Shown in pieces: positions 1 through 64,000 of a stretch of 64,000 nucleotides of DNA; the stretch's first letter is position 1; every line of letters begins with the position of its first letter. The stretch comes from Herbidospora cretacea (lineage in GTDB: Bacteria > Actinomycetota > Actinomycetes > Streptosporangiales > Streptosporangiaceae): assembly GCF_001570605.1 (NCBI RefSeq), contig NZ_BBXG01000025.1, positions 1-64,000 of the forward strand. Direction: 5' to 3'. The notes under the pieces are model-generated. The model did not search any database. It saw only the letters and a list, made by a program, of their open reading frames with translations, and was not told where the DNA came from. The translations under genes were made by a program, and so were the position numbers.

Positions 1-314
1 GACTTGCTTTTAAGCTTTTATTTTTTCTTGCTGTTGTGCCTTTATCTTTTCAGCGGTTCCGGTTAGTGTCAAACTGGCACTTTTTCCGGTTCCTGCTAAA
101 AGACAACCCGTCCAACTTACCCGCGTTCCCGGCGATGTCAAATCGCCCGGTTTCCCGGAGGAAGTTGATGGGACCGCCTCGGGGATCTGATCGCCCCGGC
201 TCTTCCGAGTCCGGGCCGCGCCGTCCCGCTTGGCGTAACAAGAACATTAGCACCTGTGCGGCGATGTCGCGACCCGTTTCGGCAACCCGGTAATCATGCC
301 CTGGCCATGGATCC
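1..314. other. T-rich intergenic segment downstream of valS
   Basis: No convincing gene is seen here. The first about 120 bases are strikingly T-rich and low in GC compared with everything else in the window, with several runs of four to six T. At 65-85 a small stem (AGTGTC, loop AAACT, GGCACT) is followed by a run of T, which resembles an intrinsic terminator for a plus-strand gene lying left of the window. An 85-codon reading frame at 36-293 has no ribosome binding site and no recognisable motif, so it was not called. Confidence 0.5.
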
Positions 315-2897
315 CTAAACCTGGGGCAACGCAGAGAGTTGGGCCTCGAGGCGCGCGATGTCCTCGGCCGCCTGGGCGGCCCGCGCGCGGACCTTCCCGA
401 CCACGTCGTCGGGGGCCTTCGACATGAACTGCTCGTTGCCGAGCTTGCCGGTGACCTGTGCCTGTTCCTTCCTCGCGACCGCGAGGTCCTTCTCCAGGCG
501 CTTGCGCTCGGCGGCCACGTCGATGGTGCCGGCCGTGTCGATCTCCACGACGACCGTGCCCACGGCGAGCCGGGCGGTCGGGGTGAAGTCGTCTCCCGAC
601 GGGTTGAGCCGCAACAGGGAACGGATGGCGTCCTCGTGCGCGGCGGTGGCCGTACCGGAGAGAGAAAGACGGGCGGCGACCCGCTGGCCGGGCTTGAGAC
701 CCTGGTCGGAGCGGAAGCGGCGGACCTCGGTGACCAGGTTCTGGACCGCCTCGATCTCCGACTCGGCCGCCGGGTCGGCATAGGACGGATCGCTCACCGG
801 CCACGGGGCCACCACGATCGACTCCTTGCCGGTGACCGCGCGCCACAGCTCCTCGGTGACGAACGGGGTCAGCGGATGGAGCAGGCGCAGCAGCGCGTCG
901 AAGACGTGGCCGAGGACGCGCTTGGTGTTCTCGGCGACCTGGCCGCCGCCGGCGATCTGGATCTTGGCGAGCTCCAGGTACCAGTCGCAGACCTCGTCCC
1001 ACGCGAAGTGGTAGAGCGCGTCGCTGATCTTGGCGAACTCGAAGTCGTCGAAGGCGGTGTCGACCAGCGACACCACCGACTGGAGGCGCGACAGGATCCA
1101 GCGGTCGGCCGCGGTCAGCTCCTCGGGCAGGCCGTCGCTGACGGCGCCGTTCATGAGGGCGAACCGAGTGGCGTTCCAGATCTTGTTGCAGAAGTTACGG
1201 GAGCCGGCCGCCCAGTCTTCACTGATCGCCACGTCGGAGCCGGGGTTGGCGCCGCGCAGGAGGGTGAAGCGGGTGGCGTCGGCGCCGTAGCGCTCGATCC
1301 AGTCAAGGGGATCGATGACGTTGCCGAACGACTTCGACATCTTCTTGCCGTATTGGTCGCGGACCATGCCGTGGAGGGCGACGGTCTTGAACGGCGGCTG
1401 GCCGTCCATCGCGTAGAGGCCGAACATCATCATCCTGGCGACCCAGAAGAAGAGGATGTCGTAGCCGGTGACCAGGACGGTGGTCGGATAGAACTTCTTG
1501 AGGTCGTCGGTCTGCTCGGGCCAGCCGAGCGTCGAGAACGGCCACAGGCCCGAGGAGAACCAGGTGTCGAGGACGTCGGGGTCCTGCGTGTAGCCCTCGG
1601 GGATCTCGTCGTCGGGGCCGACGCAGACGACCTCGCCCTCGGGTCCGTAGTAGACCGGGATGCGGTGGCCCCACCACAGCTGGCGCGAAATGCACCAGTC
1701 GTGCATGTCGTCGACCCAGTCGAAGTAGCGCTTGGCCAGCTCCGGCGGGTGGATGCGGGTGCGGCCGTCGCGGACGGCGTCGCCGGCGGCCTTGGCCAGC
1801 GGCGAGACGTTGACGAACCACTGCAGCGACAGCCGCGGCTCGACCACGGTCTTGCAGCGCGAGCAGTGGCCGACGCTGTGGAGGTAGGGGCGCTTCTCGG
1901 CGACGATCCGGCCTTCGGCGCGCAGCGCCGCGACGACCGCGGGGCGCGCCTCGAACCGGTCGAGCCCCTCGAACGGGCCGGGGGCGGTGATCACGCCGCG
2001 TTCGTCCATCACCGTCAGGGACGGCAGGTCGTGGCGGCGGCCGATCTCGAAGTCGTTGGGGTCGTGGGCCGGGGTGACCTTGACCGCGCCGGTGCCGAAC
2101 GCCGGGTCGACGTGGTCGTCGGCGACGATCGGGATGCGGCGGCCGGTCAGCGGCAGCTCGACCTCGCGGCCGACCAGGTGGGCGTAGCGCTCGTCGGAGG
2201 GATGGACCGCGATGGCGGTGTCGCCGAGCATGGTCTCGGCCCGGGTGGTGGCCACGACGATCGCGTCGGCGCCCTCGCCGTAGCGGATCGAGACGAGCTC
2301 GCCCTCGTCCTCCTGGTGTTCGACCTCGATGTCCGACAGGGCGGTCAGGCAGCGGGGGCACCAGTTGATGATGCGGTTGGCCCGGTAGATGAGGCCGTCG
2401 TCGAAGAGCCGCTTGAAGATCGTCTGGACGGCCCGCGACAGGCCCTCGTCCATCGTGAAGCGCTCGCGGGACCAGTCGACGCCGTCGCCGAGCTTGGTCA
2501 TCTGGCCGAGGATCCGGCCGCCCGACTCCTCTTTCCACTGCCAGACCCGGTCGACGAAGGCCTCGCGGCCGAGGTCGTGGCGCGAGAGGCCCTCTTTGGC
2601 CAGCTCGCGCTCGACGACGTTCTGGGTCGCGATTCCCGCGTGGTCCATGCCGGGCAGCCACAGTGCGGCCTTGTCCTGCATGCGGGCCCGACGGGTCAGC
2701 GCGTCTTGGATCGAGTGGTCGAGGGCGTGGCCGACATGGAGCGAGCCGGTCACATTCGGCGGCGGGAGGACGATGCTGTACGGCTCTCGCCCGTCTACCG
2801 CGCTCGCTCCGAAGTGACCGGCCGCTACCCAGCGCTCGTAGCTGGGGGCCTCGACGTCGGCAGGGGCATACTGGGTCGGCAGTTCAGGCGTCGTCAC
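315..2897 (-). CDS. valS: Valine--tRNA ligase
   Basis: Class I aminoacyl-tRNA synthetase charging tRNA-Val with valine, cytoplasmic and essential. The protein is about 860 residues, normal for the family. Visible signatures are the HIGH-type motif HVGH near residues 54-57 inside [13 protein letters not shown], the editing-domain stretch around [12 protein letters not shown], and KMSKS near residues 519-523 followed by FGNVIDP. The C-terminus is the ValS coiled-coil arm, rich in Arg, Glu and Lys ([16 protein letters not shown]). A GTG at 2897 (VTTPELPTQ) is preferred; a TTG at 2939 would add 14 residues of non-conserved sequence reaching almost to clpX. It lies 48 bp downstream of clpX on the same strand, so it may be read through from clpX. 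Function is certain, start is moderately sure. Confidence 0.97.
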
Positions 2898-2945
2898 GAA
2901 AGCCAAGTCTAGAAGCTCCGGACGAGCACCCCGGCCCAATATGTG

Positions 2946-4223
2946 TTATGCGGACTTCTCTCGCGGGGTGCGCTGCTGCTTGAGCTGGTCGCGCGGGATC
3001 AGCGTCGGGTTGACGTGTTCGAGGACGGCCTCACGGGTGATCACGACCCGGGCGACATCCTGTCGCGAGGGCACTTCGTACATCACCGAGAGGAGGACCT
3101 CCTCGAGGATCGCGCGCAGGCCACGGGCGCCGGTGCCACGCAGGATCGCCTGGTCGGCGATGGCCTCGAGCGCGTCGTCGGAGAACTCCAGCTCCACGTT
3201 GTCGAGCTCGAACAGCCGCCGGTACTGCTTGACCAGGGCGTTGCGGGGCTCGGTGAGGATCTGGATCAGCGCCGCGCGGTCGAGGTTGTGGACGCTGGTG
3301 ATGACCGGCAGACGGCCCACGAACTCGGGGATCATCCCGAACTTCAGCAGGTCCTCGGGCATCACGTCGCCGAAGATGTCGACCGAGTCGACCTCTTCCT
3401 TCGACCGGATGATGGCGTTGAAGCCGATGCCCTTCTTGCCGACCCGGGACTCGATGATCTTCTCGAGGCCGGCGAAGGCGCCACCGCAGATGAACAGCAC
3501 GTTGGTGGTGTCGATCTGGATGAACTCCTGGTGGGGATGCTTGCGGCCGCCCTGCGGAGGCACCGATGCGGTGGTGCCCTCCAGTATCTTCAGCAGCGCC
3601 TGCTGCACGCCCTCGCCCGAGACGTCGCGGGTGATCGACGGGTTCTCGCTCTTGCGGGCGATCTTGTCGACCTCGTCGATGTAGATGATGCCGGTCTCGG
3701 CCTTCTTGACGTCGTAGTCGGCGGCCTGGATCAGCTTCAGCAGGATGTTCTCGACGTCTTCGCCCACGTAGCCGGCCTCGGTGAGGGCGGTGGCGTCGGC
3801 GATGGCGAACGGCACGTTGAGCATCTTGGCCAGCGTCTGGGCCAGCAGCGTCTTGCCGGAGCCGGTGGGGCCGAGGAGCAGGATGTTGCTCTTGGAGAGC
3901 TCCAGCCCGTCGTCGCGGCCGCGCTCGCCCGACTGCACGCGCTTGTAGTGGTTGTAGACCGCGACGGAGAGCGCCTTCTTGGCCTTGTCCTGGCCGATGA
4001 CGTAGGCGTCGAGGAATTCGTAGATCTCTCGGGGCTTGGGGAGGTTGTCCCACTTCAGCTCGGAGGACTCGGACAGCTCCTCTTCGATGATCTCGTTGCA
4101 GAGCTCGATGCACTCATCGCAGATGTAGACACCTGGCCCAGCGATGAGCTTCTTGACCTGCTTCTGGCTCTTGCCACAGAACGAGCATTTGAGCAGGTCT
4201 CCCCCGTCGCCGATGCGTGCCAC
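2946..4223 (-). CDS. clpX: ATP-dependent Clp protease ATP-binding subunit ClpX
   Basis: AAA+ unfoldase that delivers substrates to the ClpP barrel. The 425-residue protein begins with the zinc-binding domain (Cys13, Cys16, Cys35, Cys38), then Walker A GPTGSGKT at 118-125, the pore loop GYVG at 151-154 and Walker B IIYIDE near 179-184. The IGF-type ClpP-docking loop region is expected in the middle of the AAA domain. The GTG at 4223 ([11 protein letters not shown]) was chosen because it matches the usual N-terminus and has AAAGGAG ten bases upstream; an ATG at 4253 would add ten residues and lacks a site. It is separated from clpP2 by a long hairpin, so it probably has its own promoter or is attenuated relative to clpP1P2. 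Confidence 0.98.
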
Positions 4224-4365
4224 CCCAGAATCTCCTTTGCGTGGGACCACCATGCTGACGCGGTCCGGTCATTCGCGCCGGTCACTTCGGTGCGAAAACG
4301 TCATCCCGCTCAGGTTTCGACGTTACCGTCTTCCGGGCCCTCAGTGAGCCCCCTAGCGGTGAGTC

Positions 4366-4402
4366 GCACCGGAAGGTGCCCAATTGGGCACCGTTCCGGT
4401 GC
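4366..4402 (-). terminator. Long hairpin between clpP2 and clpX
   Basis: Inverted repeat GCACCGGAAGGTGCCC, loop AATT, GGGCACC-G-TTCCGGTGC: 16 paired bases with a single bulge. It sits 19 bp after the clpP2 stop. There is no T-run, as is usual for actinobacterial terminators, so it may terminate or partly attenuate transcription before clpX. Confidence 0.75.
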
Positions 4403-4421
4403 ACTTGCGACCTTCGATCTC

Positions 4422-5081
4422 CTACGAGGCGACGGCAGCCGTCTGCCGCTTGCGGGACGGAATGATGTCGTCGACGATTCCGTACGCCTTGGCCTCTTCG
4501 GCGCTGAGGATCTTGTCGCGCTCGATGTCACGACGGACCTCGGCCGGGTCCTTGCCGGTGTGCTTGGCCACGATCGTCTCCAGCAGATCCCGCATGCGCA
4601 GGATCTCGCGGGCCTGGATCTCGATGTCGGATCCCTGGCCGCCGCCCTCGGTGGAGGGCTGGTGGATCAGGACCCGGGCGTTCGGCAGGGCGAAGCGCTT
4701 GCCGGGCGTGCCGCCCGACAGGAGCACCGCCGCGGCCGAGGCCGCCTGGCCCAGGCACACCGTCTGGATCTCCGGCCGGACGAACTGCATCGTGTCGTAG
4801 ATCGCCGTCATGGCCGTGAAGGAGCCGCCGGGCGAGTTGATGTAGATGCTGATGTCACGGTCGGGGTCGAGCGACTCGAGCGTCAGGAGCTGCGCCATCA
4901 CGTCGTTCGCCGACGCGTCGTCGATCTGCACGCCGAGGAAGATGATGCGGTCCTCGAACAGCTTGTTGTACGGGTTCATCTCCTTCACGCCGTAAGTCGT
5001 GCGCTCGACGAACGAAGGGATGATGTAGCGGCCGTTGATGTCACCCGGCCGGATCAGGTCACTCATGGACGCTCCCGTCAT
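4422..5081 (-). CDS. clpP2: ATP-dependent Clp protease proteolytic subunit (ClpP2)
   Basis: Serine peptidase subunit of the Clp protease; in actinobacteria ClpP1 and ClpP2 form a mixed tetradecamer. The 219-residue protein carries the catalytic triad: Ser115 in [10 protein letters not shown], His140 in VLIHQPS and Asp189 in ERDK. It differs from ClpP1 in having GQAAS rather than the GLAASMGQ context and a poly-Gly stretch (EGGGQGS) after the His. The ATG at 5081 overlaps the clpP1 stop (ATGA), which suggests translational coupling. A second in-frame ATG at 5066 (MSDLIRPG) with GGGAG six to seven bases upstream is an equally good start. Both proteins are made from one transcript starting before clpP1. 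Confidence 0.97.
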
Positions 5082-5722
5082 GAAACGGCGCCCTCGGAGG
5101 GCACCTGCCGCGCGCTGCGCACGACTTGGTCGATGAAGCCGTAGTCCTTGGCCTCGTCGGCCGTGAACCAGCGGTCGCGGTCGGAGTCGCGCTCGATCTG
5201 GTCGAGCGGCTGCCCGGTGTGGTGGGCGATGCGCTCGGCCAAGGTCTTCTTGACGTAGAGCATCTGCTCGGCCTGGATCGCGATGTCGGCGGCGGTGCCG
5301 CCGATGCCGCCCGAGGGCTGGTGCATCATGATCCGGGCGTGGGGCAGGGCGTACCGCTTACCGGGAGCGCCGGCGCAGAGCAGGAACTGGCCCATGGAAG
5401 CGGCCAGGCCCATCGCCACCGTGCAGACGTCGTTCGGCACATACTCCATCATGTCGTAAATCGCCATGCCGGCCGTCACGGAACCGCCGGGAGAGTTGAT
5501 GTACATCCAGATGTCCCGGTTGGGATCGTCGGCGGCGAGCAGCAGGAGCTCGGCGCAGAGCCGGTTGGCGACCTCGTCATTGACCTGAGTGCCGAGCACC
5601 ACGATTCGCTCACGCAGCAGACGCTGGTAGAGCTGGTCTTCAAGCCGGGCGGGGCCGTTCTCTCTGCCACGCGACTCGGGCTCGAAGCCGATGGGCTGGA
5701 AGAAGGTCGGCGGGCTGGTCAC
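5078..5722 (-). CDS. clpP1: ATP-dependent Clp protease proteolytic subunit (ClpP1)
   Basis: First gene of the clpP1-clpP2 operon, encoding the partner subunit of the heteromeric ClpP1P2 peptidase. The 214-residue protein shows Ser109 in GLAASMGQ, His134 in MMHQPSGG and the catalytic Asp in the DSDRDR segment at 179-184. The start is a GTG at 5722 with GGAAGGTGA four bases upstream. The upstream region holds a good -10/-35 pair and a ClgR-type box, so induction by ClgR under misfolding stress is likely. A strong hairpin separates it from tig. Confidence 0.97.
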
Positions 5723-5764
5723 AGCGTCACCTTCCGATGCGTCGTTATCGATTGGCTTTGCTCG

Positions 5765-5822
5765 ACCCTAACGCGCGCCACCGATAGGTCATGCCCCCTC
5801 ACCCGGGTGTTCGCTGACGGCG
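5765..5822 (-). promoter_or_regulatory. clpP1P2 promoter with ClgR box
   Basis: On the minus strand a -35 ATGACC (5792-5787) and a -10 TAGGGT (5770-5765) are 16 bp apart, 42 bp before the clpP1 start. Just upstream, 5809-5822 reads GTTCGC-N5-GCG on the plus strand, exactly the motif described for the activator ClgR ahead of clpP1P2 in Streptomyces. The clgR gene itself is not in this window. Confidence 0.75.
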
Positions 5823-5886
5823 CATGCTCCCCCACGCCCTGTTTGTACGGCTTTCGCCCTGTGCATGACGTACCGAACAAATGCCA

Positions 5887-5916
5887 ACAGGCCCCCGGTG
5901 GAAACCGGGGGCCTGT
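5887..5916 (-). terminator. Terminator of tig
   Basis: Perfect 13-bp stem (ACAGGCCCCCGGT and its complement) with a GGAA loop, starting 17 bp beyond the tig stop. It is followed on the minus strand by a weakly T-rich stretch (TTGGCATTTGTT). It isolates tig from the clpP1 promoter. Confidence 0.85.
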
Positions 5917-5932
5917 CGAACGGCGGTGAGCC

Positions 5933-7312
5933 CTACTCGGCGGCGGCGCCGGCCGGGGACTGCTCGAGCCCCTCAGCGGCCTGCTCGGGGTTGAGCTCGG
6001 CGTAGATGGCCTTGAGGTCGACCTCGTTGCCCTCGGTGTCGACGACCTTGGCGGCGTCGCCCACGACCGACTTGGCCTTCTCGCGGACGATCTCCATCAT
6101 CGCGAGGGTCAGCTGGTCGTTGTCGGCGAGGTGCTGGGCCAGCGTGTTGGGCGCGACGCCCATCTGGGCGGCCCGGCGGACGACGAACTGGGTCAGCTCC
6201 TCCTCGGCCACGCCGATGTCCTCGGCCTTGACGATCTTGTCGAGGACGAAGCCCATCTTCAGCGCGCGGGCGGAGTTGGCGTCGAACTCGGCGAAGCGCT
6301 CCTCCTCCGTCGTCTGGTAGAGACGGAAGTAGGCCTCGCGGCTCAGGCCGCTCTCGGCGATCTGGTGCTCGAGGTTGTGCTTGCGCGCGTCGACCTCGGA
6401 CTTGAGGGCGCTCTCGGGCAGCGGGATGTCGAGCGAGCCGATCAGGGCGTCGACGGCCTTCTCACGGGCCTGCACGACCTGCTCGATCAGCTTGTTGCGG
6501 CGGACCTGCTCGCGGATGCTGTTCTTCAGCTCCTCGAGCGTGTCGAACTCGCTCGCGAGCTGGGCGAACTCGTCGTCGAGCTCGGGGAGGACCTTCTCCT
6601 TGACCGACTTGACGTTGATGATCACGTCGGCCTCCTCGCCGGCGTTCTCACCGCCGACGAGCGTGGTGCGGAAGGTCTTCTCCTCGTCGGCCGCCAGGCC
6701 TTCGAGAGCGGCGTCGAGGCCCTCGAGGACCGAACCGGCGCCGACCTCGTAGGAGACGTCGGCGGCCTGCTGCTCGTCGAGGTTGCGGCCGTCGATCTCG
6801 GCGCGCAGGTCCATCACGACGTAGTCGCCCTTGGTGGCCGCGCGGTCGACGCCGGCCAGCGTCGCGAAGCGCTGGCGCAGCGCGTCGAGCTGGGTGTCGA
6901 CGTCGGCGTCGGCGACGGTCGCGGGCTCGACGGTGACCTCGGTGCCCTCGTAGGCGGGCAGGTCGAAGGTGGGACGGACGTCGACCTCGGCGGTGAACTC
7001 GACCTGCTGGCCGTCGTCGATCCGGGTGACCTCGATCTCCGGCTGGCTCACGGGGAAGAGATCGACTTCGTCGACGGCGCGGCCGTAGAGGCCGGGCAGC
7101 GCGTCGTTGAGCGTCTCCTCGAGCACGACCGCGCGGCCGAAGCGCTGCTCGATGATCCGGGCCGGAACCTTACCGGGGCGGAAGCCGGGGACGCGCACCT
7201 GCTGCGCGACCTTCTTGTAGGCGGCCTTCAGGCTCGGCTCGAGCTCCTCGAACGGCACCTCGACGGTGAGCTTCACCCGAGTGGGGCTGAGCTCCTCGAC
7301 AGCGGTCTTCAC
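5933..7312 (-). CDS. tig: Trigger factor, ribosome-associated chaperone and PPIase
   Basis: Binds the ribosome exit tunnel and assists folding of nascent chains. The 459-residue protein has the ribosome-docking signature GFRPGKVP at 43-50 in the N-terminal domain, an FKBP-type prolyl isomerase domain around 165-250 (GDYVVMDLRAEIDG onward), and a long helical C-terminal chaperone domain. The C-terminus ends in an acidic, Ala-rich tail. The GTG at 7312 (VKTAVEELSPTRVKL) matches the family N-terminus and has AGGAG upstream; an in-frame ATG at 7363 adds an unrelated leader and was rejected. The order tig, clpP1, clpP2, clpX is the standard actinobacterial arrangement, with all proteins acting in quality control. 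Confidence 0.98.
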   Translation of the reverse strand: MKTAVEELSPTRVKLTVEVPFEELEPSLKAAYKKVAQQVRVPGFRPGKVPARIIEQRFGRAVVLEETLNDALPGLYGRAVDEVDLFPVSQPEIEVTRIDDGQQVEFTAEVDVRPTFDLPAYEGTEVTVEPATVADADVDTQLDALRQRFATLAGVDRAATKGDYVVMDLRAEIDGRNLDEQQAADVSYEVGAGSVLEGLDAALEGLAADEEKTFRTTLVGGENAGEEADVIINVKSVKEKVLPELDDEFAQLASEFDTLEELKNSIREQVRRNKLIEQVVQAREKAVDALIGSLDIPLPESALKSEVDARKHNLEHQIAESGLSREAYFRLYQTTEEERFAEFDANSARALKMGFVLDKIVKAEDIGVAEEELTQFVVRRAAQMGVAPNTLAQHLADNDQLTLAMMEIVREKAKSVVGDAAKVVDTEGNEVDLKAIYAELNPEQAAEGLEQSPAGAAAE

Positions 7313-7485
7313 GGGGTGGTCTCCTAAATAACAGCATCTGGTGATCGCGGGCGCGTCATGCACAGCTACCGCGGCACGTTACGCGCACCGCGCCCACGAA
7401 GAGGGCACATGGGCATGCTCCACTGCGGCGGGGTGTCCAGCGCCAAACTTCAGCATAGAGCAGAGCGGCCCCCGCCAGTGACGCC

Positions 7486-8355
7486 TCAGAGCTCGCGCGA
7501 GATCTTTCTGAGAATGTCGACGGTCTCGGTCGGCGTGGTGGAGACGGCGCACAGCCGCTCCATCACCTCGCTGTACTTGTCGACCTCGTCGCGTTTGTCG
7601 AGATAGAGCGCGCTGCCGAGCTGTTCAACGTAGACGATGTCGGGGAGCTCCGCTTCGGGGAAGCGCAGGATGCTGAACGCCCCTCCCTCGGCGGCGTGTC
7701 CGCCGAAGTGGAAGGGCATCACCTGGATCGTGACATTCGTCTGGTCCATCAGCTCGATCAGGTGCTGGATCTGACCGCGCATGACGTCGACGCCGCCGAT
7801 GGGACGGCGCAGCGCCGCCTCGTCGATGACCGCCCAGAAGGTGGGCGGCCGGTGGTTCTCCAGGACCTGGCGCTGGCGTTCGAGCCGCAGGTCGACACGC
7901 CGGGCGATCTCCTCGGGCGCCGAGCCGACCGCGCCGGCCGTGATGACCGCGCGTGCGTATTCCTTGGTCTGGAGCAGGCCGGGGACGAACTGGACCTCAT
8001 AGGTCCGGATGCGGGCCGCCGCCTCCTCCAGGCCGACGAACGCCTGGAACCAGCCGGGCAGCACGTCGCTGAAGCGGTGCCACCAGCCGGGCTCGTTGGC
8101 CTGCTTGACCAGTTCGAGGATGGGCTTGCGGGCGGCGTCGTCGTCGACTCCGTACATGGTGAGGAGGTCTTCGACGTCGCGCTCGCGGAAGCTGACGCGG
8201 CCCAGCTCCATGCGGCTGATCTTCGACTCGGAGCCCCGGATGAGGTGTCCGGCCTCGAAGCGCGTGATGCCGCGGTTCTCCCGCAGCCTGCGCAACTGGG
8301 TTCCGAGGAGGATCCGCAGCGCCGTGGGACCTTGTCCCGGCTGGGTACGTGTCAC
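7486..8355 (-). CDS. XRE-family regulator with DUF5753 domain
   Basis: Helix-turn-helix DNA-binding protein of 289 residues. Residues about 15-70 form the HTH (LGTQLRRLRENRGITRFEAG, then SESKISRMELGR), and 90-285 is the DUF5753-type domain typical of the Scr1/WhiJ-like regulators abundant in mycelial actinomycetes (WWHRFSDVLPGWFQAFVGLE, FVPGLLQTKEYARAV). The start is a GTG at 8355 preceded by GGGAGG; a longer frame to 8469 encodes a low-complexity leader. It is divergent from an HATPase gene, and the two share a 264-bp promoter region with an inverted repeat. By analogy with WhiJ-type loci it probably regulates that neighbour; the signal is unknown. Confidence 0.85.
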   Translation of the reverse strand: MTRTQPGQGPTALRILLGTQLRRLRENRGITRFEAGHLIRGSESKISRMELGRVSFRERDVEDLLTMYGVDDDAARKPILELVKQANEPGWWHRFSDVLPGWFQAFVGLEEAAARIRTYEVQFVPGLLQTKEYARAVITAGAVGSAPEEIARRVDLRLERQRQVLENHRPPTFWAVIDEAALRRPIGGVDVMRGQIQHLIELMDQTNVTIQVMPFHFGGHAAEGGAFSILRFPEAELPDIVYVEQLGSALYLDKRDEVDKYSEVMERLCAVSTTPTETVDILRKISREL

Positions 8356-8540
8356 GGCGCCTCCCTCTCTGCTCGACTCGCCGGAGAAGGTCGAGCCGAC
8401 ACCCCCAGCCCACACAGTGTCACCACTTCCGGCCAGGAAGACAAGGCTTGAACCCCCCGTCCATTTCACAATCGCTCAACGTTTTGGGCAAGTGCACAAG
8501 GCGCCTGCACGTGCATTTGGGTCTTGCAGGGGGCGGGTCG

Positions 8541-8585
8541 TTGACCCATGATGGCCTAGTGCATATTGGGCCAAAGGTGCACTAG
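8541..8585 (+). promoter_or_regulatory. Promoter and operator of the HATPase gene, motif shared with a second XRE locus
   Basis: 8541-8549 TTGACCCAT supplies a -35, and 8562-8574 CATATTGGGCCAA supplies a -10 (CATATT) and the start region. The same two blocks recur at 62069-62104. An 8-bp inverted repeat, CTAGTGCA (8556-8563) and TGCACTAG (8578-8585), brackets the -10, which is a good position for a repressor operator. Confidence 0.65.
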
Positions 8586-8619
8586 TTCTCAAATCTGGCG
8601 ATCGGGAGGTGCGGGCAGG

Positions 8620-9087
8620 ATGTTGGATAATCCCATATCCTCCCGCGATGTCGGCGTGCAGCGCCTCGTGCGCACCGCCCCCGAGTCCGACGCCACCACC
8701 TGTCCGTTACGGCCCCTGGCGGATTCGGTCAAGACCGCACGCGATGTTACGCGATCGACGTTGCAGGGTTGGGGACTTTCGGAACTCACCGAGGACGCGA
8801 CCCTGGTCGTTTCGGAGCTGGTGACCAACGCGGTTCGTTACGCTCTGTATCCGTCTTCGGCTTTGAACGACCACCCCATCACCCTCATGCTGGTCCGGCT
8901 GACGCCCCACGTGCTCCTCGCCGTGGCCGACCCCAGCAACGAGGTGCCCACCCCCAAGGAGCCCGACTTCATCTCGGAGAACGGGCGAGGCCTCTACATA
9001 GTGGAGACCTACAGCCAGGCGTGGGGCTGGGACCCGCTGGACGAAGGCGGCAAGGCCGTCTGGGCGATGTTCCGCGCCGACCGCTAG
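8620..9087 (+). CDS. ATP-binding protein, RsbW-like HATPase domain
   Basis: A 155-residue single-domain GHKL ATPase of the anti-sigma-factor kinase type. It shows the N box ELVTNAVRYA with Asn70, the ADPSN segment near residue 104 (G1-like box) and GRGLYIVE at 122-129 (G2-like box). Such proteins in actinomycetes phosphorylate anti-sigma antagonists or act beside DUF5753 XRE regulators. The ATG at 8620 was chosen because GGGAGG lies upstream; an in-frame TTG at 8566 falls inside the promoter motif and was rejected. It is transcribed divergently from the XRE gene at 7486-8355 and is its likely regulatory target. The substrate cannot be told from sequence. Confidence 0.85.
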   Translation: MLDNPISSRDVGVQRLVRTAPESDATTCPLRPLADSVKTARDVTRSTLQGWGLSELTEDATLVVSELVTNAVRYALYPSSALNDHPITLMLVRLTPHVLLAVADPSNEVPTPKEPDFISENGRGLYIVETYSQAWGWDPLDEGGKAVWAMFRADR

Positions 9088-9105
9088 GTCCGTTTTTTCT
9101 CCGTC

Positions 9106-9166
9106 ACGGCTCCGCCTGCCCCGGCCCCGACCGCCGCCTCCGGATCCCCCCGTTCCCGGCGCCGAC
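9106..9166. repeat. Intergenic repeat, copy 1
   Basis: A 61-bp element beginning ACGGCTCCGCCTGCCC and ending CGGCGCCGAC, lying between the convergent HATPase and nucleotidyltransferase-GNAT genes. A second copy of equal length with about 49 of 61 identical bases is at 55020-55080, also in a gene-end intergenic gap. Both are preceded by a short T-rich stretch. Confidence 0.65.
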
Positions 9167-9271
9167 CGGCCGCGTCCGCCCCGCGTCCCGACGTCAGATG
9201 CACTCCGTGGTGGATTTCCGGACAGCGGACCGATCCGCGCCGGAGCCGGGCCGGCCCGCTGCCCGAAAGTT

Positions 9272-10180
9272 TCAGCTCAGCACGTGGAGGACGAACCCCT
9301 CGGCGTTGACGCTCTTCCTGGTGAAGCCGAGTTTCTCCAGAAGACGGACGGAGCCGGTGTTCCCCTCGTGGGGGTCGGCGTGGAGGGGACGCACCTGCTC
9401 CTCTTCCAGGAACAGGGTCAGGGCGCGGGTGCCGACGCCCATCCCCCAGAACTCGCGGCCGAGCCAGTAGCCCAGGTAGCGCTGGTCGCCCTCCCACCAG
9501 GCGATGACGTTGCCGGCGATCCGGCCGCCGACCTCGACGGTCCGGACGCGGCAGGTCTCGTCGGAGAGGATCCGCTCGCGCCAGTGGGTCATGAACCTCT
9601 CACGCTCGCGGGACGGGAACCGGCTGCGCCGGGCGGCCTCGGGATCCTGTTCCTGGGCGTGGAAGGTCTCAAGATCGGAATCTCTGACTTCTCTCAGGCG
9701 AACGTGCATCCGCAGACGCGCGAGGTCGGTCATGTCCTTCTCCCTACGAGGCAGGCCCGGCACCCAGACGGGCATCATTTCCTTGATCTCGATCTGCGCG
9801 GCAACACCGATGACCGGGCAGGTCAGCTCACCCAGACGGCCCATGGGGGCGTCGAGCAGGTCAGCGGGCCAGGGCTCACCTTGATAAGGCCCGCCGGCCA
9901 CGGTCAGGCCGGGCCCGAGCAGGGCGAAGCTGACCTCGACCCCGTCTCTGACCAGGTCGCGCTGCTGGTCGCGGGGCGGCCCCGGCTGCGGGGCGAAGCG
10001 GCGCTCGACGAGGGCCCCCTCCAGGCGGTCGGCGTCGCCGGCCCAGGCGAACCAGTCGACATCGGTATGGTCGCGGGTCACCTCTCCGAGCGTGAAGTCC
10101 ATCGCCCAGCCGCCGCGCAGCCGGACGTCGAACCCCATTCCCGCGATCTCGGCGATCGCCGTCAACTGGCGGTCTCTCAC
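9272..10180 (-). CDS. Fusion of an aminoglycoside/lincosamide-type nucleotidyltransferase and a GNAT acetyltransferase
   Basis: A 302-residue protein with two catalytic domains. Residues 1 to about 160 are a nucleotidyltransferase like the ANT(2'')/LinA family: GGWAMDF at 23-29 and the metal-binding Asp40-x-Asp42 in DHTDVDW, ending with the family-typical EIKEMMPVWVPG. Residues about 160-302 are a GNAT domain with the acetyl-CoA loop in REFWGMGVGTRAL and the late motif NTGSVRLLEKLGF. The GTG at 10180 overlaps the upstream SDR stop (GTGA), indicating coupling. An internal ATG (residue 150) has GGGAG upstream and could give a free GNAT protein, but there is no stop between the domains. The drug or metabolite substrate is not known; antibiotic modification is only an inference. 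Confidence 0.8.
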   Translation of the reverse strand: MRDRQLTAIAEIAGMGFDVRLRGGWAMDFTLGEVTRDHTDVDWFAWAGDADRLEGALVERRFAPQPGPPRDQQRDLVRDGVEVSFALLGPGLTVAGGPYQGEPWPADLLDAPMGRLGELTCPVIGVAAQIEIKEMMPVWVPGLPRREKDMTDLARLRMHVRLREVRDSDLETFHAQEQDPEAARRSRFPSRERERFMTHWRERILSDETCRVRTVEVGGRIAGNVIAWWEGDQRYLGYWLGREFWGMGVGTRALTLFLEEEQVRPLHADPHEGNTGSVRLLEKLGFTRKSVNAEGFVLHVLS

Positions 10181-11073
10181 CGGTAGCCCGTGGTGTCGGC
10201 CGGTTTCCCGGGGTCCTGGACCTCGACCAGGTAGCGCCAGGCGTCGGGGCGGCTGCCGTCGACGTCGGTGAAGCCGTAGACCTGGGCGAGGCCGCCGCTG
10301 GAGAGCGACTGCCCGTTCCACCTGGCCCGACTGGGGTCCTGGACGAGCGCCGCGACGGCCCGGCCCACGTAGGCGGGCGACTCGGAGATCGCGAAGTGGG
10401 GCTCCGAAGTGATCGCCTCGCGCCAGGTCTCCTCGGTGACGCCGTAGTGCTCCAGCATCAGCTCCGACCGCAGCCAGCCCGGGGTCAGGGCCACCGCGGT
10501 GGCGCCCCGCGGCCCCAGCTCCTTGGACTGGGCGAACGCCATGCGGAGCACCGAGGACTTCACCAGGTCGTAGAAGAAGGAGACGCGGTAGTTGACGGCG
10601 TTGTAGTCGGCCGTGCCGTCGGTCATCTCCACGACCAGGCCGCCCTCGTTCCTCAGCAGCAGCGGCAGCGCGAAGTGGCTGGTGATGATGTGGGTGTCGA
10701 TCGCCAGGCGCAGCATGCGCATGCCGTCGTCGAGGTCGTGTTCCCACAGCGGCTTGTCCCAGCTGAACAGGTTCTCGCCGCCCCAGATGTTGTTCACCAG
10801 GACGTCGAGCCGCCCCTGCTCCCTGTCGATCCGCGCGACGAGCTCGCTGACCTGGTCTCTTTCGAGGTGGTCGACCTGGACGGGGATGCCGAGCCCGCCG
10901 GCCCGGGTGACGAGGTCGGCGGTCTCCTCGATGGTCTCGGGCCGCCGGTATTCCGACTGCTCGCTTCGGGTGGTGCGCCCGGTGACGTAGACGGTGGCCC
11001 CGATCGCGCCCAGTCCGGCGGCGATGCCTCTCCCCGCGCCGCGGGTCGCTCCAGCTACGAGTGCGATGGTCAT
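10177..11073 (-). CDS. SDR family oxidoreductase
   Basis: Short-chain dehydrogenase of 298 residues with the N-terminal cofactor motif GATRGAG (variant of TGxxxGIG) and TGRTTRS after beta-2, which suggests NADP(H) use. NNIWGGEN takes the place of the usual NNAG. The candidate catalytic Tyr-x3-Lys lies in the FFYDLVKSS region. The ATG at 11073 has GAGG eight bases upstream. It is the middle gene of a tight operon, five bases after the flavoprotein gene and overlapping the nucleotidyltransferase-GNAT gene. Substrate unknown. Confidence 0.85.
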   Translation of the reverse strand: MTIALVAGATRGAGRGIAAGLGAIGATVYVTGRTTRSEQSEYRRPETIEETADLVTRAGGLGIPVQVDHLERDQVSELVARIDREQGRLDVLVNNIWGGENLFSWDKPLWEHDLDDGMRMLRLAIDTHIITSHFALPLLLRNEGGLVVEMTDGTADYNAVNYRVSFFYDLVKSSVLRMAFAQSKELGPRGATAVALTPGWLRSELMLEHYGVTEETWREAITSEPHFAISESPAYVGRAVAALVQDPSRARWNGQSLSSGGLAQVYGFTDVDGSRPDAWRYLVEVQDPGKPADTTGYR

Positions 11074-11078
11074 GCGCC

Positions 11079-11552
11079 TCAGTCTGTCGGCCCCGACTGA
11101 CAAAATGACGCCAGCGCCTCCTGCCAGGAACCCGCGAACCGCACGCCTTCCTCCTTCAGCGCCGCCACCGCCGCCTTGTAGGGGGTCCGGGTGGCCAGGG
11201 CGTCGTTCACGAAGGGCACCAGCGTCACCGGGATGCCGAGCCCGGGAGCCTCCGCCAGCAGCCCCAGGGCATAGGTGTCGGTGATGCCCAGCGCGAACTT
11301 GTTCACGGTGTTGAACGTGGCCGGATAGACCACGATCGCGGTCGCCCGGGGCGGCTTGGGCTCGCTCGGGTGGCGGTAGTGGACGCGCACCTTGTTGCCG
11401 GTACGCCGCTCCAGGTCCGCCGCGTCGATGAAACCGGCCGCCTGGGGAGTGGCGACGATCTGCACCGTCCACGACCGCGACCGGGCTTCGGCGATCAGAT
11501 CGGGCAGGTCCCGCACCGGCCCGGCGGCGCAGACGATGACATAGAGGTCCAT
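11079..11552 (-). CDS. Flavoprotein, DFP/phosphopantothenoylcysteine decarboxylase-like
   Basis: A 157-residue protein of the HFCD flavoprotein type. It has a Rossmann-like opening (LYVIVCAAGPVRDLPDL), TPQAAGFID, and the FMN/substrate signature around YPATFNTVNKFALGITDTYALGLL, which corresponds to the PxNxNT-like segment of the family (here PATFNT). The length fits a free-standing flavin oxidoreductase rather than the bifunctional CoaBC. It is the first gene of the operon continuing into the SDR and the NTase-GNAT fusion. The ATG has GGGAGACCC upstream. Its role in that operon is unknown. Confidence 0.8.
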   Translation of the reverse strand: MDLYVIVCAAGPVRDLPDLIAEARSRSWTVQIVATPQAAGFIDAADLERRTGNKVRVHYRHPSEPKPPRATAIVVYPATFNTVNKFALGITDTYALGLLAEAPGLGIPVTLVPFVNDALATRTPYKAAVAALKEEGVRFAGSWQEALASFCQSGPTD

Positions 11553-11577
11553 GGGTCTCCCGGGTTAGCGTGCAGGC

Positions 11578-11898
11578 ATGCCTGACCATATTGAGGTTCG
11601 CGTCACGGCCGGATCCCCCGACGAGGCCGACCGCCTCGCCGACGCCGTGGTCGGCCGCCGGTTCGCCGCCTGCGCCCAGATCGTCGGTCCGATCACCTCT
11701 GTCTATTGGTGGGACGGCAAGGTGACGCGCTCGCAGGAATGGCTGGTGCTGTTCAAGACGACCGCGGCCCGGTTCGGGGACCTGGCGGGGTGCGTGCGGG
11801 AGGTGCACTCCTATGACGTACCGGAGATCATCGCGGTGCCCGTCGCCATAGGGACGGCCGACTATCTCGGCTGGATCGACCGGGAGACCGATCACTGA
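11578..11898 (+). CDS. cutA: Divalent-cation tolerance protein CutA
   Basis: A 106-residue CutA1-type trimeric protein; the family is implicated in metal tolerance and signal-protein-like roles. Signatures are the ACAQIVGPITSVYWWDGKV segment and the late SYDVPEIIAVPV. The full normal length is present. The start ATG at 11578 is preceded by TAGCGT (11566-11571) with exactly six bases between, so the mRNA is probably leaderless. It is divergent from the flavoprotein operon and overlaps the tail of the next minus-strand gene by 7 bp. Confidence 0.92.
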   Translation: MPDHIEVRVTAGSPDEADRLADAVVGRRFAACAQIVGPITSVYWWDGKVTRSQEWLVLFKTTAARFGDLAGCVREVHSYDVPEIIAVPVAIGTADYLGWIDRETDH

Positions 11899-13157
11899 AC
11901 CTCGCCCAGGCCCTCCCGGCTCCGGTAGGTGGCGCGCAGGTCGATCAGCTTCTCCCTGGCCAGCTCGTCCAGCGCCCGGCGCCGTTCCGGGTCCTCCTCC
12001 CAGGTGGCCTCAGCGCACAGGACCCTGGCCGCCTCGTGGGGCTCGGCGTCGCGGGCGATATACCAGACGGTGTCGCCGCAGCCGCGCCTGTCGTGATCGT
12101 GGCGCAGGATCGTCACGATCCCCGAGACGAGGATCTGCCTGCTCCACGGGTTCCTGGCGAGGATCCGCCGATCGACGGTCAGCCCGTCGTCCATGAGTTC
12201 GCCGCCGAGCATGTCGTCCTCCCACCGCCAGACGCGGCGGCTGCCACCCGGTGGGACGTTCATGGCGTCGCGGCCTTCGACGGGCACGGAGAACGTCCGG
12301 GTGCCGCCGCGGCACAGCTCCTTGGCGATGCGCTCGGCGTCGGCGCGCTCGCGCAGCCGATCCTCGCCGAGGTCCTGCCGGGACGAGGAACCCCACCGCT
12401 CCTGCTCGGCGTGGTAGCGGTCGATCAGCGGGTCCTTGAACCGGCCCGCACGCGCCCCCGGCGGGGTGCAGGAGGCCAGGGTGAGGTCCGCGCCGTCGGC
12501 GATGTCGAGCCCCGCCTGGCGCAGCGACTCGTGCACGGTGACTCCCCTGTCCTCGGCCTGGCGGCGTAACCTGCGCAGCCAGCCGTCGAAGGTGTCCAGG
12601 TCGGGGTCCGGGCGCAGCGACGCCCAGTCGGCCGCCGCCGAGACGGGCACCGGCACCTCCCGCCGCGCCGGCGGCTGCGCGAGCTGCTCCGGCTCCAGGT
12701 CGATCGAGTAGTAGAGCACTCCACGCGCGATGTAGGAGTAGGGCGCCGCGTGCGCGATCGGGTCGAAGACGTCCCGGATCGGCCAGAACCGGAGCAGCCA
12801 CGTCTCCTCGCACTCGCCCGTGCCATGCCCGTCACCCGGTTCGGGCTCGCGCAGGTAGGTGTGCAGGCCGTACTCGAAACGCGGTGGCCCGATCAGGAAG
12901 TCATGTCCGATGTTGTCCATCATCGCGATGACCGCGACCACGCCGCTCTCCGCGACGAACGTCGTCGAGTCGACGGGCGTCCACGAGGCGTCGGCGGGCT
13001 CGGGCTCGGCGTCCCAGGCCTCCAGCCGCAGGCCCGCCACGAAGTGGTACATCTCGTCGGTGGGCGAGCTCAGCTCCGGCAGGTCGGTGCCCTCCAGGCC
13101 GAAGGTGTTGTACTCGACGTAGATCTCGTCGTCGAGCCTTCGCAGCAGTCGCGCCAT
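11892..13157 (-). CDS. Hypothetical protein
   Basis: A 421-residue soluble protein that I do not recognise. No signal peptide, membrane segment or catalytic motif is evident. It is rich in Trp, Asp and Arg, with a Pro-rich centre (QPPARREVPVPVSAAADWASLRPD). The N-terminal half has several YxxxG and aromatic patches, and the C-terminal third ends with an Arg-rich helix-like segment (ERRRALDELAREKLIDLRA). The ATG at 13157 (MARLLRRLDDE) follows GAGGACAGGG and is preferred to a frame start at 13211. It converges on cutA with a 7-bp overlap, and the tRNA-Gly terminator lies upstream. Function unknown. Confidence 0.7.
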   Translation of the reverse strand: MARLLRRLDDEIYVEYNTFGLEGTDLPELSSPTDEMYHFVAGLRLEAWDAEPEPADASWTPVDSTTFVAESGVVAVIAMMDNIGHDFLIGPPRFEYGLHTYLREPEPGDGHGTGECEETWLLRFWPIRDVFDPIAHAAPYSYIARGVLYYSIDLEPEQLAQPPARREVPVPVSAAADWASLRPDPDLDTFDGWLRRLRRQAEDRGVTVHESLRQAGLDIADGADLTLASCTPPGARAGRFKDPLIDRYHAEQERWGSSSRQDLGEDRLRERADAERIAKELCRGGTRTFSVPVEGRDAMNVPPGGSRRVWRWEDDMLGGELMDDGLTVDRRILARNPWSRQILVSGIVTILRHDHDRRGCGDTVWYIARDAEPHEAARVLCAEATWEEDPERRRALDELAREKLIDLRATYRSREGLGEVQ

Positions 13158-13239
13158 GTCCCTGTCCTCGCCCTGTTGGTGATCATCCCGGCAGGACGGA
13201 CTATGGCTCACGGCACCGACAGATTAATTCGGAAAGGCG

Positions 13240-13276
13240 AAAGGCCAGGTCCCCTGCTGCGGGTGACCTGGCCTTT
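13240..13276 (-). terminator. Terminator downstream of tRNA-Gly
   Basis: Perfect 12-bp stem AAAGGCCAGGTC / GACCTGGCCTTT with a 13-nt GC-rich loop, six bases beyond the CCA end of the minus-strand tRNA-Gly. A short pyrimidine tract follows on that strand. Confidence 0.8.
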
Positions 13277-13281
13277 CAACG

Positions 13282-13355
13282 TGGAGCGGACGACGGGAAT
13301 CGAACCCGCGTAGCCAGTTTGGAAGACTGGGGCTCTACCATTGAGCTACGTCCGC
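13282..13355 (-). tRNA. tRNA-Gly (anticodon TCC)
   Basis: Read on the minus strand it begins GCGGACGTAGCTCAATGG and ends in CGTCCGC, discriminator T and an encoded CCA. The seven-base acceptor stem is fully paired. The anticodon loop TTCCAAA between CAGTC and its partner gives anticodon TCC, and the T arm holds GGTTCGATTCC. Length is 74 with CCA. A strong terminator follows. Confidence 0.96.
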
Positions 13356-13444
13356 GCGCGCCGGTCGGCTTCTGGTCTAGACTTCATCCGGCCGTCAGTG
13401 CGTAAGCGTACCGGAGATCTCGGGGCGTCGGCGCCAGGCGGCAA

Positions 13445-13518
13445 CGGGGTGTGGCGCAGCTTGGTAGCGCACCTGCTTTGGGAGCAGGGGGCCGCAGGTT
13501 CAAATCCTGTCACCCCGA
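13445..13518 (+). tRNA. tRNA-Pro (anticodon TGG)
   Basis: 74 nt, acceptor CGGGGTG / CACCCCG with discriminator A and no encoded CCA. The D arm is GCGCAGCTTGGTAGCGC. Anticodon stem CCTGC / GCAGG closes the loop TTTGGGA, so the anticodon is TGG. The T arm holds GGTTCAAATCC. It is divergent from tRNA-Gly, with 89 bp between them. Confidence 0.96.
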
Positions 13519-13751
13519 CACACATCTGCCTCGGCGTGTCCATGGCCGCGCGGGGCCCGGCGGGCCTGCTGACAAAAGGTAATAATTCCCGTCGCCTTCC
13601 TTCTCGCGTGATACCGGTCATTGGGTCGTGAACACCGACGAACACTGCCTTTCCGCGCAGATGACCTAGGCGCTTACCAGCCCCCGGACGATCGATGTGG
13701 CCTTGACTCTGCGATCCACCGGGTAAAGCGCCGTACAGTCTGGGAAAAGGC

Positions 13752-15527
13752 ATGAAATGCCTCGGTTGTCCTCCCTACGATGCGGAACTGATGAACCGGA
13801 ACAGCGTGATCAAGACGCCGGCGCCGGGTGACCGGCTTGAGTGGCGGCAGGCCTCGGCGGCCTCGGCTCAGGAGCGGCTGGCCTACCTCAACGAGGCCAG
13901 CCGGCGCATCGGGACGACCCTGGACCTCGGTGAGACGGGCCGGGAGCTCATGGACATCGCCGTGCCCCGGTTCGCCGACACCTCGGCGATCATGGTGCAG
14001 GATCGGCTGGTCATCGACGGCGAGTTCCCGTCGCGGCCGGTCGACGGGACGGCGCTGGTGCGGCGGATCGCGATGGGGGTCGCGGAGGCCGAGCCGGACG
14101 AGTGGGTGCGGGCGTTCCCGATCAACGAGGTGACGGTCTACTCCGCGCAGCTGCCGCAGGCGCAGTGCATGTCGACCGGGTATCCGATCATGTATCCGGA
14201 GCTCGACGAGCACACCGCCGAGCTCATCGGGGCCGCCCTCGACCGGGACGTGCTGGCCAAGCTGCTCCTGGGCGGGTCGTTCATCGCCGTGCCGCTGCGG
14301 GCTCGCGGACGGGTGCTGGGGTGCGCGGTGTTCACCCGCAACCCCGGCGGGCCCGCGTTCGAGGAGCAGGACGTCGCGGTCGCCGAGGAGCTGGCCGCGC
14401 GGACCGCCGTCTGCATCGACAACGCGCGCCTGTACGCCCGGGAGCGGCGCACCGCCCTCACTCTCCAGAGCAGCCTGCTGCCGGCCGACCTCCACACGCC
14501 GCTCGGCATGGAGATCGCCTCCCGCTACCTTCCGGCGAGCGACCTCATGGGGGTCGGTGGCGACTGGTTCGACGTCATACCGCTGCCGGGGTGCCGGGCG
14601 GCGCTCGTCGTGGGCGACGTCATGGGCCACGGGACCCGCGCCGCGGCCACGATGGGGCAGCTCAGGACGGCCGCGCGGACGCTGGCCTCCCTCGACCTGC
14701 CCCCCGACGAGGTGCTGTTCCGGCTCAACCGGATGAGCCAGGACCTCGACCCGACCCAGATCGCCACGGCCGTCTACGCGACCTACGACCCGGTCACCCG
14801 GACCTGCGCGCTGGCGCGGGCGGGGCACGTGCCGCCGGTGCTGATCCACCCCGACGGGAGCAGCGAGATCATCGAGCTGCCCTCGGGGCTGCCGCTGGGG
14901 ATCGGGAGCGAGCCGCTGGAGACGGTGGAGATGGTGCTGCCGCCGGGCGGGGTGCTCGCCTTCTACACCGACGGCCTGGTGGAGAGCAGGGACCGGGACA
15001 TCGATCTGGGGATCATGGCGCTGCGCCGGCTGCTGTCGGGGCCGAGCGAGGATCTGGAAGAGATGTGCGACGTGACGATCAACAGTCAGCGACCCGGGCA
15101 CGAGCGCGACGACATCGCGCTGCTGCTTGCCCGGGTCCATGAACTCGCGCCCGACGAGATCGCCTCCTGCTCGCTGCCGGCCGATCCCCGCTTCGTCAGC
15201 CACGCGCGCCGGTTCGTCCGGGCGACACTGGCCGAGTGGGGGCTCGGGTCCGTCTGCGACATCACCGAGCTGGTGGTCAGCGAGCTGGTGACCAACGCGC
15301 TCAAGCACGGCTGGCCGCCGATCGAGCTGAGGTTGCTGAGGGGCCGGGGCAGAACCCTGGTCTGCGAGGTCGCCGACGGCTCGCCCACCGTCCCGGCGCT
15401 GCGCTCTCCGACTTCGGAGGACGACACCGGGCGCGGGCTGCAGCTCATCAAGCGCCTCACCTACCGGTGGGGCACGCGCCCGACCCCTCTCGGGAAGATC
15501 GTCTGGGTGGAGCAGCGGCTCCCCTAG
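13752..15527 (+). CDS. GAF-SpoIIE phosphatase-HATPase signalling protein
   Basis: A 591-residue three-domain protein of the RsbU/RsbW-fusion type common in actinomycetes. Residues about 40-235 form a GAF-like sensor. About 245-455 form a SpoIIE/PP2C serine phosphatase (VGGDWFDVIPL, VVGDVMGHGTRAAATM with metal-binding Asp, and later YTDGLVE and RDDIALLL). About 465-591 form a GHKL kinase (ELVVSELVTNALKHG N box, then DTGRGLQLI). It can in principle both phosphorylate and dephosphorylate an anti-sigma antagonist. The ATG at 13752 has GGGAAAAGG upstream; a second ATG at 13791 (MNRNSVI) is possible. A TACAGT box at 13734-13739 could be its -10. Confidence 0.9.
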   Translation: MKCLGCPPYDAELMNRNSVIKTPAPGDRLEWRQASAASAQERLAYLNEASRRIGTTLDLGETGRELMDIAVPRFADTSAIMVQDRLVIDGEFPSRPVDGTALVRRIAMGVAEAEPDEWVRAFPINEVTVYSAQLPQAQCMSTGYPIMYPELDEHTAELIGAALDRDVLAKLLLGGSFIAVPLRARGRVLGCAVFTRNPGGPAFEEQDVAVAEELAARTAVCIDNARLYARERRTALTLQSSLLPADLHTPLGMEIASRYLPASDLMGVGGDWFDVIPLPGCRAALVVGDVMGHGTRAAATMGQLRTAARTLASLDLPPDEVLFRLNRMSQDLDPTQIATAVYATYDPVTRTCALARAGHVPPVLIHPDGSSEIIELPSGLPLGIGSEPLETVEMVLPPGGVLAFYTDGLVESRDRDIDLGIMALRRLLSGPSEDLEEMCDVTINSQRPGHERDDIALLLARVHELAPDEIASCSLPADPRFVSHARRFVRATLAEWGLGSVCDITELVVSELVTNALKHGWPPIELRLLRGRGRTLVCEVADGSPTVPALRSPTSEDDTGRGLQLIKRLTYRWGTRPTPLGKIVWVEQRLP

Positions 15528-15539
15528 GCGACCGGTCCC

Positions 15540-15956
15540 CTAGGCGATGCTCCCCCGCGGCGGCACGACCAGGCCGTAGATGACGACCACGGCCAGTGCG
15601 ACCACGATGAGCGACCAGATCGGGAACGCCCCCGCGTAGGCGAACTGGCCCAGGATCACCAGTGCCGCCAGGACGATGCCCAGCATGCGGGCCCACATCG
15701 CCCCCTGCAGGATGCCGACGCCCGCGATGACCATGAGGACCCCGGCCACCAGCCAGATGATGCCCCATGCGGTGAGGTTGAAGATCAGCACGCCGGATGA
15801 TCCGACCACGAGGTAGTGACTCCTCAAGATCGCGGCGAACCCGCCGACGATGTTGAGCAGCCCTACCACGATGCCGAGGATCCCGGCGAAGCGCAGCCAG
15901 TTGGAGGGGTGCGGCAGTCGTCCGCCCGAAGTGGGTGTCGTGGATGCGGTGGTCAA
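15540..15956 (-). CDS. Small four-helix membrane protein, DUF7144-like
   Basis: A 138-residue integral membrane protein with four hydrophobic helices (around residues 23-43, 58-80, 84-104 and 110-132) and a short Thr/Ser-rich cytoplasmic N-terminus. It has the PSNWLRFAGILGIVVGLLNI opening and repeated GxxxG-type helices seen in the DUF7144 family. The start is a TTG at 15956 with AAGGAG upstream, which makes the start call depend on the ribosome site. It converges on the SpoIIE gene. Function is unknown. Confidence 0.75.
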   Translation of the reverse strand: MTTASTTPTSGGRLPHPSNWLRFAGILGIVVGLLNIVGGFAAILRSHYLVVGSSGVLIFNLTAWGIIWLVAGVLMVIAGVGILQGAMWARMLGIVLAALVILGQFAYAGAFPIWSLIVVALAVVVIYGLVVPPRGSIA

Positions 15957-16289
15957 CGCGACCAGCTCCTTCCTCGTCGACTAGCAATAGCCACCATAAC
16001 CACATAAACCGCCACAAATGCCTCATATGGCGCAGTATTGGCGATGCGAGGTCCTCTTTTGAGAAGTCCACGGGGATTCGCGGTGCATTCGGGGCGGAGG
16101 CTTGCGAAAACGCCGAAGGGGACGCGGGTGAGGCGCTGGCACGGTTTTTGCCCGCTCCGACGTTAGGCGGCGCACTTCCCGGCTCACCCCGGGCAGCGGG
16201 GAGCAAGGGCCAGTGCCAGGAATGCCCTAAATTGTCACTTCCGTCCGGAGCCCCATGACGCGGGCTCGTGTTCGGGTTAACGTCGAATT
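15957..16289. other. Intergenic region between divergent genes
   Basis: 333 bp between the DUF7144-like gene and the TIGR03086-like gene. It is somewhat AT-richer near 15985-16060. The only site supported is TAACGT at 16278-16283, six bases before the GTG at 16290. No RNA, repeat or further gene was recognised. Confidence 0.5.
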
Positions 16290-16862
16290 GTGACGATCGG
16301 AATCGCAGACGCCTACCGCCGGGCCCTGGACGCCTTCGGTACGCGCGTCCACCTCATCAAGCCCGGCCAGTGGGACCTGCGGACGCCGTGTGTCGACTGG
16401 GACGTCCACGCCCTGGTGAACCATCTGGTCTACGAGACGCTCTGGGCGCCCGAACTGCTCGCCGGCCGCAGCATGGCCGAAGTGGGCGACGTGTTCGACG
16501 GCGACCTCCTCGGCGACGACGCCATCAAGGCGTTCGACTTCGCCGCCCACGCCGCGATCACGGCCGCCGCCGCCGAAGGCGTGCTCGACCGGACCGTGCA
16601 CCTGTCGTTCGGCGACGTCTCGGGACGTGAGTACGTCACCGAGCTGTTCGCCGACGCCCTCATCCACACCTGGGACCTGTCGAACGCGATCGGCGTCGCC
16701 GACCGGCTCGACCCGGAACTCGTCTCGCTCTGCGCCTCGTGGTTCGCCGACAGCGAGGAGGGTTACCGCAGCTCCGGGGTGATCGGCGGGCACGTGCCGG
16801 TGCCGGGCGACGCCGACGAGCAGACACGGCTGCTGGCCGCCTGGGGCCGCCGGGCCCACTAG
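16290..16862 (+). CDS. TIGR03086-like metal-binding/DinB-fold protein
   Basis: A 190-residue four-helix-bundle protein related to the mycothiol-dependent maleylpyruvate isomerase N-terminal fold. Typical features are PCVDWDVHALVNHLVYETLW with metal-ligand histidines, and the later FADALIHTWDLSNAIG with the third ligand His. Family members are proposed to bind a divalent metal and use mycothiol; the reaction is not known. The GTG start at 16290 has TAACGT exactly six bases upstream and no ribosome site, which fits a leaderless transcript. It is followed by the DeoR-galT unit. Confidence 0.85.
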   Translation: MTIGIADAYRRALDAFGTRVHLIKPGQWDLRTPCVDWDVHALVNHLVYETLWAPELLAGRSMAEVGDVFDGDLLGDDAIKAFDFAAHAAITAAAAEGVLDRTVHLSFGDVSGREYVTELFADALIHTWDLSNAIGVADRLDPELVSLCASWFADSEEGYRSSGVIGGHVPVPGDADEQTRLLAAWGRRAH

Positions 16863-16878
16863 CACCCCTACTTCTCCC

Positions 16879-16919
16879 CACGTTCCAACATTTTCTATGC
16901 GATGATTTGTTGGAACGTG
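16879..16919 (+). promoter_or_regulatory. Putative DeoR operator with promoter
   Basis: Perfect 12-bp inverted repeat CACGTTCCAACA (16879-16890) and TGTTGGAACGTG (16908-16919) with a 17-bp spacer that includes TATGCG/TGATTT, suitable as a -10 region. It ends 17 bp before the DeoR start and is most simply read as the autoregulatory operator of the deoR-galT operon. Confidence 0.75.
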
Positions 16920-16936
16920 TGTGGAGAGGAGAGGCG

Positions 16937-17710
16937 ATGCTGGCTCAGCAGCGGCAGCAGGCGATCCTCGAACGGGTCAGGCGCATGGGCGGGGTGCGGG
17001 TCGCCGACCTCGTCCGCGACCTCGGCGTCTCCGACATGACGATCCGCCGCGACCTGGAGGCGCTCGCCGACCGGGGCCTCATAGAGAAGGTGCACGGCGG
17101 GGCCACCGTCGCCGGGCCGGGGTCGACCGAGGAGCCCGGTTTCGCGGCCAAGTCGGTCAGGCAGCAGCCCGAGAAGGAGGCCATCGCCCGCGCCGCCGCC
17201 GCGCTGGTCCGGCCGGGCACCGCCGTCGCCCTGTCGGCCGGCACCACGACCTGGACCTTCGCCCACCACCTGGTCGACGTCCCCGGCCTGACCCTCATCA
17301 CCAACTCGGTGCCGGTGGCCGAGGTGTTCCACCGGGCCGGGCGGCCCGACCAGACGGTGGTCCTGGTGGGAGGTGTGCGGACCCCGTCCGACGCCCTCGT
17401 CGGCCCGATCGCGGTGCAGGCGATCCGGTCGCTCAACGTCGACACCCTCGTCCTGGGGGTCCACGGCATGAACGCGCGGGCCGGGTTCACCACGCCCAAC
17501 CTGCTGGAGGCCGAGACCGACCGCGAGCTGGTGGCCGCCGCGCAGCAGCTCGTCGTGCTGGCCGACCACACCAAGTGGGGCACTGTCGGCATCTCCACCA
17601 TCGCCCGGCTCGACCGGGCCAACGTGCTCGTCACCGATTCCGGCCTGGACAAGGAGGCCCGCGAGGAGCTCGCCGAGCACGTCGGCGAGCTGATCGTCGC
17701 GGAACCCTAA
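16937..17710 (+). CDS. DeoR/GlpR-family transcriptional regulator
   Basis: A 257-residue sugar-responsive repressor. Residues 6-58 are the DeoR winged helix (RQQAILERVRRMGGVRVADL, then DMTIRRDLEALADRGLIEKV), followed by the family motif HGGA at 53-56. Residues 75-235 are the DeoR sensor domain related to phosphosugar isomerases (GTTTWTFAHHL, NSVPVAEVF, GGVR, LGVHGMNARAGFT, ADHTKWG). The ATG at 16937 has GGAGAGGAGAGG upstream. galT begins at the base after its stop, so the two are co-transcribed and the regulator probably controls galactose use through the inverted repeat upstream. Confidence 0.92.
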   Translation: MLAQQRQQAILERVRRMGGVRVADLVRDLGVSDMTIRRDLEALADRGLIEKVHGGATVAGPGSTEEPGFAAKSVRQQPEKEAIARAAAALVRPGTAVALSAGTTTWTFAHHLVDVPGLTLITNSVPVAEVFHRAGRPDQTVVLVGGVRTPSDALVGPIAVQAIRSLNVDTLVLGVHGMNARAGFTTPNLLEAETDRELVAAAQQLVVLADHTKWGTVGISTIARLDRANVLVTDSGLDKEAREELAEHVGELIVAEP

Positions 17711-18727
17711 ATGAAGCGCCATCCCACCCACCTGGCCGACGGCCGGGAGCTCATCTATTTCGACCTGGCCGAGCGTGACCACTCCGCCGCCGACCCCCGC
17801 GACCTGCCGCCCCGCCCCGAACCCTCGGAGCTCCGGCACGACCCGCTGCTCGACGAGTGGGTCGCCATCGCCGGCCACCGGCAGACCCGCACCCATCTCC
17901 CCCCGCCCGAGGAGTGCCCGCTCTGCCCGGGGCGTCCGTGGTCGGAGATCCCCTCGGCCTACGACGTGGCCGTGTTCGAGAACCGGTTCCCCTCGTTCAG
18001 CGGGCCCATCGGACGCTGCGAGGTGGTCTGCTTCACCGACGACCACGACGCGTCGTTCGCCGGCCTGAGCGACGAGCGGGCCGGGCTGGTGATGGACGCC
18101 TGGGTCGACCGCACTCTGGAGCTGTCGGCTCTCGACGGCGTGGAGCAGGTCTTCTGCTTCGAGAACCGGGGCGAGGAAATCGGTATCACTTTGCCCCATC
18201 CGCACGGGCAGATCTATGCGTATCCCTATGTGACACCCCGCACCCAGCGGATGCTCACCGTCGCCCGGCCCGGTTCCCTCGCGGCCGTGCTGGCGGACGA
18301 GCGTGCCGGGGAGCGGGTGGTCGCCACGAACGACCACTGGACGGCCTTCGTTCCGAGGGCCGCCCGGTATCCGTTCGAGGTGCACCTCTATCCCCACCGG
18401 CAGGCGCCCGACCTGCCCTCGCTCACCACCGAGGAGCGGGCGGCGTTCGGGCCGCTCTACACCGGGGTGCTGCGGGCCCTCGACGGGCTGTTCGGGGTGC
18501 GCATGCCCTATGTCGCCGCCTGGCACCAGGCGCCGGTCCGATGGGGAAGGGAGGTGGCGTATGTGCACATGGAGCTGTTCAGCATCCGCAGGGCCGAGGC
18601 GAAGCTCAAGTACCTGGCGGGATCGGAGTCCGCCATGGGCGCGTTCGTCAACGACGTCCGTCCCGAGGAGGCCGCCGCCATGCTCAGAGCGGCATCGGGA
18701 AAGATGGAACGCCACATAACAGACTGA
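17711..18727 (+). CDS. galT: Galactose-1-phosphate uridylyltransferase
   Basis: Leloir-pathway enzyme exchanging UMP between UDP-glucose and galactose-1-phosphate. The 338-residue protein has the metal-binding CPLC at 69-72, the ENRFPSFSGP segment and the active-site triad HPHGQ at 163-167 with the uridylylated His. C-terminal HLYPHRQAPDLP and the late WHQAP fit the second HIT-like half. The ATG at 17711 abuts the DeoR stop. No galE or galK is present in the window, so the rest of the pathway is elsewhere; the next gene belongs to a different, riboswitch-controlled unit. Confidence 0.95.
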   Translation: MKRHPTHLADGRELIYFDLAERDHSAADPRDLPPRPEPSELRHDPLLDEWVAIAGHRQTRTHLPPPEECPLCPGRPWSEIPSAYDVAVFENRFPSFSGPIGRCEVVCFTDDHDASFAGLSDERAGLVMDAWVDRTLELSALDGVEQVFCFENRGEEIGITLPHPHGQIYAYPYVTPRTQRMLTVARPGSLAAVLADERAGERVVATNDHWTAFVPRAARYPFEVHLYPHRQAPDLPSLTTEERAAFGPLYTGVLRALDGLFGVRMPYVAAWHQAPVRWGREVAYVHMELFSIRRAEAKLKYLAGSESAMGAFVNDVRPEEAAAMLRAASGKMERHITD

Positions 18728-18792
18728 TATCCAATCGGCCGCAACTTCAAGTAGCAGTTGCCTCATCTTTGCCACTACTATCCACACCAACC

Positions 18793-18928
18793 CGCCGAGA
18801 TCTCGGCGGATCTGCCTAATCCTGGGCGTGTCGCCCAGGAGCCGGGGACCCACCTGAACCTGGGGTAAAGACGCCGCCGAGCGTCCGGGCTTCTCCGCCC
18901 GCATCCGTCAGCTAACCCGGCCGGCGCT
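18793..18928 (+). ncRNA. c-di-AMP riboswitch (ydaO-yuaA class)
   Basis: The leader carries the conserved ydaO-class blocks in order: CTAATCCTGGGCG, GGAGCCGGGGACCCA, TGGGGTAAAGACG, and near the 3' end CCGTCAGCTAACCCGG followed by CCGGCG. The 5' side contains an 18-bp self-complementary stretch, CCGCCGAGA-TCTCGGCGG (18792-18809), which can pair with itself or with the 3' CGGCG and so may form the switching helix. The ribosome site AGGAGAGGAG begins within two or three bases of the 3' boundary. The class binds cyclic di-AMP and usually turns off cell-wall hydrolase genes in actinobacteria. Confidence 0.9.
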
Positions 18929-18944
18929 AGGAGAGGAGTGGGCG

Positions 18945-19916
18945 CTGCCCGCCACGTCGCATCGTCGCAACCGCCGGCTGACCCTGCTGCCGGTGGCGGT
19001 CCTGCTGGCCGCGTTCTGCGCCGCGCTGGTGTCCGGCCCGGCGACCGCAGCTCCCAAGCCCGATGCGGACAAGCTGCGCAAGCAGCTCGCCAGCCAGGAG
19101 AAGAAGGTCAACTCGCTGATCGCCCAGTACCACGCGGCGCGCGAGGACCTCGCCAAGGCCAAGACCGCGTCGAAGACGGCGCAGGCGAAGCTGGAGAAGG
19201 CGCACACCGACTTCGCCGCCGCCCAGCGGGAGATGGCCCGGCTGGCCGGCCTCAGCTACCAGTCGATCCCCGGCAACGGCGGGATCATCCTGCCGCCCGG
19301 CATGGGCATGTCGCCGCTCGCGATGCAGCTCGGCAACGAGCAGGCCGCGATCGTGCGCAACTACAAGCAGAAGGAAGAGGCGCGAGCGAAGGCGGCGGCC
19401 GAGGCCAAGGCGCTGATCACCGAGATCGACGAGAAGTCCAAGGACATCGAGAAGCGCCGCGTCGAGGCCGAGGGCCTGATCGACGACATCAAGGACCGGC
19501 TCGACGAGCTGATCCCGATCGGGCCGGGCAAGCTCGCCAACGGCGGCTGGGCCCCGCAGCTGCCGACCGGGGCCGACAACATCACGGCCCGCACCCGCCT
19601 GATGCGCGAGGAGGCCAAGAGCGCCTTCAAGCTGAGCAACTCCATCGGCTGCTTCCGCGTCGACACGATGGGCGAGCACCCGCTCGGCCGCGCCTGCGAC
19701 TTCATGATGACGACCGGCGGCGCGGCGGCCACCGGCTCGGCCAAGGTCCTGGGCGACCAGCTGGCCGCTTGGGCCCTGAAGAACCGCACCAAGCTCGGCG
19801 TGAAGTACGTCATCTGGCGGCAGCGGATCAACAGCGGCACCGGCTGGCGCTTCATGAGCAACCGCGGCGGCAACACCGCCAACCATTACGACCACGTGCA
19901 CATCTCGATGTTCTGA
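18945..19916 (+). CDS. Secreted coiled-coil protein with peptidase-like C-terminal domain
   Basis: A 323-residue exported protein. A signal peptide spans about residues 1-37 (n-region RRNRR, hydrophobic VAVLLAAFCAALVSG, cleavage after ATA). A long charged coiled coil runs about 40-190 (KLRKQLASQEKKVNSL; KQKEEARAKAAAEAKALI). The C-terminal domain has GCFRVD, HPLGRACDFMM and YDHVHISMF, with His and Asp ligands like the M15/VanY-type zinc fold. The start appears to be CTG at 18945: AGGAGAGGAG lies six bases upstream, and it keeps the basic n-region. The only standard in-frame codon is GTG at 18993, which would delete that region. Riboswitch control and sequence suggest peptidoglycan remodelling. 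Confidence 0.85.
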   Translation: MPATSHRRNRRLTLLPVAVLLAAFCAALVSGPATAAPKPDADKLRKQLASQEKKVNSLIAQYHAAREDLAKAKTASKTAQAKLEKAHTDFAAAQREMARLAGLSYQSIPGNGGIILPPGMGMSPLAMQLGNEQAAIVRNYKQKEEARAKAAAEAKALITEIDEKSKDIEKRRVEAEGLIDDIKDRLDELIPIGPGKLANGGWAPQLPTGADNITARTRLMREEAKSAFKLSNSIGCFRVDTMGEHPLGRACDFMMTTGGAAATGSAKVLGDQLAAWALKNRTKLGVKYVIWRQRINSGTGWRFMSNRGGNTANHYDHVHISMF

Positions 19917-20765
19917 GCCCCGGGACCCGGCCGGCCCCCGCGTCCGACCCCCGCGGGACCGGCGGCCCGCCCAGCAAGTTCTCAGGTAGCCCGACTACCC
20001 TGCGAAGACCACTAGACCCAAAACCCCCACAAAGACCATCGAACCCCCCGTAAGCTCCCATTGACCAACTGCCCCACCCATCGATCACGCGGGTGTGCGC
20101 GCCCAGCCCCCGCGGCTCGCACACCCGCGTGATCATCCTTCGGAACCCGAAGTAAGTGATCATTTGCAGAAGCGCCCGAAGGTTTACCGAGTTTCATAAC
20201 GATCATGTTTCAGCGCTTTTCCGAGGCCTGGTTACGCGCATGTGAATTCTGCTGCAAATGACCGCCGTCCGGACCGCCGCTGGACCCGCCAACCTGGAGC
20301 CCCTACCGCCCTCCACCAGGAAAGTTCCCCTTCGCACCGTGTTTACCTTCAGCCCCTCGGGCCTTACAGATAAAAGTTTCAACGACAGCCCCGTTGACAC
20401 CCGACTTATCCCGAAATTAGCTTATGGAACGGTACACCTCGGGACCGCTGTGGCACCTGTTCCAGCTGTGACTCTTCGCAGCCGGGCGGGCGCGGATCCC
20501 GACTGCCTCCCTCCCATGCCACGCGAGAGGACCAGCGTGAGATCCGCTGATTTTTCCCAGGCCCGCGGTCACCGGGCCCGCCGTACCGGCTCGGCCATCG
20601 GGTTCACCCCTTCCTAGGGGCCCGACCTCTCAATTGACTTCGATGTCCGAAGTTGACGTTAAGCCGAACAAAAAGTGAGCCCCGCCGGTCGTCTCATTCA
20701 CTGAGATACACCGGAACGACTCGGGGCGTTCTTTCGCGTGCGAAAAAGCTCAGGAGAACAAGGTC
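19917..20765. other. Long regulatory intergenic region before the exopolysaccharide operon
   Basis: 849 bp without a supported gene. It holds a large hairpin (20083-20134), a -35-like TTGACA at 20394-20399 with TAGCTT 18 bp on, an inverted repeat ACTTCG-ATGTC-CGAAGT at 20637-20653 overlapping TTGACT, and TTTCGC-GT-GCGAAA at 20732-20745 just before the ribosome site AGGAG. The stretch 20135-20460 is less GC-rich than the flanks. Reading frames here (for example 20258-20617) lack ribosome sites and motifs. Confidence 0.5.
20083..20134. terminator. Large intergenic hairpin
   Basis: Perfect 17-bp inverted repeat GATCACGCGGGTGTGCG / CGCACACCCGCGTGATC around an 18-nt loop that can itself pair (GCC/GGC). 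It lies about 170 bp after the peptidase-like gene. No T-run follows on either strand. It may be a terminator, a cruciform or a protein site. Confidence 0.6.
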
Positions 20766-22031
20766 GTGGGGTCAGATTCATCGAATTGGCTCGATTCCGC
20801 CTATGAATGGCTGGTGAGGTCGAGCGCCAACGGAAGCTGGCGGGACATCATCCCGCTCGGGCTGGCGGGTCTGCTCGTCTGGGGGCTGTGGATCTACCGG
20901 GTCGTGCTGTCCCGGCTGGCCAAGCCCGTCGTCAACGGTTACCGCGCCTCCGTCTCGGTCGTGGTGCCGTCCTTCCGCGAGGACGCGGAGATCCTGGTCC
21001 GGTGCCTGGAGAGCTGGCTCTCCCAGAACCCGGGCGAAGTGATCATCGTCGTCGACATCGCGGACACCGAATGTCACGCGAAGCTCCGCGAGGTCAACGA
21101 CCCCCGGCTGCGCGTGCTCATCTACGAGCACTCGGGCAAGCGCTCGGCGCTGGGCGTCGGCATCCGCGCCGCCCGCGGCGACATCGTGGTGTTCGCCGAC
21201 TCCGACACCTGGTGGGAGCCCGGCCTGCTCGACGCGGTCCAGATGCCCTTCGAGGACCCGCAGGTCGGTGGCGTCGGCACCCAGCAGAACGTGTTCCAGC
21301 GCACCACCAGCGTCTGGCGGCGCATCGCCGACTGGCTGGTCAACCTGCGCTACTACGACTACGTGCCGGCCATGGGCAGCCGGGGTGGCGTGGCCTGCCT
21401 GTCCGGCCGCACCGCCGCCTACCGCCGGTCGGCGATCCTCCCGGTCGTCCACCACCTGGAGAACGAGTTCTTCCTCGGCCGCCGGTGCATCGCCGGTGAC
21501 GACGGCCGGCTCACCTGGCTGGTGCTGGCCTCCGGTTACAAGACGGTCCACCAGTCGTCGGCGCGGGCGATCTCGATGTTCCCGAGCTCCTTCCGGGCCT
21601 TCTTCAAGCAGCGCATCCGCTGGAGCCGCAACTCCTACCGCTGCTACCTGACCGCCCTGTGGAAGGGCTGGCTGTGGAAGACGCCGCTGGTCACCAAGGT
21701 GACCGTGCTGCAGATCCTGCTCACGCCGGTCACCATGGGCGTCACCCTGGGCTACCTGTTCTTCAGCCGCCTGGAGCTGACCCCCTGGGGCATCGGCACC
21801 TGCGTCGGCTGGCTGCTCATCGGCCGCGGCATCCGGGGCTGGTCGCACCTCAAGCGCCACCCGCAGGAGATCCTGCTGCTGCCCCTGACGACCCTGGTCA
21901 TCATCGGGATCGCGCTGCCGATCAAGCTCTACGCGTTCATCACCATGAACAAGCAGGGCTGGCTGACCCGCAAGTCCGACCAGGCCGGCTCGGAGGGCCA
22001 GACGGCCGCCACGCTGCAGGGACTGGCCTGA
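20766..22031 (+). CDS. Processive family 2 glycosyltransferase (polysaccharide synthase)
   Basis: Membrane synthase of 421 residues resembling HasA/NodC/Alg8 enzymes. An N-terminal membrane helix lies at about 30-47. The GT-A domain opens with SVVVPSFRED, has the metal-binding DSD at 145-147, GDD at 244-246 in place of the usual TED, and the processivity motif QRIRW at 282-286. Two or three C-terminal membrane helices follow (about 310-330, 345-360, 375-395). It likely polymerises a nucleotide sugar and extrudes the chain. The GTG at 20766 has AGGAG upstream. It is the first gene of a five-gene operon; the next start overlaps its stop by one base (TGATG). The product is unknown, but the UDP-glucose dehydrogenase in the operon points to a uronic-acid polymer. 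Confidence 0.9.
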   Translation: MGSDSSNWLDSAYEWLVRSSANGSWRDIIPLGLAGLLVWGLWIYRVVLSRLAKPVVNGYRASVSVVVPSFREDAEILVRCLESWLSQNPGEVIIVVDIADTECHAKLREVNDPRLRVLIYEHSGKRSALGVGIRAARGDIVVFADSDTWWEPGLLDAVQMPFEDPQVGGVGTQQNVFQRTTSVWRRIADWLVNLRYYDYVPAMGSRGGVACLSGRTAAYRRSAILPVVHHLENEFFLGRRCIAGDDGRLTWLVLASGYKTVHQSSARAISMFPSSFRAFFKQRIRWSRNSYRCYLTALWKGWLWKTPLVTKVTVLQILLTPVTMGVTLGYLFFSRLELTPWGIGTCVGWLLIGRGIRGWSHLKRHPQEILLLPLTTLVIIGIALPIKLYAFITMNKQGWLTRKSDQAGSEGQTAATLQGLA

Positions 22032-24157
22032 TGGCGGTGAACAGATCCGTCGCGGCGGCCGGGGCCGTGCTGCTCTGCTGCCTCACGATCGGCGTCTCGC
22101 CCGCCGTCGCCGCGCCGTCCCCCTCGGCCGACCCGTCCGCCTCTCCCTCGGCGAACGGGAAGCCCAAGAAGGACACCGGCATAGCGGAGACCATCCCCCG
22201 GTCCACCCCGGAGACCACCCCGGAGGCCGCGCCCAGCGCGGTGCCGAGCTCCGAGGCCGTGCCGAGCGCGGTGCCGAGCGCCGCGCCCAGCATCCCGAGC
22301 TCGGAGCCCGAGCCGCTCATCAAGATCTCCGCCGAGGACGCAGAGTCCCAGGCGGCGCTGGTCGACATGGAGGACCAGCGCATCCTGCAGACCCGTGCGG
22401 CCCTCACCGCGCTCCTGCAGCAGGGCGGGTTCTTCGCGGCGCAGCGCAAGGCCCCGCAGATCTTCTCCTCCTCGTTCGGCAAGACGATGGTGCTGCCGGC
22501 CCGCAACGACGAGAGGCCGTACACCCTGCGGGACCTCCAGTCGGTCGACAACGGCAAGTACGTCCGGCTGATGACCGACGGCTCCTACCTGCTGGGCATC
22601 CACGTCTTCGTGGCCGACGGGGCGACGCTCCAGCTCCGGGGTCCGGTGACGCTGCGGATGGGCAGCATCCCGGGGTCCTTCAGCTCGATCATCACCTTCG
22701 GCGGCAACATCGACATCAAGGGCACCGCGACCAAGCCGGTCCGGATCACCAGCTGGGACGTCAAGGCCAGCAAACCCGACCTCGACACCTCCGACGGGCG
22801 GGCCTACATCCGCGCGGTGGGCGGCCAGTTCGACATGGTGTACGGCCAGGTGTCCGACCTCGGCTTCTGGAGCGGACGTACCGGCGGCATCGCGCTGACC
22901 GGCACCGAACGCCCCTCCTCCGCCTACCGGCACCGCACCAAGACGCAGCGCCACCAGGACAAGGCCGAGCGGCTGGCCAGGAACACCAAGGACGAGGGCG
23001 GCGGCAACTACGGCGACGTCGAGACCTACCCGATCGGGCCCGGCACCGCTTCCCACGTGCCGGCCGACGAACTGGTCACCGGCAAGATCGCCAACAGCGT
23101 CATCACGCGGGACGCCTACGGGCTGTTCGTCTCCGGCTCGAACCAGACGCAGATCGTGAACAACAAGATCCGGGACAGCATCGTCCACGGCGTGTTCATG
23201 CACCGGTTCGCCAAGAACGCGACGATCTCCGACACCGAGGTGACCGGCAGCGGGGGCGACGGCTTCGTGCTCTCCAGGGCCACCGAGAAGGTCCAGGTCA
23301 ACAACTGCCTGGCCGAGAACAACGGGCGCAACGGCTTCACCCTCGACGGCCGGGCGCTGGCCCACGGCCCGTCGGCCTCGGGTGAGTCACTGGCCGTCTA
23401 CGGCGACAGCTCGGTCAACAACAGCGTGGCCAAGGGCAACGGCCGCTACGGCATCGAGGTGATGGGCGGCATCCGGCAGGCCGTGCAGACCAGCGAGGTC
23501 ATCGGCGGCGACATGGGCATCGTGGTCCGGGCCGGCGCCGAGGCCGTGCAGCTGTCGGGCAACAAGCTCAGCGGCCAGACGCGCCAGGGCATCGCGCTGC
23601 GCGACGGCGTGAGCAACGCCCACGTCTCCGGCAACACCATCACCGGCGGCCCGACCGGCGTGTACATGCGCGACTCCAACGGCCAGGTGATCGGCAACAA
23701 GATCACCACCGTGAAGAACCCGAACGCCCACGGCGTCACCATCGTCGGCGCGGCCGACGGCTCCGAGGTCGCCCGCAACACGATCGTCGGCGCGGGCACC
23801 AGCGCGGTCAGCACCGCCAGGTCCAGCGGCGACGTGAGCGACCACAACAACGACGAGGAGAAGTGGGTCGACACGTCGACCTTCTGGAGCAAGGCCAAGA
23901 GATACGTCAAGCCCATGAACGTCATCTGGGCCGGCGTGATCCTGCTCATCCTCGTCTCGGCGATCCGGTCGCGCGGCGTCATGGAGCGCCGCCGCAACGG
24001 CATCGTCGACCCGTACGAGCTGCAGAAGGCGATGGAGGACCGTCCGGCCTGGACCCTGGGCAACGCGGCCACCTCCGAGCCGAGCAGCGGGTTCAACGGA
24101 CGCCACAGGCCGACGCAGCCGGCGGTCCCGACGGTGACCGTGGGAGGCGGGCGATGA
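22031..24157 (+). CDS. Exported, membrane-anchored right-handed beta-helix protein (paralogue A)
   Basis: 708 residues: signal peptide about 1-28 (VAAAGAVLLCCLTIGV, cleavage near AVAA), a Pro/Ser/Glu-rich linker to about 110, then a segment shared with the next gene (LVDMEDQRILQTRAALTALL). A beta-helix of about 220-610 has many NxI/GxG coils (GNKITTVKN, SGNTITGGPTGVY). One membrane helix lies at about 627-645 (VIWAGVILLILVSAI), with a 63-residue cytoplasmic tail. The tail carries IVDPYELQ and MEDRPAW, also conserved in paralogue B. By context and fold it may be an AlgG-like epimerase, a lyase or a chain-guiding protein, but the AlgG catalytic DPHD motif is absent. The stop overlaps paralogue B by 4 bp. 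Confidence 0.8.
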   Translation: MAVNRSVAAAGAVLLCCLTIGVSPAVAAPSPSADPSASPSANGKPKKDTGIAETIPRSTPETTPEAAPSAVPSSEAVPSAVPSAAPSIPSSEPEPLIKISAEDAESQAALVDMEDQRILQTRAALTALLQQGGFFAAQRKAPQIFSSSFGKTMVLPARNDERPYTLRDLQSVDNGKYVRLMTDGSYLLGIHVFVADGATLQLRGPVTLRMGSIPGSFSSIITFGGNIDIKGTATKPVRITSWDVKASKPDLDTSDGRAYIRAVGGQFDMVYGQVSDLGFWSGRTGGIALTGTERPSSAYRHRTKTQRHQDKAERLARNTKDEGGGNYGDVETYPIGPGTASHVPADELVTGKIANSVITRDAYGLFVSGSNQTQIVNNKIRDSIVHGVFMHRFAKNATISDTEVTGSGGDGFVLSRATEKVQVNNCLAENNGRNGFTLDGRALAHGPSASGESLAVYGDSSVNNSVAKGNGRYGIEVMGGIRQAVQTSEVIGGDMGIVVRAGAEAVQLSGNKLSGQTRQGIALRDGVSNAHVSGNTITGGPTGVYMRDSNGQVIGNKITTVKNPNAHGVTIVGAADGSEVARNTIVGAGTSAVSTARSSGDVSDHNNDEEKWVDTSTFWSKAKRYVKPMNVIWAGVILLILVSAIRSRGVMERRRNGIVDPYELQKAMEDRPAWTLGNAATSEPSSGFNGRHRPTQPAVPTVTVGGGR

Positions 24158-26019
24158 AGAAGGCCTGGATCACGTTCTTCGTGCTGCTCCTGCTCGGGGC
24201 GGGTGTGTGGGGGTACCTGTCCTACGCCGACCAGCCCGAGCCGATCCCGGCGGTCGACGACGTCAGCGCCGCCGACGCCAAGCAGCAGTCGAACCTGGTC
24301 GACCAGGAGGACCTGCGCATCATGCAGACCCGGGCGACGCTGATGTCGGCGATCGCCCGCGGCGGCCCCAACGCGCAGCGGGCCCGGCAGCCGCACATCT
24401 CCAGCTCGGCCAACGGCCAGACGCTGGTGCTGCCGTCGCGGCGCGAGCCCTACCGGGTCGCCGACCTGGAGAAGCTGGGCGGGGAGTACTTCCAGAAGCA
24501 GACCGACGGGTCGTACGTCCTGGGCATCAACCTGTTCGTCGGCCCGAACGCCAAGCTGGTGCTGCAGAACGCGACCGGCCCCCTGGTGATCCGGATGCGC
24601 AGCGAACCGGGGTCGTTCACCACGATCGTCGGCTTCGGCGCCAGCATCCGCATCAACGGCTCGCCGCAGAACCCGGTGCGCCTCACGAGCTGGGACCCGA
24701 ACATCAACACGGCCGACGCGCGCGTCAACGACGGCCGAGCCTACGTCCGGGTCATCGGCGGCGAGCTGCGGATGAGCCACACCCAGGTCGAGTACCTCGG
24801 GTTCTGGAGCGGCTCGACCGGCGGCCTCGCGCTGACCGGCAGCGACCGCACCACCCTGGACGCCAAGGTCACCACCGCGACCCCGCCCACCACCGAGAAG
24901 GTGCTGCTCCCGGGCGGCGCGCTGCTGCCCCGCATGGGCGACGACGACCAGGTGGAGATCACCGACGGCAAGGGCAAGAACAAGGTCGCCTACAAGCTGC
25001 CGGAGGCCAACCTGGTCACCGGTGAGATCACCGACACCGCGATCACCGGCAACGCTTACGGGATCTTCATCACCGCGTCCAACCAGACCCGCATGGCCAA
25101 CGTGCAGGTGAGCGGGAGCCTGGTCGACGGGGTGCTGCTGCACCGGTTCGCCCGCAACGCCACGATCGAGAACACCACCGTGACCGGGTCGCGCGGCGAC
25201 GGGTTCGTACTCTCGCGCGGCACCCAGAACGTGACGATCACCGGCTCGGGCGCGGTCTCCAACGGCGGCAACGGCTTCACCATCAGCGGCCTGCCGCTGG
25301 CGCGCGGCCCGTCGGCCTCGGGCGAGTCGCTGACCAGCTTCGGCGGCAGCTCGGTGACCAGCTCGTGGGCCAGGGAGAACAAGCGCTACGGCGTGGAGAT
25401 CCAGGGCGGCGTGGACCTGTCGGTGCAGACTACCGAGGTCACCGGCGGGCAGACGGGCATCGTGGTGAACAAGGACGCGACCGGGGTCCGGGTCTCCGGC
25501 AACCGGATCAGCGGCCAGTGGAGCCAGGGCATCGCGGTCCGCGACGGCGTCACCGGCGCCAAGATCGTCGGGAACATCGTCGGCAACACCCCCACCGCCA
25601 TCTACCTGCGCAACGCCGAGGCCGAGGTGACCGGCAACACGGTCAACCAGGCGACCCTGCACGGCGTCTCGGTGCTGGGCGTGGCGACCGGCAGCACGAT
25701 CACCGGCAACACGCTGGGCGGCGCCGGCCGCAGCGCGCTGGACACCGACCGCGCGACCGGGATCGCCGCGGTGACCACCAACAACGTCGACGGCTGGCAG
25801 GACACGGCGGACTTCTGGACCACGGTCAAGCGCATCGCCAAGCCGATGAACCTGATCTGGTTCGGCGTCATCCTGGTCATCGTGATCTCCGCGATCCGGG
25901 CCCTGGGCAGCAACGGGCCCCGCGTCGGCCGTCGCATCGTCAACCCGTACGAGAGGCAGGCCGTCATGGAGGAGCGCCCGGTCTGGTCGCTCACCGGGAC
26001 GTCCGCCGAGAGGACCTGA
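24154..26019 (+). CDS. Membrane-anchored right-handed beta-helix protein (paralogue B)
   Basis: 621 residues, clearly homologous along its length to the preceding gene, so the pair arose by tandem duplication. An N-terminal membrane anchor lies at about 4-23 (AWITFFVLLLLGAGVWGYL). The shared LVDQEDLRIMQTRATL segment and a beta-helix of about 150-550 follow, then a second membrane helix at about 563-581 (LIWFGVILVIVISAI) and a 40-residue tail. The tail has IVNPYERQ and MEERPVW. GDGFVLSRGTQNV and NGFTISGLPLARGPSASGES are nearly identical to paralogue A. The ATG overlaps the previous stop (ATGA). The active site, if any, was not located. Likely function is modification or passage of the nascent polysaccharide outside the membrane. 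Confidence 0.8.
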   Translation: MKKAWITFFVLLLLGAGVWGYLSYADQPEPIPAVDDVSAADAKQQSNLVDQEDLRIMQTRATLMSAIARGGPNAQRARQPHISSSANGQTLVLPSRREPYRVADLEKLGGEYFQKQTDGSYVLGINLFVGPNAKLVLQNATGPLVIRMRSEPGSFTTIVGFGASIRINGSPQNPVRLTSWDPNINTADARVNDGRAYVRVIGGELRMSHTQVEYLGFWSGSTGGLALTGSDRTTLDAKVTTATPPTTEKVLLPGGALLPRMGDDDQVEITDGKGKNKVAYKLPEANLVTGEITDTAITGNAYGIFITASNQTRMANVQVSGSLVDGVLLHRFARNATIENTTVTGSRGDGFVLSRGTQNVTITGSGAVSNGGNGFTISGLPLARGPSASGESLTSFGGSSVTSSWARENKRYGVEIQGGVDLSVQTTEVTGGQTGIVVNKDATGVRVSGNRISGQWSQGIAVRDGVTGAKIVGNIVGNTPTAIYLRNAEAEVTGNTVNQATLHGVSVLGVATGSTITGNTLGGAGRSALDTDRATGIAAVTTNNVDGWQDTADFWTTVKRIAKPMNLIWFGVILVIVISAIRALGSNGPRVGRRIVNPYERQAVMEERPVWSLTGTSAERT

Positions 26020-26021
26020 CC

Positions 26022-27236
26022 ATGCGCATCGAGATCGACATCGACAAGAAGACCCTGATCGGGGCGGCGGCCGGTGCGGCCTTCACGATCCTGATCGTGG
26101 TCATCATGTACGGGATCTTCGGCGGCGACGGCGGTCAGGAGCAACAGCCCGGGATGAAGGTCGAGAACATCCAGCCCGACAACGGCGCCCGTTCTCTCCC
26201 GACGCTGGGCACCGACGACGGCGCGGTCGAGGAGGACTTCCCGGAAGAGGAGGAGCCGGTGCGGAACGAGGAGGAGAACAAGGACTTCGAGCCGTTCGTG
26301 GCCAGCCAGCAGCCTCCGGACATCGCGATCCCCGACGGCGAGGGCAAGATCGCCTGTCCCGAGGCGACCGTGACCGTCACCACCGCCGAGGAGCTCACCG
26401 GCGCGCTCGCGCAGGCCCAGCCGGGCGACGTGATCTTCATGGAGCCGGGCGAGTACCAGGGCCATTTCGTGGCCGCCGCGAAGGGCACCAAGGACCAGCC
26501 CATCTTCGTCTGCGGCTCGCGGGACGCGATCATCGACGGCGGCGGCGTCAAGGAGGGCTACGCCTTCCACCTGAACGAGGCCGACTACTGGCGGCTGATC
26601 GGCTTCACCGTCCGGCACGCCCAGAAGGGCGTGATGGCCGACAAGAGCAACTTCAACGTCGTCCAGGACCTCGACGTGAACCACATCGGCGACGAGGGCA
26701 TCCACTTCAGGAACTTCAGCTCCGACAACATCGCCCAGTACAACATCATCTGGGGTACCGGCCTGCGCCGTGACAAGTACGGCGAGGGGGTCTACTTCGG
26801 CACCGCCGAGAGCAACTGGGCCACCTTCTCCGGCGGCCAGATGGACAAGAGCGACCGCAACATCGCGCGCGGGAACGTCATCCGCGCCACCGCCGAGTCC
26901 ATCGACATCAAGGAGGGGACCACCGGCGGAAAGATCATCGGAAACATCTTCGACGGCTCGGCCCTCACCGGCGACGGACACAACGACAGTTGGGTGGACG
27001 TCAAGGGGAACGGCTACCTGATCGAACGCAACACCGGCCGCGGGACCAGCGCGGACGGCTTCCAGACCCACAAGATCATCAATGGCTGGGGAACCGGGAA
27101 CACCTTCCGGCTCAACGTCATCGATCTGGGCGGTTCAGGGGGCTACGGCATCAACGACACCGCAGGCGGCAACACCATCGCCTGCGACAACGAGGTGACC
27201 GGCGGCCCGCTCACCAAAAAGAGCGAATGCTCCTGA
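26022..27236 (+). CDS. Membrane-anchored beta-helix protein, polysaccharide lyase-like
   Basis: 404 residues with a single N-terminal membrane anchor (about 11-33, IGAAAGAAFTILIVVIMYGIF), an acidic linker (EEDFPEEEEPVRNEEENK) and a beta-helix domain from about 110 on. The domain resembles chondroitinase B/alginate lyase (PL6-like) and related beta-helix folds: PGEYQGHFV, the DEGIHFR coil, GEGVYFG, SIDIKEG, SADGFQTHKI. It is not a copy of paralogues A and B and lacks their tail. It begins two bases after the preceding stop. Lyase or epimerase activity is an inference from fold and neighbourhood; no catalytic Lys/Arg pair was assigned. Confidence 0.75.
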   Translation: MRIEIDIDKKTLIGAAAGAAFTILIVVIMYGIFGGDGGQEQQPGMKVENIQPDNGARSLPTLGTDDGAVEEDFPEEEEPVRNEEENKDFEPFVASQQPPDIAIPDGEGKIACPEATVTVTTAEELTGALAQAQPGDVIFMEPGEYQGHFVAAAKGTKDQPIFVCGSRDAIIDGGGVKEGYAFHLNEADYWRLIGFTVRHAQKGVMADKSNFNVVQDLDVNHIGDEGIHFRNFSSDNIAQYNIIWGTGLRRDKYGEGVYFGTAESNWATFSGGQMDKSDRNIARGNVIRATAESIDIKEGTTGGKIIGNIFDGSALTGDGHNDSWVDVKGNGYLIERNTGRGTSADGFQTHKIINGWGTGNTFRLNVIDLGGSGGYGINDTAGGNTIACDNEVTGGPLTKKSECS

Positions 27237-27257
27237 GTTTCTGCGAGAGAACTGACA

Positions 27258-28589
27258 ATGACTGAAACCGCACTCCCCCGGCTCACCGTCATCGGGACCG
27301 GGTATCTCGGAGCCACTCACGCGATCTGCATGGCCTCCCTCGGCTACGAGGTGGTCGGCCTGGACACCGACCCCCGCAAGATCGAGCGGCTGCAGTCCGG
27401 CGAGGTGCCCTTCTTCGAGCCGGGCCTGCCGGAACTGCTCGCCAAGACGATGGAGACCGGCCGGCTCCGGTTCACCACCTCGGTGGAGGAGGCCGCCGCC
27501 CACGGCGACGTCCACTTCATCTGCGTGGGCACCCCGCAGAAGCCCGGCATGGACGCCGCCGACCTGACCTACGTCGACGCGTCCGTGGCCGCCCTCGCCC
27601 CTCTCCTGGACCGCAAGGTGCTGGTCGTCGGCAAGTCGACCGTCCCCGTCGGTACCGCCGCACGACTGACCGCGCTGGTCAAGGAGCTGGCCCCGGCCGG
27701 CGACGAGATCGAGCTCGCCTGGAACCCCGAGTTCCTGCGTGAGGGCTTCGCCGTGGACGACACCCTGCGCCCCGACCGGCTCGTGTTCGGCGTGGCCTCC
27801 GACTGGGCGCGCGAGCAGCTGGAGGCGTCGTTCCGGCCGATCATCGATTTGGGCACCCCGGTCGTGGTGACCGACCTGGCCACCTCGGAGCTGGTGAAGG
27901 TGGCGGCGAACTCGTTCCTGGCCACGAAGATCTCCTACATCAACGCGATGGCGGAGATCTGCGAGGCCACCGGGGCCGACGTCCGCCACCTGGCCAAGGC
28001 GCTGGCCCACGACGACCGCATCGGCGGCCGGTTCCTCCAGCCGGGTCTGGGCTTCGGCGGCGGCTGCCTGCCCAAGGACATCCGCGCCTTCGCCCACCGG
28101 GCCGAGGAGATCGGCGTCGGCCAGGCCGTGTCGTTCCTGCGCGAGGTGGACGCGATCAACCGCCGCCGCCGCTCGCGCACGATCGACCTGGTCCGCGAGA
28201 TGCTCGGCGGCCAGCTCAACGGCAAGAAGGTGGCCTGCCTGGGCGCGGCCTTCAAGCCGAACAGCGACGACATCCGCGACGCCCCGGCGCTCGACGTGGC
28301 CCGCACCATGCACGGCCTGGGCGCCAACGTCCGCGTCTACGACCCGGCCGCGCTCGACAACGCCCGCCGCGCCTACCCCGAGCTGCGCTACGGCACCAGC
28401 GCCATGGACGTGGCGGCCGACGCCGACGTCGTGGTGCTGCTGACCGAGTGGGCCGAGTTCCGCGAGATCGAGCCCTCCGCCCTGGCCGCCGTGGTGAAGC
28501 ACCGCCGCATCGTGGACGGCCGCCACGCCCTGGACGCCGAGTTCTGGCGTGCCGAGGGCTGGGAGTACCGGGCGCTCGGCATGCCGTAA
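27258..28589 (+). CDS. UDP-glucose/GDP-mannose 6-dehydrogenase family protein
   Basis: 443-residue NAD-dependent nucleotide-sugar dehydrogenase producing a uronic-acid donor. The Rossmann motif GTGYLG is at 13-18, STVPVGT in the middle, NPEFLREG before the hinge, and the catalytic Cys270 in GFGGGCLPKD. Overall it looks like UDP-glucose dehydrogenase; GDP-mannose dehydrogenase (AlgD) has a similar active site and cannot be excluded. It closes the operon and is followed by a strong terminator. Its presence strongly suggests that the GT2 synthase uses UDP-glucuronate or a related uronate. Confidence 0.93.
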   Translation: MTETALPRLTVIGTGYLGATHAICMASLGYEVVGLDTDPRKIERLQSGEVPFFEPGLPELLAKTMETGRLRFTTSVEEAAAHGDVHFICVGTPQKPGMDAADLTYVDASVAALAPLLDRKVLVVGKSTVPVGTAARLTALVKELAPAGDEIELAWNPEFLREGFAVDDTLRPDRLVFGVASDWAREQLEASFRPIIDLGTPVVVTDLATSELVKVAANSFLATKISYINAMAEICEATGADVRHLAKALAHDDRIGGRFLQPGLGFGGGCLPKDIRAFAHRAEEIGVGQAVSFLREVDAINRRRRSRTIDLVREMLGGQLNGKKVACLGAAFKPNSDDIRDAPALDVARTMHGLGANVRVYDPAALDNARRAYPELRYGTSAMDVAADADVVVLLTEWAEFREIEPSALAAVVKHRRIVDGRHALDAEFWRAEGWEYRALGMP

Positions 28590-28598
28590 ATCCGCCTG

Positions 28599-28636
28599 AA
28601 GACAGGGGACACGCCATCGCGTGTCCCTTTTGTCTT
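28599..28636 (+). terminator. Intrinsic terminator of the exopolysaccharide operon
   Basis: Nine-base-pair stem GGGACACGC / GCGTGTCCC, loop CATC, followed by TTTTGTCTT. An outer AAGACA/TGTCTT pairing extends the stem across a small internal loop. It begins 10 bp after the dehydrogenase stop and is the most classical rho-independent terminator in the window. Confidence 0.92.
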
Positions 28637-28699
28637 GTATGGGGCATTTTCGCAATCCGGGACTTGTTGGTTAGGACAAGCAAGTACTTCGGGGGCCTC

Positions 28700-30391
28700 A
28701 TGTCGAACCGGTATCCGTGGATCGCGCTGAGCAACACCACCCTGGGCATGCTGCTCGCCACCCTCAACGCCTCGATCGTGATCATCTCGCTGCCGTCGAT
28801 CTTCCGCGGCATCCACCTGAACCCGCTCGAACCCGGCAACGTCTCCTACCTGCTCTGGGTCCTGATGGGCTACATGCTCGTCTCGGCGGTCCTGGTGGTC
28901 ACGCTCGGGCGTCTCGGCGACATGTTCGGCCGGGTCCGCATGTACAACGCGGGCTTCGCCGTCTTCACCGTCGGCACGATCGTGCTGGCCCTGGACCCCT
29001 TCCAGGAGTCGGCCGGTGCCCTGTGGCTCATCGGCTGGCGGGTGTTCCAGGGCGTCGGCGGCGCGCTGCTGATGGCCAACTCGGCGGCGATCCTCACCGA
29101 CGCCTTCCCCGCCGGGCGGCGCGGCATGGCCATGGGCATCAACCAGGTCGCCGGGATCGCCGGGACCTTCCTCGGGCTGGTCGCGGGCGGGCTGCTGTCG
29201 CAGGTCGACTGGCGGCTGGTGTTCTTCGCCTCGGCGCCCATCGGGATCATCGGGACGGTGTGGGCGTACCGGAGTCTGCGGGAGACCGTCACCAAGGTCG
29301 AGGGCGCGAAGATCGACTGGTGGGGGAACCTGGCCTTCGCGGCCGGTCTCACGATGGTGCTGGCGGCGGTGACCTACGGCATCCAGCCCTACGGCGGCCA
29401 CTCCATGGGCTGGACCAACCCGCTCGTGGTCGGCGGCGTCGTGCTGGGCCTGCTGATCCTGGCGGTCTTCTGCCTGATCGAGACCAAGGTGGCGCAGCCG
29501 ATGTTCCACCTCTCGCTGTTCCGGATCAGGGCCTTCGCGGCCGGGAACGTGGCCGGGCTGCTGGCCTCGATCGCCCGGGGCGGCCTGCAGTTCATGCTGA
29601 TCATCTGGCTCCAGGGCATCTGGCTGCCCCTGCACGGCTACCGCTTCGAGGACACCCCGCTGTGGGCCGGGATCTACCTGCTGCCGCTGACCGCGGGCTT
29701 CCTGCTGGCCGGCCCGGTGTCGGGCTACCTGTCCGACCGGTACGGCGCCCGCGCCTTCGCCTCCGGAGGGCTGATGCTGTCGGCGCTGGCCTTCGCCGGG
29801 CTGCTGGTGGTGCCGATCGACTTCCCCTACGGGGGGTTCGCGGCGCTGATCTTCCTGAACGGCGTCGGGTCGGGCCTGTTCACCGCGCCCAACACCACCG
29901 CGATCATGAACTCGGTCCCGGCCGGGCAGCGCGGCGTGGCCTCGGGCATGCGCGCCACGTTCACCAACGCCGGGATGGTCCTGTCGATCGGGGTCTTCTT
30001 CTCGCTGATGATCGCCGGGCTGGCGAACACGCTGCCGCAGACCCTGACCGGCGGCCTCGCCCAGCACGGCGTCCCCGCCGGAGTCGCCGCGGCGGTCGCC
30101 GCGCTGCCGCCGGTCGGCATCCTGTTCGCGGCCTTCCTCGGCTACAACCCGATCGAGAACCTGCTGGCCCCGACCGGCGCGCTCGCCCACGTGACCCCGG
30201 CGAACGCCGCCGCCCTGACCGGCCGGGAGTACTTCCCGACCCTCATCTCCGGCCCCTTCCACCAGGGTCTGGTGGTGGTGTTCGCGCTGGCCATCGCGAT
30301 GTCGCTGATCGCCGCCGTCGCCTCGCTCCTGAGAGGCGGCCGGTACGTCCACGACGAGCTGATCCTCCCCGAGGCCACGGTGAGCCGATGA
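28700..30391 (+). CDS. MFS transporter, DHA2 (EmrB/QacA) family
   Basis: 563-residue drug/proton antiporter-type permease with about fourteen membrane helices. The loop 2-3 motif is LGRLGDMFGRVRMY and motif C-like glycines lie in helix 5 (INQVAGIAGTFLGLVAGGLL). The N-terminal LNASIVIISLPSIF matches the DHA2 first helix. The ATG at 28700 has GGGGGC upstream. It overlaps the MarR gene by 4 bp (ATGA), a common arrangement in which the regulator controls the pump. Substrate unknown. Confidence 0.92.
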   Translation: MSNRYPWIALSNTTLGMLLATLNASIVIISLPSIFRGIHLNPLEPGNVSYLLWVLMGYMLVSAVLVVTLGRLGDMFGRVRMYNAGFAVFTVGTIVLALDPFQESAGALWLIGWRVFQGVGGALLMANSAAILTDAFPAGRRGMAMGINQVAGIAGTFLGLVAGGLLSQVDWRLVFFASAPIGIIGTVWAYRSLRETVTKVEGAKIDWWGNLAFAAGLTMVLAAVTYGIQPYGGHSMGWTNPLVVGGVVLGLLILAVFCLIETKVAQPMFHLSLFRIRAFAAGNVAGLLASIARGGLQFMLIIWLQGIWLPLHGYRFEDTPLWAGIYLLPLTAGFLLAGPVSGYLSDRYGARAFASGGLMLSALAFAGLLVVPIDFPYGGFAALIFLNGVGSGLFTAPNTTAIMNSVPAGQRGVASGMRATFTNAGMVLSIGVFFSLMIAGLANTLPQTLTGGLAQHGVPAGVAAAVAALPPVGILFAAFLGYNPIENLLAPTGALAHVTPANAAALTGREYFPTLISGPFHQGLVVVFALAIAMSLIAAVASLLRGGRYVHDELILPEATVSR

Positions 30392-30810
30392 TGACCGATG
30401 TGGATCTGCTGGCCGAACGGCTCAAGTCGGCCCTGGCCCGCCTCGGGCGGCGGGCCCGCCGCCAGACGCGCGGCGACCTGACCGCCGGTCAGACCTCGAC
30501 GCTGGCGGCGGTCTCCCAGCTCGGCCCGGTCAGGCTCGGCGACCTGGCCGCCCACGAGGGCGTCAGCGCCCCGACGCTGAGCCGGCTGGTGGGCGGCCTG
30601 GAGGGCTTGGGCCTGCTGGTGCGCGCCCCCGACCCTGCCGACGGCCGGGCCTCCCTGATCAGCCTGAGCCCGACCGGGGAGGCCGAGCTCACCCGGCTGC
30701 GGGGCGACAGCATCGCCTTCCTCGTGGCCCGGATCTCGGCCCTGCCGCCGGAGGAGCGGGAGGCGCTGGCGGCGGCCCTGCCCGCCATCGAGCGCCTGGC
30801 CGGCTCATGA
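30388..30810 (+). CDS. MarR-family transcriptional regulator
   Basis: 140-residue winged-helix regulator: helices GQTSTLAAVSQLGPVRLGDL, recognition helix SAPTLSRLVGGLEGLGLL, wing RAPDPADGRASLISLSPTG. That order and the DGRA wing are diagnostic for MarR. Two adjacent ATG codons (30388 and 30391) are possible starts. Translation is coupled to the upstream MFS gene, and it probably represses that transporter in response to a small ligand. Confidence 0.93.
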   Translation: MMTDVDLLAERLKSALARLGRRARRQTRGDLTAGQTSTLAAVSQLGPVRLGDLAAHEGVSAPTLSRLVGGLEGLGLLVRAPDPADGRASLISLSPTGEAELTRLRGDSIAFLVARISALPPEEREALAAALPAIERLAGS

Positions 30811-30826
30811 GCGGGTCATGACCCTG

Positions 30827-31609
30827 TCACGACGCCGTCATGCGCATCATCTGCGGCGGCTTGTTCCCGGCCCCGAGCCCGCCGTCGACCGGCAGCGTCA
30901 CCCCGGTGATGTACGACGACTGGTCGGAGAACAGCCAGATGACCGTCGCCGCGACCTCCTCGGGCAGCCCGACCCGGCGCATCGGGGTGGCGTTCCCGGC
31001 CTTGCGCTGGACGTCCTCCCCCGCCGCCTCCAGGTGGTAGGTCAGGATCGGCCCCGGGGCCAGCACGTTGGCCCTGATCCCCTGGTCGGCGTAGTCGAGG
31101 GCGGCCACCTTGGTCAGCCCGATGATCCCGGCCTTGGCCGCGACGTAGCCCGCGAGGTTGGCGGTGCCCTGCACCCCGGCCACCGAGGCCATGTTGACGA
31201 TCGACCCGCCGCCCGAGGCCATCATGGCGGGGATCTGGAACTTCATCCCGAGGAAGGTGCCCCGGACGTTGGTGCGGATGCCGAGGTCGAAGTCGAGCGG
31301 GTCGATCTCGGCCAGCGGCGCGGGCACCGGCCCGTCGGTGGCGTTGTTGAACGCGGCGTCCAGCCGCCCGAACTTCTCCATGGTCAGGGCGACGAGCCGC
31401 TCGGCCGAGTCGGAGTCGCCCACGTCGGTGGGCACGGCCAGCGCCCGCCCGCCGAAGGTGCGGATGTCGGCCGCGACGGTCTCGATGGCGGTGGAATCAC
31501 GGGCGGCCAGGACGACGGCGGCCCCGGCACGGGCCAGGGCCCGCGCGGTGACCGCCCCGATGCCCCGGCTCGCTCCGGCGACAATCGCGACTTTCCCGTC
31601 AAGTGTCAT
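30827..31609 (-). CDS. SDR family oxidoreductase
   Basis: 260-residue classical short-chain dehydrogenase: GASRGIG cofactor motif near residues 12-18, NNATDG, catalytic Ser in NMASVAGVQG, and YVAAKAG as Tyr-x3-Lys. The C-terminus PVDGGLGAG is typical. A truncated glucose/ketoreductase-like role cannot be told apart. The ATG at 31609 lacks a strong ribosome site; an upstream ATG at 31669 would add 20 residues. It is divergent from the DinB gene and converges on marR. Confidence 0.9.
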   Translation of the reverse strand: MTLDGKVAIVAGASRGIGAVTARALARAGAAVVLAARDSTAIETVAADIRTFGGRALAVPTDVGDSDSAERLVALTMEKFGRLDAAFNNATDGPVPAPLAEIDPLDFDLGIRTNVRGTFLGMKFQIPAMMASGGGSIVNMASVAGVQGTANLAGYVAAKAGIIGLTKVAALDYADQGIRANVLAPGPILTYHLEAAGEDVQRKAGNATPMRRVGLPEEVAATVIWLFSDQSSYITGVTLPVDGGLGAGNKPPQMMRMTAS

Positions 31610-31667
31610 AAATGACTTGTTCCCCGGCGATGTCGGGTATCTGTCTAGCGTTTGGCACCATAACCCC

Positions 31668-32168
31668 ATGAGAATCGACCCGCCCCTCGCCGGCGACGAG
31701 CGCGCGACCCTGGCCTCCTTCCTCGACTACCACCGCGACACCCTGGCGATGAAGTGCGAGGGCCTCACCGGCGACCAGCTGAGGCTGCGCGCGGTCGAGC
31801 CCTCGTCGCTCTCGCTGCTCGGCCTGGTCAGGCATCTGGCCGACGTCGAGCGGGCGTGGTTCCGCATCCGCCTGAACGGCGAGGACCTGCCGCCGATCTT
31901 CTTCACCGACGCCGCCCCCGACGACGACTTCGACGCCCTCGACACCGCCCCGGCCGAGGAGGTCTTCGCCACCTGGAAGGCCGAGATCGAGCTGGCCCGG
32001 AAGATCAGCGCGGAGACCGACCTCGACGCTCTGATGAAGCGGCCCAACCGGGCGGGCGAGCACATGTCGCACCGCTGGATCCTCGTCCACATGATCGAGG
32101 AGTACGCGCGCCACAACGGCCACGCCGACCTGCTGCGCGAGCGGATCGACGGCGCGACCGGCGAGTAG
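31668..32168 (+). CDS. DinB family protein (DUF664-like)
   Basis: 166-residue four-helix-bundle protein with the metal-binding histidines of the DinB/YfiT fold: DYHRDTLAMK, VRHLADVERAWF, and EEYARHNGHADLLRE with two His. The family includes mycothiol- or bacillithiol-dependent transferases of unknown substrate. The ATG at 31668 is supported by the conserved length. A TAGCGT box lies 16-22 bp upstream. Its stop abuts the stop of rseP on the opposite strand. Confidence 0.88.
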   Translation: MRIDPPLAGDERATLASFLDYHRDTLAMKCEGLTGDQLRLRAVEPSSLSLLGLVRHLADVERAWFRIRLNGEDLPPIFFTDAAPDDDFDALDTAPAEEVFATWKAEIELARKISAETDLDALMKRPNRAGEHMSHRWILVHMIEEYARHNGHADLLRERIDGATGE

Positions 32169-33470
32169 CTAGCCGCTCAGCCTGATGGGGTTGACGATGT
32201 CGGCGAAGATCAGCAGGCCGCCCATGAAGAGCAGCACGACCGCCATCGCGTAGGTGAGCGGCAGCGCCTTGGCCACGTCGACGTAGCCGGGCGCGGGCCG
32301 CCGGGTGAGACGGGCGAAGCCGCGCTTGAGGCCCTCCCACAGGCCGCCCGCGATGTGGCCGCCGTCGAGCGGCAGCAGCGGGACCAGGTTGAAGATGCCG
32401 ATCGCCAGGTTCAGCCCGGCCAGCAGGTTGATGAAGATGACGATCTTGTTCTCGAGCGGCGCGGCCGAGGCGGCGATCTCCCCGCCGATGCGGCCCGCGC
32501 CGACGATCCCGATCGGGCCGTTGGGATCGCGCTCCTCACCGGAGAAGGCGGCGTGCCAGACGCCGACCATCTTGGAGGGGATGTCGACCATCGACACGGC
32601 GGTCCGGGTGGTCATGTCCCACATCTCGGAGACGACGTAGCCGGGGCCCTGCCGCTCGATCACCTGGGTCGGCTCGACGCCGAGGAACCCGACGTTCTGC
32701 ACGACCTTGCTGGGGTCCTCCAGGTCGGGCCGCGCGGTCGCGATCAGGTTCACGGTGAGGGTCTGCCGCTGGCCGGCCCGGTCGATGACGATGGGCACCG
32801 GGCCCGCGCCGTGGGCCCGGATCGTCGCGGTCGCCGACTCCCACGAGGTCACCGGCTTGCCGTCGATGGAGACGAAGGTGTCACCCTTCTGCAGCCCGGC
32901 CGCGAGGGCGGGCGTCTGGGGGTCGGTGGCCCTGCACTCGCGGTTGGCCTCGGTGGCCGGGATCACGCACTTGCTGATGTCGTTGACGGTCGGCTTCAGC
33001 ACGGTCACGCCGAAGCCCATCATGACGATCGCGAACAGCACGAAGGCCAGCACGAAGTTCATGAACGGCCCGCCGGACATGATGATGACCTTCTGCCACC
33101 ACGGCTTGCGGTAGAAGACCCGGCTCTCGTCGCCGGGCTTGATCTCCTCACCGGCGACCTGGCGGGCGTTCTCGATGAGGCCCTGCCACGGGCCGGTCGA
33201 GATCGACCGCAGCTTGTTGGGGTCGTCGCTCGGGCGCGGCGGCAGCATCCCGATCATGCGGATGTAACCGCCCATCGGGATCCACTTGACGCCGTATTCG
33301 GTCTCGCCGCGCCGGCGCGACCACAGGGTGGACCCGAATCCCACCATGTACTGCGTGACCCGCACGCCGAAGATCTTCGCCGGGACGAGGTGGCCGATCT
33401 CGTGGAGCGCGATCGACACCAGCAGGCCGACGAACAGGATCACGAACCCGGCAACGAACTGCCAGCTCAT
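32169..33470 (-). CDS. Site-2 membrane metalloprotease (RIP, M50 family)
   Basis: 433-residue intramembrane zinc protease of the RseP/Rip1 type. The first membrane helix carries the zinc site HEIGH at 23-27. A PDZ domain occupies about 170-260 (AGLQKGDTFVSIDGKPV), and the second active-site helix holds LVPLLPLDGGH with the third ligand Asp. A cluster of hydrophobic segments gives about four membrane spans. It cleaves anti-sigma factors or other membrane substrates after a site-1 cut; the substrate here is unknown. The ATG lies in GCCGATGAGC with a weak GGGGG upstream. dxr and ispG, often its neighbours, are not in this window. Confidence 0.93.
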   Translation of the reverse strand: MSWQFVAGFVILFVGLLVSIALHEIGHLVPAKIFGVRVTQYMVGFGSTLWSRRRGETEYGVKWIPMGGYIRMIGMLPPRPSDDPNKLRSISTGPWQGLIENARQVAGEEIKPGDESRVFYRKPWWQKVIIMSGGPFMNFVLAFVLFAIVMMGFGVTVLKPTVNDISKCVIPATEANRECRATDPQTPALAAGLQKGDTFVSIDGKPVTSWESATATIRAHGAGPVPIVIDRAGQRQTLTVNLIATARPDLEDPSKVVQNVGFLGVEPTQVIERQGPGYVVSEMWDMTTRTAVSMVDIPSKMVGVWHAAFSGEERDPNGPIGIVGAGRIGGEIAASAAPLENKIVIFINLLAGLNLAIGIFNLVPLLPLDGGHIAGGLWEGLKRGFARLTRRPAPGYVDVAKALPLTYAMAVVLLFMGGLLIFADIVNPIRLSG

Positions 33471-33657
33471 CGGCGCATACCCCCGGCAGGCGGAAAATCA
33501 GTCTCGCATCGAGAGTAGCCCACCCCGTCCGGAGTCCCGTCGTGTCCGCATTCGCGGGTATTTCCCCTGGGCAACTTGCGGTGGGTTTGCCGAACGTAGA
33601 GACTTCGATGACACTGTGCGTCTGCCCGATCACCCTGAGGTATGAGATGGGGGCCTC

Positions 33658-34263
33658 ATGATCAAGATATTGGTGGCCGAGCACCTTCCCTTCGTCCGCC
33701 ACGGCCTGGTCGCCTCCCTCAACGGAGAGAGCGATCTCGAAGTGGTGGCGGGGGTGGCCTCGGGGGAGGACGCCATCCCGGCCGCGCTCCGGCACCGGCC
33801 CGACACCGCCGTCATCAACATCGACCTGCCCGCCATGGGCGGCCTGACGGCCGCGACCCGGCTCCTGGAGAAGGTGCCCGGGTGCCGGGTGATGATCCTC
33901 TCCTCGCAGGCCAACCCGGGGCAGGTGCGGCGGGCGTTCGCGGCCAACGCGCTGGGCTTCATGGGCACCGACGCCGGGCCCGAGAAGCTGGCCGAGGGCA
34001 TCCGGCTGATCGCGGCCGGGCGCCGGGCGGTCGACTCCGACCTGGCCGTGGCCGCGCTCCAGACGGCGGAGAACCCGCTGACCCGGCGCGAGCTCGACGT
34101 GCTCCGCATCGCCGCGCAGGGGGCGCGGTCGAAGGAGATCGCCGACGAGCTCTACCTGTCGGTGGGAACGGTCCGCAACCACCTGTCGCGGATCATGTGC
34201 AAGACGGGGGCCAGGAACCGGGTCGACGCGGTCAGGATCGCGAGCGACTCCGGCTGGTTATAG
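33658..34263 (+). CDS. LuxR-type response regulator with atypical receiver
   Basis: 201 residues: receiver domain 1-120 and a LuxR HTH at about 140-200 (LTRRELDVLRIAAQGARSKE, then SVGTVRNHLSRIM). The phosphoacceptor Asp56 is present in VINIDLPAMGG, but the acidic pair at positions 8-9 is reduced to Glu-His, and the invariant switch Lys (normally in GYLLKDA) is replaced by Thr104 in GFMGTDA. That predicts weak or absent phosphorylation. No histidine kinase gene is adjacent. The start ATG at 33658 follows GATGGGGGCC. It is divergent from the site-2 protease gene. Confidence 0.9.
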   Translation: MIKILVAEHLPFVRHGLVASLNGESDLEVVAGVASGEDAIPAALRHRPDTAVINIDLPAMGGLTAATRLLEKVPGCRVMILSSQANPGQVRRAFAANALGFMGTDAGPEKLAEGIRLIAAGRRAVDSDLAVAALQTAENPLTRRELDVLRIAAQGARSKEIADELYLSVGTVRNHLSRIMCKTGARNRVDAVRIASDSGWL

Positions 34264-34439
34264 AGATCGCTCACAACCCCGAGCTGGAGATACAGGGCCG
34301 GGCCTCCGCAGGTGAGCCGCGCCGCCAACCTGAGAAGGCCCGGGGACCCTGAATGGGGCCGCTCTCCGGCGACACCCCCGTACCGCCGGTGACCGGATAA
34401 AGGGTCTCAAGTCACATCAGTCACGACCAGTGACTAACG

Positions 34440-35552
34440 TCACGGTCTCCAGATCAGGACGAGGGCGCAGTCATCGTTGTGACCCGACGACATGGCGTTC
34501 ACGAGCTGGCGGGCGCTCTTGGAGAACCCGCCGGGCAGCAGCCGTTCGGCCTCGCCGAGGAGCTTGTCGAGGCCGGCGTCGATGTCGCGCCCAGGCTGCT
34601 CGATCAGCCCGTCGGTGTAGAGCATGAGCGCGTCGCCCCTGCGCAGGGTGCCCCGGTCGGGCTCGCAGGCCAGGTCGGGCACCACCCCGAGCACGACGCC
34701 CTTGGCCGCCGAGACCCGCCAGGTGCCGGTGCCGGAGTCGAACTTCACGACCGGCGGGTGGCCCGCCGAGGTGATCTCGTAGGCCCCGGTGGCCAGGTCG
34801 AGGCTCAGGTGGACGGCCGTGACGAACCCCTCGCCCTCGCGCTGGCGGCGCAGGTAGGCGTTGCACGCCCCGAGGAAGTCGCTCACCGAGCCGAGGAGGC
34901 CGCCGAACGTGCCGGAGAGGAGGAGGGCCCTCGTCCCCGCGTCGACGCCCTTGCCCGAGACGTCGACCACCGCGAGCTCGACCCGCGTCCCCTCGCGCAT
35001 GGAGACCACGAAGTCGCCGCCGAACGACGAGCCGCCGGCCTGTTTCAGCACGACCTTGCCGCCCCACGCCTTTGGGAAGGAGGGCAGCTCGCTCTGTCTC
35101 TTCAGCCGGTCGCGCAGCTCCAGCAGCATCGCGTCGCCGCGCAGGCCCTGCACGCCGAGCGTGCCGCGGGTGCGCGACATCAGCCCGGCCAGGACGACGG
35201 TGAAAGCCATGGTGAGCAGGTAGCCGGGCCCGACCTGGCGGGCGCCGTAGGTGATGCCCAGGTAGGTGACCGACGCGGCCACGGCGACCAGCAGGGTCAC
35301 CAGGCTGCGGAACCGGAGCTGGAGCCCGGCGACGAGGGTCACCAGGATGAGCAGCGAAGGAGAGAACCAACGCGTCGAGATCTGGACGCCGAGCACTCCG
35401 ATGAGCAGGCTCACGACGGCCAGGGCGATCAGCAGATGGCTATCTTTCGACGAACTCTTCCTTACGAACCGGACGATCGGCACCAGAAACGGGACCCGCA
35501 CCAAAATCGCGCGGAGCCGGGGGGGAATGAGCGGCACCGGACGGGAACTCAT
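34440..35552 (-). CDS. Membrane-anchored PP2C/SpoIIE-type phosphatase
   Basis: 370-residue protein: a basic N-terminus, several membrane helices at about 42-115 (LLIALAVVSLLIGVLGV; LLILVTLVAGLQL; LVTLLVAVAASVTYLGI; a fourth near YLLTMAFTVVLAGLM), then a SpoIIE phosphatase domain at about 160-370. Metal-binding motifs are GGDFVVSM, VVDVSGKGVDA, YTDGLIE and HNDDCALVLI. It likely dephosphorylates an anti-sigma antagonist in a general-stress partner-switching cascade. The ATG at 35552 has TACAGT nine bases upstream. Converges on the response regulator gene. Confidence 0.88.
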   Translation of the reverse strand: MSSRPVPLIPPRLRAILVRVPFLVPIVRFVRKSSSKDSHLLIALAVVSLLIGVLGVQISTRWFSPSLLILVTLVAGLQLRFRSLVTLLVAVAASVTYLGITYGARQVGPGYLLTMAFTVVLAGLMSRTRGTLGVQGLRGDAMLLELRDRLKRQSELPSFPKAWGGKVVLKQAGGSSFGGDFVVSMREGTRVELAVVDVSGKGVDAGTRALLLSGTFGGLLGSVSDFLGACNAYLRRQREGEGFVTAVHLSLDLATGAYEITSAGHPPVVKFDSGTGTWRVSAAKGVVLGVVPDLACEPDRGTLRRGDALMLYTDGLIEQPGRDIDAGLDKLLGEAERLLPGGFSKSARQLVNAMSSGHNDDCALVLIWRP

Positions 35553-35668
35553 GATGTCCCGACTGTATCGGTCGGCTTCGTGGTGAGGCGCTGTCTTGAC
35601 CAACACCTTGATCATTTAGGACGTATATTGGGTGGCCGTCCCTCTTTGCCCGGCCCTACGGTGGTGCC

Positions 35669-36892
35669 GTGAATCACCCCGTTCGCCCCATCGCGGATTC
35701 CGAGTTCCCCGCCGCGTGCGACCTGCTCGACGAGGCCTTCGTCTCCTCCTGGGCCCCCGGCCAGGTGCAGAGGTTCCGGGCGGTCAGCGAGCTCGACCGT
35801 TCCCTCGCCGCCTTCGACGGCGACCGGATGATCGGCTTCACCCAGGTCATGAGCTTCGACATGACGGTGCCCGGCGGCGTGCTCCCGGTGGCGGGCGTGA
35901 CCTCCGTGGGCGTGCTGGCCTCCCACCGGCGTCGGGGGGTGCTGAACTTCCTGATGCGCAGGCAGCTCGCCGACGTGCGTGACCGGGGTGAGGTCGTCGC
36001 GGCGCTCTACGCCTCCGAGGCCGCCATCTACGGCCGCTACGGCTACGGCCGCGCGGTCGACAACGTCTTCTACACGATCCCCAAGCACTCCAGCGCCTTC
36101 CGCGCCGACGCCCCCGCCGACCCGGCGCTGCGGCTGCGGGTGGAGCCGCCCGAGAGGGTCCGCGCGGAGTTCGTGAAGCTCTTCGACCGGGTCCGGACCT
36201 CCCGGCCGGGTCTCTACACGCGCACCGAGGCCCGCTGGAACGCGGTGCTGGCCGACGACGACAACGCCCGCGGCGGGTCGGGCCGGCTGCGCTGCGTGCT
36301 GGCCGAGGACGACCACGGCGTGCGCGGCTACGCCCTGTTCCGGGTGCGGCGCGCCACGACCGACCACGACGTGCCCGACGGCGTGGTGGAGCTGCAGGAG
36401 CTGTTCGCCCTCGACCCGGCCGCCTACGCGATGGTCTGGCGGAGCGTGCTCGACCGCGACCTGTGCTCGCGGGTGTTCGCGGCCAACCGGCCCATGGACG
36501 ACCCGATCATGCACCTGCTGGCCGAGCCCCGCCACCTGACCGCGGGCACCCTCGACGAGCTGTGGATCCGCCTGGTCGACGTGCCCGCCGCCCTCACCCA
36601 GCGCGTCTACAGCGCACCGGTCGACCTGGTGATCGAGGTCGACGACGACGTGTGCCCGTGGAACGCCGGGCGCTGGCGGCTGTCGACGGCCAAGGCGACC
36701 TGTGAGCGGACCGAGGACACGCCCGATCTCAGCCTGGACGTGCGGATCCTGGGCGCCGGATATCTCGGGGGGCGGTCGCTGGAGTCCTACCGGATGGCGG
36801 GTCAGATCGCCGAGCACCGCGAAGGCGCGGTGCGGGAGCTGTCGGCGGCCATGTCGTGGAGCCCGCTGCCCTGGGGCGGGCTCGTCTTCTGA
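35669..36892 (+). CDS. GNAT N-acetyltransferase, Eis-like
   Basis: 407 residues in the three-part Eis architecture: GNAT domain 1-140 with the acetyl-CoA loop VGVLASHRRRGVLNFLM, a second degenerate GNAT domain to about 290, and a C-terminal sterol-carrier-like domain ending in WGGLVF, whose free carboxylate is catalytic in Eis. ASEAAIYGRYGYG is the family hallmark. Eis enzymes acetylate aminoglycosides and peptides at multiple amines; the substrate here is not known. The GTG at 35669 has TACGGT six bases upstream, consistent with a leaderless mRNA. Confidence 0.9.
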   Translation: MNHPVRPIADSEFPAACDLLDEAFVSSWAPGQVQRFRAVSELDRSLAAFDGDRMIGFTQVMSFDMTVPGGVLPVAGVTSVGVLASHRRRGVLNFLMRRQLADVRDRGEVVAALYASEAAIYGRYGYGRAVDNVFYTIPKHSSAFRADAPADPALRLRVEPPERVRAEFVKLFDRVRTSRPGLYTRTEARWNAVLADDDNARGGSGRLRCVLAEDDHGVRGYALFRVRRATTDHDVPDGVVELQELFALDPAAYAMVWRSVLDRDLCSRVFAANRPMDDPIMHLLAEPRHLTAGTLDELWIRLVDVPAALTQRVYSAPVDLVIEVDDDVCPWNAGRWRLSTAKATCERTEDTPDLSLDVRILGAGYLGGRSLESYRMAGQIAEHREGAVRELSAAMSWSPLPWGGLVF

Positions 36893-36906
36893 CCTACGCT
36901 GCTGTC

Positions 36907-37053
36907 ATGGCCCTCACGAGTCTGACGATCACGGCGATCACCGCCATGCGCGCCCGCGACGTGTCCCGTCCGTCGAAGGAACAGCAGGAGGCCGCCGACC
37001 GGCGGCCCCTGCGTGACGAGATGCCCCGTAAGGAGACCCGCAAGAAGCCTTAG
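36907..37053 (+). CDS. Small basic hypothetical protein
   Basis: 48-residue reading frame starting ATG at 36907, with TACGCT (36895-36900) exactly six bases upstream, the same leaderless spacing as several proven-type genes in the window. The product begins MALTSLTITAITAMRARDV and ends with a strongly charged tail rich in Arg, Lys and Glu (KETRKKP). No membrane segment or known motif. It overlaps the rpiB stop by 4 bp tail-to-tail. Expression is inferred only from the promoter spacing. Confidence 0.5.
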   Translation: MALTSLTITAITAMRARDVSRPSKEQQEAADRRPLRDEMPRKETRKKP

Positions 37054-37517
37054 GGCAGCGGGGGCAGCTCGCCGCTGCGCTCGTAGTCGCTCAGCATGTC
37101 GATGCGCCGGGTGTGGCGCTCGGCCCCCGAGTAGGGCGTGGCGAGGAACAGCTCGACGAAACGGGTGGCGTCGGCCTCGGAGTGCATCCGGGCGCCGATG
37201 CTGATCACGTTGGCGTCGTTGTGCTGCCGTCCGAGCGTGGCGGTCTCCTCGCTCCACGCCAGCGCGGCGCGCACGCCCTTGACCTTGTTGGCGGCGATGG
37301 CCTCGCCGTTGCCCGAACCGCCGATCACGACGCCGAACGAGCCCGGCTCGGCGACCACTCCGGCGGCCGCGCGGAGCACGAAGGGCGGATAGTCGTCTTC
37401 GGCGTCGAAGACGAAGGGGCCGCAGTCGACCACGTCGTGGCCGTTGTCTTTGAGCCAGCCGACCAGGTGGTTCTTCAGGTCGTAGCCGGCGTGGTCCGAA
37501 CCGATGTAGACGCGCAT
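37050..37517 (-). CDS. rpiB: Ribose-5-phosphate isomerase B
   Basis: 155-residue RpiB/LacAB-type sugar-phosphate isomerase interconverting ribose-5-phosphate and ribulose-5-phosphate. N-terminal IGSDHAGYDLK gives the active-site Asp-His, and GVVIGGSGNGEAIAANK carries the Glu used as base in the actinobacterial form (Cys is used in enterobacteria). The later QHNDANVISIGAR and ERHTRRIDMLSDYE complete the family pattern. The position beside pepN and the DsbA gene matches the M. tuberculosis Rv2465c order. It shares a symmetrical promoter with def. Confidence 0.95.
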   Translation of the reverse strand: MRVYIGSDHAGYDLKNHLVGWLKDNGHDVVDCGPFVFDAEDDYPPFVLRAAAGVVAEPGSFGVVIGGSGNGEAIAANKVKGVRAALAWSEETATLGRQHNDANVISIGARMHSEADATRFVELFLATPYSGAERHTRRIDMLSDYERSGELPPLP

Positions 37518-37535
37518 ACGGAGAGCTTCTCAGGT

Positions 37536-37550
37536 CCGTTAGAGTAACGG
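37536..37550. promoter_or_regulatory. Bidirectional promoter with overlapping -10 boxes
   Basis: The palindrome CCGTTAgagTAACGG contains TAGAGT on the plus strand (37540-37545, towards def) and TACTCT on the minus strand (37546-37541, towards rpiB). The two -10 elements share five base pairs, so only one direction could be occupied at a time. Confidence 0.55.
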
Positions 37551-37584
37551 CCAATTACCCCCGTCAACCCTTACGGAGCGCCCC

Positions 37585-38073
37585 ATGCGCGAGATCCGGT
37601 ACGTCGGAGATCCGGTGCTGCGCACCCCGGCCGAGCCGGTGTCCGACTTCGACAAGGACCTGCGCCGCCTGATCGACGAGATGTTCGCGACGATGTACCT
37701 GGCCGACGGCGTCGGTCTCGCGGGCCCCCAGATCGGCGTGCCGAGACGCCTTTTCGTGTACGACATCAGCAACCGCAAGGGCGCCCTGGTCAACCCCGAG
37801 CTCGTCATCGACGACGACGCCGAGATCCTCGAGGAAGAGGGGTGTCTGTCCGTCCCGAGCAAGGAGACGGGCAAGCCTCTCTACTCCCCCACCCCGCGCG
37901 CGTCGGGCGTCACCGTCCGGGGCTTCGACCGGCTCGGCCGCCCGCAGGAGATCAAGGCGCGCGGCATGCTGGCCCGCTGCTTCCAGCACGAGTTCGACCA
38001 CCTCAACGGCACTCTCTACGTCGACCACCTGCCGAAGGACGCCGCCCGCCGGATCATGCTCCAGGCCCCCTAG
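37585..38073 (+). CDS. def: Peptide deformylase
   Basis: 162-residue metalloenzyme removing the N-formyl group from nascent proteins. All three motifs are present: GVGLAGPQIG at 42-51, EGCLSVP at 85-91 with the metal-ligand Cys, and HEFDH at 135-139. The ATG at 37585 follows ACGGAGCG. It overlaps the dehydrogenase gene by 4 bp tail-to-tail. A single-gene unit divergent from rpiB. Confidence 0.96.
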   Translation: MREIRYVGDPVLRTPAEPVSDFDKDLRRLIDEMFATMYLADGVGLAGPQIGVPRRLFVYDISNRKGALVNPELVIDDDAEILEEEGCLSVPSKETGKPLYSPTPRASGVTVRGFDRLGRPQEIKARGMLARCFQHEFDHLNGTLYVDHLPKDAARRIMLQAP

Positions 38074-39275
38074 GGAACCTCCCAGCGGCTGGGCTCGGGC
38101 CGCTCCAGGCGGTAGGTCGCGTCCAGCACCGGCTGCTCCGGCCTCAGCCACCCGAGGTCGCCGCCCAGCGTGTGCACGATCACGAGGTCCCACGGTTCCG
38201 ACCGGGGATCGGGCGCGCGCTTGAGGAGCTCTCCCCCGACCGGGAGCTCGACCACCAGCGGATCGGTGAACTCCACCCGCGCGCCCTGCCGCCGCAGCTC
38301 GGCGATGATCGGCGTCGCCGGCGTCTCCCGCGCGTCGGCCACCCCCGGCTTGTACGACACCCCCGCTATCAGCACGTTGGCGTCCCGGATGTCCCGCCCG
38401 GACGACGCCAGCATCTCCAGCGCCCGCCCCACCACCGCCTGCGGCCGGGCCGCGATGGCCCCCATCGCGGCGGTCAGCACCGTCGGCGCCGCCCGGCGCA
38501 GCCGCCACAGCAGGTAGTAGGGGTCGGAGGGCACGCACTGCCCGCCGACGCCGGGCCCCGGGTCGAACCGCATGAACCCGAACGGCTTGGTGGCCGCCGC
38601 CTCGATCACCTCGACCGGGTCCACCCCGACCTCGCGGGCGATGTCGGCGAACTCGTTGGCCAGCGCGATGTTGACCGCGCGGAAGGAGTTCTCCAGCAGC
38701 TTGCACAGCTCGGCCGCCTCCGGCGAGCTGACCCGGTGGACCTGCGGCGCGACCCGCTTGAGCAGTTCCTCGGCACGGTCGCCGGCCGTGGCCGAGGCGG
38801 GCCCGAGGACCCTCGGCACGTGTTCGAGCGGCCGCCCGCCCGGCCCCGGGTCGACCCGTTCGGGGCTGAACACCACGTCGACGTCCCTGAGGTGGTCGAT
38901 CAGCAGGTCGCGGGTGGAGCCGACGTAGGTCGTCGAGGTGAGGATCACCAGCTGCCCCGGCACGGCGTGCGCGACGACCGTCCCGCAGGCCGCTCTGAGG
39001 GCGTTGAGATCGGGGACGTGGTGCTCGTCCACCGGCGTCGGGACGCAGATCACCACGGCGTCGGCGGCGGAGATCGCGGCCGGGTCGGTGGTGGTCTCCA
39101 GGCGGTGGCGGCGCAGCCGGGCGCGGTCGCGGGGCGACAGGTCGGCCTCGCCCTCGCGGATGGCGGCGAGCCGGGCGGCGCTGACGTCGTAGCCGGTCAC
39201 CCGGCAGCCCGCTTCGAGGAAGGCCAGCGCGGTGGGCAGTCCGACGTAGCCCAGTCCCACGATCAAGACGTACAT
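38070..39275 (-). CDS. Nucleotide-sugar dehydrogenase, WecC/UDP-ManNAc-dehydrogenase-like
   Basis: 401-residue UDP-glucose/GDP-mannose dehydrogenase family protein distinct from the one in the exopolysaccharide operon. The Rossmann motif is GLGYVG at 7-12. STTYVGSTRDLL, FSPERVDPG and the active-site segment VGGQCVPSDPYYL resemble the WecC/TviB class (VGGHCxPxDPYYL), but the usual His is Gln and the following residue is Ser. It would make a UDP-N-acetylhexosaminuronate or related donor. The ATG at 39275 is preferred. It lies 37 bp beyond the aldehyde dehydrogenase gene and may be co-transcribed with it. Confidence 0.88.
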   Translation of the reverse strand: MYVLIVGLGYVGLPTALAFLEAGCRVTGYDVSAARLAAIREGEADLSPRDRARLRRHRLETTTDPAAISAADAVVICVPTPVDEHHVPDLNALRAACGTVVAHAVPGQLVILTSTTYVGSTRDLLIDHLRDVDVVFSPERVDPGPGGRPLEHVPRVLGPASATAGDRAEELLKRVAPQVHRVSSPEAAELCKLLENSFRAVNIALANEFADIAREVGVDPVEVIEAAATKPFGFMRFDPGPGVGGQCVPSDPYYLLWRLRRAAPTVLTAAMGAIAARPQAVVGRALEMLASSGRDIRDANVLIAGVSYKPGVADARETPATPIIAELRRQGARVEFTDPLVVELPVGGELLKRAPDPRSEPWDLVIVHTLGGDLGWLRPEQPVLDATYRLERPEPSRWEVP

Positions 39276-39312
39276 GACTTTGTGTATCCGGGCCCGGGTC
39301 AAGCCGGAAAGC

Positions 39313-40716
39313 TCACATCTGCAAAGACTTGACCTCAAGGAACTCGTCGAACCCGGCCTCGCCCAGCTCCCGGCCGACCCCCGACTGCCCGTAGCCGCCG
39401 AAGGGCGCCAGGGGGTTGAACCTGCCGCCGTTGATCGCGACCTGGCCGGTGCGCAGGCGGCGGGCCACGCCGACGGCCTGCTCCTCGTCCGCGGCCCAGA
39501 CGGCCCCCGCGAGGCCGTAGGGGGTGCCGTTGGCGATCGAGACGGCCTCGTCGACGGTGCCGAAGGGGACGATCGACAGCACCGGGCCGAAGATCTCCTC
39601 CTGCTCGATCGTCATGCCCGGCGCGACCCCGGCGAAGACGGCGGGTTCGACGTAGTAGCCGCGCTCGTGAGGGGACTCGTCGCTCCCGGCGACCAGCCGG
39701 GCGCCCTCCTCCTGGCCGACGTTGAGGTAGCGGACCACCCGGTCGCGCTGGACCCGCGACACCAGGGGGCCGATGCGGGTGTCGTCGGCGAACGGATCGC
39801 CCACCACGTATTTGCGGGAGAACGCGACGGCCATCTGGACGGCCTCGTCGTAGTGGTCCCACTGGACGAGCATCCGCGACCAGGCCGAGCAGGTCTGGCC
39901 CGAGTTGCTGTAGGCGTTGGCGACCCCGGCCTTGACCGCGGTCTCCAGGTCGGCGCCGGGCAGGATCACGTTGGCCGACTTGCCGCCGAGCTCCAGCGCG
40001 ACCCGCTTCACCGTGTCGCCCGCCAGCACCGCGACCCGGCGGCCGGCGGCGGTCGAGCCGGTGAAGGAGACCATGTCGACGTCGGGGTGGGCGGCCAGGG
40101 TCTCGCCGACGGTCCGGCCTGGACCGCTGACCAGGTTGAAGACGCCCGGCGGCAGCCCGGCCTCCGCCAGCACCTCGGCCAGCGCGTAGGCCGCCAGCGG
40201 GGCCACCTCGCTGGGCTTCAGCACGACCGTGCAGCCGGCCGACAGCGCGGCGCCGACCTTGCAGATCGCCTGGTGGAGGGGGTAGTTCCAGGGGGTGATG
40301 GCGGCGACCACGCCCACCGGCTCCCGGACCACCAGGGAGTTGCCGACGCGGGTGGTCTCGGCCTGCCGCCCGGCCATGCCGGCGAAGGACCTGAGCACTC
40401 CGGCGGGCATCTGCGTCTGGGTGCGCAGCGCGAAGCCCAGGGGCGCGCCCATGTCGGTCGCGATGATCTCCGCGATCGTCCGGGCGCGGGCCTCGATCAG
40501 CTCGGCCGCCCGTAAGAGCAGCGCGCCGCGCTCCTCCGGGGGCGTGGCCGCCCACCGGGGGAACGCGCGCCGGGCGGCGGTGACCGCCTCGGCCACGTCG
40601 TCGGCGGATCCGGCGGGGACCCGGTCGACGACCTCCTCGGTCGCCGGGTTGACGACGTCGACACCCTCGCCGGACGACGAGGGCGTCCACGCACCGTTCA
40701 CGAAGAGCTGACGCAT
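39313..40716 (-). CDS. Aldehyde dehydrogenase family protein
   Basis: 467-residue NAD(P)-dependent aldehyde dehydrogenase. PWNYPLHQ and VLKPSEVAP belong to the cofactor site, FTGSTAAGR is the Rossmann loop, LELGGKSANV holds the general-base Glu, and NSGQTCSAWSR holds the catalytic Cys. GPVLSIVPF and PFGGYGQSGVGRELG are usual C-terminal motifs. Substrate unknown. The ATG at 40716 follows AAGGATGGGG; another ATG nine bases earlier is too close to a ribosome site. Confidence 0.92.
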   Translation of the reverse strand: MRQLFVNGAWTPSSSGEGVDVVNPATEEVVDRVPAGSADDVAEAVTAARRAFPRWAATPPEERGALLLRAAELIEARARTIAEIIATDMGAPLGFALRTQTQMPAGVLRSFAGMAGRQAETTRVGNSLVVREPVGVVAAITPWNYPLHQAICKVGAALSAGCTVVLKPSEVAPLAAYALAEVLAEAGLPPGVFNLVSGPGRTVGETLAAHPDVDMVSFTGSTAAGRRVAVLAGDTVKRVALELGGKSANVILPGADLETAVKAGVANAYSNSGQTCSAWSRMLVQWDHYDEAVQMAVAFSRKYVVGDPFADDTRIGPLVSRVQRDRVVRYLNVGQEEGARLVAGSDESPHERGYYVEPAVFAGVAPGMTIEQEEIFGPVLSIVPFGTVDEAVSIANGTPYGLAGAVWAADEEQAVGVARRLRTGQVAINGGRFNPLAPFGGYGQSGVGRELGEAGFDEFLEVKSLQM

Positions 40717-40762
40717 AAGCCCCATCCTTGCGTGAGCGTTGTCATATGGCGAGTTCCACCTG

Positions 40763-41383
40763 TCAATCGAAGATGGGGTCCCTGGTGCGGGTGCGCTTGA
40801 GCTCGAAGAACCCGTCGGTGGACGCGACCAGGACCACTCCGTCCCAGAGACGTCCGGCGGCCTCGCCCTTCGGGGCGGGGCTGATGACCGGGCCGAAGAA
40901 GGCGTTGCCCTCGACCGAGATCACCGGGGTGCCGACGTCCATGCCGACCTGGTCCATGCCCGCGTGGTGGGAGCGGCGGATGTCCTCGTCGTACTCGGTG
41001 GAGTCCATCTCGTTCACCAGCGCGGGGTCGAGCCCGGCGGCCTCCAGCGCCTCGGTCACGGTCTGCGCGACCCGGTCGAGGCGCTTGCTGCCCTTGCCCG
41101 GGTGAAGACGGGTGCCCAGCTGGGTGTAGAGCTCGCCGATCACCTCGTCGCCGTACTTGCGCTGGGCGGCGGCGACGACCCGGACGGGGCCGATGGCTTT
41201 GCTCAGAAGCGCCTGATATGACTCCGACACGTCACGCCCCTCATTCAGCATGGTGAGGCTCATCAGGTGCCAGCGCACGTCGACGGGACGGACTTTCTGC
41301 ACTTCGAGCATCCACCTTGACGTCATCCAAGCCCAAGGACAGAAGGGGTCGAACCAGAAATCCGCGATCTTGCGTTCGGACAT
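40763..41383 (-). CDS. DsbA-family protein, mycothiol-dependent nitroreductase (Rv2466c-like)
   Basis: 206-residue thioredoxin-fold cytoplasmic protein with the active-site CPWA (residues 15-18) in FWFDPFCPWAWMTSRWML, a single-Cys variant like Rv2466c. The family uses mycothiol and can activate nitro-drugs in mycobacteria. GTPVISVEGNAFFGPVISP is the cis-Pro region. The ATG at 41383 follows GGGAGAG. It is divergent from pepN exactly as Rv2466c is from Rv2467, which supports the assignment. Confidence 0.92.
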   Translation of the reverse strand: MSERKIADFWFDPFCPWAWMTSRWMLEVQKVRPVDVRWHLMSLTMLNEGRDVSESYQALLSKAIGPVRVVAAAQRKYGDEVIGELYTQLGTRLHPGKGSKRLDRVAQTVTEALEAAGLDPALVNEMDSTEYDEDIRRSHHAGMDQVGMDVGTPVISVEGNAFFGPVISPAPKGEAAGRLWDGVVLVASTDGFFELKRTRTRDPIFD

Positions 41384-41550
41384 TTGCTCACTCTCCCGAC
41401 AGGAATGTGGTTCCATCGATCGACAACTGGAGTCAGGGATCTACCTATTCCAGGTAGGGAAACATTTGAGTGCGGCTTTGTCCGGGCGGCGTGGCAGGAT
41501 GCGGTCATCCCGGTCGCGACGGCGCGGCGGGCCGTCTGTGAGGAGCGGAT

Positions 41551-44118
<2,568 letters not shown>

Positions 44119-44135
44119 ACGGTCACGTAGGTTCA

Positions 44136-44165
44136 GGGGAGGCCGGGCCCGCACCCGGCCTCCCC
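44136..44165 (+). terminator. Terminator of pepN
   Basis: Perfect 12-bp stem GGGGAGGCCGGG / CCCGGCCTCCCC with loop CCCGCA, 18 bp after the pepN stop. No T-run, typical for this genome. Confidence 0.82.
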
Positions 44166-44189
44166 CGTACCCCGTGAGAAAGTGAATGG

Positions 44190-45158
44190 ATGGAGTCGGC
44201 CCACGACCTGCTCATCGCGCTGGCCCGCCGTTATTCCTTCGGCGACGTCGGCGCCCTGTCCGGTTCCGTGCTGCCCGATGCGGCACGCGCGACTCTGGTC
44301 GCGGCCGTCTGCGAGTTCGGCCAGCGTCTGCTGACGCTCGACGCCGAGGACTTCGCGAGCGAGCTCGACGCCCCGGTGATCCCCGCCGATCTCCGCCGCC
44401 GGGCGCGCGCCTGCCACATGCCGCAGACCCCCAAGGAGCGTCCCCGCGGCGCCCTCGACTCGCTGCGCCCCGCCTACTCGCTGCTCCTTGAGGTGATCAA
44501 GGTGCGGTGGGACCAGCGGGAGCTCAGCGCGATGATGGCCGCGGTGCACATCACGTCCGAATACCTGCCGCTGCTCGCCTTCGAAGAGGCGCTGGGCCAC
44601 TCGGGCGACCCGGCCCGCTGGCCGGAGGGCCTCCAGGCGCCCGGCAGCCGTTTCGGCGTCATCGGCGAGAAGGAGTGCGACCACACCCGCTCCGAACAGT
44701 CGGCCACCCAGCGATCGCTCCGCGTGGCGTCGGAGCCGGCCGAGGGCTGGCGAGCCTACTTCGACCGCCAGCACAGCCAGGTCGCCGGAGCCATGGCCGT
44801 CTGCGTCGCCAAGTGCCGCACTCCCTGTACGGCCATGGACTGGGTCCCCGACAAGGAGACCCTGTCCACCCGCTGCCGCACCGCGCTCGCCTTCGCCGAC
44901 ACCCCGCTCGTCCGGCTGCGCCACGCCGCCCCGGTGGGTCACGGCTTCGGCGTCCCCTCACCCGAGGAGGTGCTGGAGGCCTGGCGGCGGAGCAGGGCCG
45001 TGCTGAACAAGAACGGCGTCGGCAACCAGGTGACCGTCGACGACGGCTTCCCCCTGGAGGGCCTGCCGAGCCTGGTCTCGGCCATCGCGGGCACCGACGT
45101 GCGGCCCGCGGGGCTGCTGGCCGACGTGTCGGAACACGTCGTCTCCCTGCTCAGGTAG
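44190..45158 (+). CDS. Hypothetical protein
   Basis: 322-residue soluble protein I do not recognise. The N-terminal half is helical and Ala/Leu/Arg-rich (RATLVAAVCEFGQRLLTL, SALMMAAVH-like AMMAAVHITSEYLPLLAFEE). The centre holds a Cys-rich patch with four Cys within 15 residues (VCVAKCRTPC) before a WVPDKET segment. A WRR-rich segment (LEAWRRSRAVLNKNG) follows. No signal peptide or membrane helix. The ATG at 44190 follows GTGAGAAAGTG. It is flanked by pepN and the amidase and is probably a single transcription unit. Confidence 0.7.
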   Translation: MESAHDLLIALARRYSFGDVGALSGSVLPDAARATLVAAVCEFGQRLLTLDAEDFASELDAPVIPADLRRRARACHMPQTPKERPRGALDSLRPAYSLLLEVIKVRWDQRELSAMMAAVHITSEYLPLLAFEEALGHSGDPARWPEGLQAPGSRFGVIGEKECDHTRSEQSATQRSLRVASEPAEGWRAYFDRQHSQVAGAMAVCVAKCRTPCTAMDWVPDKETLSTRCRTALAFADTPLVRLRHAAPVGHGFGVPSPEEVLEAWRRSRAVLNKNGVGNQVTVDDGFPLEGLPSLVSAIAGTDVRPAGLLADVSEHVVSLLR

Positions 45159-45161
45159 GGG

Positions 45162-46559
45162 TCACCAGCCGGGTGGGCGGCGTTCTCCCCAGAAGCCGCC
45201 CACCGCCGCCTCGACCTGGGCCGACAGCGCGATCAGCGTGCCCTCCTCGGCCCACCGGCCGCCCAGCATGACCCCGACGGGCAGGCCTTCGGGCGTCCAG
45301 TGGATCGGCAGGTTGACCGAGGGCTGCCCGCTGACGTTGTAGACCGCCGCGAAGGGCGCGAACCGCTTGACGCGCTCGAAGGTCTCGGCGGGGTCGTCGA
45401 CGTCCTCGAACCAGCCGATCTCCGGGGTCAGCCCGGTCACCGTGGGCGTCAGCACGGCGTCGAACTCGTTGGTGGCCAGCAGCGCGAACCGGGTGGTGAG
45501 CTGGATGGCCGACTGGGCCTTGAGGAAGTCGGGCGCGGACGTGGCGAACCCGCGCTCCCGCAGCCACGCCGTGATGGGCCGCATCAGGTGCTCCCGGTCG
45601 GGCGCGACCGGATGCATGCAGGCGAAGCTGAACCACATGCGCTCGAACAGCGGCACGGCGGAGGCGCCGTAGGGGTTGTCGATGTCGACGATCTCGTGCC
45701 CGAGCCCGTCGAGGAGGCGCGAGGCCTTCTCGTAGGCCGCCACGACCTCCGGGTGGAGCTCGGCGCCGTCGATCACCGGGTCGCGGTGGCGGGCGATCCT
45801 GAGCCGCCCCGGATCGCGTCTGGCGTGTTCGGCGAACGGGATACCGGAGTCGGGCGCCCAGTACATGTCCCCCGGCTGGTGGTGGGCGAGCACGTCGAGC
45901 AGGGCCGCCGCGTCGGCGACGTTCCGGGCCAGCGGCCCGCTGGCCGACAGGCCCGCCAGATCCGGGATCATCGGGGCGAGCGACACCCGTCCGCGGCTCG
46001 GCTTGATGCCCACCAGGCCGCAGGCCGCGGCCGGGATCCTGATCGACCCCGCTCCGTCACTGCCCTGCGCGACCGGCGCGAGCCCGGCCGCCACCGCGGC
46101 CGCGGCTCCCCCACTGGACCCACCGGCCGACCTCGTGACGTCCCAGGGGGTGCGGGCCGGTGGCGCGACGGTTGGTTCCGTGTAGCAGGGCAAACCGAAC
46201 TCTGGCGTATTGGTCTTACCGGACATAACGGTCCCGGCCTCGCGGAGCCGGGTGACGAGGGAGTCGTCGACGGGCGCCCGGAAATCCTGATAAGTGGCCG
46301 AGCCGAACCTCACCGGCACGCCCTTGACGAAGTTCAGATCCTTCACCGGCACCGGCACGCCGAACAGCGGCCGGTCTCCCGGGCCTTCGCTTTCGAGGTT
46401 CCGGGCCTGCTCAAGGGCCATTTCCGCAGTCACGGTCACGTAGGCGCCGACCTCGTCGGCCCGCGAGAGATAGTGGTCCGCGATCTCGACGGGAGACAGC
46501 TCGCGGGCGCGTACGGCCGCGGCGAGTTCGAGTGCGGTGAGGTCATGAATGCCGGCCAC
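45162..46559 (-). CDS. Amidase (amidase signature family)
   Basis: 465-residue amidase-signature hydrolase. The Ser-cisSer-Lys triad is visible as Lys73 in VPVPVKDLNF, Ser148 or Ser149 in the GGSSGG motif, and nucleophile Ser172 in GSDGAGSIRIPAAACGLVG. This acts on amides of unknown identity; GatA is less likely because gatB and gatC are not adjacent. The GTG at 46559 has TATCTT exactly six bases upstream, consistent with a leaderless transcript. It is divergent from the NERD-domain gene. Confidence 0.92.
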   Translation of the reverse strand: MAGIHDLTALELAAAVRARELSPVEIADHYLSRADEVGAYVTVTAEMALEQARNLESEGPGDRPLFGVPVPVKDLNFVKGVPVRFGSATYQDFRAPVDDSLVTRLREAGTVMSGKTNTPEFGLPCYTEPTVAPPARTPWDVTRSAGGSSGGAAAAVAAGLAPVAQGSDGAGSIRIPAAACGLVGIKPSRGRVSLAPMIPDLAGLSASGPLARNVADAAALLDVLAHHQPGDMYWAPDSGIPFAEHARRDPGRLRIARHRDPVIDGAELHPEVVAAYEKASRLLDGLGHEIVDIDNPYGASAVPLFERMWFSFACMHPVAPDREHLMRPITAWLRERGFATSAPDFLKAQSAIQLTTRFALLATNEFDAVLTPTVTGLTPEIGWFEDVDDPAETFERVKRFAPFAAVYNVSGQPSVNLPIHWTPEGLPVGVMLGGRWAEEGTLIALSAQVEAAVGGFWGERRPPGW

Positions 46560-46682
46560 TGCCGGAAGATATCTATAGATGATGCCCTATACCAGCATGA
46601 GCGAATCAGCAAATGTTGGCCACAAAAGTATGAACCAGGCTCCACTAGGCAACAGCTTGGCGCCTCAACTACGGTCTGTTAT

Positions 46683-47501
46683 GTGGATAGCCGTCTAGCG
46701 CCCGAAGAGGGTCACGATACGTCACCGATCTGGGTGAGCGATCGTGAGGAGCGCCCCCCGACGCGACCTGACACGCCAGCGTCGACCTACGCGCCCGTAG
46801 AGCGCGCGTCTCTGCGGAGCACCTTGCAGCAGCCCAGATATCAGGATCTGGTGCGCCGAGCAGCCATCTCCGTCGCGGTGGGGATCGTGACGGGTCTGCT
46901 GTTCGGCAGCGTCCGAACCGGCCTGGTGTTCCTGGCGCTGACAGCGATCGGGCTGACCGTCTACCGGGCCAGGACCGTGTCGTCCGTCCCGGCGTGGCGG
47001 CGGCCGTCGGTCGCGGAGCGCCGGACCGAGGCCCAACTCAAGAAGCTCGAACGCGGTGGTTACCGCACGCTCCACGCCCGGTCGATCCCCGGCAGCGACG
47101 CCCAGATCGACCACCTCGTGGTGGGCCCGACGGGGGTGTACGCCGTCGACTCGGAGAAGTGGGACCGGCGTCTTCCCGTCCGCGTGCAGTCGCACCGCAA
47201 GCTCTTCCACGGGCCCTTCAACCAGAAGCCGCGCCTCGACGAGGCACGATGGGAGGCGACCCAGGCGAGCGACCTGATCAGCAAGGCGCTCGGCCGGGAG
47301 ATCACCGTCGTCCCGTCGCTGGCCATCTACGGCCCGGCCATCCCCTGGCGGATCCTCAACGTCCGCGAGGTCGACGTGTTCTCCGGCGCCATGGTCCGCA
47401 AGTGGATCACCAAGCGGGAGAAGTCGCTCACGACCTCGGAGGTCGACTCGATCTTCAAGGCCGCGGAGAACGTCCTGCCCTCGCGCTACAGCGAGGTCTG
47501 A
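46683..47501 (+). CDS. NERD domain-containing membrane protein
   Basis: 272 residues: a disordered Pro/Arg-rich start, two close membrane helices near residues 58-90 (AAISVAVGIVTGLLFGSV and TGLVFLALTAIGLTVY), and a nuclease-related NERD domain at about 110-230 (SDAQIDHLVVGPTGVYAVDSEKW). The Glu-Asp core expected of the PD-(D/E)XK-like fold is partly recognisable (QIDH, AVDSEKW). GTG at 46683 has TACGGT seven bases upstream; a GTG at 46734 is an alternative. Possible role in nucleic-acid handling; unproven. A hairpin terminator follows. Confidence 0.78.
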   Translation: MDSRLAPEEGHDTSPIWVSDREERPPTRPDTPASTYAPVERASLRSTLQQPRYQDLVRRAAISVAVGIVTGLLFGSVRTGLVFLALTAIGLTVYRARTVSSVPAWRRPSVAERRTEAQLKKLERGGYRTLHARSIPGSDAQIDHLVVGPTGVYAVDSEKWDRRLPVRVQSHRKLFHGPFNQKPRLDEARWEATQASDLISKALGREITVVPSLAIYGPAIPWRILNVREVDVFSGAMVRKWITKREKSLTTSEVDSIFKAAENVLPSRYSEV

Positions 47502-47531
47502 CGCAGGAACGTTCCCATCCCCTGTCCGACA

Positions 47532-47557
47532 GGCCCGCGCCCATCTGGGCGCGGGCC
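47532..47557 (+). terminator. Terminator of the NERD gene
   Basis: Perfect 12-bp inverted repeat GGCCCGCGCCCA / TGGGCGCGGGCC with a minimal TC loop, 30 bp after the stop, followed by GTTTCACGTTCT. Confidence 0.82.
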
Positions 47558-47645
47558 GTTTCACGTTCTGGGACCCGTGTCTCAGCGCTCGGGCGGCGGA
47601 CTTACCATGTATGGACGTCGAACGTCTTCTGATCGGAGTCTGGCC

Positions 47646-49481
47646 ATGCCCGCCCTCAGGTCTCGAACGGTCACCCACGGCAGGAACATGGCCGGTGCCC
47701 GGGCCCTGCTCCGGGCGACCGGTGTAGCCGGCAGCGACTTCGGCAAGCCCATCGTCGCGGTGGCCAACAGCTTCACCCAGTTCGTGCCGGGCCACGTCCA
47801 CCTCCGCGAGGTCGGCGACGTCGTGGCGGGGGCGATCCGGGAGGCCGGCGCGATCCCGCGCGAGTTCAACACCATCGCCGTCGACGACGGCATCGCGATG
47901 GGCCACGGCGGCATGCTCTACTCGCTGCCCTCCCGCGAGCTGATCGCCGACGCGGTCGAATACATGGTCAACGCCCACTGCGCCGACGCGCTGATCTGCG
48001 TCTCCAACTGCGACAAGATCACCCCTGGCATGCTGCTGGCCGCCATGCGGCTCAACATCCCGACCGTCTTCGTCTCGGGCGGCCCGATGGAGGCCGGCAA
48101 GACCCAGATCGCCGGCAAGGGCCGCAAGCTCGACCTGATCGACCCGATGATCGCCGCCGCCGACACCGCCGTCTCCGACGAGGACCTCCTCACGATGGAG
48201 GAGGAGGCCTGCCCGACGTGCGGCTCCTGCAGCGGCATGTTCACCGCCAACTCGATGAACTGCCTCGTCGAGGCGATCGGCCTGGGCCTGCCCGGCAACG
48301 GCACGATCCTGGCCACCCACAAGGCCCGCGAGCAGCTCTACAAGGACGCCGGGAAGACGATCGTCGAGATCACCCGTCGCCACTACGAGAACGACGACTT
48401 CTCCGTCCTGCCCCGCGCCATCGCCACCAAGGACGCCTTCGAGAACGCCATGGCCCTCGACGTCGCCATGGGCGGCTCGACCAACACGATCCTCCACATC
48501 CTGGCGGCGGCCCGCGAGGCCGGGGTCGACTTCGGCCTGAAGGAGATCAACGAGATCTCGCTGCGGGTGCCGTGCCTGTGCAAGGTCGCCCCGGCGACGA
48601 ACAAATACCACATCGAAGACGTCCACCGGGCCGGCGGCATCCCCGCCATCCTGGCCGAGCTCGACCGCGGCGGCCTGCTCCACCGCGACACCGTCACCGT
48701 CAACGGCGGCACCCTGGGCGACCTGCTCGACCAGTGGGACGCGATCGCCCATCCCGCCGACCTCTGGTACGCCGCGCCCGGCAACGTCCGCACGGTGAAG
48801 CCCTACTCGCAGGACAACCGCTGGGAGACCCTCGACCTCGACCGCGCCGAGGGCTGCATCCGCGACGTCGCCCACGCCTACACCAAGGACGGCGGCCTGG
48901 CCGTCCTCTACGGCAACATCGCGACCGACGGCTGCGTCGTCAAGACGGCCGGCGTCGACGAGTCGATCTGGAAGTTCTCCGGCCCGGCCGTGGTGTTCGA
49001 GTCGCAGGAGGCCGCCGTCGACGGCATCCTCGGCGACAAGGTCAAGGAGGGCGACGTCGTCGTCATCCGCTACGAGGGCCCGAAGGGCGGCCCCGGCATG
49101 CAGGAGATGCTCTACCCGACGAGCTTCCTGAAGGGCCGCGGCCTGGGCAAGGCCTGCGCGCTGGTCACCGACGGCCGCTTCTCCGGCGGCACGTCAGGCC
49201 TGTCGATCGGCCACGCCTCCCCCGAGGCGGCCGAGGGCGGCGCGATCGCCCTGGTCGAAGACGGCGACCTGATCGAGATCGACATCCCCGGGCGTTCGAT
49301 CGAGCTGCGGGTGCCCGAGGCCGACCTGGCCGCCCGCCGCGAGAGGCTGCTGGCCGAGCTGGGCCGCTACCGCCCGCGCGACCGCGAGCGCCCGGTCACC
49401 GCCGCCCTCCAGGCCTACGCCGCGCTGACCACCTCGGCCAGCACGGGAGCCTCACGAGACCTCTCCCAGCTCGCGAACTAG
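47646..49481 (+). CDS. ilvD: Dihydroxy-acid dehydratase
   Basis: 611-residue Fe-S enzyme of branched-chain amino acid synthesis (dihydroxyacid to 2-ketoacid). Conserved cysteines are visible in [12 protein letters not shown] and in [28 protein letters not shown] and the C-terminal [14 protein letters not shown] are family hallmarks. The ATG at 47646 ([15 protein letters not shown]) matches the usual N-terminus and has GGAG upstream; a GTG at 47577 adds 23 residues. The rest of ilv genes are not here. Confidence 0.96.
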
Positions 49482-49519
49482 TTCGAGAAAATGTCAGTGG
49501 GCTTATCTAAAATCGAGGT

Positions 49520-50008
49520 ATGGCCACTGTCATTCGGCACACCGGGTCCCTGACGACCGCCGAGGTCGCCGCCCTCGCGCTCTCGCTCGCCCACCTCGGC
49601 GCCGGTCCGCAGTCCGTGACCGCGCGCCGGGGTCTGCGCCACGCCCTCGACCACATCGAGCTGGACGACGACGTGATCGCGACGACCCTGTCCACCCTGA
49701 CGACCCCCCTGTCCCCCGACGTCGCCCGCCGCGCCCGCGCGGTCGCCCAGGCCATCACCTCCCGGCTGGTCGTCCGCATCCACTACCTCGACGCCGCCGG
49801 GAACCTGAGCGTGCGCGACGTCGAACCGGTCACGTGTCTCGTCCACCGCGAACACTGGTATCTGGCGGGCTGGTGCCGGCTGCGCCGGGGCATCCGCGCC
49901 TTCCGCTTCGACCGCATCATCTCGGTCGAGTCCACCGACATCCCGGCTCGCCCCCACTTACCGGAACGTTTCCTGCCGTTCCAGCGCCGGAGTAAGACTG
50001 CGGCATAA
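49520..50008 (+). CDS. WYL domain protein without HTH
   Basis: 162-residue protein with a WYL-type ligand domain at about 80-150 (VVRIHYLDAAGNLSVRDVEP, then HWYLAGWCRLRRGIRAFRFD with the WYL-like WYLAGW). An N-terminal helical part resembles the middle of YafY regulators, but the winged helix is absent. So it is a stand-alone or truncated WYL protein. ATG at 49520 has TAAAAT exactly six bases upstream, the clearest leaderless promoter here. Role unknown. Confidence 0.85.
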   Translation: MATVIRHTGSLTTAEVAALALSLAHLGAGPQSVTARRGLRHALDHIELDDDVIATTLSTLTTPLSPDVARRARAVAQAITSRLVVRIHYLDAAGNLSVRDVEPVTCLVHREHWYLAGWCRLRRGIRAFRFDRIISVESTDIPARPHLPERFLPFQRRSKTAA

Positions 50009-50175
50009 CCCGCGTGTCGTGAAACCGCCGGTCAGGGCCCTCGGCCGACTCTTTGATCATGAACCCGAGGTCCCTACCGGCGGCATGCACGCAGGTCAGG
50101 CCCGCACGCCTGGCCCCCACCCGCCCGCCCTGCACCGGCGGCGGGGTGATCTCCGCTCCGGCCCGTGAGGTGCCC

Positions 50176-50922
50176 ATGGTGTCCGACGGGGCGTTCGGCC
50201 CGGCCGACCGCCTGACCCTGACCCGTGAGGTGGCCGCCTGTCTGCGCGCCCGTCCCGGCCGCGGCGCGGTGGCGATCCACGACCGCCTCACCGGGGCCCG
50301 CTTCGCCATGGAACCGGACCCGGGCCCGTTCCCGCTGGCCAGCGTCGCCAAGGTCGCCATCCTGCTCGGCACGCTGCTCAACGCCCAGGCCCAGGGCCGC
50401 GCCCTGACGGGAGCCGAGCGGGTGCGGGCCGAGGCGATGATCCGCCGCAGCGACAACGCGGCGGCCCAGGCACTGGCGGTCGAACTGGGCGGCAAGGAGG
50501 GCATGACCCGGCGGCTCCGCGACCTCGGCGTCGACCAGACCTGGCCCCAGACCGCCTGGGGCACCACCCTCAGCCACCCGGCCGACCAGCTGAAACTCCT
50601 CGACCTGCTGACCTCCCCCGACGGCCCCCTCGCCGTCGAGAACCGCCTCTACGCCCGTGCCCTCATGACCTCGGTGGAGCCTTCGCAGGCGTGGGGCGTC
50701 AGCGCGGCCGCCCTGCCCGGCGAGCAGGTCGCGATCAAGAACGGCTGGATGCCGGTGCGGGCCCATGGAGGGAGGTGGGTGGTCAACAGCGTCGGCCACC
50801 TGTCGTCGGACTCCTCCGACCTGCTCATCGCGATCCTGACGGAACGCAGTCCCGACACGGAGACCGGCATCAGAACCGTCCAGGAGGTGGCGGAGCTGGT
50901 GATCTCCGCCATGCGCCCCTGA
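50176..50922 (+). CDS. Serine hydrolase, class A beta-lactamase-like
   Basis: 248 residues with the penicillin-recognising fold: SxxK as Ser56-Val-Ala-Lys59 in PLASVAKVAIL, SDN at 92-94, and KNG in AIKNGWMP as the third box. No signal peptide is visible in this start or in a longer one at 50053 (Pro-rich and non-hydrophobic), so it may be cytoplasmic. The ATG at 50176 follows GTGAGGT. The Glu166-like residue of deacylating beta-lactamases was not identified, so activity on beta-lactams is uncertain. Confidence 0.85.
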   Translation: MVSDGAFGPADRLTLTREVAACLRARPGRGAVAIHDRLTGARFAMEPDPGPFPLASVAKVAILLGTLLNAQAQGRALTGAERVRAEAMIRRSDNAAAQALAVELGGKEGMTRRLRDLGVDQTWPQTAWGTTLSHPADQLKLLDLLTSPDGPLAVENRLYARALMTSVEPSQAWGVSAAALPGEQVAIKNGWMPVRAHGGRWVVNSVGHLSSDSSDLLIAILTERSPDTETGIRTVQEVAELVISAMRP

Positions 50923-50978
50923 TCTCCAGCCTGACAGTGTTCCGCACCACACGGCCCCGCTTGCGGCCGGCTGCCGGG

Positions 50979-51200
50979 TCAGCCGCAGCAGCCTCCGCCG
51001 CAGCACCCGCCGCCACCGCTTGCCGAAGGCCTGGGGGCCGACGAGCCGGAGGCGGTGCCCGTCACGGCGACGGTGGAGAGGAGTTTGACCGTGTCGTCGT
51101 GGCCGCCGGGGCACGGCGCGGGGGCGTTGGCCTCGGCCATGGGGCGGTTGAGTTCGAAGGTCGAACCGCAGGCGCGGCAGCGGTAGTCATATCGAGGCAT
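50979..51200 (-). CDS. FmdB-family zinc ribbon protein
   Basis: 73 residues. MPRYDYRCRACGSTFELNRPM is the FmdB/FdxB-type zinc ribbon with Cys8 and Cys11, and the second knuckle is CPGGH. The C-terminus is an unusual Gly/Cys tail (GGGGCCGGGCCG) that could bind metal. ATG at 51200 has TACTCT (minus strand 51212-51207) six bases upstream. Function in the family is largely unknown. Confidence 0.85.
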   Translation of the reverse strand: MPRYDYRCRACGSTFELNRPMAEANAPAPCPGGHDDTVKLLSTVAVTGTASGSSAPRPSASGGGGCCGGGCCG

Positions 51201-51218
51201 GCCACCAGAGTAAGGGGC

Positions 51219-52037
51219 TCAGGCGTAGGACACCGAGGCGTAGTCGCCCACGGGGACGTAGCCGAGTTTCCGGTAGATCGAGTTCGAGGTCGGGTTGGAC
51301 AGATCGGTGAAGAGCAGGACCTCGGAGGCTCCCGCCGCCAGGGCCGCGGCCGTCGCCGTGTGGGTGACCGCCGAGCCGTAGCCGTGCCCCCGGTGCTCGG
51401 GCGGGGTGTAGACCGGGCCGATGCGGGACATCCCGGCGATCGGCTGGGAGAAGCCGGCCACGGAGACGGGGGCGCCACCCTCGTCGGCCCAGTAGACGAG
51501 TTCCTCCCGGTTGGTCCGGGCCGAGACCACGGGGGTCGGGTCGGTGTCGCGGTCGACGTGGGCCTCGTCCTGGAACGCGCGGAACCAGCCGACGAGATGG
51601 CCCAGGTCGCGGGCGGTGGCCGTACGGGACGAGCCGGAAGCCGTGTGCGGGGCCAGGGTGGTCAGACGGTGGAGGCGCTCGCTGCGGCGGCGGGTCTCGG
51701 GGCGCCACCAGAGGCGGGTGAAGGCGTCGGCCACGTCGAGGGGGGCGGAGATGCCGGGGATCGCGTGGTCCGCGGCGATCAGCTCGCGGACCAGGGAGCC
51801 CAGGGCGCTGGTCGGGACCGCCCCCAGCAGGAGCGGATAGGGCGGGGTGTGCAGGACCGCGCCGGCGATGTCGTCGCCGTCGACGAACCAGCCGCAGAGG
51901 TTGTCGTCACGGAAGACGCCGCCCCGCAACCCCCGCAACACGGTCAGCGGGACCGTGTTGCGGACGGGGTCGCGGAGCAGCCAGTCTTCGGCGTCACCGG
52001 GGAAATCGGTGACGTCGTCGCTCAGAACCCAGGTCAT
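51219..52037 (-). CDS. GNAT family N-acetyltransferase
   Basis: 272 residues with a variable N-terminal half (LLRDPVRNTVPLTVL) and a C-terminal GNAT domain: RIGPVYTPPEHRGHGYGSAV is the acetyl-CoA loop and LFTDLSNPTSNSIYRKLGY the final motif. This is the common two-half GNAT of actinobacteria with unknown substrate. ATG at 52037 has TAGGAT (minus strand 52050-52045) seven bases upstream, consistent with a leaderless mRNA. Divergently placed from nothing; it lies 10 bp from the HNH stop. Confidence 0.88.
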   Translation of the reverse strand: MTWVLSDDVTDFPGDAEDWLLRDPVRNTVPLTVLRGLRGGVFRDDNLCGWFVDGDDIAGAVLHTPPYPLLLGAVPTSALGSLVRELIAADHAIPGISAPLDVADAFTRLWWRPETRRRSERLHRLTTLAPHTASGSSRTATARDLGHLVGWFRAFQDEAHVDRDTDPTPVVSARTNREELVYWADEGGAPVSVAGFSQPIAGMSRIGPVYTPPEHRGHGYGSAVTHTATAAALAAGASEVLLFTDLSNPTSNSIYRKLGYVPVGDYASVSYA

Positions 52038-52047
52038 GATCCGGATC

Positions 52048-52557
52048 CTAGGCCGCCGACTCCTCGAGGTAGGGGGCCCATTGCGGGTCTCCGTCGAGCT
52101 GCGCGCCGATCAGCCTCCAGTGGGGCCCGTGAGGGACCGCCGGAGGCACCCGGAGCTGCCAGCCGATCTCCTCCAGGAGCTTGTCGGCCTTGCGATGGTT
52201 GCAGGGCATGCACGACGCCACGCAGTTCTCCCACGTGTGCGGGCCGCCCTTGGATCGGGGGATGACGTGGTCGATCGTCTCGGCCCGCTGCCCGCAGTAG
52301 GCGCAGCGGAAGTCGTCGCGGCGCATCAGCGCCGCCCGCGTGAGCGGGATTCTCGACCGGTAGGGAATGCGGACATAGCGACGGAGCCGGATCACCGACG
52401 GGATGTCGAGCGTCCGGGTCGCCGATCGGAGCACACCCCCGCGACCGTCACGGTGGACGATGTCGGCCTTCTCCCGGAGCACGAGCACGATCGCCCGGTG
52501 CATCGAGAGAGTGGTCAGTGGCTCGTAGGTGGCATTGAGGAGGAGAACCTGGCGCAT
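52048..52557 (-). CDS. HNH endonuclease
   Basis: 169-residue HNH nuclease. Two zinc-binding CxxC knuckles (Cys85-x2-Cys88, Cys116-x2-Cys119) bracket the catalytic DH at 96-97 (TIDHVIPRSKGG), with NHR at 120-122. This is the single-domain type common on actinobacterial chromosomes, related to McrA-like and DUF-type nucleases. The ATG at 52557 has AGGAGGTCGG upstream. No methylase or other restriction partner is nearby, and its biological role is unknown. Confidence 0.9.
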   Translation of the reverse strand: MRQVLLLNATYEPLTTLSMHRAIVLVLREKADIVHRDGRGGVLRSATRTLDIPSVIRLRRYVRIPYRSRIPLTRAALMRRDDFRCAYCGQRAETIDHVIPRSKGGPHTWENCVASCMPCNHRKADKLLEEIGWQLRVPPAVPHGPHWRLIGAQLDGDPQWAPYLEESAA

Positions 52558-52844
52558 CAGCCGACCTCCTCGGCCGTGGCTGTGCGCCGAAGTTGCGGCC
52601 CCGCCTGTTGGGACTCAGGTCGTTCTTTCACACGGACCTCCGCCGGACGGCCCAGCGGATGGTCACCACGGCACCGCCCTCAACCAAAGTGTGTCCTTTG
52701 CGAAGACAAGTCCGCCACCCCATAACCTGGGCAACTGGTACGCCTGATGCTCTTTATGCCCCGGCGATCATCTTTTTACTCCCCCCGCCAGGCGTGTCGG
52801 CCAACGGTGTCGGGCTGTCGGCGGGCTGCCTTAGAGTGCCAGGC

Positions 52845-54911
52845 ATGACGCGACCTTCCTACCCCGCCGCCAGGCGTGCCGACGTGGCCGACGTGCTCCA
52901 CGGCACCTCCGTGCCCGATCCCTACCGGTGGCTGGAGGAGCCGGCGTCCCCGGAGGTCGCCGACTGGCTGGCGGCGCAGGCCAAGCTGTTCGGCGAGGCC
53001 GAGATGGCCGGGCGCGAGCGGTTCCGCGGCCGGGTGGCCGAGCTGCTGAAGTCGGGCTCGGTCGGGGTGCCGGCCTGGCGCGGCGCGCGGCGGTTCTTCA
53101 TGCGGCGCACGCCCGAGCAGGAGCACGCCGTGCTCTACGTCGTCGAGGCCGACGGGGCCGAGCGGGCCCTGCTCGACCCGATGGCGCTCGACCCGAGCGG
53201 CCTCACCACTCTCGACACCTGGCAGCCCGACAAGGAAGGCCGCCTGCTGGCCTACCAGATCTCGGTGGGCGGCGACGAGGAGTCGAAGCTCTACGTGATG
53301 GACATCACGAGCGGCGAGATCGTCGAGGGGCCGATCGACCGCTGCCGCTACTCCCCCGTGGCCTGGCTGCCCGGCGGTGAGCGGTTCTACTACGTCCGGC
53401 GGCTGGCCCCCGAGTTGCTGCCCGAGGGCGAGGAGCAGTTCCACCGGCGGGTCTACCTCCACACGGTCGGCGGCTCGCCCGACGACGACGTCATGATCTT
53501 CGGGGAGGGGCGGGAGAAGACCAACTACTACGGCGTCTCGGTCTCCCGCGACGGGTCGTGGCTGACGATCTCGGCCTCCCTCGGCACCGCCCCGCGCAAC
53601 GACCTGTGGCTGGCCGACCTGCGCGAGGGCGACATCGCCGCGCCCGAGCTGGTGACCGTCCAGGAAGGGGTCGACGCCCAGACGGGGCTCCACTTCGGCC
53701 GCGACGGGCGGCTCTACGTCTTCACCGACCGCGACGCGCCCCGCGCGCGGGTCTGCGTGACCTCGCCGGCCGAGCCGGGCTACGAGTCGTGGCGTGACCT
53801 GCTGCCCGAAGACCCCGAGGCGGTGCTGAGCGACTACGCCATCCTCGACGACCTCGACGAGCCGGTCATGCTGGCGGGCTGGACCCGCCACGCCATCTCC
53901 GAGATCACGATCCACCGGCTCGACACCGGCGAGCGCATCGGCTCGGTGCCCACCCCCGGCATCGGCACGATCGGCGGCATCTCCGAGCGCCCCGAGGGCG
54001 GCCACGAGGCCTGGTTCGGCTACACCGACAACACCACCCCGCCGACGATCCAGCGCTACGACGCCAGGACCGGCGAGACCACCCTGTGGGCGGCCTCCCC
54101 CGGTTCGGTCGAGGTGCCCGAGGTGAAGACCGAACACCTGGTCTACCCCTCGTCCGACGGCGCCGAGGTCCACCTCCTGGTGATCTCCCCGGTCGACCGC
54201 GAAGGGCCGCGCCCGACCATCCTCAACGGCTACGGCGGGTTCGGCATCTCCATGACGCCCGGCTATTCGGCGTCGGTGCTGAGCTGGGTCGAGGCGGGCG
54301 GCGTCTACGCGATCGCCCAGCTCCGAGGGGGTGGCGAGCAGGGCGAGGAGTGGCACCGCGACGGCATGCTGGCCAACAAGCAGAACACCTTCCGCGACTT
54401 CGAGGCCGCCGCCGAGTTCCTGATCGCCCAGGGGATCACCACGCCCGCGATGCTCGGCATCTCCGGGGGCTCCAACGGCGGCCTGCTCGTGGGCGCGGCG
54501 CTGACCCGCCGCCCCGACCTGTTCGCCGCCGTCGTGTGCTCCGCGCCGCTGCTCGACATGATCCGCTACGAGAAGTTCGGGCTCGGCGCGACCTGGAACG
54601 TCGAATACGGCTCGGCCGACGACCCCGAGGAGTTCGGCTGGCTGTGGGCCTACTCGCCCTACCACCACGTGAAGGAGGGCGTCGACTACCCGGCGACCCT
54701 GTTCACCGTGTTCGCCAGCGACACCCGCGTCCACCCGCTCCACGCCTGGAAGACCGCCGCGGCCCTCCAGCACGCCACGACCGGCGACCGGCCGATCCTG
54801 CTCCGCAACGAGGCCGAGGCGGGCCACGGGGCGCGCGCGGTCAGCAAGAGCGTCGAACTCGCCGCCGACCAGCTCGCCTTCTTCGCCACCCACTTGGGCC
54901 TCAAGGCCTGA
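52845..54911 (+). CDS. Prolyl oligopeptidase family serine peptidase (S9)
   Basis: 688 residues: seven-bladed beta-propeller (about 70-400) and an alpha/beta-hydrolase domain at 430-688. The triad is Ser543 in GISGGSNGGLL, Asp626 in FASDTRVHP and His661 in AGHGAR. Starts with YRWLEEPASPEVADWL, a typical POP N-terminus. ATG at 52845 has TAGAGT seven bases upstream (leaderless). It is cytoplasmic, with no signal peptide. Cleaves short proline-containing peptides. Confidence 0.95.
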   Translation: MTRPSYPAARRADVADVLHGTSVPDPYRWLEEPASPEVADWLAAQAKLFGEAEMAGRERFRGRVAELLKSGSVGVPAWRGARRFFMRRTPEQEHAVLYVVEADGAERALLDPMALDPSGLTTLDTWQPDKEGRLLAYQISVGGDEESKLYVMDITSGEIVEGPIDRCRYSPVAWLPGGERFYYVRRLAPELLPEGEEQFHRRVYLHTVGGSPDDDVMIFGEGREKTNYYGVSVSRDGSWLTISASLGTAPRNDLWLADLREGDIAAPELVTVQEGVDAQTGLHFGRDGRLYVFTDRDAPRARVCVTSPAEPGYESWRDLLPEDPEAVLSDYAILDDLDEPVMLAGWTRHAISEITIHRLDTGERIGSVPTPGIGTIGGISERPEGGHEAWFGYTDNTTPPTIQRYDARTGETTLWAASPGSVEVPEVKTEHLVYPSSDGAEVHLLVISPVDREGPRPTILNGYGGFGISMTPGYSASVLSWVEAGGVYAIAQLRGGGEQGEEWHRDGMLANKQNTFRDFEAAAEFLIAQGITTPAMLGISGGSNGGLLVGAALTRRPDLFAAVVCSAPLLDMIRYEKFGLGATWNVEYGSADDPEEFGWLWAYSPYHHVKEGVDYPATLFTVFASDTRVHPLHAWKTAAALQHATTGDRPILLRNEAEAGHGARAVSKSVELAADQLAFFATHLGLKA

Positions 54912-54925
54912 TCACCGGCCCCACG

Positions 54926-54959
54926 GAGGAAGGTCCCGGGCCATACCCGGGCCTTCCTC
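54926..54959 (+). terminator. Terminator of the S9 peptidase gene
   Basis: Stem GAGGAAGG-CCCGGG / CCCGGGCCTTCCTC with one bulged T and loop CCATA, 14 bp after the stop. It ends in TCTCC, so it lacks a T-run. Confidence 0.82.
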
Positions 54960-55019
54960 TCCGGGCCGCACATCGATTTCTCTCGCGGGCCGCAGATCGG
55001 CTCAAGATCCTTTTCGGTT

Positions 55020-55080
55020 ACGGCTCCGCCTGCCCTCACCCCGGCCGCCGCCTCCGGCAGGGACCGCACCCGGCGCCGAC
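55020..55080. repeat. Intergenic repeat, copy 2
   Basis: Second copy of the 61-bp element of 9106-9166: ACGGCTCCGCCTGCCC, an 11-base variable part, GCCGCCTCCGG, and the end CGGCGCCGAC. It is between the S9 peptidase and purU, both of which end there. Confidence 0.65.
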
Positions 55081-55153
55081 GCCCGTTCCCGCCGCGCGCC
55101 GCAACGGCGGATCTCCGACGCCACGACCGGAGCCGGAGGGCGGCCCGGACCCC

Positions 55154-56002
55154 CTAGCGGGGGAAGATCACCGTCTTGTGGCCGTCGAGGAGGATCCGGT
55201 GGTCGGCGTGCCACTTGACGGCTCGGGCCAGGGCCTGGGATTCCAGGTCCTTGCCGATGGCCACGAGGTCCTCCGGTGAGTGGGTGTGGTTCACCCGGGC
55301 GACCTCCTGCTCGATGATCGGGCCCTCGTCGAGGTCGGCGGTGACGTAGTGGGCGGTGGCCCCGATGAGTTTCACGCCGCGGGCGTGGGCCTGGTGGTAG
55401 GGGCGGGAGCCCTTGAACGACGGCAGGAACGAGTGGTGGATGTTGATCACCCGGCCGGCCAGCTTGCCGCACAGGTCGGCCGACAGGACCTGCATGTAGC
55501 GGGCCAGCACCACCAGGTCGGCGCGGTAGTGGTCGACCAGGGTGAGGATCTCCTGCTCCTGGCGCTCCTTGGTGGCGGGCGTGACCGGCAGGTGGTGGTA
55601 GTCGATGCCGTGTGACTGGGTGAGCGGGCGCAGGTCGGGGTGGTTGGAGGCGACCGCGACGATCTCGATGCCGAGGGTCTTCGACCTGACCCGGTAGAGC
55701 AGGTCGTTGAGGCAGTGGTCGAACTTGGAGACCAGGACCAGCACCCGGGGCAGGACCGCCCGGTCGAACAGCTGGAGTTCCATGCCGAAGTCGGGCGCGA
55801 GGGCGGCGAAGTCGCCGCGCAGCTCGTCGGCGGCGACCTCCGCGGTGAACTGCACGCGCATGAAGAATCGTTCGGAGACGGGGTCTCCGAACTGCTGGCT
55901 CTCGGTGATGTTGCAGCCGTGGCGGGCCAGCAGCCCGGAGACGGCGGCGACGACTCCGGGACGGTCGGGGCACGAGAGCGTCAGCACGTATTCGGCGGTC
56001 AT
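55154..56002 (-). CDS. purU: Formyltetrahydrofolate deformylase
   Basis: 282 residues: N-terminal ACT domain (about 3-85, CPDRPGVVAAVSGLLARHG) and a C-terminal formyltransferase-fold hydrolase (about 88-275) with NIHHSFLPSFKG and HYVTADLDEGPIIEQ, including the catalytic Asn/His/Asp. Releases formate from 10-formyl-THF. The ATG at 56002 (MTAEYVLTLS) is preferred to a GTG further upstream. It is divergent from the Nudix gene. Confidence 0.95.
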   Translation of the reverse strand: MTAEYVLTLSCPDRPGVVAAVSGLLARHGCNITESQQFGDPVSERFFMRVQFTAEVAADELRGDFAALAPDFGMELQLFDRAVLPRVLVLVSKFDHCLNDLLYRVRSKTLGIEIVAVASNHPDLRPLTQSHGIDYHHLPVTPATKERQEQEILTLVDHYRADLVVLARYMQVLSADLCGKLAGRVINIHHSFLPSFKGSRPYHQAHARGVKLIGATAHYVTADLDEGPIIEQEVARVNHTHSPEDLVAIGKDLESQALARAVKWHADHRILLDGHKTVIFPR

Positions 56003-56082
56003 TTTCCGCAAACCTTCAGTCGACGGGGTGACTCGGACGGAGAATGATACCCGGCCCGACACCGGTGGATGGGGGACAGACG

Positions 56083-56520
56083 GTGGCTGAGACCAGACCG
56101 GCGGCGCGTGTCGTCTGCCTCGACGGCGACGGCCGGGTGCTCCTCCTCCGATGGCACGACCATGTCAGCGACGAGACCTTCTGGGAACCCCCGGGCGGCG
56201 GCATCGATCCGGGCGAGTCCCCGCTGGCGGCGGCCCGCCGCGAACTCGCCGAGGAGACCGGCCTCCCGGGCGAGGCGGTCGAGGACCTCTGGGTGCCGGT
56301 GGAACGCGATTTCCACTGGCTGGGCGTCCACTACGTGAAGACCGAGCCGTTCTTCCTGGCCAGGTTCGCGGGGACGCCGCAGGTCGCGAGCGCCGACCTC
56401 ACCGCCGAGGAGACGGGCACCTACCGGGGGCACGCCTGGCACACCCCCGACTCGCTCGACACGCTGCCCGAACGGGTGGAACCGCCGAACCTGCGCGACG
56501 TCATCGAACGCTTGCTGTGA
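56083..56520 (+). CDS. Nudix hydrolase
   Basis: 145 residues with a full Nudix box, G-x5-E-x7-REL-x-EE-x-GL, around GGGIDPGESPLAAARREL. ARVVCLDGDGRVLLLRWHDH is the typical strand before it. The GTG at 56083 follows GGGGGACAGACG; an ATG at 56044 would add 13 residues. The nucleotide substrate cannot be assigned. Its end overlaps the MFS gene by 20 bp, tail-to-tail. Confidence 0.9.
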   Translation: MAETRPAARVVCLDGDGRVLLLRWHDHVSDETFWEPPGGGIDPGESPLAAARRELAEETGLPGEAVEDLWVPVERDFHWLGVHYVKTEPFFLARFAGTPQVASADLTAEETGTYRGHAWHTPDSLDTLPERVEPPNLRDVIERLL

Positions 56521-57661
56521 TCGCGATCAGGGTGGCCCCGCCGAGCAGGACCGCGATGGCCGTCGGCGGGCTCACCGACGCGATCAGCAGGCCGCCCGCG
56601 AGCGGCCCGAGGGCGACCCCGGCGGTCTCCAGCAGCATGTCGACCGACTTGACCCGGGCCAGCATGCCCGGCGGCACCTCGGTGAACATGTAGGTCCCCA
56701 CCGCCACGTTCCCGACGATCCCGGCGAAGGTCATCGCGAACGAACTGACCGCGAAGGTCACCGGCGTGAACCAGAAGACCAGCGGGACCAGGGCCGCCAC
56801 CCACGCCCACAGGCTGAGTTGGAACAGGCGGTAGCCGTACCGGCGGAAGAACCACTGGGCGCAGGCCGCGCCGGCCAGGCCGCCCGCGCCGGTGGCGGCG
56901 AACGCGGCGGCGGTGGCCGCGGCCGTGACGCCGCGTTCCTGCATGACGGCAAGGTAGACGAGGAAGAGCGCGTGCACGATCGCGTTCCCCAGGCCCAGCA
57001 GCGTGGTGGTGGCGCGCAGGAAGCGGTCGCGGGCGAGCCACCGCAGGCCCTCGGCCACCTCGGCGAGCAGGGATTTCTCCGTACGGGCCGCCGGTGGCAC
57101 CGGGCGCAGGAAGGCCAGCGTGAGGATCGAGGCCGCCGAGGTGACCGCACCGCCGACGAACGGCACGGCGTGGCCCAGGCCGAACAGCAGGCCCCCGACC
57201 GGGCGGCCGAGGAGCCCGGCCACGCTGGTCCTGGCCTCGTTCCCGGCCAGCGCGCCGGCGATCCTGGGCTGGTCGACGATGCCGCGCAGCAGGTTCACCT
57301 CGGCCAGCGAGTAGATCACCGCCGCCGTGCCGTCGGCCAGGGCGACCAGCGCGAACAGGGCGAAGCCGACCTCCCCGGCGACCACCCCGCTCACCACCAC
57401 GGCGACCATCGCGAGCGCGGTGGCGAGCCGGGCGGTCTCCGCGCCGATCATCAGCGTGCGGGCGTCGCGGCGGTCGACGTACACCCCTCCCGGCAGGTAG
57501 AGGACCAGGTAGGGGACCATGCCGAACGAGGCGATCAGGCCGGCCGCGACCGGGGAGTCCAAGACGGCCAGGGCCAGCAGCGGGTAGGCGATCGCGGTGG
57601 CCCGGGTGCCGAGGAACGAGATCGTCGAACCCGTCCAGAACAGGACGTAGTCGCGGATCAT
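56501..57661 (-). CDS. MFS transporter
   Basis: 386-residue major facilitator protein with twelve predicted helices, of the small MdtH/enterobactin-exporter-like class (MVPYLVLYLPGGVYVDRRDA as the loop 2-3 motif, and LAGALAGNEARTSVAGLLGRPVGG). The ATG overlaps the TPR gene stop (ATGA), so it is translated with it. It is the third gene of the peptide-TPR-MFS cassette, and the natural guess is export of the product or the peptide. The ligand is unknown. Confidence 0.9.
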   Translation of the reverse strand: MIRDYVLFWTGSTISFLGTRATAIAYPLLALAVLDSPVAAGLIASFGMVPYLVLYLPGGVYVDRRDARTLMIGAETARLATALAMVAVVVSGVVAGEVGFALFALVALADGTAAVIYSLAEVNLLRGIVDQPRIAGALAGNEARTSVAGLLGRPVGGLLFGLGHAVPFVGGAVTSAASILTLAFLRPVPPAARTEKSLLAEVAEGLRWLARDRFLRATTTLLGLGNAIVHALFLVYLAVMQERGVTAAATAAAFAATGAGGLAGAACAQWFFRRYGYRLFQLSLWAWVAALVPLVFWFTPVTFAVSSFAMTFAGIVGNVAVGTYMFTEVPPGMLARVKSVDMLLETAGVALGPLAGGLLIASVSPPTAIAVLLGGATLIAITASVR

Positions 57662-59583
57662 GAACCGAGGGCGTGCCGGATGTCGGGGTCGTCGGGGTCG
57701 AGGTCGCAGGCCCTTCTCAGGTCCTCCCGGGCGGTCTCCTCCCGGCCCAGGGCCCGGTGGGCGACGGCGCGGTTGAAGTAGACGGCGGCGTTCTCGTCGA
57801 GTTCCAGGGATCTGGTGAGGTCGGCGACGGCGCCGGTGGGGTCGCCGGACTCGTACCGGAGGATGCCGCGGTTGGCCCAGATGGAGGCCAGGCCGGGGGC
57901 GCCTTCGAGGGCCACGTCGAAGGCGGCCATCGCGGCCGCGTGGTCGCCCTGGGCGGTTTCGAGCTGGCCGAGCACGGCGTGGAGGTGGGGGTTGCGCGGA
58001 TCGAGCGCGAGACCCGCCACGACGTCGGCGCGGGCGGCCTCGTGGTCGTCGAGCATCTCCAGGATGCCGGCGCGGTTCACGTAGGCGTTGAGGAAGCCGG
58101 GGTCGAGGTCGATGACGTGGTCGAAGTCGGCTTTCGCGCCCTCCAGGTCGCCTTGGCCCAGGCGCAGTTCGCCCCGGTTGTAGTAGGCCTCCGGCAGCGG
58201 CGGGCTGACCGCGATCGCGGTCTCGTAGTCGGCCAGCGCGGCGTCGGTGTGGCCCAGGCGCAGGCGCAGGTTGCCCCGGTCGAGGTAGTGGTCGGGGACG
58301 GCCGGGTCGTAGGCGATGGCCCGGTCGAGGTCGTGCAGGGCTTCCTTGGGGTGGCCCAACGTGGCCAGGAGCTGGGCGCGGTTGGCGTGCAGGACCATGC
58401 GGTGGAGCGGGTGGGCGCCGTCGGGGAGTTCGTCGGCCAGGGCGATCGCCGACTCGACCAGGTCGAGGGCGGCGTCGAGGCGGCCCTGCCGGAGCTCGAT
58501 CAGGGCTTTGCCGTTCTGGTCGAAACCGAGCTTGAAGGCGCGTTCGCGCGGGTCGGGGAGGATCGTGGAGATCGCGATGGCCTCGTTGATCCAGGCGGTC
58601 GCCCGGCCGAGGTCGCGCTGGGCGGGGTCGGGGTGGCGGGCGTCGAGCATCGCGGTGCCGTAGGCCGACGACGCGTGGACGGCCGGGTCGAGGCTGGTGC
58701 GGCGCGCCTGGTCGTACACGACCAGGGCCTCTGACCGGCGGCCCAGGCCGCCCAGAGCGGTCGCGGTGCGCTGCGCGAACCGCCACCAATCAGGCGAACC
58801 GGCTTCGGAGAGCGCCAGTCCCCGCTGCCCGAGGTCCACGACGGCGTGCAGGAAGCCCTCCCCCACGCAGCGGTCGACGGCGGCCCACAGCGCCTCGACG
58901 GCGGCGGCCGGGTCGCTGCCCCGCTCGAGGTGCCACGGGAGCGCGCCGAGCATCTCCTCCCACCCGAGCTCCGCGGCGCGGCGGTCGTGGAGCTCCTTCC
59001 GCACGGCCGGATCGAGCGCCTCGTAGGCGGCCCACGCCTCCGGATCGCCGGTGGTGCCGTCGGAGGCGATCACGTCGGCGGGCGCCGACGAGGCCTCGAC
59101 CATGACCACGGTGACGCCGGGCAGCCGCCGCGACAGCACCTGGAGCAGCTCCAGATCGGTCGGGTCGGCCTCGTGGACGTTGTCGGCCACCAGCGAGACG
59201 CCTTCGGGCATGACGGCCAGGGCCAGCTCGGCGATGCCGTTGGCCAGGCGCAGCGTGCGGCGCGGCGCCGGGACCAGGATGCGCTCGTCTTCCGGGAGCG
59301 TCGCGTCGATCGGACGCCGTCGTCCCGGGGCTCGCTCGCGCATACCCGGGAGAACGGCGTCGATCTCGATGTCGTATCGGTCGGCAAGGCCGGGGGAACG
59401 CTCCAGTGCCTCGGTCACGAGCACACGGAGCAGTGCTCCGCCGAACGTGTAGGGCCCGCGCAGCCGCCGATGCGCGTTGACGGCGGCCATGAACAGAGGT
59501 GGCGCCCCGAGCGTGCGGAGCGCCGCCGAGCGGTCACGAGAGAGGTCTCCCCGAACCCAGATCTGCCGAGGCCCGGCACTCAC
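57658..59583 (-). CDS. TPR-repeat protein with degenerate NTPase-like N-terminus
   Basis: 641 residues. The N-terminal part (1-280) resembles the AAA/NB-ARC region of AfsR-like proteins: RRLRGPYTFGGALLRVLV, and a Walker-B-like LVADNVHEADP at 131-141. A Walker A was not found. About 330-641 is a run of TPR motifs (YYNRGELRLGQGDLEGAKAD, WANRGILRYESGDPTGAVAD, YFNRAVAHRALGREETARED). GTG at 59583 overlaps the peptide gene stop (GTGA). The role is unknown. It may be a maturation or sensing scaffold for the peptide and MFS genes. Confidence 0.85.
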   Translation of the reverse strand: MSAGPRQIWVRGDLSRDRSAALRTLGAPPLFMAAVNAHRRLRGPYTFGGALLRVLVTEALERSPGLADRYDIEIDAVLPGMRERAPGRRRPIDATLPEDERILVPAPRRTLRLANGIAELALAVMPEGVSLVADNVHEADPTDLELLQVLSRRLPGVTVVMVEASSAPADVIASDGTTGDPEAWAAYEALDPAVRKELHDRRAAELGWEEMLGALPWHLERGSDPAAAVEALWAAVDRCVGEGFLHAVVDLGQRGLALSEAGSPDWWRFAQRTATALGGLGRRSEALVVYDQARRTSLDPAVHASSAYGTAMLDARHPDPAQRDLGRATAWINEAIAISTILPDPRERAFKLGFDQNGKALIELRQGRLDAALDLVESAIALADELPDGAHPLHRMVLHANRAQLLATLGHPKEALHDLDRAIAYDPAVPDHYLDRGNLRLRLGHTDAALADYETAIAVSPPLPEAYYNRGELRLGQGDLEGAKADFDHVIDLDPGFLNAYVNRAGILEMLDDHEAARADVVAGLALDPRNPHLHAVLGQLETAQGDHAAAMAAFDVALEGAPGLASIWANRGILRYESGDPTGAVADLTRSLELDENAAVYFNRAVAHRALGREETAREDLRRACDLDPDDPDIRHALGS

Positions 59584-59654
59584 CCCTTGTGGATGACGCT
59601 CGCGGTCCCGGTGAGTTTCACCGTGCCGGGCTTGCGGACAATGATCTTCTTCAT
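59580..59654 (-). CDS. 24-residue peptide gene upstream of the TPR protein
   Basis: An ATG at 59654 with AAAGAGG four bases upstream opens a 24-codon frame. The product is MKKIIVRKPG then TVKLTG and TASVIHKG: a basic start and a Thr/Ser-rich end. The stop overlaps the TPR start by 4 bp (GTGA), so the frame is translationally linked to it. An inverted repeat with a promoter lies 43-72 bp upstream. The length and position resemble precursor peptides of short RiPP systems or leader peptides. No homologue was recognised by eye. Confidence 0.65.
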   Translation of the reverse strand: MKKIIVRKPGTVKLTGTASVIHKG

Positions 59655-59696
59655 CGTGCCTCTTTCCCCGCTAAAGGGTTCCCCACTTTGGGCAAC

Positions 59697-59726
59697 AACG
59701 CACAATTATTAGTACGATTGTGCGTT
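59697..59726 (-). promoter_or_regulatory. Operator and promoter of the peptide-TPR-MFS operon
   Basis: Perfect 10-bp inverted repeat AACGCACAAT (59697-59706) and ATTGTGCGTT (59717-59726) with a 10-bp spacer. On the minus strand the spacer reads CGTACTAATA, giving a TAATAA-type -10; TTGGCG 16 bp upstream can be the -35. The repeat straddles the -10, the position of a classic repressor site. Confidence 0.7.
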
Positions 59727-59746
59727 TCGCCAATAGTAGAGACCGA

Positions 59747-60253
59747 CTATCTGGGGGTGAATTCCGAAGAACGGGCAGAAGTCAGGATTTTCTCCCCATA
59801 AAGCACAACCGAAACGCCTCTTTCCTCCCTGCACACTTCGCGCCACCCGTACTTCCGGTAGAGCGACACCGCGGCGCCCTGCTGCAGGGTCGTGTCACCG
59901 CGCAGCACCGAATAGCCCAGCTCATGGGCCCGTTCCTCCAGGGTCTCCAGGATCAGCGCGCCGTAGCCGCGCCGCTGGTGGTCGGGGTGGACGCGCAGGC
60001 GGCACATCTCGGCCACCTCGTCGTCGACCCGGCGCAGGCCGCCCATCGCGGCGATGCGGCCGTTGGGCAGCTCGCCCACCAGGAACTCGCCCCGGTCGTC
60101 GAGGTAGACCTCTTTGATCCGGGGGAGGTCGTCGTCGTAGTAGACCCCGTCGCCGGGGGCCAGGCCGACCTGGGCCAGGCCCAGTTGGTGGAGCTCCCAC
60201 ACCTTGTCGAGATCGGTCAGGCCGAAGCGGCGCACCCGCAAGGGGGCCGTCAT
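59747..60253 (-). CDS. GNAT family N-acetyltransferase
   Basis: 168-residue GNAT. MCRLRVHPDHQRRGYGALIL is the acetyl-CoA loop, and SLYRKYGWREV the C-terminal motif. The ATG at 60253 overlaps the XRE stop (ATGA), so it is translated with the XRE gene. Substrate unknown. The coupling to a regulator suggests that it is the effector of that XRE unit. Confidence 0.9.
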   Translation of the reverse strand: MTAPLRVRRFGLTDLDKVWELHQLGLAQVGLAPGDGVYYDDDLPRIKEVYLDDRGEFLVGELPNGRIAAMGGLRRVDDEVAEMCRLRVHPDHQRRGYGALILETLEERAHELGYSVLRGDTTLQQGAAVSLYRKYGWREVCREERGVSVVLYGEKILTSARSSEFTPR

Positions 60254-61836
60254 ATGTTCATCGGCAGGTCGTCGAATGTGACCGGCGCGCGGAGCAGCGC
60301 CTCGTTCTTCAGGTCGTCGAGCCCCGGCACGTCGTTGCCGTTCTTCGCGACGACCGCCTTGATCAGATCGCCGACGCGACCCATGACCAGCTCCGTCCGG
60401 TGGATGTGGTCGATGCGGTGGAGGGCGTCGAGGCCCTGCTTGACCGCCTCTTCGGGGTCTCCCTCCAGCAACCGGCACATGGCCAGGTCGATGCGGATGA
60501 GGGTCTGGTCGAGGGGCTCGCCGGCGTACTGGCCCAGAGCCTGTTCCAGCACCACGTCGGCCTCGAGGGTCTCGCCCAGCTTGACCAGGACGTCGCCCTG
60601 GTAGAAGTAGAGCTGCCGCTCGGTGTATCCGAACGCGGCGTCCTCCTGCTCCGAGGGCACCATCTGGGCGAAGGCCGCCCGCGCCCGGGACAGGGCCCGC
60701 TTGGCCTGCTCGACGACGTCCTTCTTCTGGCCGGTCGCCCCGGCGAGCATCGCCAGCGCGCGGGCCTCCACGACCGGGGCCATCGTCTTGGCCGCGCACG
60801 GGGTCTGCCCCGCCAGGTCGCGGCTCTTCTTCGCGAGGGTCAGGGCCTCACGCGGGTCGCCGTAGTAGAGCGGCACCAGGGATTCGCGGGCGGTCACCCA
60901 CGCCCGCAGCGCGCGGTCGCCGGTCTCGTCGGCGGCGGTGCGGCCGGTGCGGAAGAAGGTCCGGGCGAGCCGGTGGTCGCCCAGGTCGATCAGGATCATG
61001 CCGGTCAGGCCCGATAACTGCGCCGCCATGCGGCACAGCCGCTCCTGCAGGTCGACCGGCTGCCGCCGCTCCAGCGCCTTGCGGATCGCGGAGAACTCGA
61101 GCTGCACGTCGCAGAGCAGGCGTAAGGGCGGGGTGTTCATGTATTGCCGGCCGAAGCCGATGGTGGCCTCTTCCCACTGGTCGAGCATCGCCGGGGAAAC
61201 CGTGGCGGACACCATGACGTCGTCCATCTTGCGCCGGTTGTTCTCCGTGGCGGCGAGCACCTGGGCGTCGAGCCCAACCGCCGTCGCACCGGCACCACCG
61301 GCGAGGAGCTTCAGCAGCGTCCTCCGTAGCACGTTCTCGTCCTCCTCGCCCCCGCCCTGCGCGGAGCCACCGCCGTCCGTCTGGAGCAGCAGTTCGCGCG
61401 GGACCGGGGAAACGTCGGGTCTTACCTCTTGGGGGTCGCCGCCGCGTACGACGCCCGGCATCCGGTGGCCGTGGCCGCAGATGCACGGACCCTCATATCC
61501 GAGGGCGACCGGTTCAACCCGGTAGACGGTGCACAGGTAATGGAGGTATTCGGGTCCGGGCCGCTTGAGCCCCGACTCGTACGCCGACAGGAGGGTCTCC
61601 CCGATCCCCGGAGGGTTCTTGCCGTCTCGCTCGAAGAGAGCGCGTACCTGCTCGATGACGTCGGCCAGGGCGATGCCGTGCGAGAGGCGGTGGCATTTGA
61701 TCCGGGACGTACCGAACTGAACCGAGCATGCCTCGAAGATCTCCTCGGCGATGCTCGCCAGACTCCGCCCGTTGGCCAGGCCCCTGGCCCGCACCCGCCG
61801 GGCGGTCTCCGTTTCCTTGTGCTGCCTGCCGGACAT
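60250..61836 (-). CDS. XRE-family regulator with TPR-like C-terminal domain
   Basis: 528 residues. An N-terminal HTH part (about 20-105; SLASIAEEIFEACSVQFGTS, then LLSAYESGLKRPGPEYLHYL) and a short Cys/His segment (CICGHGHRM). A hydrophobic stretch at about 175-205 (RRTLLKLLAGGAGATAVG) looks like a Tat-type motif but is usual in this family. The rest is a helical TPR-like domain (ARTFFRTGRTAADETGD). ATG at 61836 follows GGAGAGGGGCC. It is divergent from a small gene, with a shared promoter motif. Likely a BldD/NsdA-type developmental or stress regulator. Confidence 0.85.
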   Translation of the reverse strand: MSGRQHKETETARRVRARGLANGRSLASIAEEIFEACSVQFGTSRIKCHRLSHGIALADVIEQVRALFERDGKNPPGIGETLLSAYESGLKRPGPEYLHYLCTVYRVEPVALGYEGPCICGHGHRMPGVVRGGDPQEVRPDVSPVPRELLLQTDGGGSAQGGGEEDENVLRRTLLKLLAGGAGATAVGLDAQVLAATENNRRKMDDVMVSATVSPAMLDQWEEATIGFGRQYMNTPPLRLLCDVQLEFSAIRKALERRQPVDLQERLCRMAAQLSGLTGMILIDLGDHRLARTFFRTGRTAADETGDRALRAWVTARESLVPLYYGDPREALTLAKKSRDLAGQTPCAAKTMAPVVEARALAMLAGATGQKKDVVEQAKRALSRARAAFAQMVPSEQEDAAFGYTERQLYFYQGDVLVKLGETLEADVVLEQALGQYAGEPLDQTLIRIDLAMCRLLEGDPEEAVKQGLDALHRIDHIHRTELVMGRVGDLIKAVVAKNGNDVPGLDDLKNEALLRAPVTFDDLPMNI

Positions 61837-62152
61837 ACCGGCCCCTCTCCGTGGCCGGCCGTACGCGCCGTCCACATGTCCCGACCGGTCCACAATTCGT
61901 TGACACAGCGTAACCTTGAGGTTGCACTGCGCCCAGAAGAAATAATGGACCAGATTTGGTGTGGCCCGGATCTGCAATAGAACGTGCTGATAGAGGATCG
62001 TCCACCGGCGGACGACTTTCTTCAACCCACTTGGTGTTAACCGCATCCAACGCCCGCTTATCGCCTCGTTGACCCATCAAGCCGGGTGAGTCATCTTGGG
62101 CCAACCAGCACCGAACACAAGGTTCGGAATGCGGGAGAGGAAGGACGAATCG
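61837..62152. other. Divergent promoter region of the second XRE locus
   Basis: 316 bp. On the minus strand TACGCT (61912-61907) is a possible -10 for the XRE gene. On the plus strand lies the TTGACCCAT...CATCTTGGGCCAA motif described separately. A stretch of lower GC at 61900-62050 fits a promoter region. No RNA or repeat was seen. Confidence 0.5.
62069..62104 (+). promoter_or_regulatory. Promoter motif shared with the first XRE locus
   Basis: TTGACCCAT (62069-62077), a 14-base variable part, then CATCTTGGGCCAA (62092-62104). Nine of nine and twelve of thirteen bases match 8541-8549 and 8562-8574, although the two blocks are two bases farther apart here. It precedes the small gene that is divergent from the XRE regulator. 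Confidence 0.65.
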
Positions 62153-62413
62153 TTGGGGGAGGACGATTTCGGGCATCTGGAGCGCCTCGCTTCGGAGCTC
62201 GACTCGCGGGGACTCCTCGCACGGGTCGTAACCACCCAAACGGGGCGGGCCTTCGTGCGAGTGATCAACCCGAAGGCGACGAGTCTCACCGAGAACGTCG
62301 TCTGCAAGTCGGCCGACTACTGGTGGTCCTGGGGGGAACGGATGCATCGCGTCGATGATCCGGCCGGAGCCGCCACGAAAGTCGCCCGAGTTCTCGCCGC
62401 GGTGGGCGAGTAG
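62153..62413 (+). CDS. Small hypothetical protein divergent from the XRE regulator
   Basis: 86 residues (LGEDDFGHLERLASELDSRG onward). It is acidic at the N-terminus, has VVTTQTGRAFVRVINPKA, then WWSWGERMHRVDDPAGAA near the end. The TTG at 62153 has GAGAGGAAGG eight bases upstream; an ATG at 62129 or TTG at 62096 would add N-terminal residues. Such 80-100-residue proteins beside XRE genes are frequent in mycelial actinomycetes. Function unknown. Confidence 0.7.
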   Translation: MGEDDFGHLERLASELDSRGLLARVVTTQTGRAFVRVINPKATSLTENVVCKSADYWWSWGERMHRVDDPAGAATKVARVLAAVGE

Positions 62414-62826
62414 ATCGCAGACGGCGACGGGCCGGGTGAAGCGCAGTCACCCGGGGCCCGCCGCCACCGCCGCGGCCCCACGGAGCCGGCGGGCGGCCCG
62501 GTGCGGAACGTTCCCTCGGGAACGTTGTGGCCGGCCCGCCGGCTCCGAATCTCCTCACGGTTTCCACGGTTTTCCCTGGTCTGCCGCCCGCTGACGCGGG
62601 TGGCACTGGGGGGGATCCCCCTCTCGGAGAAAGGCACGAGACACGCTTCCGGGTGCGCGTCTCCGCCCCGCTGACCGCCACAGGAGCACCCGTCCCGCCG
62701 CCCTCCGCGGCCCGGTGGGACGATGCTCACGTCCCCCGGCGTGAATGTGACGACAGCCGGTTCGATCGGCAATATGGGTGCAGGCCTGCCCGAAACCGAC
62801 GAGCCGATCCGAGGGGGATCCACTCC
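62414..62826. other. Intergenic region with nested hairpins before mscS
   Basis: 413 bp with no supported gene. It holds the nested inverted repeats at 62482-62546 and, just before the mscS-like start, the ribosome site GAGGGGG. Confidence 0.5.
62482..62546. terminator. Nested inverted repeat (cruciform or terminator)
   Basis: Outer 13-bp arms GGAGCCGGCGGGC (62482-62494) and GCCCGCCGGCTCC (62534-62546), a further GGCC/GGCC pairing, and an inner perfect palindrome AACGTTCCC-TC-GGGAACGTT (62507-62526). It could end transcription of the small upstream gene or act as a protein site. Confidence 0.65.
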
Positions 62827-63831
62827 GTGTTCCTGCTCTCCCCGAGCCCTTCCCCGTCCCCTACGCAAACGGGCCTTCTGCCCGACGCCGGGACCGCAGC
62901 CAAGACCCTGTGCGAGACGGACGAACTCGGGATCTGCAATGTGGTCAGCAGCTGGATACCCAACGCCGACTGGGCCAAGATCATCGCCGGTCTGATCGGC
63001 GCGGGCATCGCGGTCATCCTGATTCTGCTGGTCGCCGTGCTGCTGCGCGCGATCGTGCACCGCCTGATCAAGCGCATCACCACCCGCGCCTCCTCCGTGT
63101 CGATGCCGGAGCGGCTGCGGTCCCGGTTCGGCGGTCCCCAGGAGGGCCTGGACGCGATCCTCGCCGAACGCCGCCGTCAGCGCTCCGAGACGCTGGGCTC
63201 CGTCCTGCGGCACGTCACGTCGATAGTGATCCTCGGCACCGCCCTGCTGATGATCATCTCCCGACTCGGACTCGACCTGGCGCCCCTGCTGACCAGCGTC
63301 GGAATCCTGGGCGTGGCCATAGGGTTCGGCGCCCAGGAGCTCGTCAAGGACTTCATCGCCGGCATGTTCATGCTGATGGAGGACCAGTACGGCGTCGGCG
63401 ACGTGGTCGACGTCGGCGTCACCACGGGCACCGTCGAGGCGGTCAGCCTGCGCATCACCCGGCTCCGCGACGTCGACGGCAAGGTCTGGTACGTCCGCAA
63501 CGGCACCATCACCCGGGTCGCCAACGAGTCGCAGGGCTGGTCGCGCGCCCTCGTGGACATCCCCGTGGCCTACGACTCCGACGTGGCCCAGACCAGGGAA
63601 CTGCTGGTCGGCGTGACCACGGAGATGTGGGAGGAGCAGGACTACCGCGACACCATCATCGTCGAGGAGCCCCAGGTCTTCGGCATGGAGCAGATCTCCG
63701 GGACGGCCATCGTCTTCCGCGTCGTCGCCAAGACCGCGCCGGGCAAGCAGCACGAGGTGGCGCGCGAGTTGCGGACCCGGATCAAGAGGGCCTTCGACGC
63801 GCGTGGCATGGCCATCGCCACGATCGCGTGA
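62827..63831 (+). CDS. Mechanosensitive ion channel, MscS family
   Basis: 334 residues: a short Pro/Ser-rich N-terminus, a first membrane helix (about 45-70; AKIIAGLIGAGIAVILILLV), a second near 130-150 (SIVILGTALLMIISRL), and the pore-lining TM3 (LLTSVGILGVAIGFGAQELV; GxGAxxxxG pattern) with the beta domain after it. Releases solutes on hypo-osmotic shock. The GTG at 62827 follows GAGGGGG. Its neighbour downstream is the truncated-haemoglobin gene. Confidence 0.92.
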   Translation: MFLLSPSPSPSPTQTGLLPDAGTAAKTLCETDELGICNVVSSWIPNADWAKIIAGLIGAGIAVILILLVAVLLRAIVHRLIKRITTRASSVSMPERLRSRFGGPQEGLDAILAERRRQRSETLGSVLRHVTSIVILGTALLMIISRLGLDLAPLLTSVGILGVAIGFGAQELVKDFIAGMFMLMEDQYGVGDVVDVGVTTGTVEAVSLRITRLRDVDGKVWYVRNGTITRVANESQGWSRALVDIPVAYDSDVAQTRELLVGVTTEMWEEQDYRDTIIVEEPQVFGMEQISGTAIVFRVVAKTAPGKQHEVARELRTRIKRAFDARGMAIATIA

Positions 63832-63865
63832 CACCGGCACTCGGGAGCTGTTTTAACCTGAACGG

Positions 63866-64000
63866 GTGAGCAGCGAGCAGACGTTTTACGACCTCGTCGG
63901 CGGCGAAGAGACCTTCAACCGCCTGGTTCGGCGATTCTACGAAGGCGTCCGCGAAGACCCGCTGCTCAAACCCCTCTATCCCGACGACGACTTCGAGGGC
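63866..64000 (+). CDS. glbO: Truncated haemoglobin, group II (partial, cut by window end)
   Basis: 45 codons seen, from the GTG at 63866: FYDLVGGEETFNRLVRRFY, then EDPLLKPLYP. This is the helix A-B-C start of trHbO (group II; Tyr at B10 in RRFYEGV). TAACCT (63854-63859) is exactly six bases upstream. GlbO binds oxygen and may aid respiration; the haem-binding His lies beyond the window. The position after pepN is as in Rv2470. Confidence 0.9.
   Translation, partial: MSSEQTFYDLVGGEETFNRLVRRFYEGVREDPLLKPLYPDDDFEG

Follow-up and report, generated by a model that had tools for sequence, protein, structure and literature searches.

Gram-negative bacteria are known for alginate-type polymer editing, with an epimerase and a lyase acting on the chain where it is exported. 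The alginate operon of Pseudomonas and Azotobacter clusters a synthase (Alg8, Alg44), a dehydrogenase (AlgD), the beta-helix epimerase AlgG and the lyase AlgL, a member of PL5. Other described systems share some features with the locus studied here. Hyaluronan synthases (HAS) and NodC are processive GT2 enzymes that use UDP-GlcNAc. The alginate lyase PsAly (PDB 6kfn) is encoded next to chitinase genes, and the Curtobacterium plasmid pTCL carries a trio of GT2, glycosyl hydrolase and UDP-glucose/GDP-mannose dehydrogenase genes. The Gram-positive pel operon is likewise a trimmed Gram-positive form of a synthase-dependent system found first in Gram-negative bacteria; its genes are unrelated to ours and its sugar is different (PMC7112168).

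We analysed a 64,000-nucleotide stretch of the Herbidospora cretacea genome (the window; contig NZ_BBXG01000025.1). Five adjacent genes in it look like a compact machine by which this filamentous soil bacterium makes, modifies and trims an acidic polysaccharide on its surface (Table 1). They comprise a synthase, a dehydrogenase, beta-helix proteins related to AlgG and a lyase, clustered as in the alginate operon. In contrast to that operon, however, the GT2 is HAS/NodC-like rather than of the Alg8/Alg44 kind, the dehydrogenase is by similarity nearer the UDP-glucose than the GDP-mannose type, the lyase is PL31-type rather than PL5, there are two beta-helix paralogues with predicted membrane ties, and the five genes include neither an acetylase nor an outer-membrane component. 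By its homologies, the set thus resembles the Pseudomonas alginate machinery without being a copy of it. We put at about 60% the probability that it is a conserved actinobacterial module for polyuronate secretion, the polymer likely being a beta-1,4-glucuronan that is C5-epimerised and guarded by the beta-helix proteins BH1 and BH2 and trimmed by the lyase.

Table 1. Positions of the five genes and flanking elements in the window
Feature	Position	Strand	Remarks
RBS-like AGGAGA	20752..20757	+	8 nt ahead of GT2 start, read from sequence
GT2 processive synthase (421 aa), hyaluronan-synthase/NodC-like	20766..22031	+	GTG start; Pfam GT2 models, NodC model, PDB
BH1, AlgG-related beta-helix protein	22031..24157	+	signal/TM segment, beta-helix, C-terminal TM, short tail
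BH2, BH1 paralogue	24154..26019	+	N- and C-terminal TM segments
PL31-type polysaccharide lyase	26022..27236	+	N-terminal TM anchor
UDP-glucose 6-dehydrogenase-type enzyme	27258..28589	+	catalytic Cys270 at 28065-28067
Strong inverted repeat upstream of operon	20079..20140	.	17-nt matching arms, read from sequence
Intrinsic-terminator-like hairpin with T-rich tail, after dehydrogenase	28604..28629	+	terminator scan

A sequence-only reading of the window had described five tightly spaced genes, the first three overlapping, and all were present as claimed: the GT2 and BH1 genes overlap by 1 nt and the BH1 and BH2 genes by 4 nt, while gaps of 2 and 21 nt precede the lyase and dehydrogenase genes, respectively. 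The downstream hairpin and the upstream inverted repeat make it likely that the five genes form a single transcript. Terminator-like sites were no more frequent in the window than expected from shuffles (3 vs. 4.0), so that only its position makes the hairpin notable. The inverted repeat, which may terminate the gene before it, showed up in a scan only as a sub-threshold miRNA-like match, and a promoter scan found no promoters. Riboswitch control of the operon was rejected, the c-di-AMP riboswitch at 18803-18940 preceding the gene at 18993.

The catalytic motifs of the synthase, noted beforehand as DSD, GDD and QRIRW, were borne out by alignment, with DSD, GDD and QxxRW kept in all 61 GT2 rows. 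Its best curated model was NodC (E=2.1e-41, below the model cut-off), and the best sequence matches overall were to HAS and NodC, whose catalytic motifs it shares; a PDB hyaluronan synthase was matched at 6.6e-19 by the window GT2 and at 1.2e-29 by a 34-sequence GT2 profile. Among the models and structures searched, the best were thus NodC and HAS rather than Alg8-type. The GT2 also differs from HAS and NodC in having epimerase-like and lyase partner genes and a GWLTR motif near the C-terminus, invariant in 34 of 34 sequences, where HAS has WGTR. The pTCL GT2 is 31% identical and similarly adjoins a degrading enzyme and a dehydrogenase, but the annotation listed for this trio contains no beta-helix protein or polysaccharide lyase. 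The dehydrogenase has three UDPG/MGDP domains (Pfam), and alignment upheld Cys270 as its catalytic residue; of 53 rows, 51 have this Cys, one has Ala and one a gap. It scored 333 bits against UDP-glucose dehydrogenase and 194 against the solved GDP-mannose dehydrogenase, similarity that favours UDP-glucose over GDP-mannose as its substrate. The best equivalog models for dehydrogenases near the locus were TuaD (window and L072), PRK15057 (L070) and AglM (L150), all below cut-offs; for the window enzyme TuaD and AglM ranked top, again below cut-off. None of the search results included a model for GDP-mannose dehydrogenase, which the model library may lack.

The third beta-helix protein had been described as having a lyase-like fold. 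The lyase assignment stood and could be refined to PL31-type, with predicted activity, on the strength of its match to PsAly (E=4.5e-48); an assignment as a mannuronate lyase like 7o79, a PL6 enzyme, was rejected (E=0.0059). The catalytic Tyr184 and Lys221 of PsAly correspond to Tyr258 (26793-26795) and Lys297 (26910-26912) and are kept in all 61 lyase rows; nine of the ten active- and metal-site residues checked were equally invariant, and the remaining Asp was kept in 59 of 61. No PL31 model was matched in Pfam or NCBIfam. Unlike PsAly, the window lyase adjoins a synthase gene and carries a linker and a membrane anchor, predicted as a single N-terminal segment by a hydropathy scan; most GT2-linked lyases have membrane or lipoprotein-like anchors. 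PsAly prefers polymannuronate. It is labelled PL31 in PMC8286568, and ClGP, which shares 61% identity with CelAly, a GH5-PL31 enzyme, is reported to have both alginate and glucuronan lyase activity (PMC13235733).

BH1 and BH2 are identical at 280 of 605 aligned positions (46%), and the hydropathy scan predicts one N-terminal and one C-terminal membrane segment in each. These data bear out the paralogy and the membrane helices that had been described for them and agree with the proposed tethering; outer-membrane parts are, as stated earlier, absent from the five genes. Sequence comparison through intermediates identifies both as diverged relatives of AlgG with a homologous right-handed beta-helix. 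Direct matches were weak: BH1 matched AlgG at E=0.0075 and scored 21.9 bits on the AlgG model against a cut-off of 700, and BH2 alone matched no epimerase in the PDB up to E=1. A 33-protein profile from the window's family only also matched PDB epimerases weakly (7.5e-5 at best, AlgG 0.013) and in a different register, with NosD falling between AlgE and AlgG in the ranking. In contrast, the eight best PDB sequences for a 53-protein profile were all mannuronan C5-epimerases, and 22 of the 53 proteins matched the AlgG model at E<=0.01. Beta-helix proteins adjoining the same GT2 matched this model at 4.4e-15 (L149), 1.6e-14 (L072) and 4.1e-25 (L150, where an AlgG-like domain is fused to the GT2 synthase, and where coordinates place a 2-nt gap between genes). 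An alignment of 432 columns joins the window's group to these three (E=2.4e-39) and pairs its His and Arg with the same residues of L149. Pfam gave generic Beta_helix and NosD repeats only, in all 53 members; a NosD copper-chaperone identity was rejected, the match being to a generic repeat and the 53-sequence profile preferring epimerases. Of the families suggested for comparison, AlgG thus held up, through intermediates, while NosD did not.

In BH1, the catalytic His of AlgG is matched by His391 (23201-23203) and an Arg by Arg416 (23276-23278); the BH2 equivalents are His330 (25141-25143) and Arg355 (25216-25218). Each residue is kept in 84 of 89 rows. The alignment to the three AlgG-like proteins supports this register, but the 33-protein profile does not, and 28 of the 89 rows prefer another one to AlgG when aligned singly. 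The His is missing from four orthologues (L068, L070, L143 and L146) and the Arg from four (L068, L069, L073 and the L150 fusion, which has Asp there with Arg adjacent), and one further row is masked. The window proteins read VHGVFMHR and VDGVLLHR in the DPHD region, with three of the four letters lost, and also lack Tyr314, kept in only 2 of 89 rows. The L149 orthologue carries both the full DPHD motif and Tyr314, and distant orthologues that retain DPHD or DPH connect the window proteins to AlgG.

A survey across actinobacteria, as had been proposed, showed that the gene set recurs. Thirty GT2-positive genomes were found in the class and gene surroundings were read in 29, where a beta-helix gene lay near the GT2 in 28, a PL31-type lyase in 27 and a dehydrogenase in 23 (absent from the fetched stretch in the other six). 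The linked set was followed through 61 fetched loci, of which 60 carry the GT2, whose orthologues came from nine families of the class and three further families of the phylum. Because the set recurs in such distant families, these comparisons indicate that the association is more than chance. The system, placed earlier in a Gram-positive mycelial bacterium, is not confined to a single mycelial genus. Pairwise distances correlate across loci (r=0.94 for GT2-BH, r=0.91 for GT2-PL31). In one family (f17), all 14 loci also have a gene for a PL14 lyase. Among 26 representative loci, with matches of >85% identity ignored, the only neighbour groups common to at least four were transporter-like (by our reading, MFS-like in 5 and ABC-ATPase-like in 4), PL14 (5) and a frame overlapping PL14 on the opposite strand (4).

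The alginate- or glucuronan-like system first proposed is thus borne out in its membrane synthase, alginate-type beta-helix proteins, lyase and nucleotide-sugar dehydrogenase, but not as alginate in the strict sense. A true Gram-positive alginate, in which GDP-mannose would be oxidised, the GT2 would make mannuronan, BH1 and BH2 would convert M to G and the lyase would clear mannuronan, could account for the AlgG kinship and for the substrate preference of PsAly. It is unlikely in view of the HAS/NodC-like GT2 and the bit scores of the dehydrogenase. Furthermore, the genome search found no match to the PilZ domain that Alg44 needs, and therefore no standard Alg44, and the single match to MBOAT, the AlgI-type superfamily, lies on another contig. 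Since the kin of the GT2 use UDP-GlcNAc, a GlcNAc-containing polymer is possible. A hyaluronan- or heparosan-like chain of alternating GlcA and GlcNAc, with GlcA epimerised to IdoA within it, would fit the hyaluronan synthases and NodC as best solved and curated relatives. We consider it slightly less probable still than alginate: the lyases of these loci are PL31 and, in one family, PL14 types, described in published work for alginate and polyglucuronate, and no hyaluronan-lyase model (Pfam, NCBIfam) was found in the five genes. An epimerised glucuronan is likelier than alginate, because HAS and NodC are the nearest matches of the synthase, and UDP-glucose dehydrogenases those of the dehydrogenase.

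Two further explanations concern the modifying proteins. BH1 and BH2 could lack catalytic activity and serve as guides or scaffolds bringing the chain through the wall, leaving the lyase as sole modifier, whichever polymer is made. The loss of DPHD and Tyr314 from most proteins of the window's type, the orthologues lacking His or Arg and the purely generic Pfam repeats would agree with such a role, which we regard as improbable, though less so than the other polymers; against it, 81 of the 89 rows retain both His and Arg, and H330, R331 and R355 of BH2 belong to the positions conserved in at least 90% of the 53 proteins, a set without L068, L143, L146 and L150. The lyase, finally, might be a catabolic or dispersal enzyme with unrelated neighbours. 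The genome has another PL31-type gene, and the 20-kb stretch containing it shows neither a GT2 nor a BH match; the L071 stretch has a lyase without a GT2. The short gaps, the recurrent linkage across families and the anchors on most linked lyases make this very improbable.

If the locus is a glucuronan module, the dehydrogenase would convert UDP-glucose to UDP-glucuronic acid, the presumed donor, which the GT2 would polymerise at the cytoplasmic side while extruding the chain, most likely a beta-1,4-linked glucuronan. Tied to the outer face of the membrane, BH1 and BH2 would bind the emerging chain and, in a division of labour that we infer, convert some D-glucuronate to L-iduronate at C5 (to L-guluronate if the chain were mannuronan); by covering the chain they would also guard it. 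The membrane-tied lyase would cut stalled or misrouted chains and trim their length. The open-access literature searched contained no description of the five-gene set, in keeping with the earlier statement that none was known. A bolder and less probable reading is that the module stands for a class of Gram-positive polymer that is widespread yet undescribed and evolved in parallel to alginate: a HAS-like synthase would make a glucuronan, and a new family of C5-epimerases acting on glucuronan would convert part of it to L-iduronate at the membrane. As a five-gene version free of outer-membrane parts that recurs across actinobacteria, the set would offer a minimal system in which the cooperation of synthase, epimerase and lyase can be studied, as well as candidate enzymes for making glucuronan and iduronan, and it would suggest that actinobacteria have a matrix polymer not yet recognised.

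All five genes of the locus (the GT2 synthase, the paralogous beta-helix proteins BH1 and BH2, a PL31-type lyase and a dehydrogenase) lie on the + strand of a genome of 8.28 Mb in 36 contigs; their first two junctions overlap by 1 and 4 nt, and the next two have gaps of 2 and 21 nt. Since the scan found 3 terminator-like sites against 4.0 from shuffles, the hairpin that follows the genes is notable by its position alone. Outside the operon, a c-di-AMP riboswitch (18803-18940, 72 bits) lies directly 5′ of a gene (18993-19916) with a weak NlpC/P60-family match, which among 61 loci was matched in six Herbidospora ones only.

Features of the locus and of related stretches (L-numbers denote stretches fetched from other genomes or from this one)
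Feature	Position	Remark
Strong inverted repeat	20079-20140	upstream of the five genes
Terminator-like hairpin	28604-28629	downstream of the five genes; terminator scan
AlgG-like beta-helix + GT2 natural fusion	L150 8820-11264, − strand	
Second PL31-type lyase	L079 9366-10361, own genome, contig C7	signal-like start, no anchor seen

The synthase is matched by Pfam GT2 models, and its DSD, GDD and Q..RW motifs are invariant across 61 aligned GT2 rows. NodC was the top curated model (2.1e-41; 142 bits, below the cut-off of 550), and hyaluronan synthases were the closest solved structures (6.6e-19 with the single protein, 1.2e-29 with a 34-sequence profile). At E<=1e-90 the synthase was found in 30/394 class genomes, 37/297 family genomes and 4/396 of a phylum-wide draw; at E<=1e-15, BH2 was found in 21/296 class genomes and the lyase in 4/296 of another phylum-wide draw, every count including the own genome and the draws overlapping. 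All 21 BH2-positive class genomes fell among the 30 GT2-positive ones.

Neighbourhoods were surveyed in 29 of these 30 genomes (28 stretches plus the window; G275, of the same genus, was left out) and in 26 of the 37 GT2-positive family genomes (11 left out). In the class, a BH gene lay near the synthase in 28/29 genomes (L142 reaches the contig edge), a lyase in 27/29 (L142 ends, and L057 has none in its stretch) and a dehydrogenase within the stretch in 23/29 (missing in L057, L058, L059, L068, L069 and L149). Among 35 fetched loci, all picked by GT2, 33 had a BH gene (L142 and L158 end) and 31 a lyase (L142, L158 and L167 end; L150 is without one). L071 has a lyase without GT2. Gene order is not constant: dehydrogenase and GT2 are divergently oriented in f17, one actinobacterial family, and L068 has its lyase on the opposite strand. 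Distances for GT2 correlated with those for BH (r=0.94), PL31 (r=0.91) and the dehydrogenase (r=0.83), taking the first copy per locus and leaving out six Herbidospora loci, values that shared ancestry alone could yield. The Curtobacterium plasmid pTCL (L082 7905-12476) carries a trio of GT2, glycosyl hydrolase and dehydrogenase genes; it may be a related system in which the hydrolase substitutes for the lyase.

In the alginate C5-epimerase AlgG, the His of the DPHD motif is described as the probable base, an arginine as countering negative charge and Tyr314 as coordinating water (PMC4444821). Pfam finds beta-helix repeats in BH1 and BH2; as a single query BH1 matched AlgG structures weakly (E=0.0075), its His391 falling onto the DPHD His and its Arg416 onto an AlgG Arg, and BH2 retrieved no epimerase from the PDB up to E=1. 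We take the charge-countering arginine of AlgG to be number 345. Of 89 aligned BH rows, 84 retain the His, 84 the Arg and 81 both (72/77 for each residue without the six Herbidospora loci), counts that overstate independent support because many rows are close kin. The His is missing from rows of L068, L070, L143 and L146 and the Arg from rows of L068, L069, L073 and L150 (Asp in the column, Arg adjacent), with one row masked; Tyr314 is retained in 2/89. In the BH orthologues of the f17 loci L143 and L146 the position of the His is taken by Gln or Asn, and by sequence they are perhaps inactive copies.

When 53 BH proteins were combined into a profile (the window's 2 plus 51 of the 82 that the loci offered, without L068, L143, L146 and L150), its eight top PDB sequences were mannuronan C5-epimerases (AlgG 1.8e-14, AlgE4 1.2e-9), with NosD ninth (4.1e-7), and 22 of the 53 matched the AlgG model at E<=0.01. 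A 33-protein profile of the window's own family gave weak matches (AlgE6 7.5e-5, AlgE4 2.0e-4, NosD 8.3e-4, AlgG 0.013) that fall in a different register; the link to AlgG therefore depends on intermediates. Such proteins adjoin the same GT2 in L149 (YGFDPHD...FSR), L072 (GFDAH...LAR) and L150 (YGIDPHT); their E-values against the AlgG model are 4.4e-15, 1.6e-14 and 4.1e-25, respectively, all below its cut-off in score. The window's BH group aligned with these three over 432 columns (E=2.4e-39), its His over the His and its Arg over the Arg of L149. When single rows were aligned to the AlgG core, 60/89 kept the same register at both positions, 28 took another and 1 agreed at the His only. From these comparisons we take homology of the BH proteins to AlgG as shown, and predict that they are likely to have epimerase activity. 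Six relatives of BH2 were confirmed in a named genome collection, all from Herbidospora species (best segments 90-93% identical), a restriction to close kin that arises because the search used exact peptide patterns of one protein. Elsewhere in the genome, a beta-helix-like protein in another neighbourhood (L081 8601-10496, contig C7) matches the AlgG model at 31.8 bits.

The natural fusion in L150 ties beta-helix and GT2 functions together. Its 814-aa frame runs from a TM segment through an AlgG-like beta-helix and a second TM segment to GT2 (TM positions by eye), a topology in which the beta-helix would be outside and the GT2 domain inside, and it begins 2 nt after a 307-aa dehydrogenase without the usual C-terminal domain. 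By a crude scan, with protein starts uncertain, TM-like segments occur in the window's BH1, BH2 and lyase, and on the C-terminal side of 79/89 BH rows. Lipobox-like motifs replace the plain TM segment in the 13 f17 lyases and in those of L068, L070 and L149; two lyase rows, L060 and the second of L140, have neither.

The lyase matches the alginate lyase PsAly (PDB 6kfn; E=4.5e-48), which has been assigned to PL31 (PMC8286568). For PsAly, catalytic Tyr184 and Lys221, conserved Lys128, His154, Arg156, Asp250 and Lys252, and a first cation site of Glu181, Glu216 and Asp219 are described (PMC6796002). The window's lyase has counterparts for all ten; nine are invariant in 61 lyase rows and the Asp250 equivalent is present in 59. 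Lyase activity on both alginate and glucuronan is described for a relative of a GH5-PL31 enzyme, in a passage that does not assign the glucuronan activity to a domain (PMC13235733). The genome's second PL31-type lyase is 62% identical to the operon's, and its 20-kb stretch gave neither a GT2 nor a BH match; it is possibly a dispersal enzyme. A PL14-type gene is present in 14/14 GT2 loci of f17 (Pfam run on three); alginate lyases are described among PL14 members, as is one that resembles a 1,4-polyglucuronic acid lyase. Two PL31-type genes lie in tandem upstream of the dehydrogenase in L159 and L172, and the Streptomyces anthocyanicus plasmids NZ_CP109229.1 and NZ_CP109572.1 carry a PL31-like stretch (43%) within a gene whose annotation is that of a discoidin-domain protein.

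The operon dehydrogenase scored 333 bits against UDP-glucose dehydrogenase vs. 194 against the solved GDP-mannose dehydrogenase; TuaD and AglM were its nearest curated equivalog models, neither reaching the cut-off. Near-locus dehydrogenases had their top scores to UDP-glucose dehydrogenase models of differing kinds, and no GDP-mannose dehydrogenase model was among their matches in a model library that may hold none. The genome has a second UDP-glucose dehydrogenase-type gene (L080 8793-10088, contig C21; 66-67% identity to the operon copy), and the window a further nucleotide-sugar dehydrogenase-like gene (38070-39338, − strand; 26% identity).

Our preferred prediction for the polymer is glucuronan, because UDP-glucose dehydrogenase models give the top scores for the dehydrogenases around the locus and because the synthase is HAS/NodC-like. 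A third reason is that glucuronate and mannuronate have a common C4-C5 geometry, so that PL31 and AlgG-type chemistry could transfer to glucuronan. We propose that the dehydrogenase would convert UDP-glucose to UDP-GlcA, GT2 would polymerise and extrude the chain, BH1 and BH2 would edit it at C5 and guard it, and the lyase would clear it. The editing and clearing roles are modelled, by analogy, on the alginate system, in which AlgG lies within the export complex and a lyase disposes of stray polymer (PMC4444821).

A survey of operons in 1733 genomes placed most alginate operons in Pseudomonas (PMC7112194), and among the open-access PMC papers listed no description of the five-gene set was found by title or abstract opening. 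Synthase-dependent exopolysaccharide systems are already known; the combination of genes here appears to be new.
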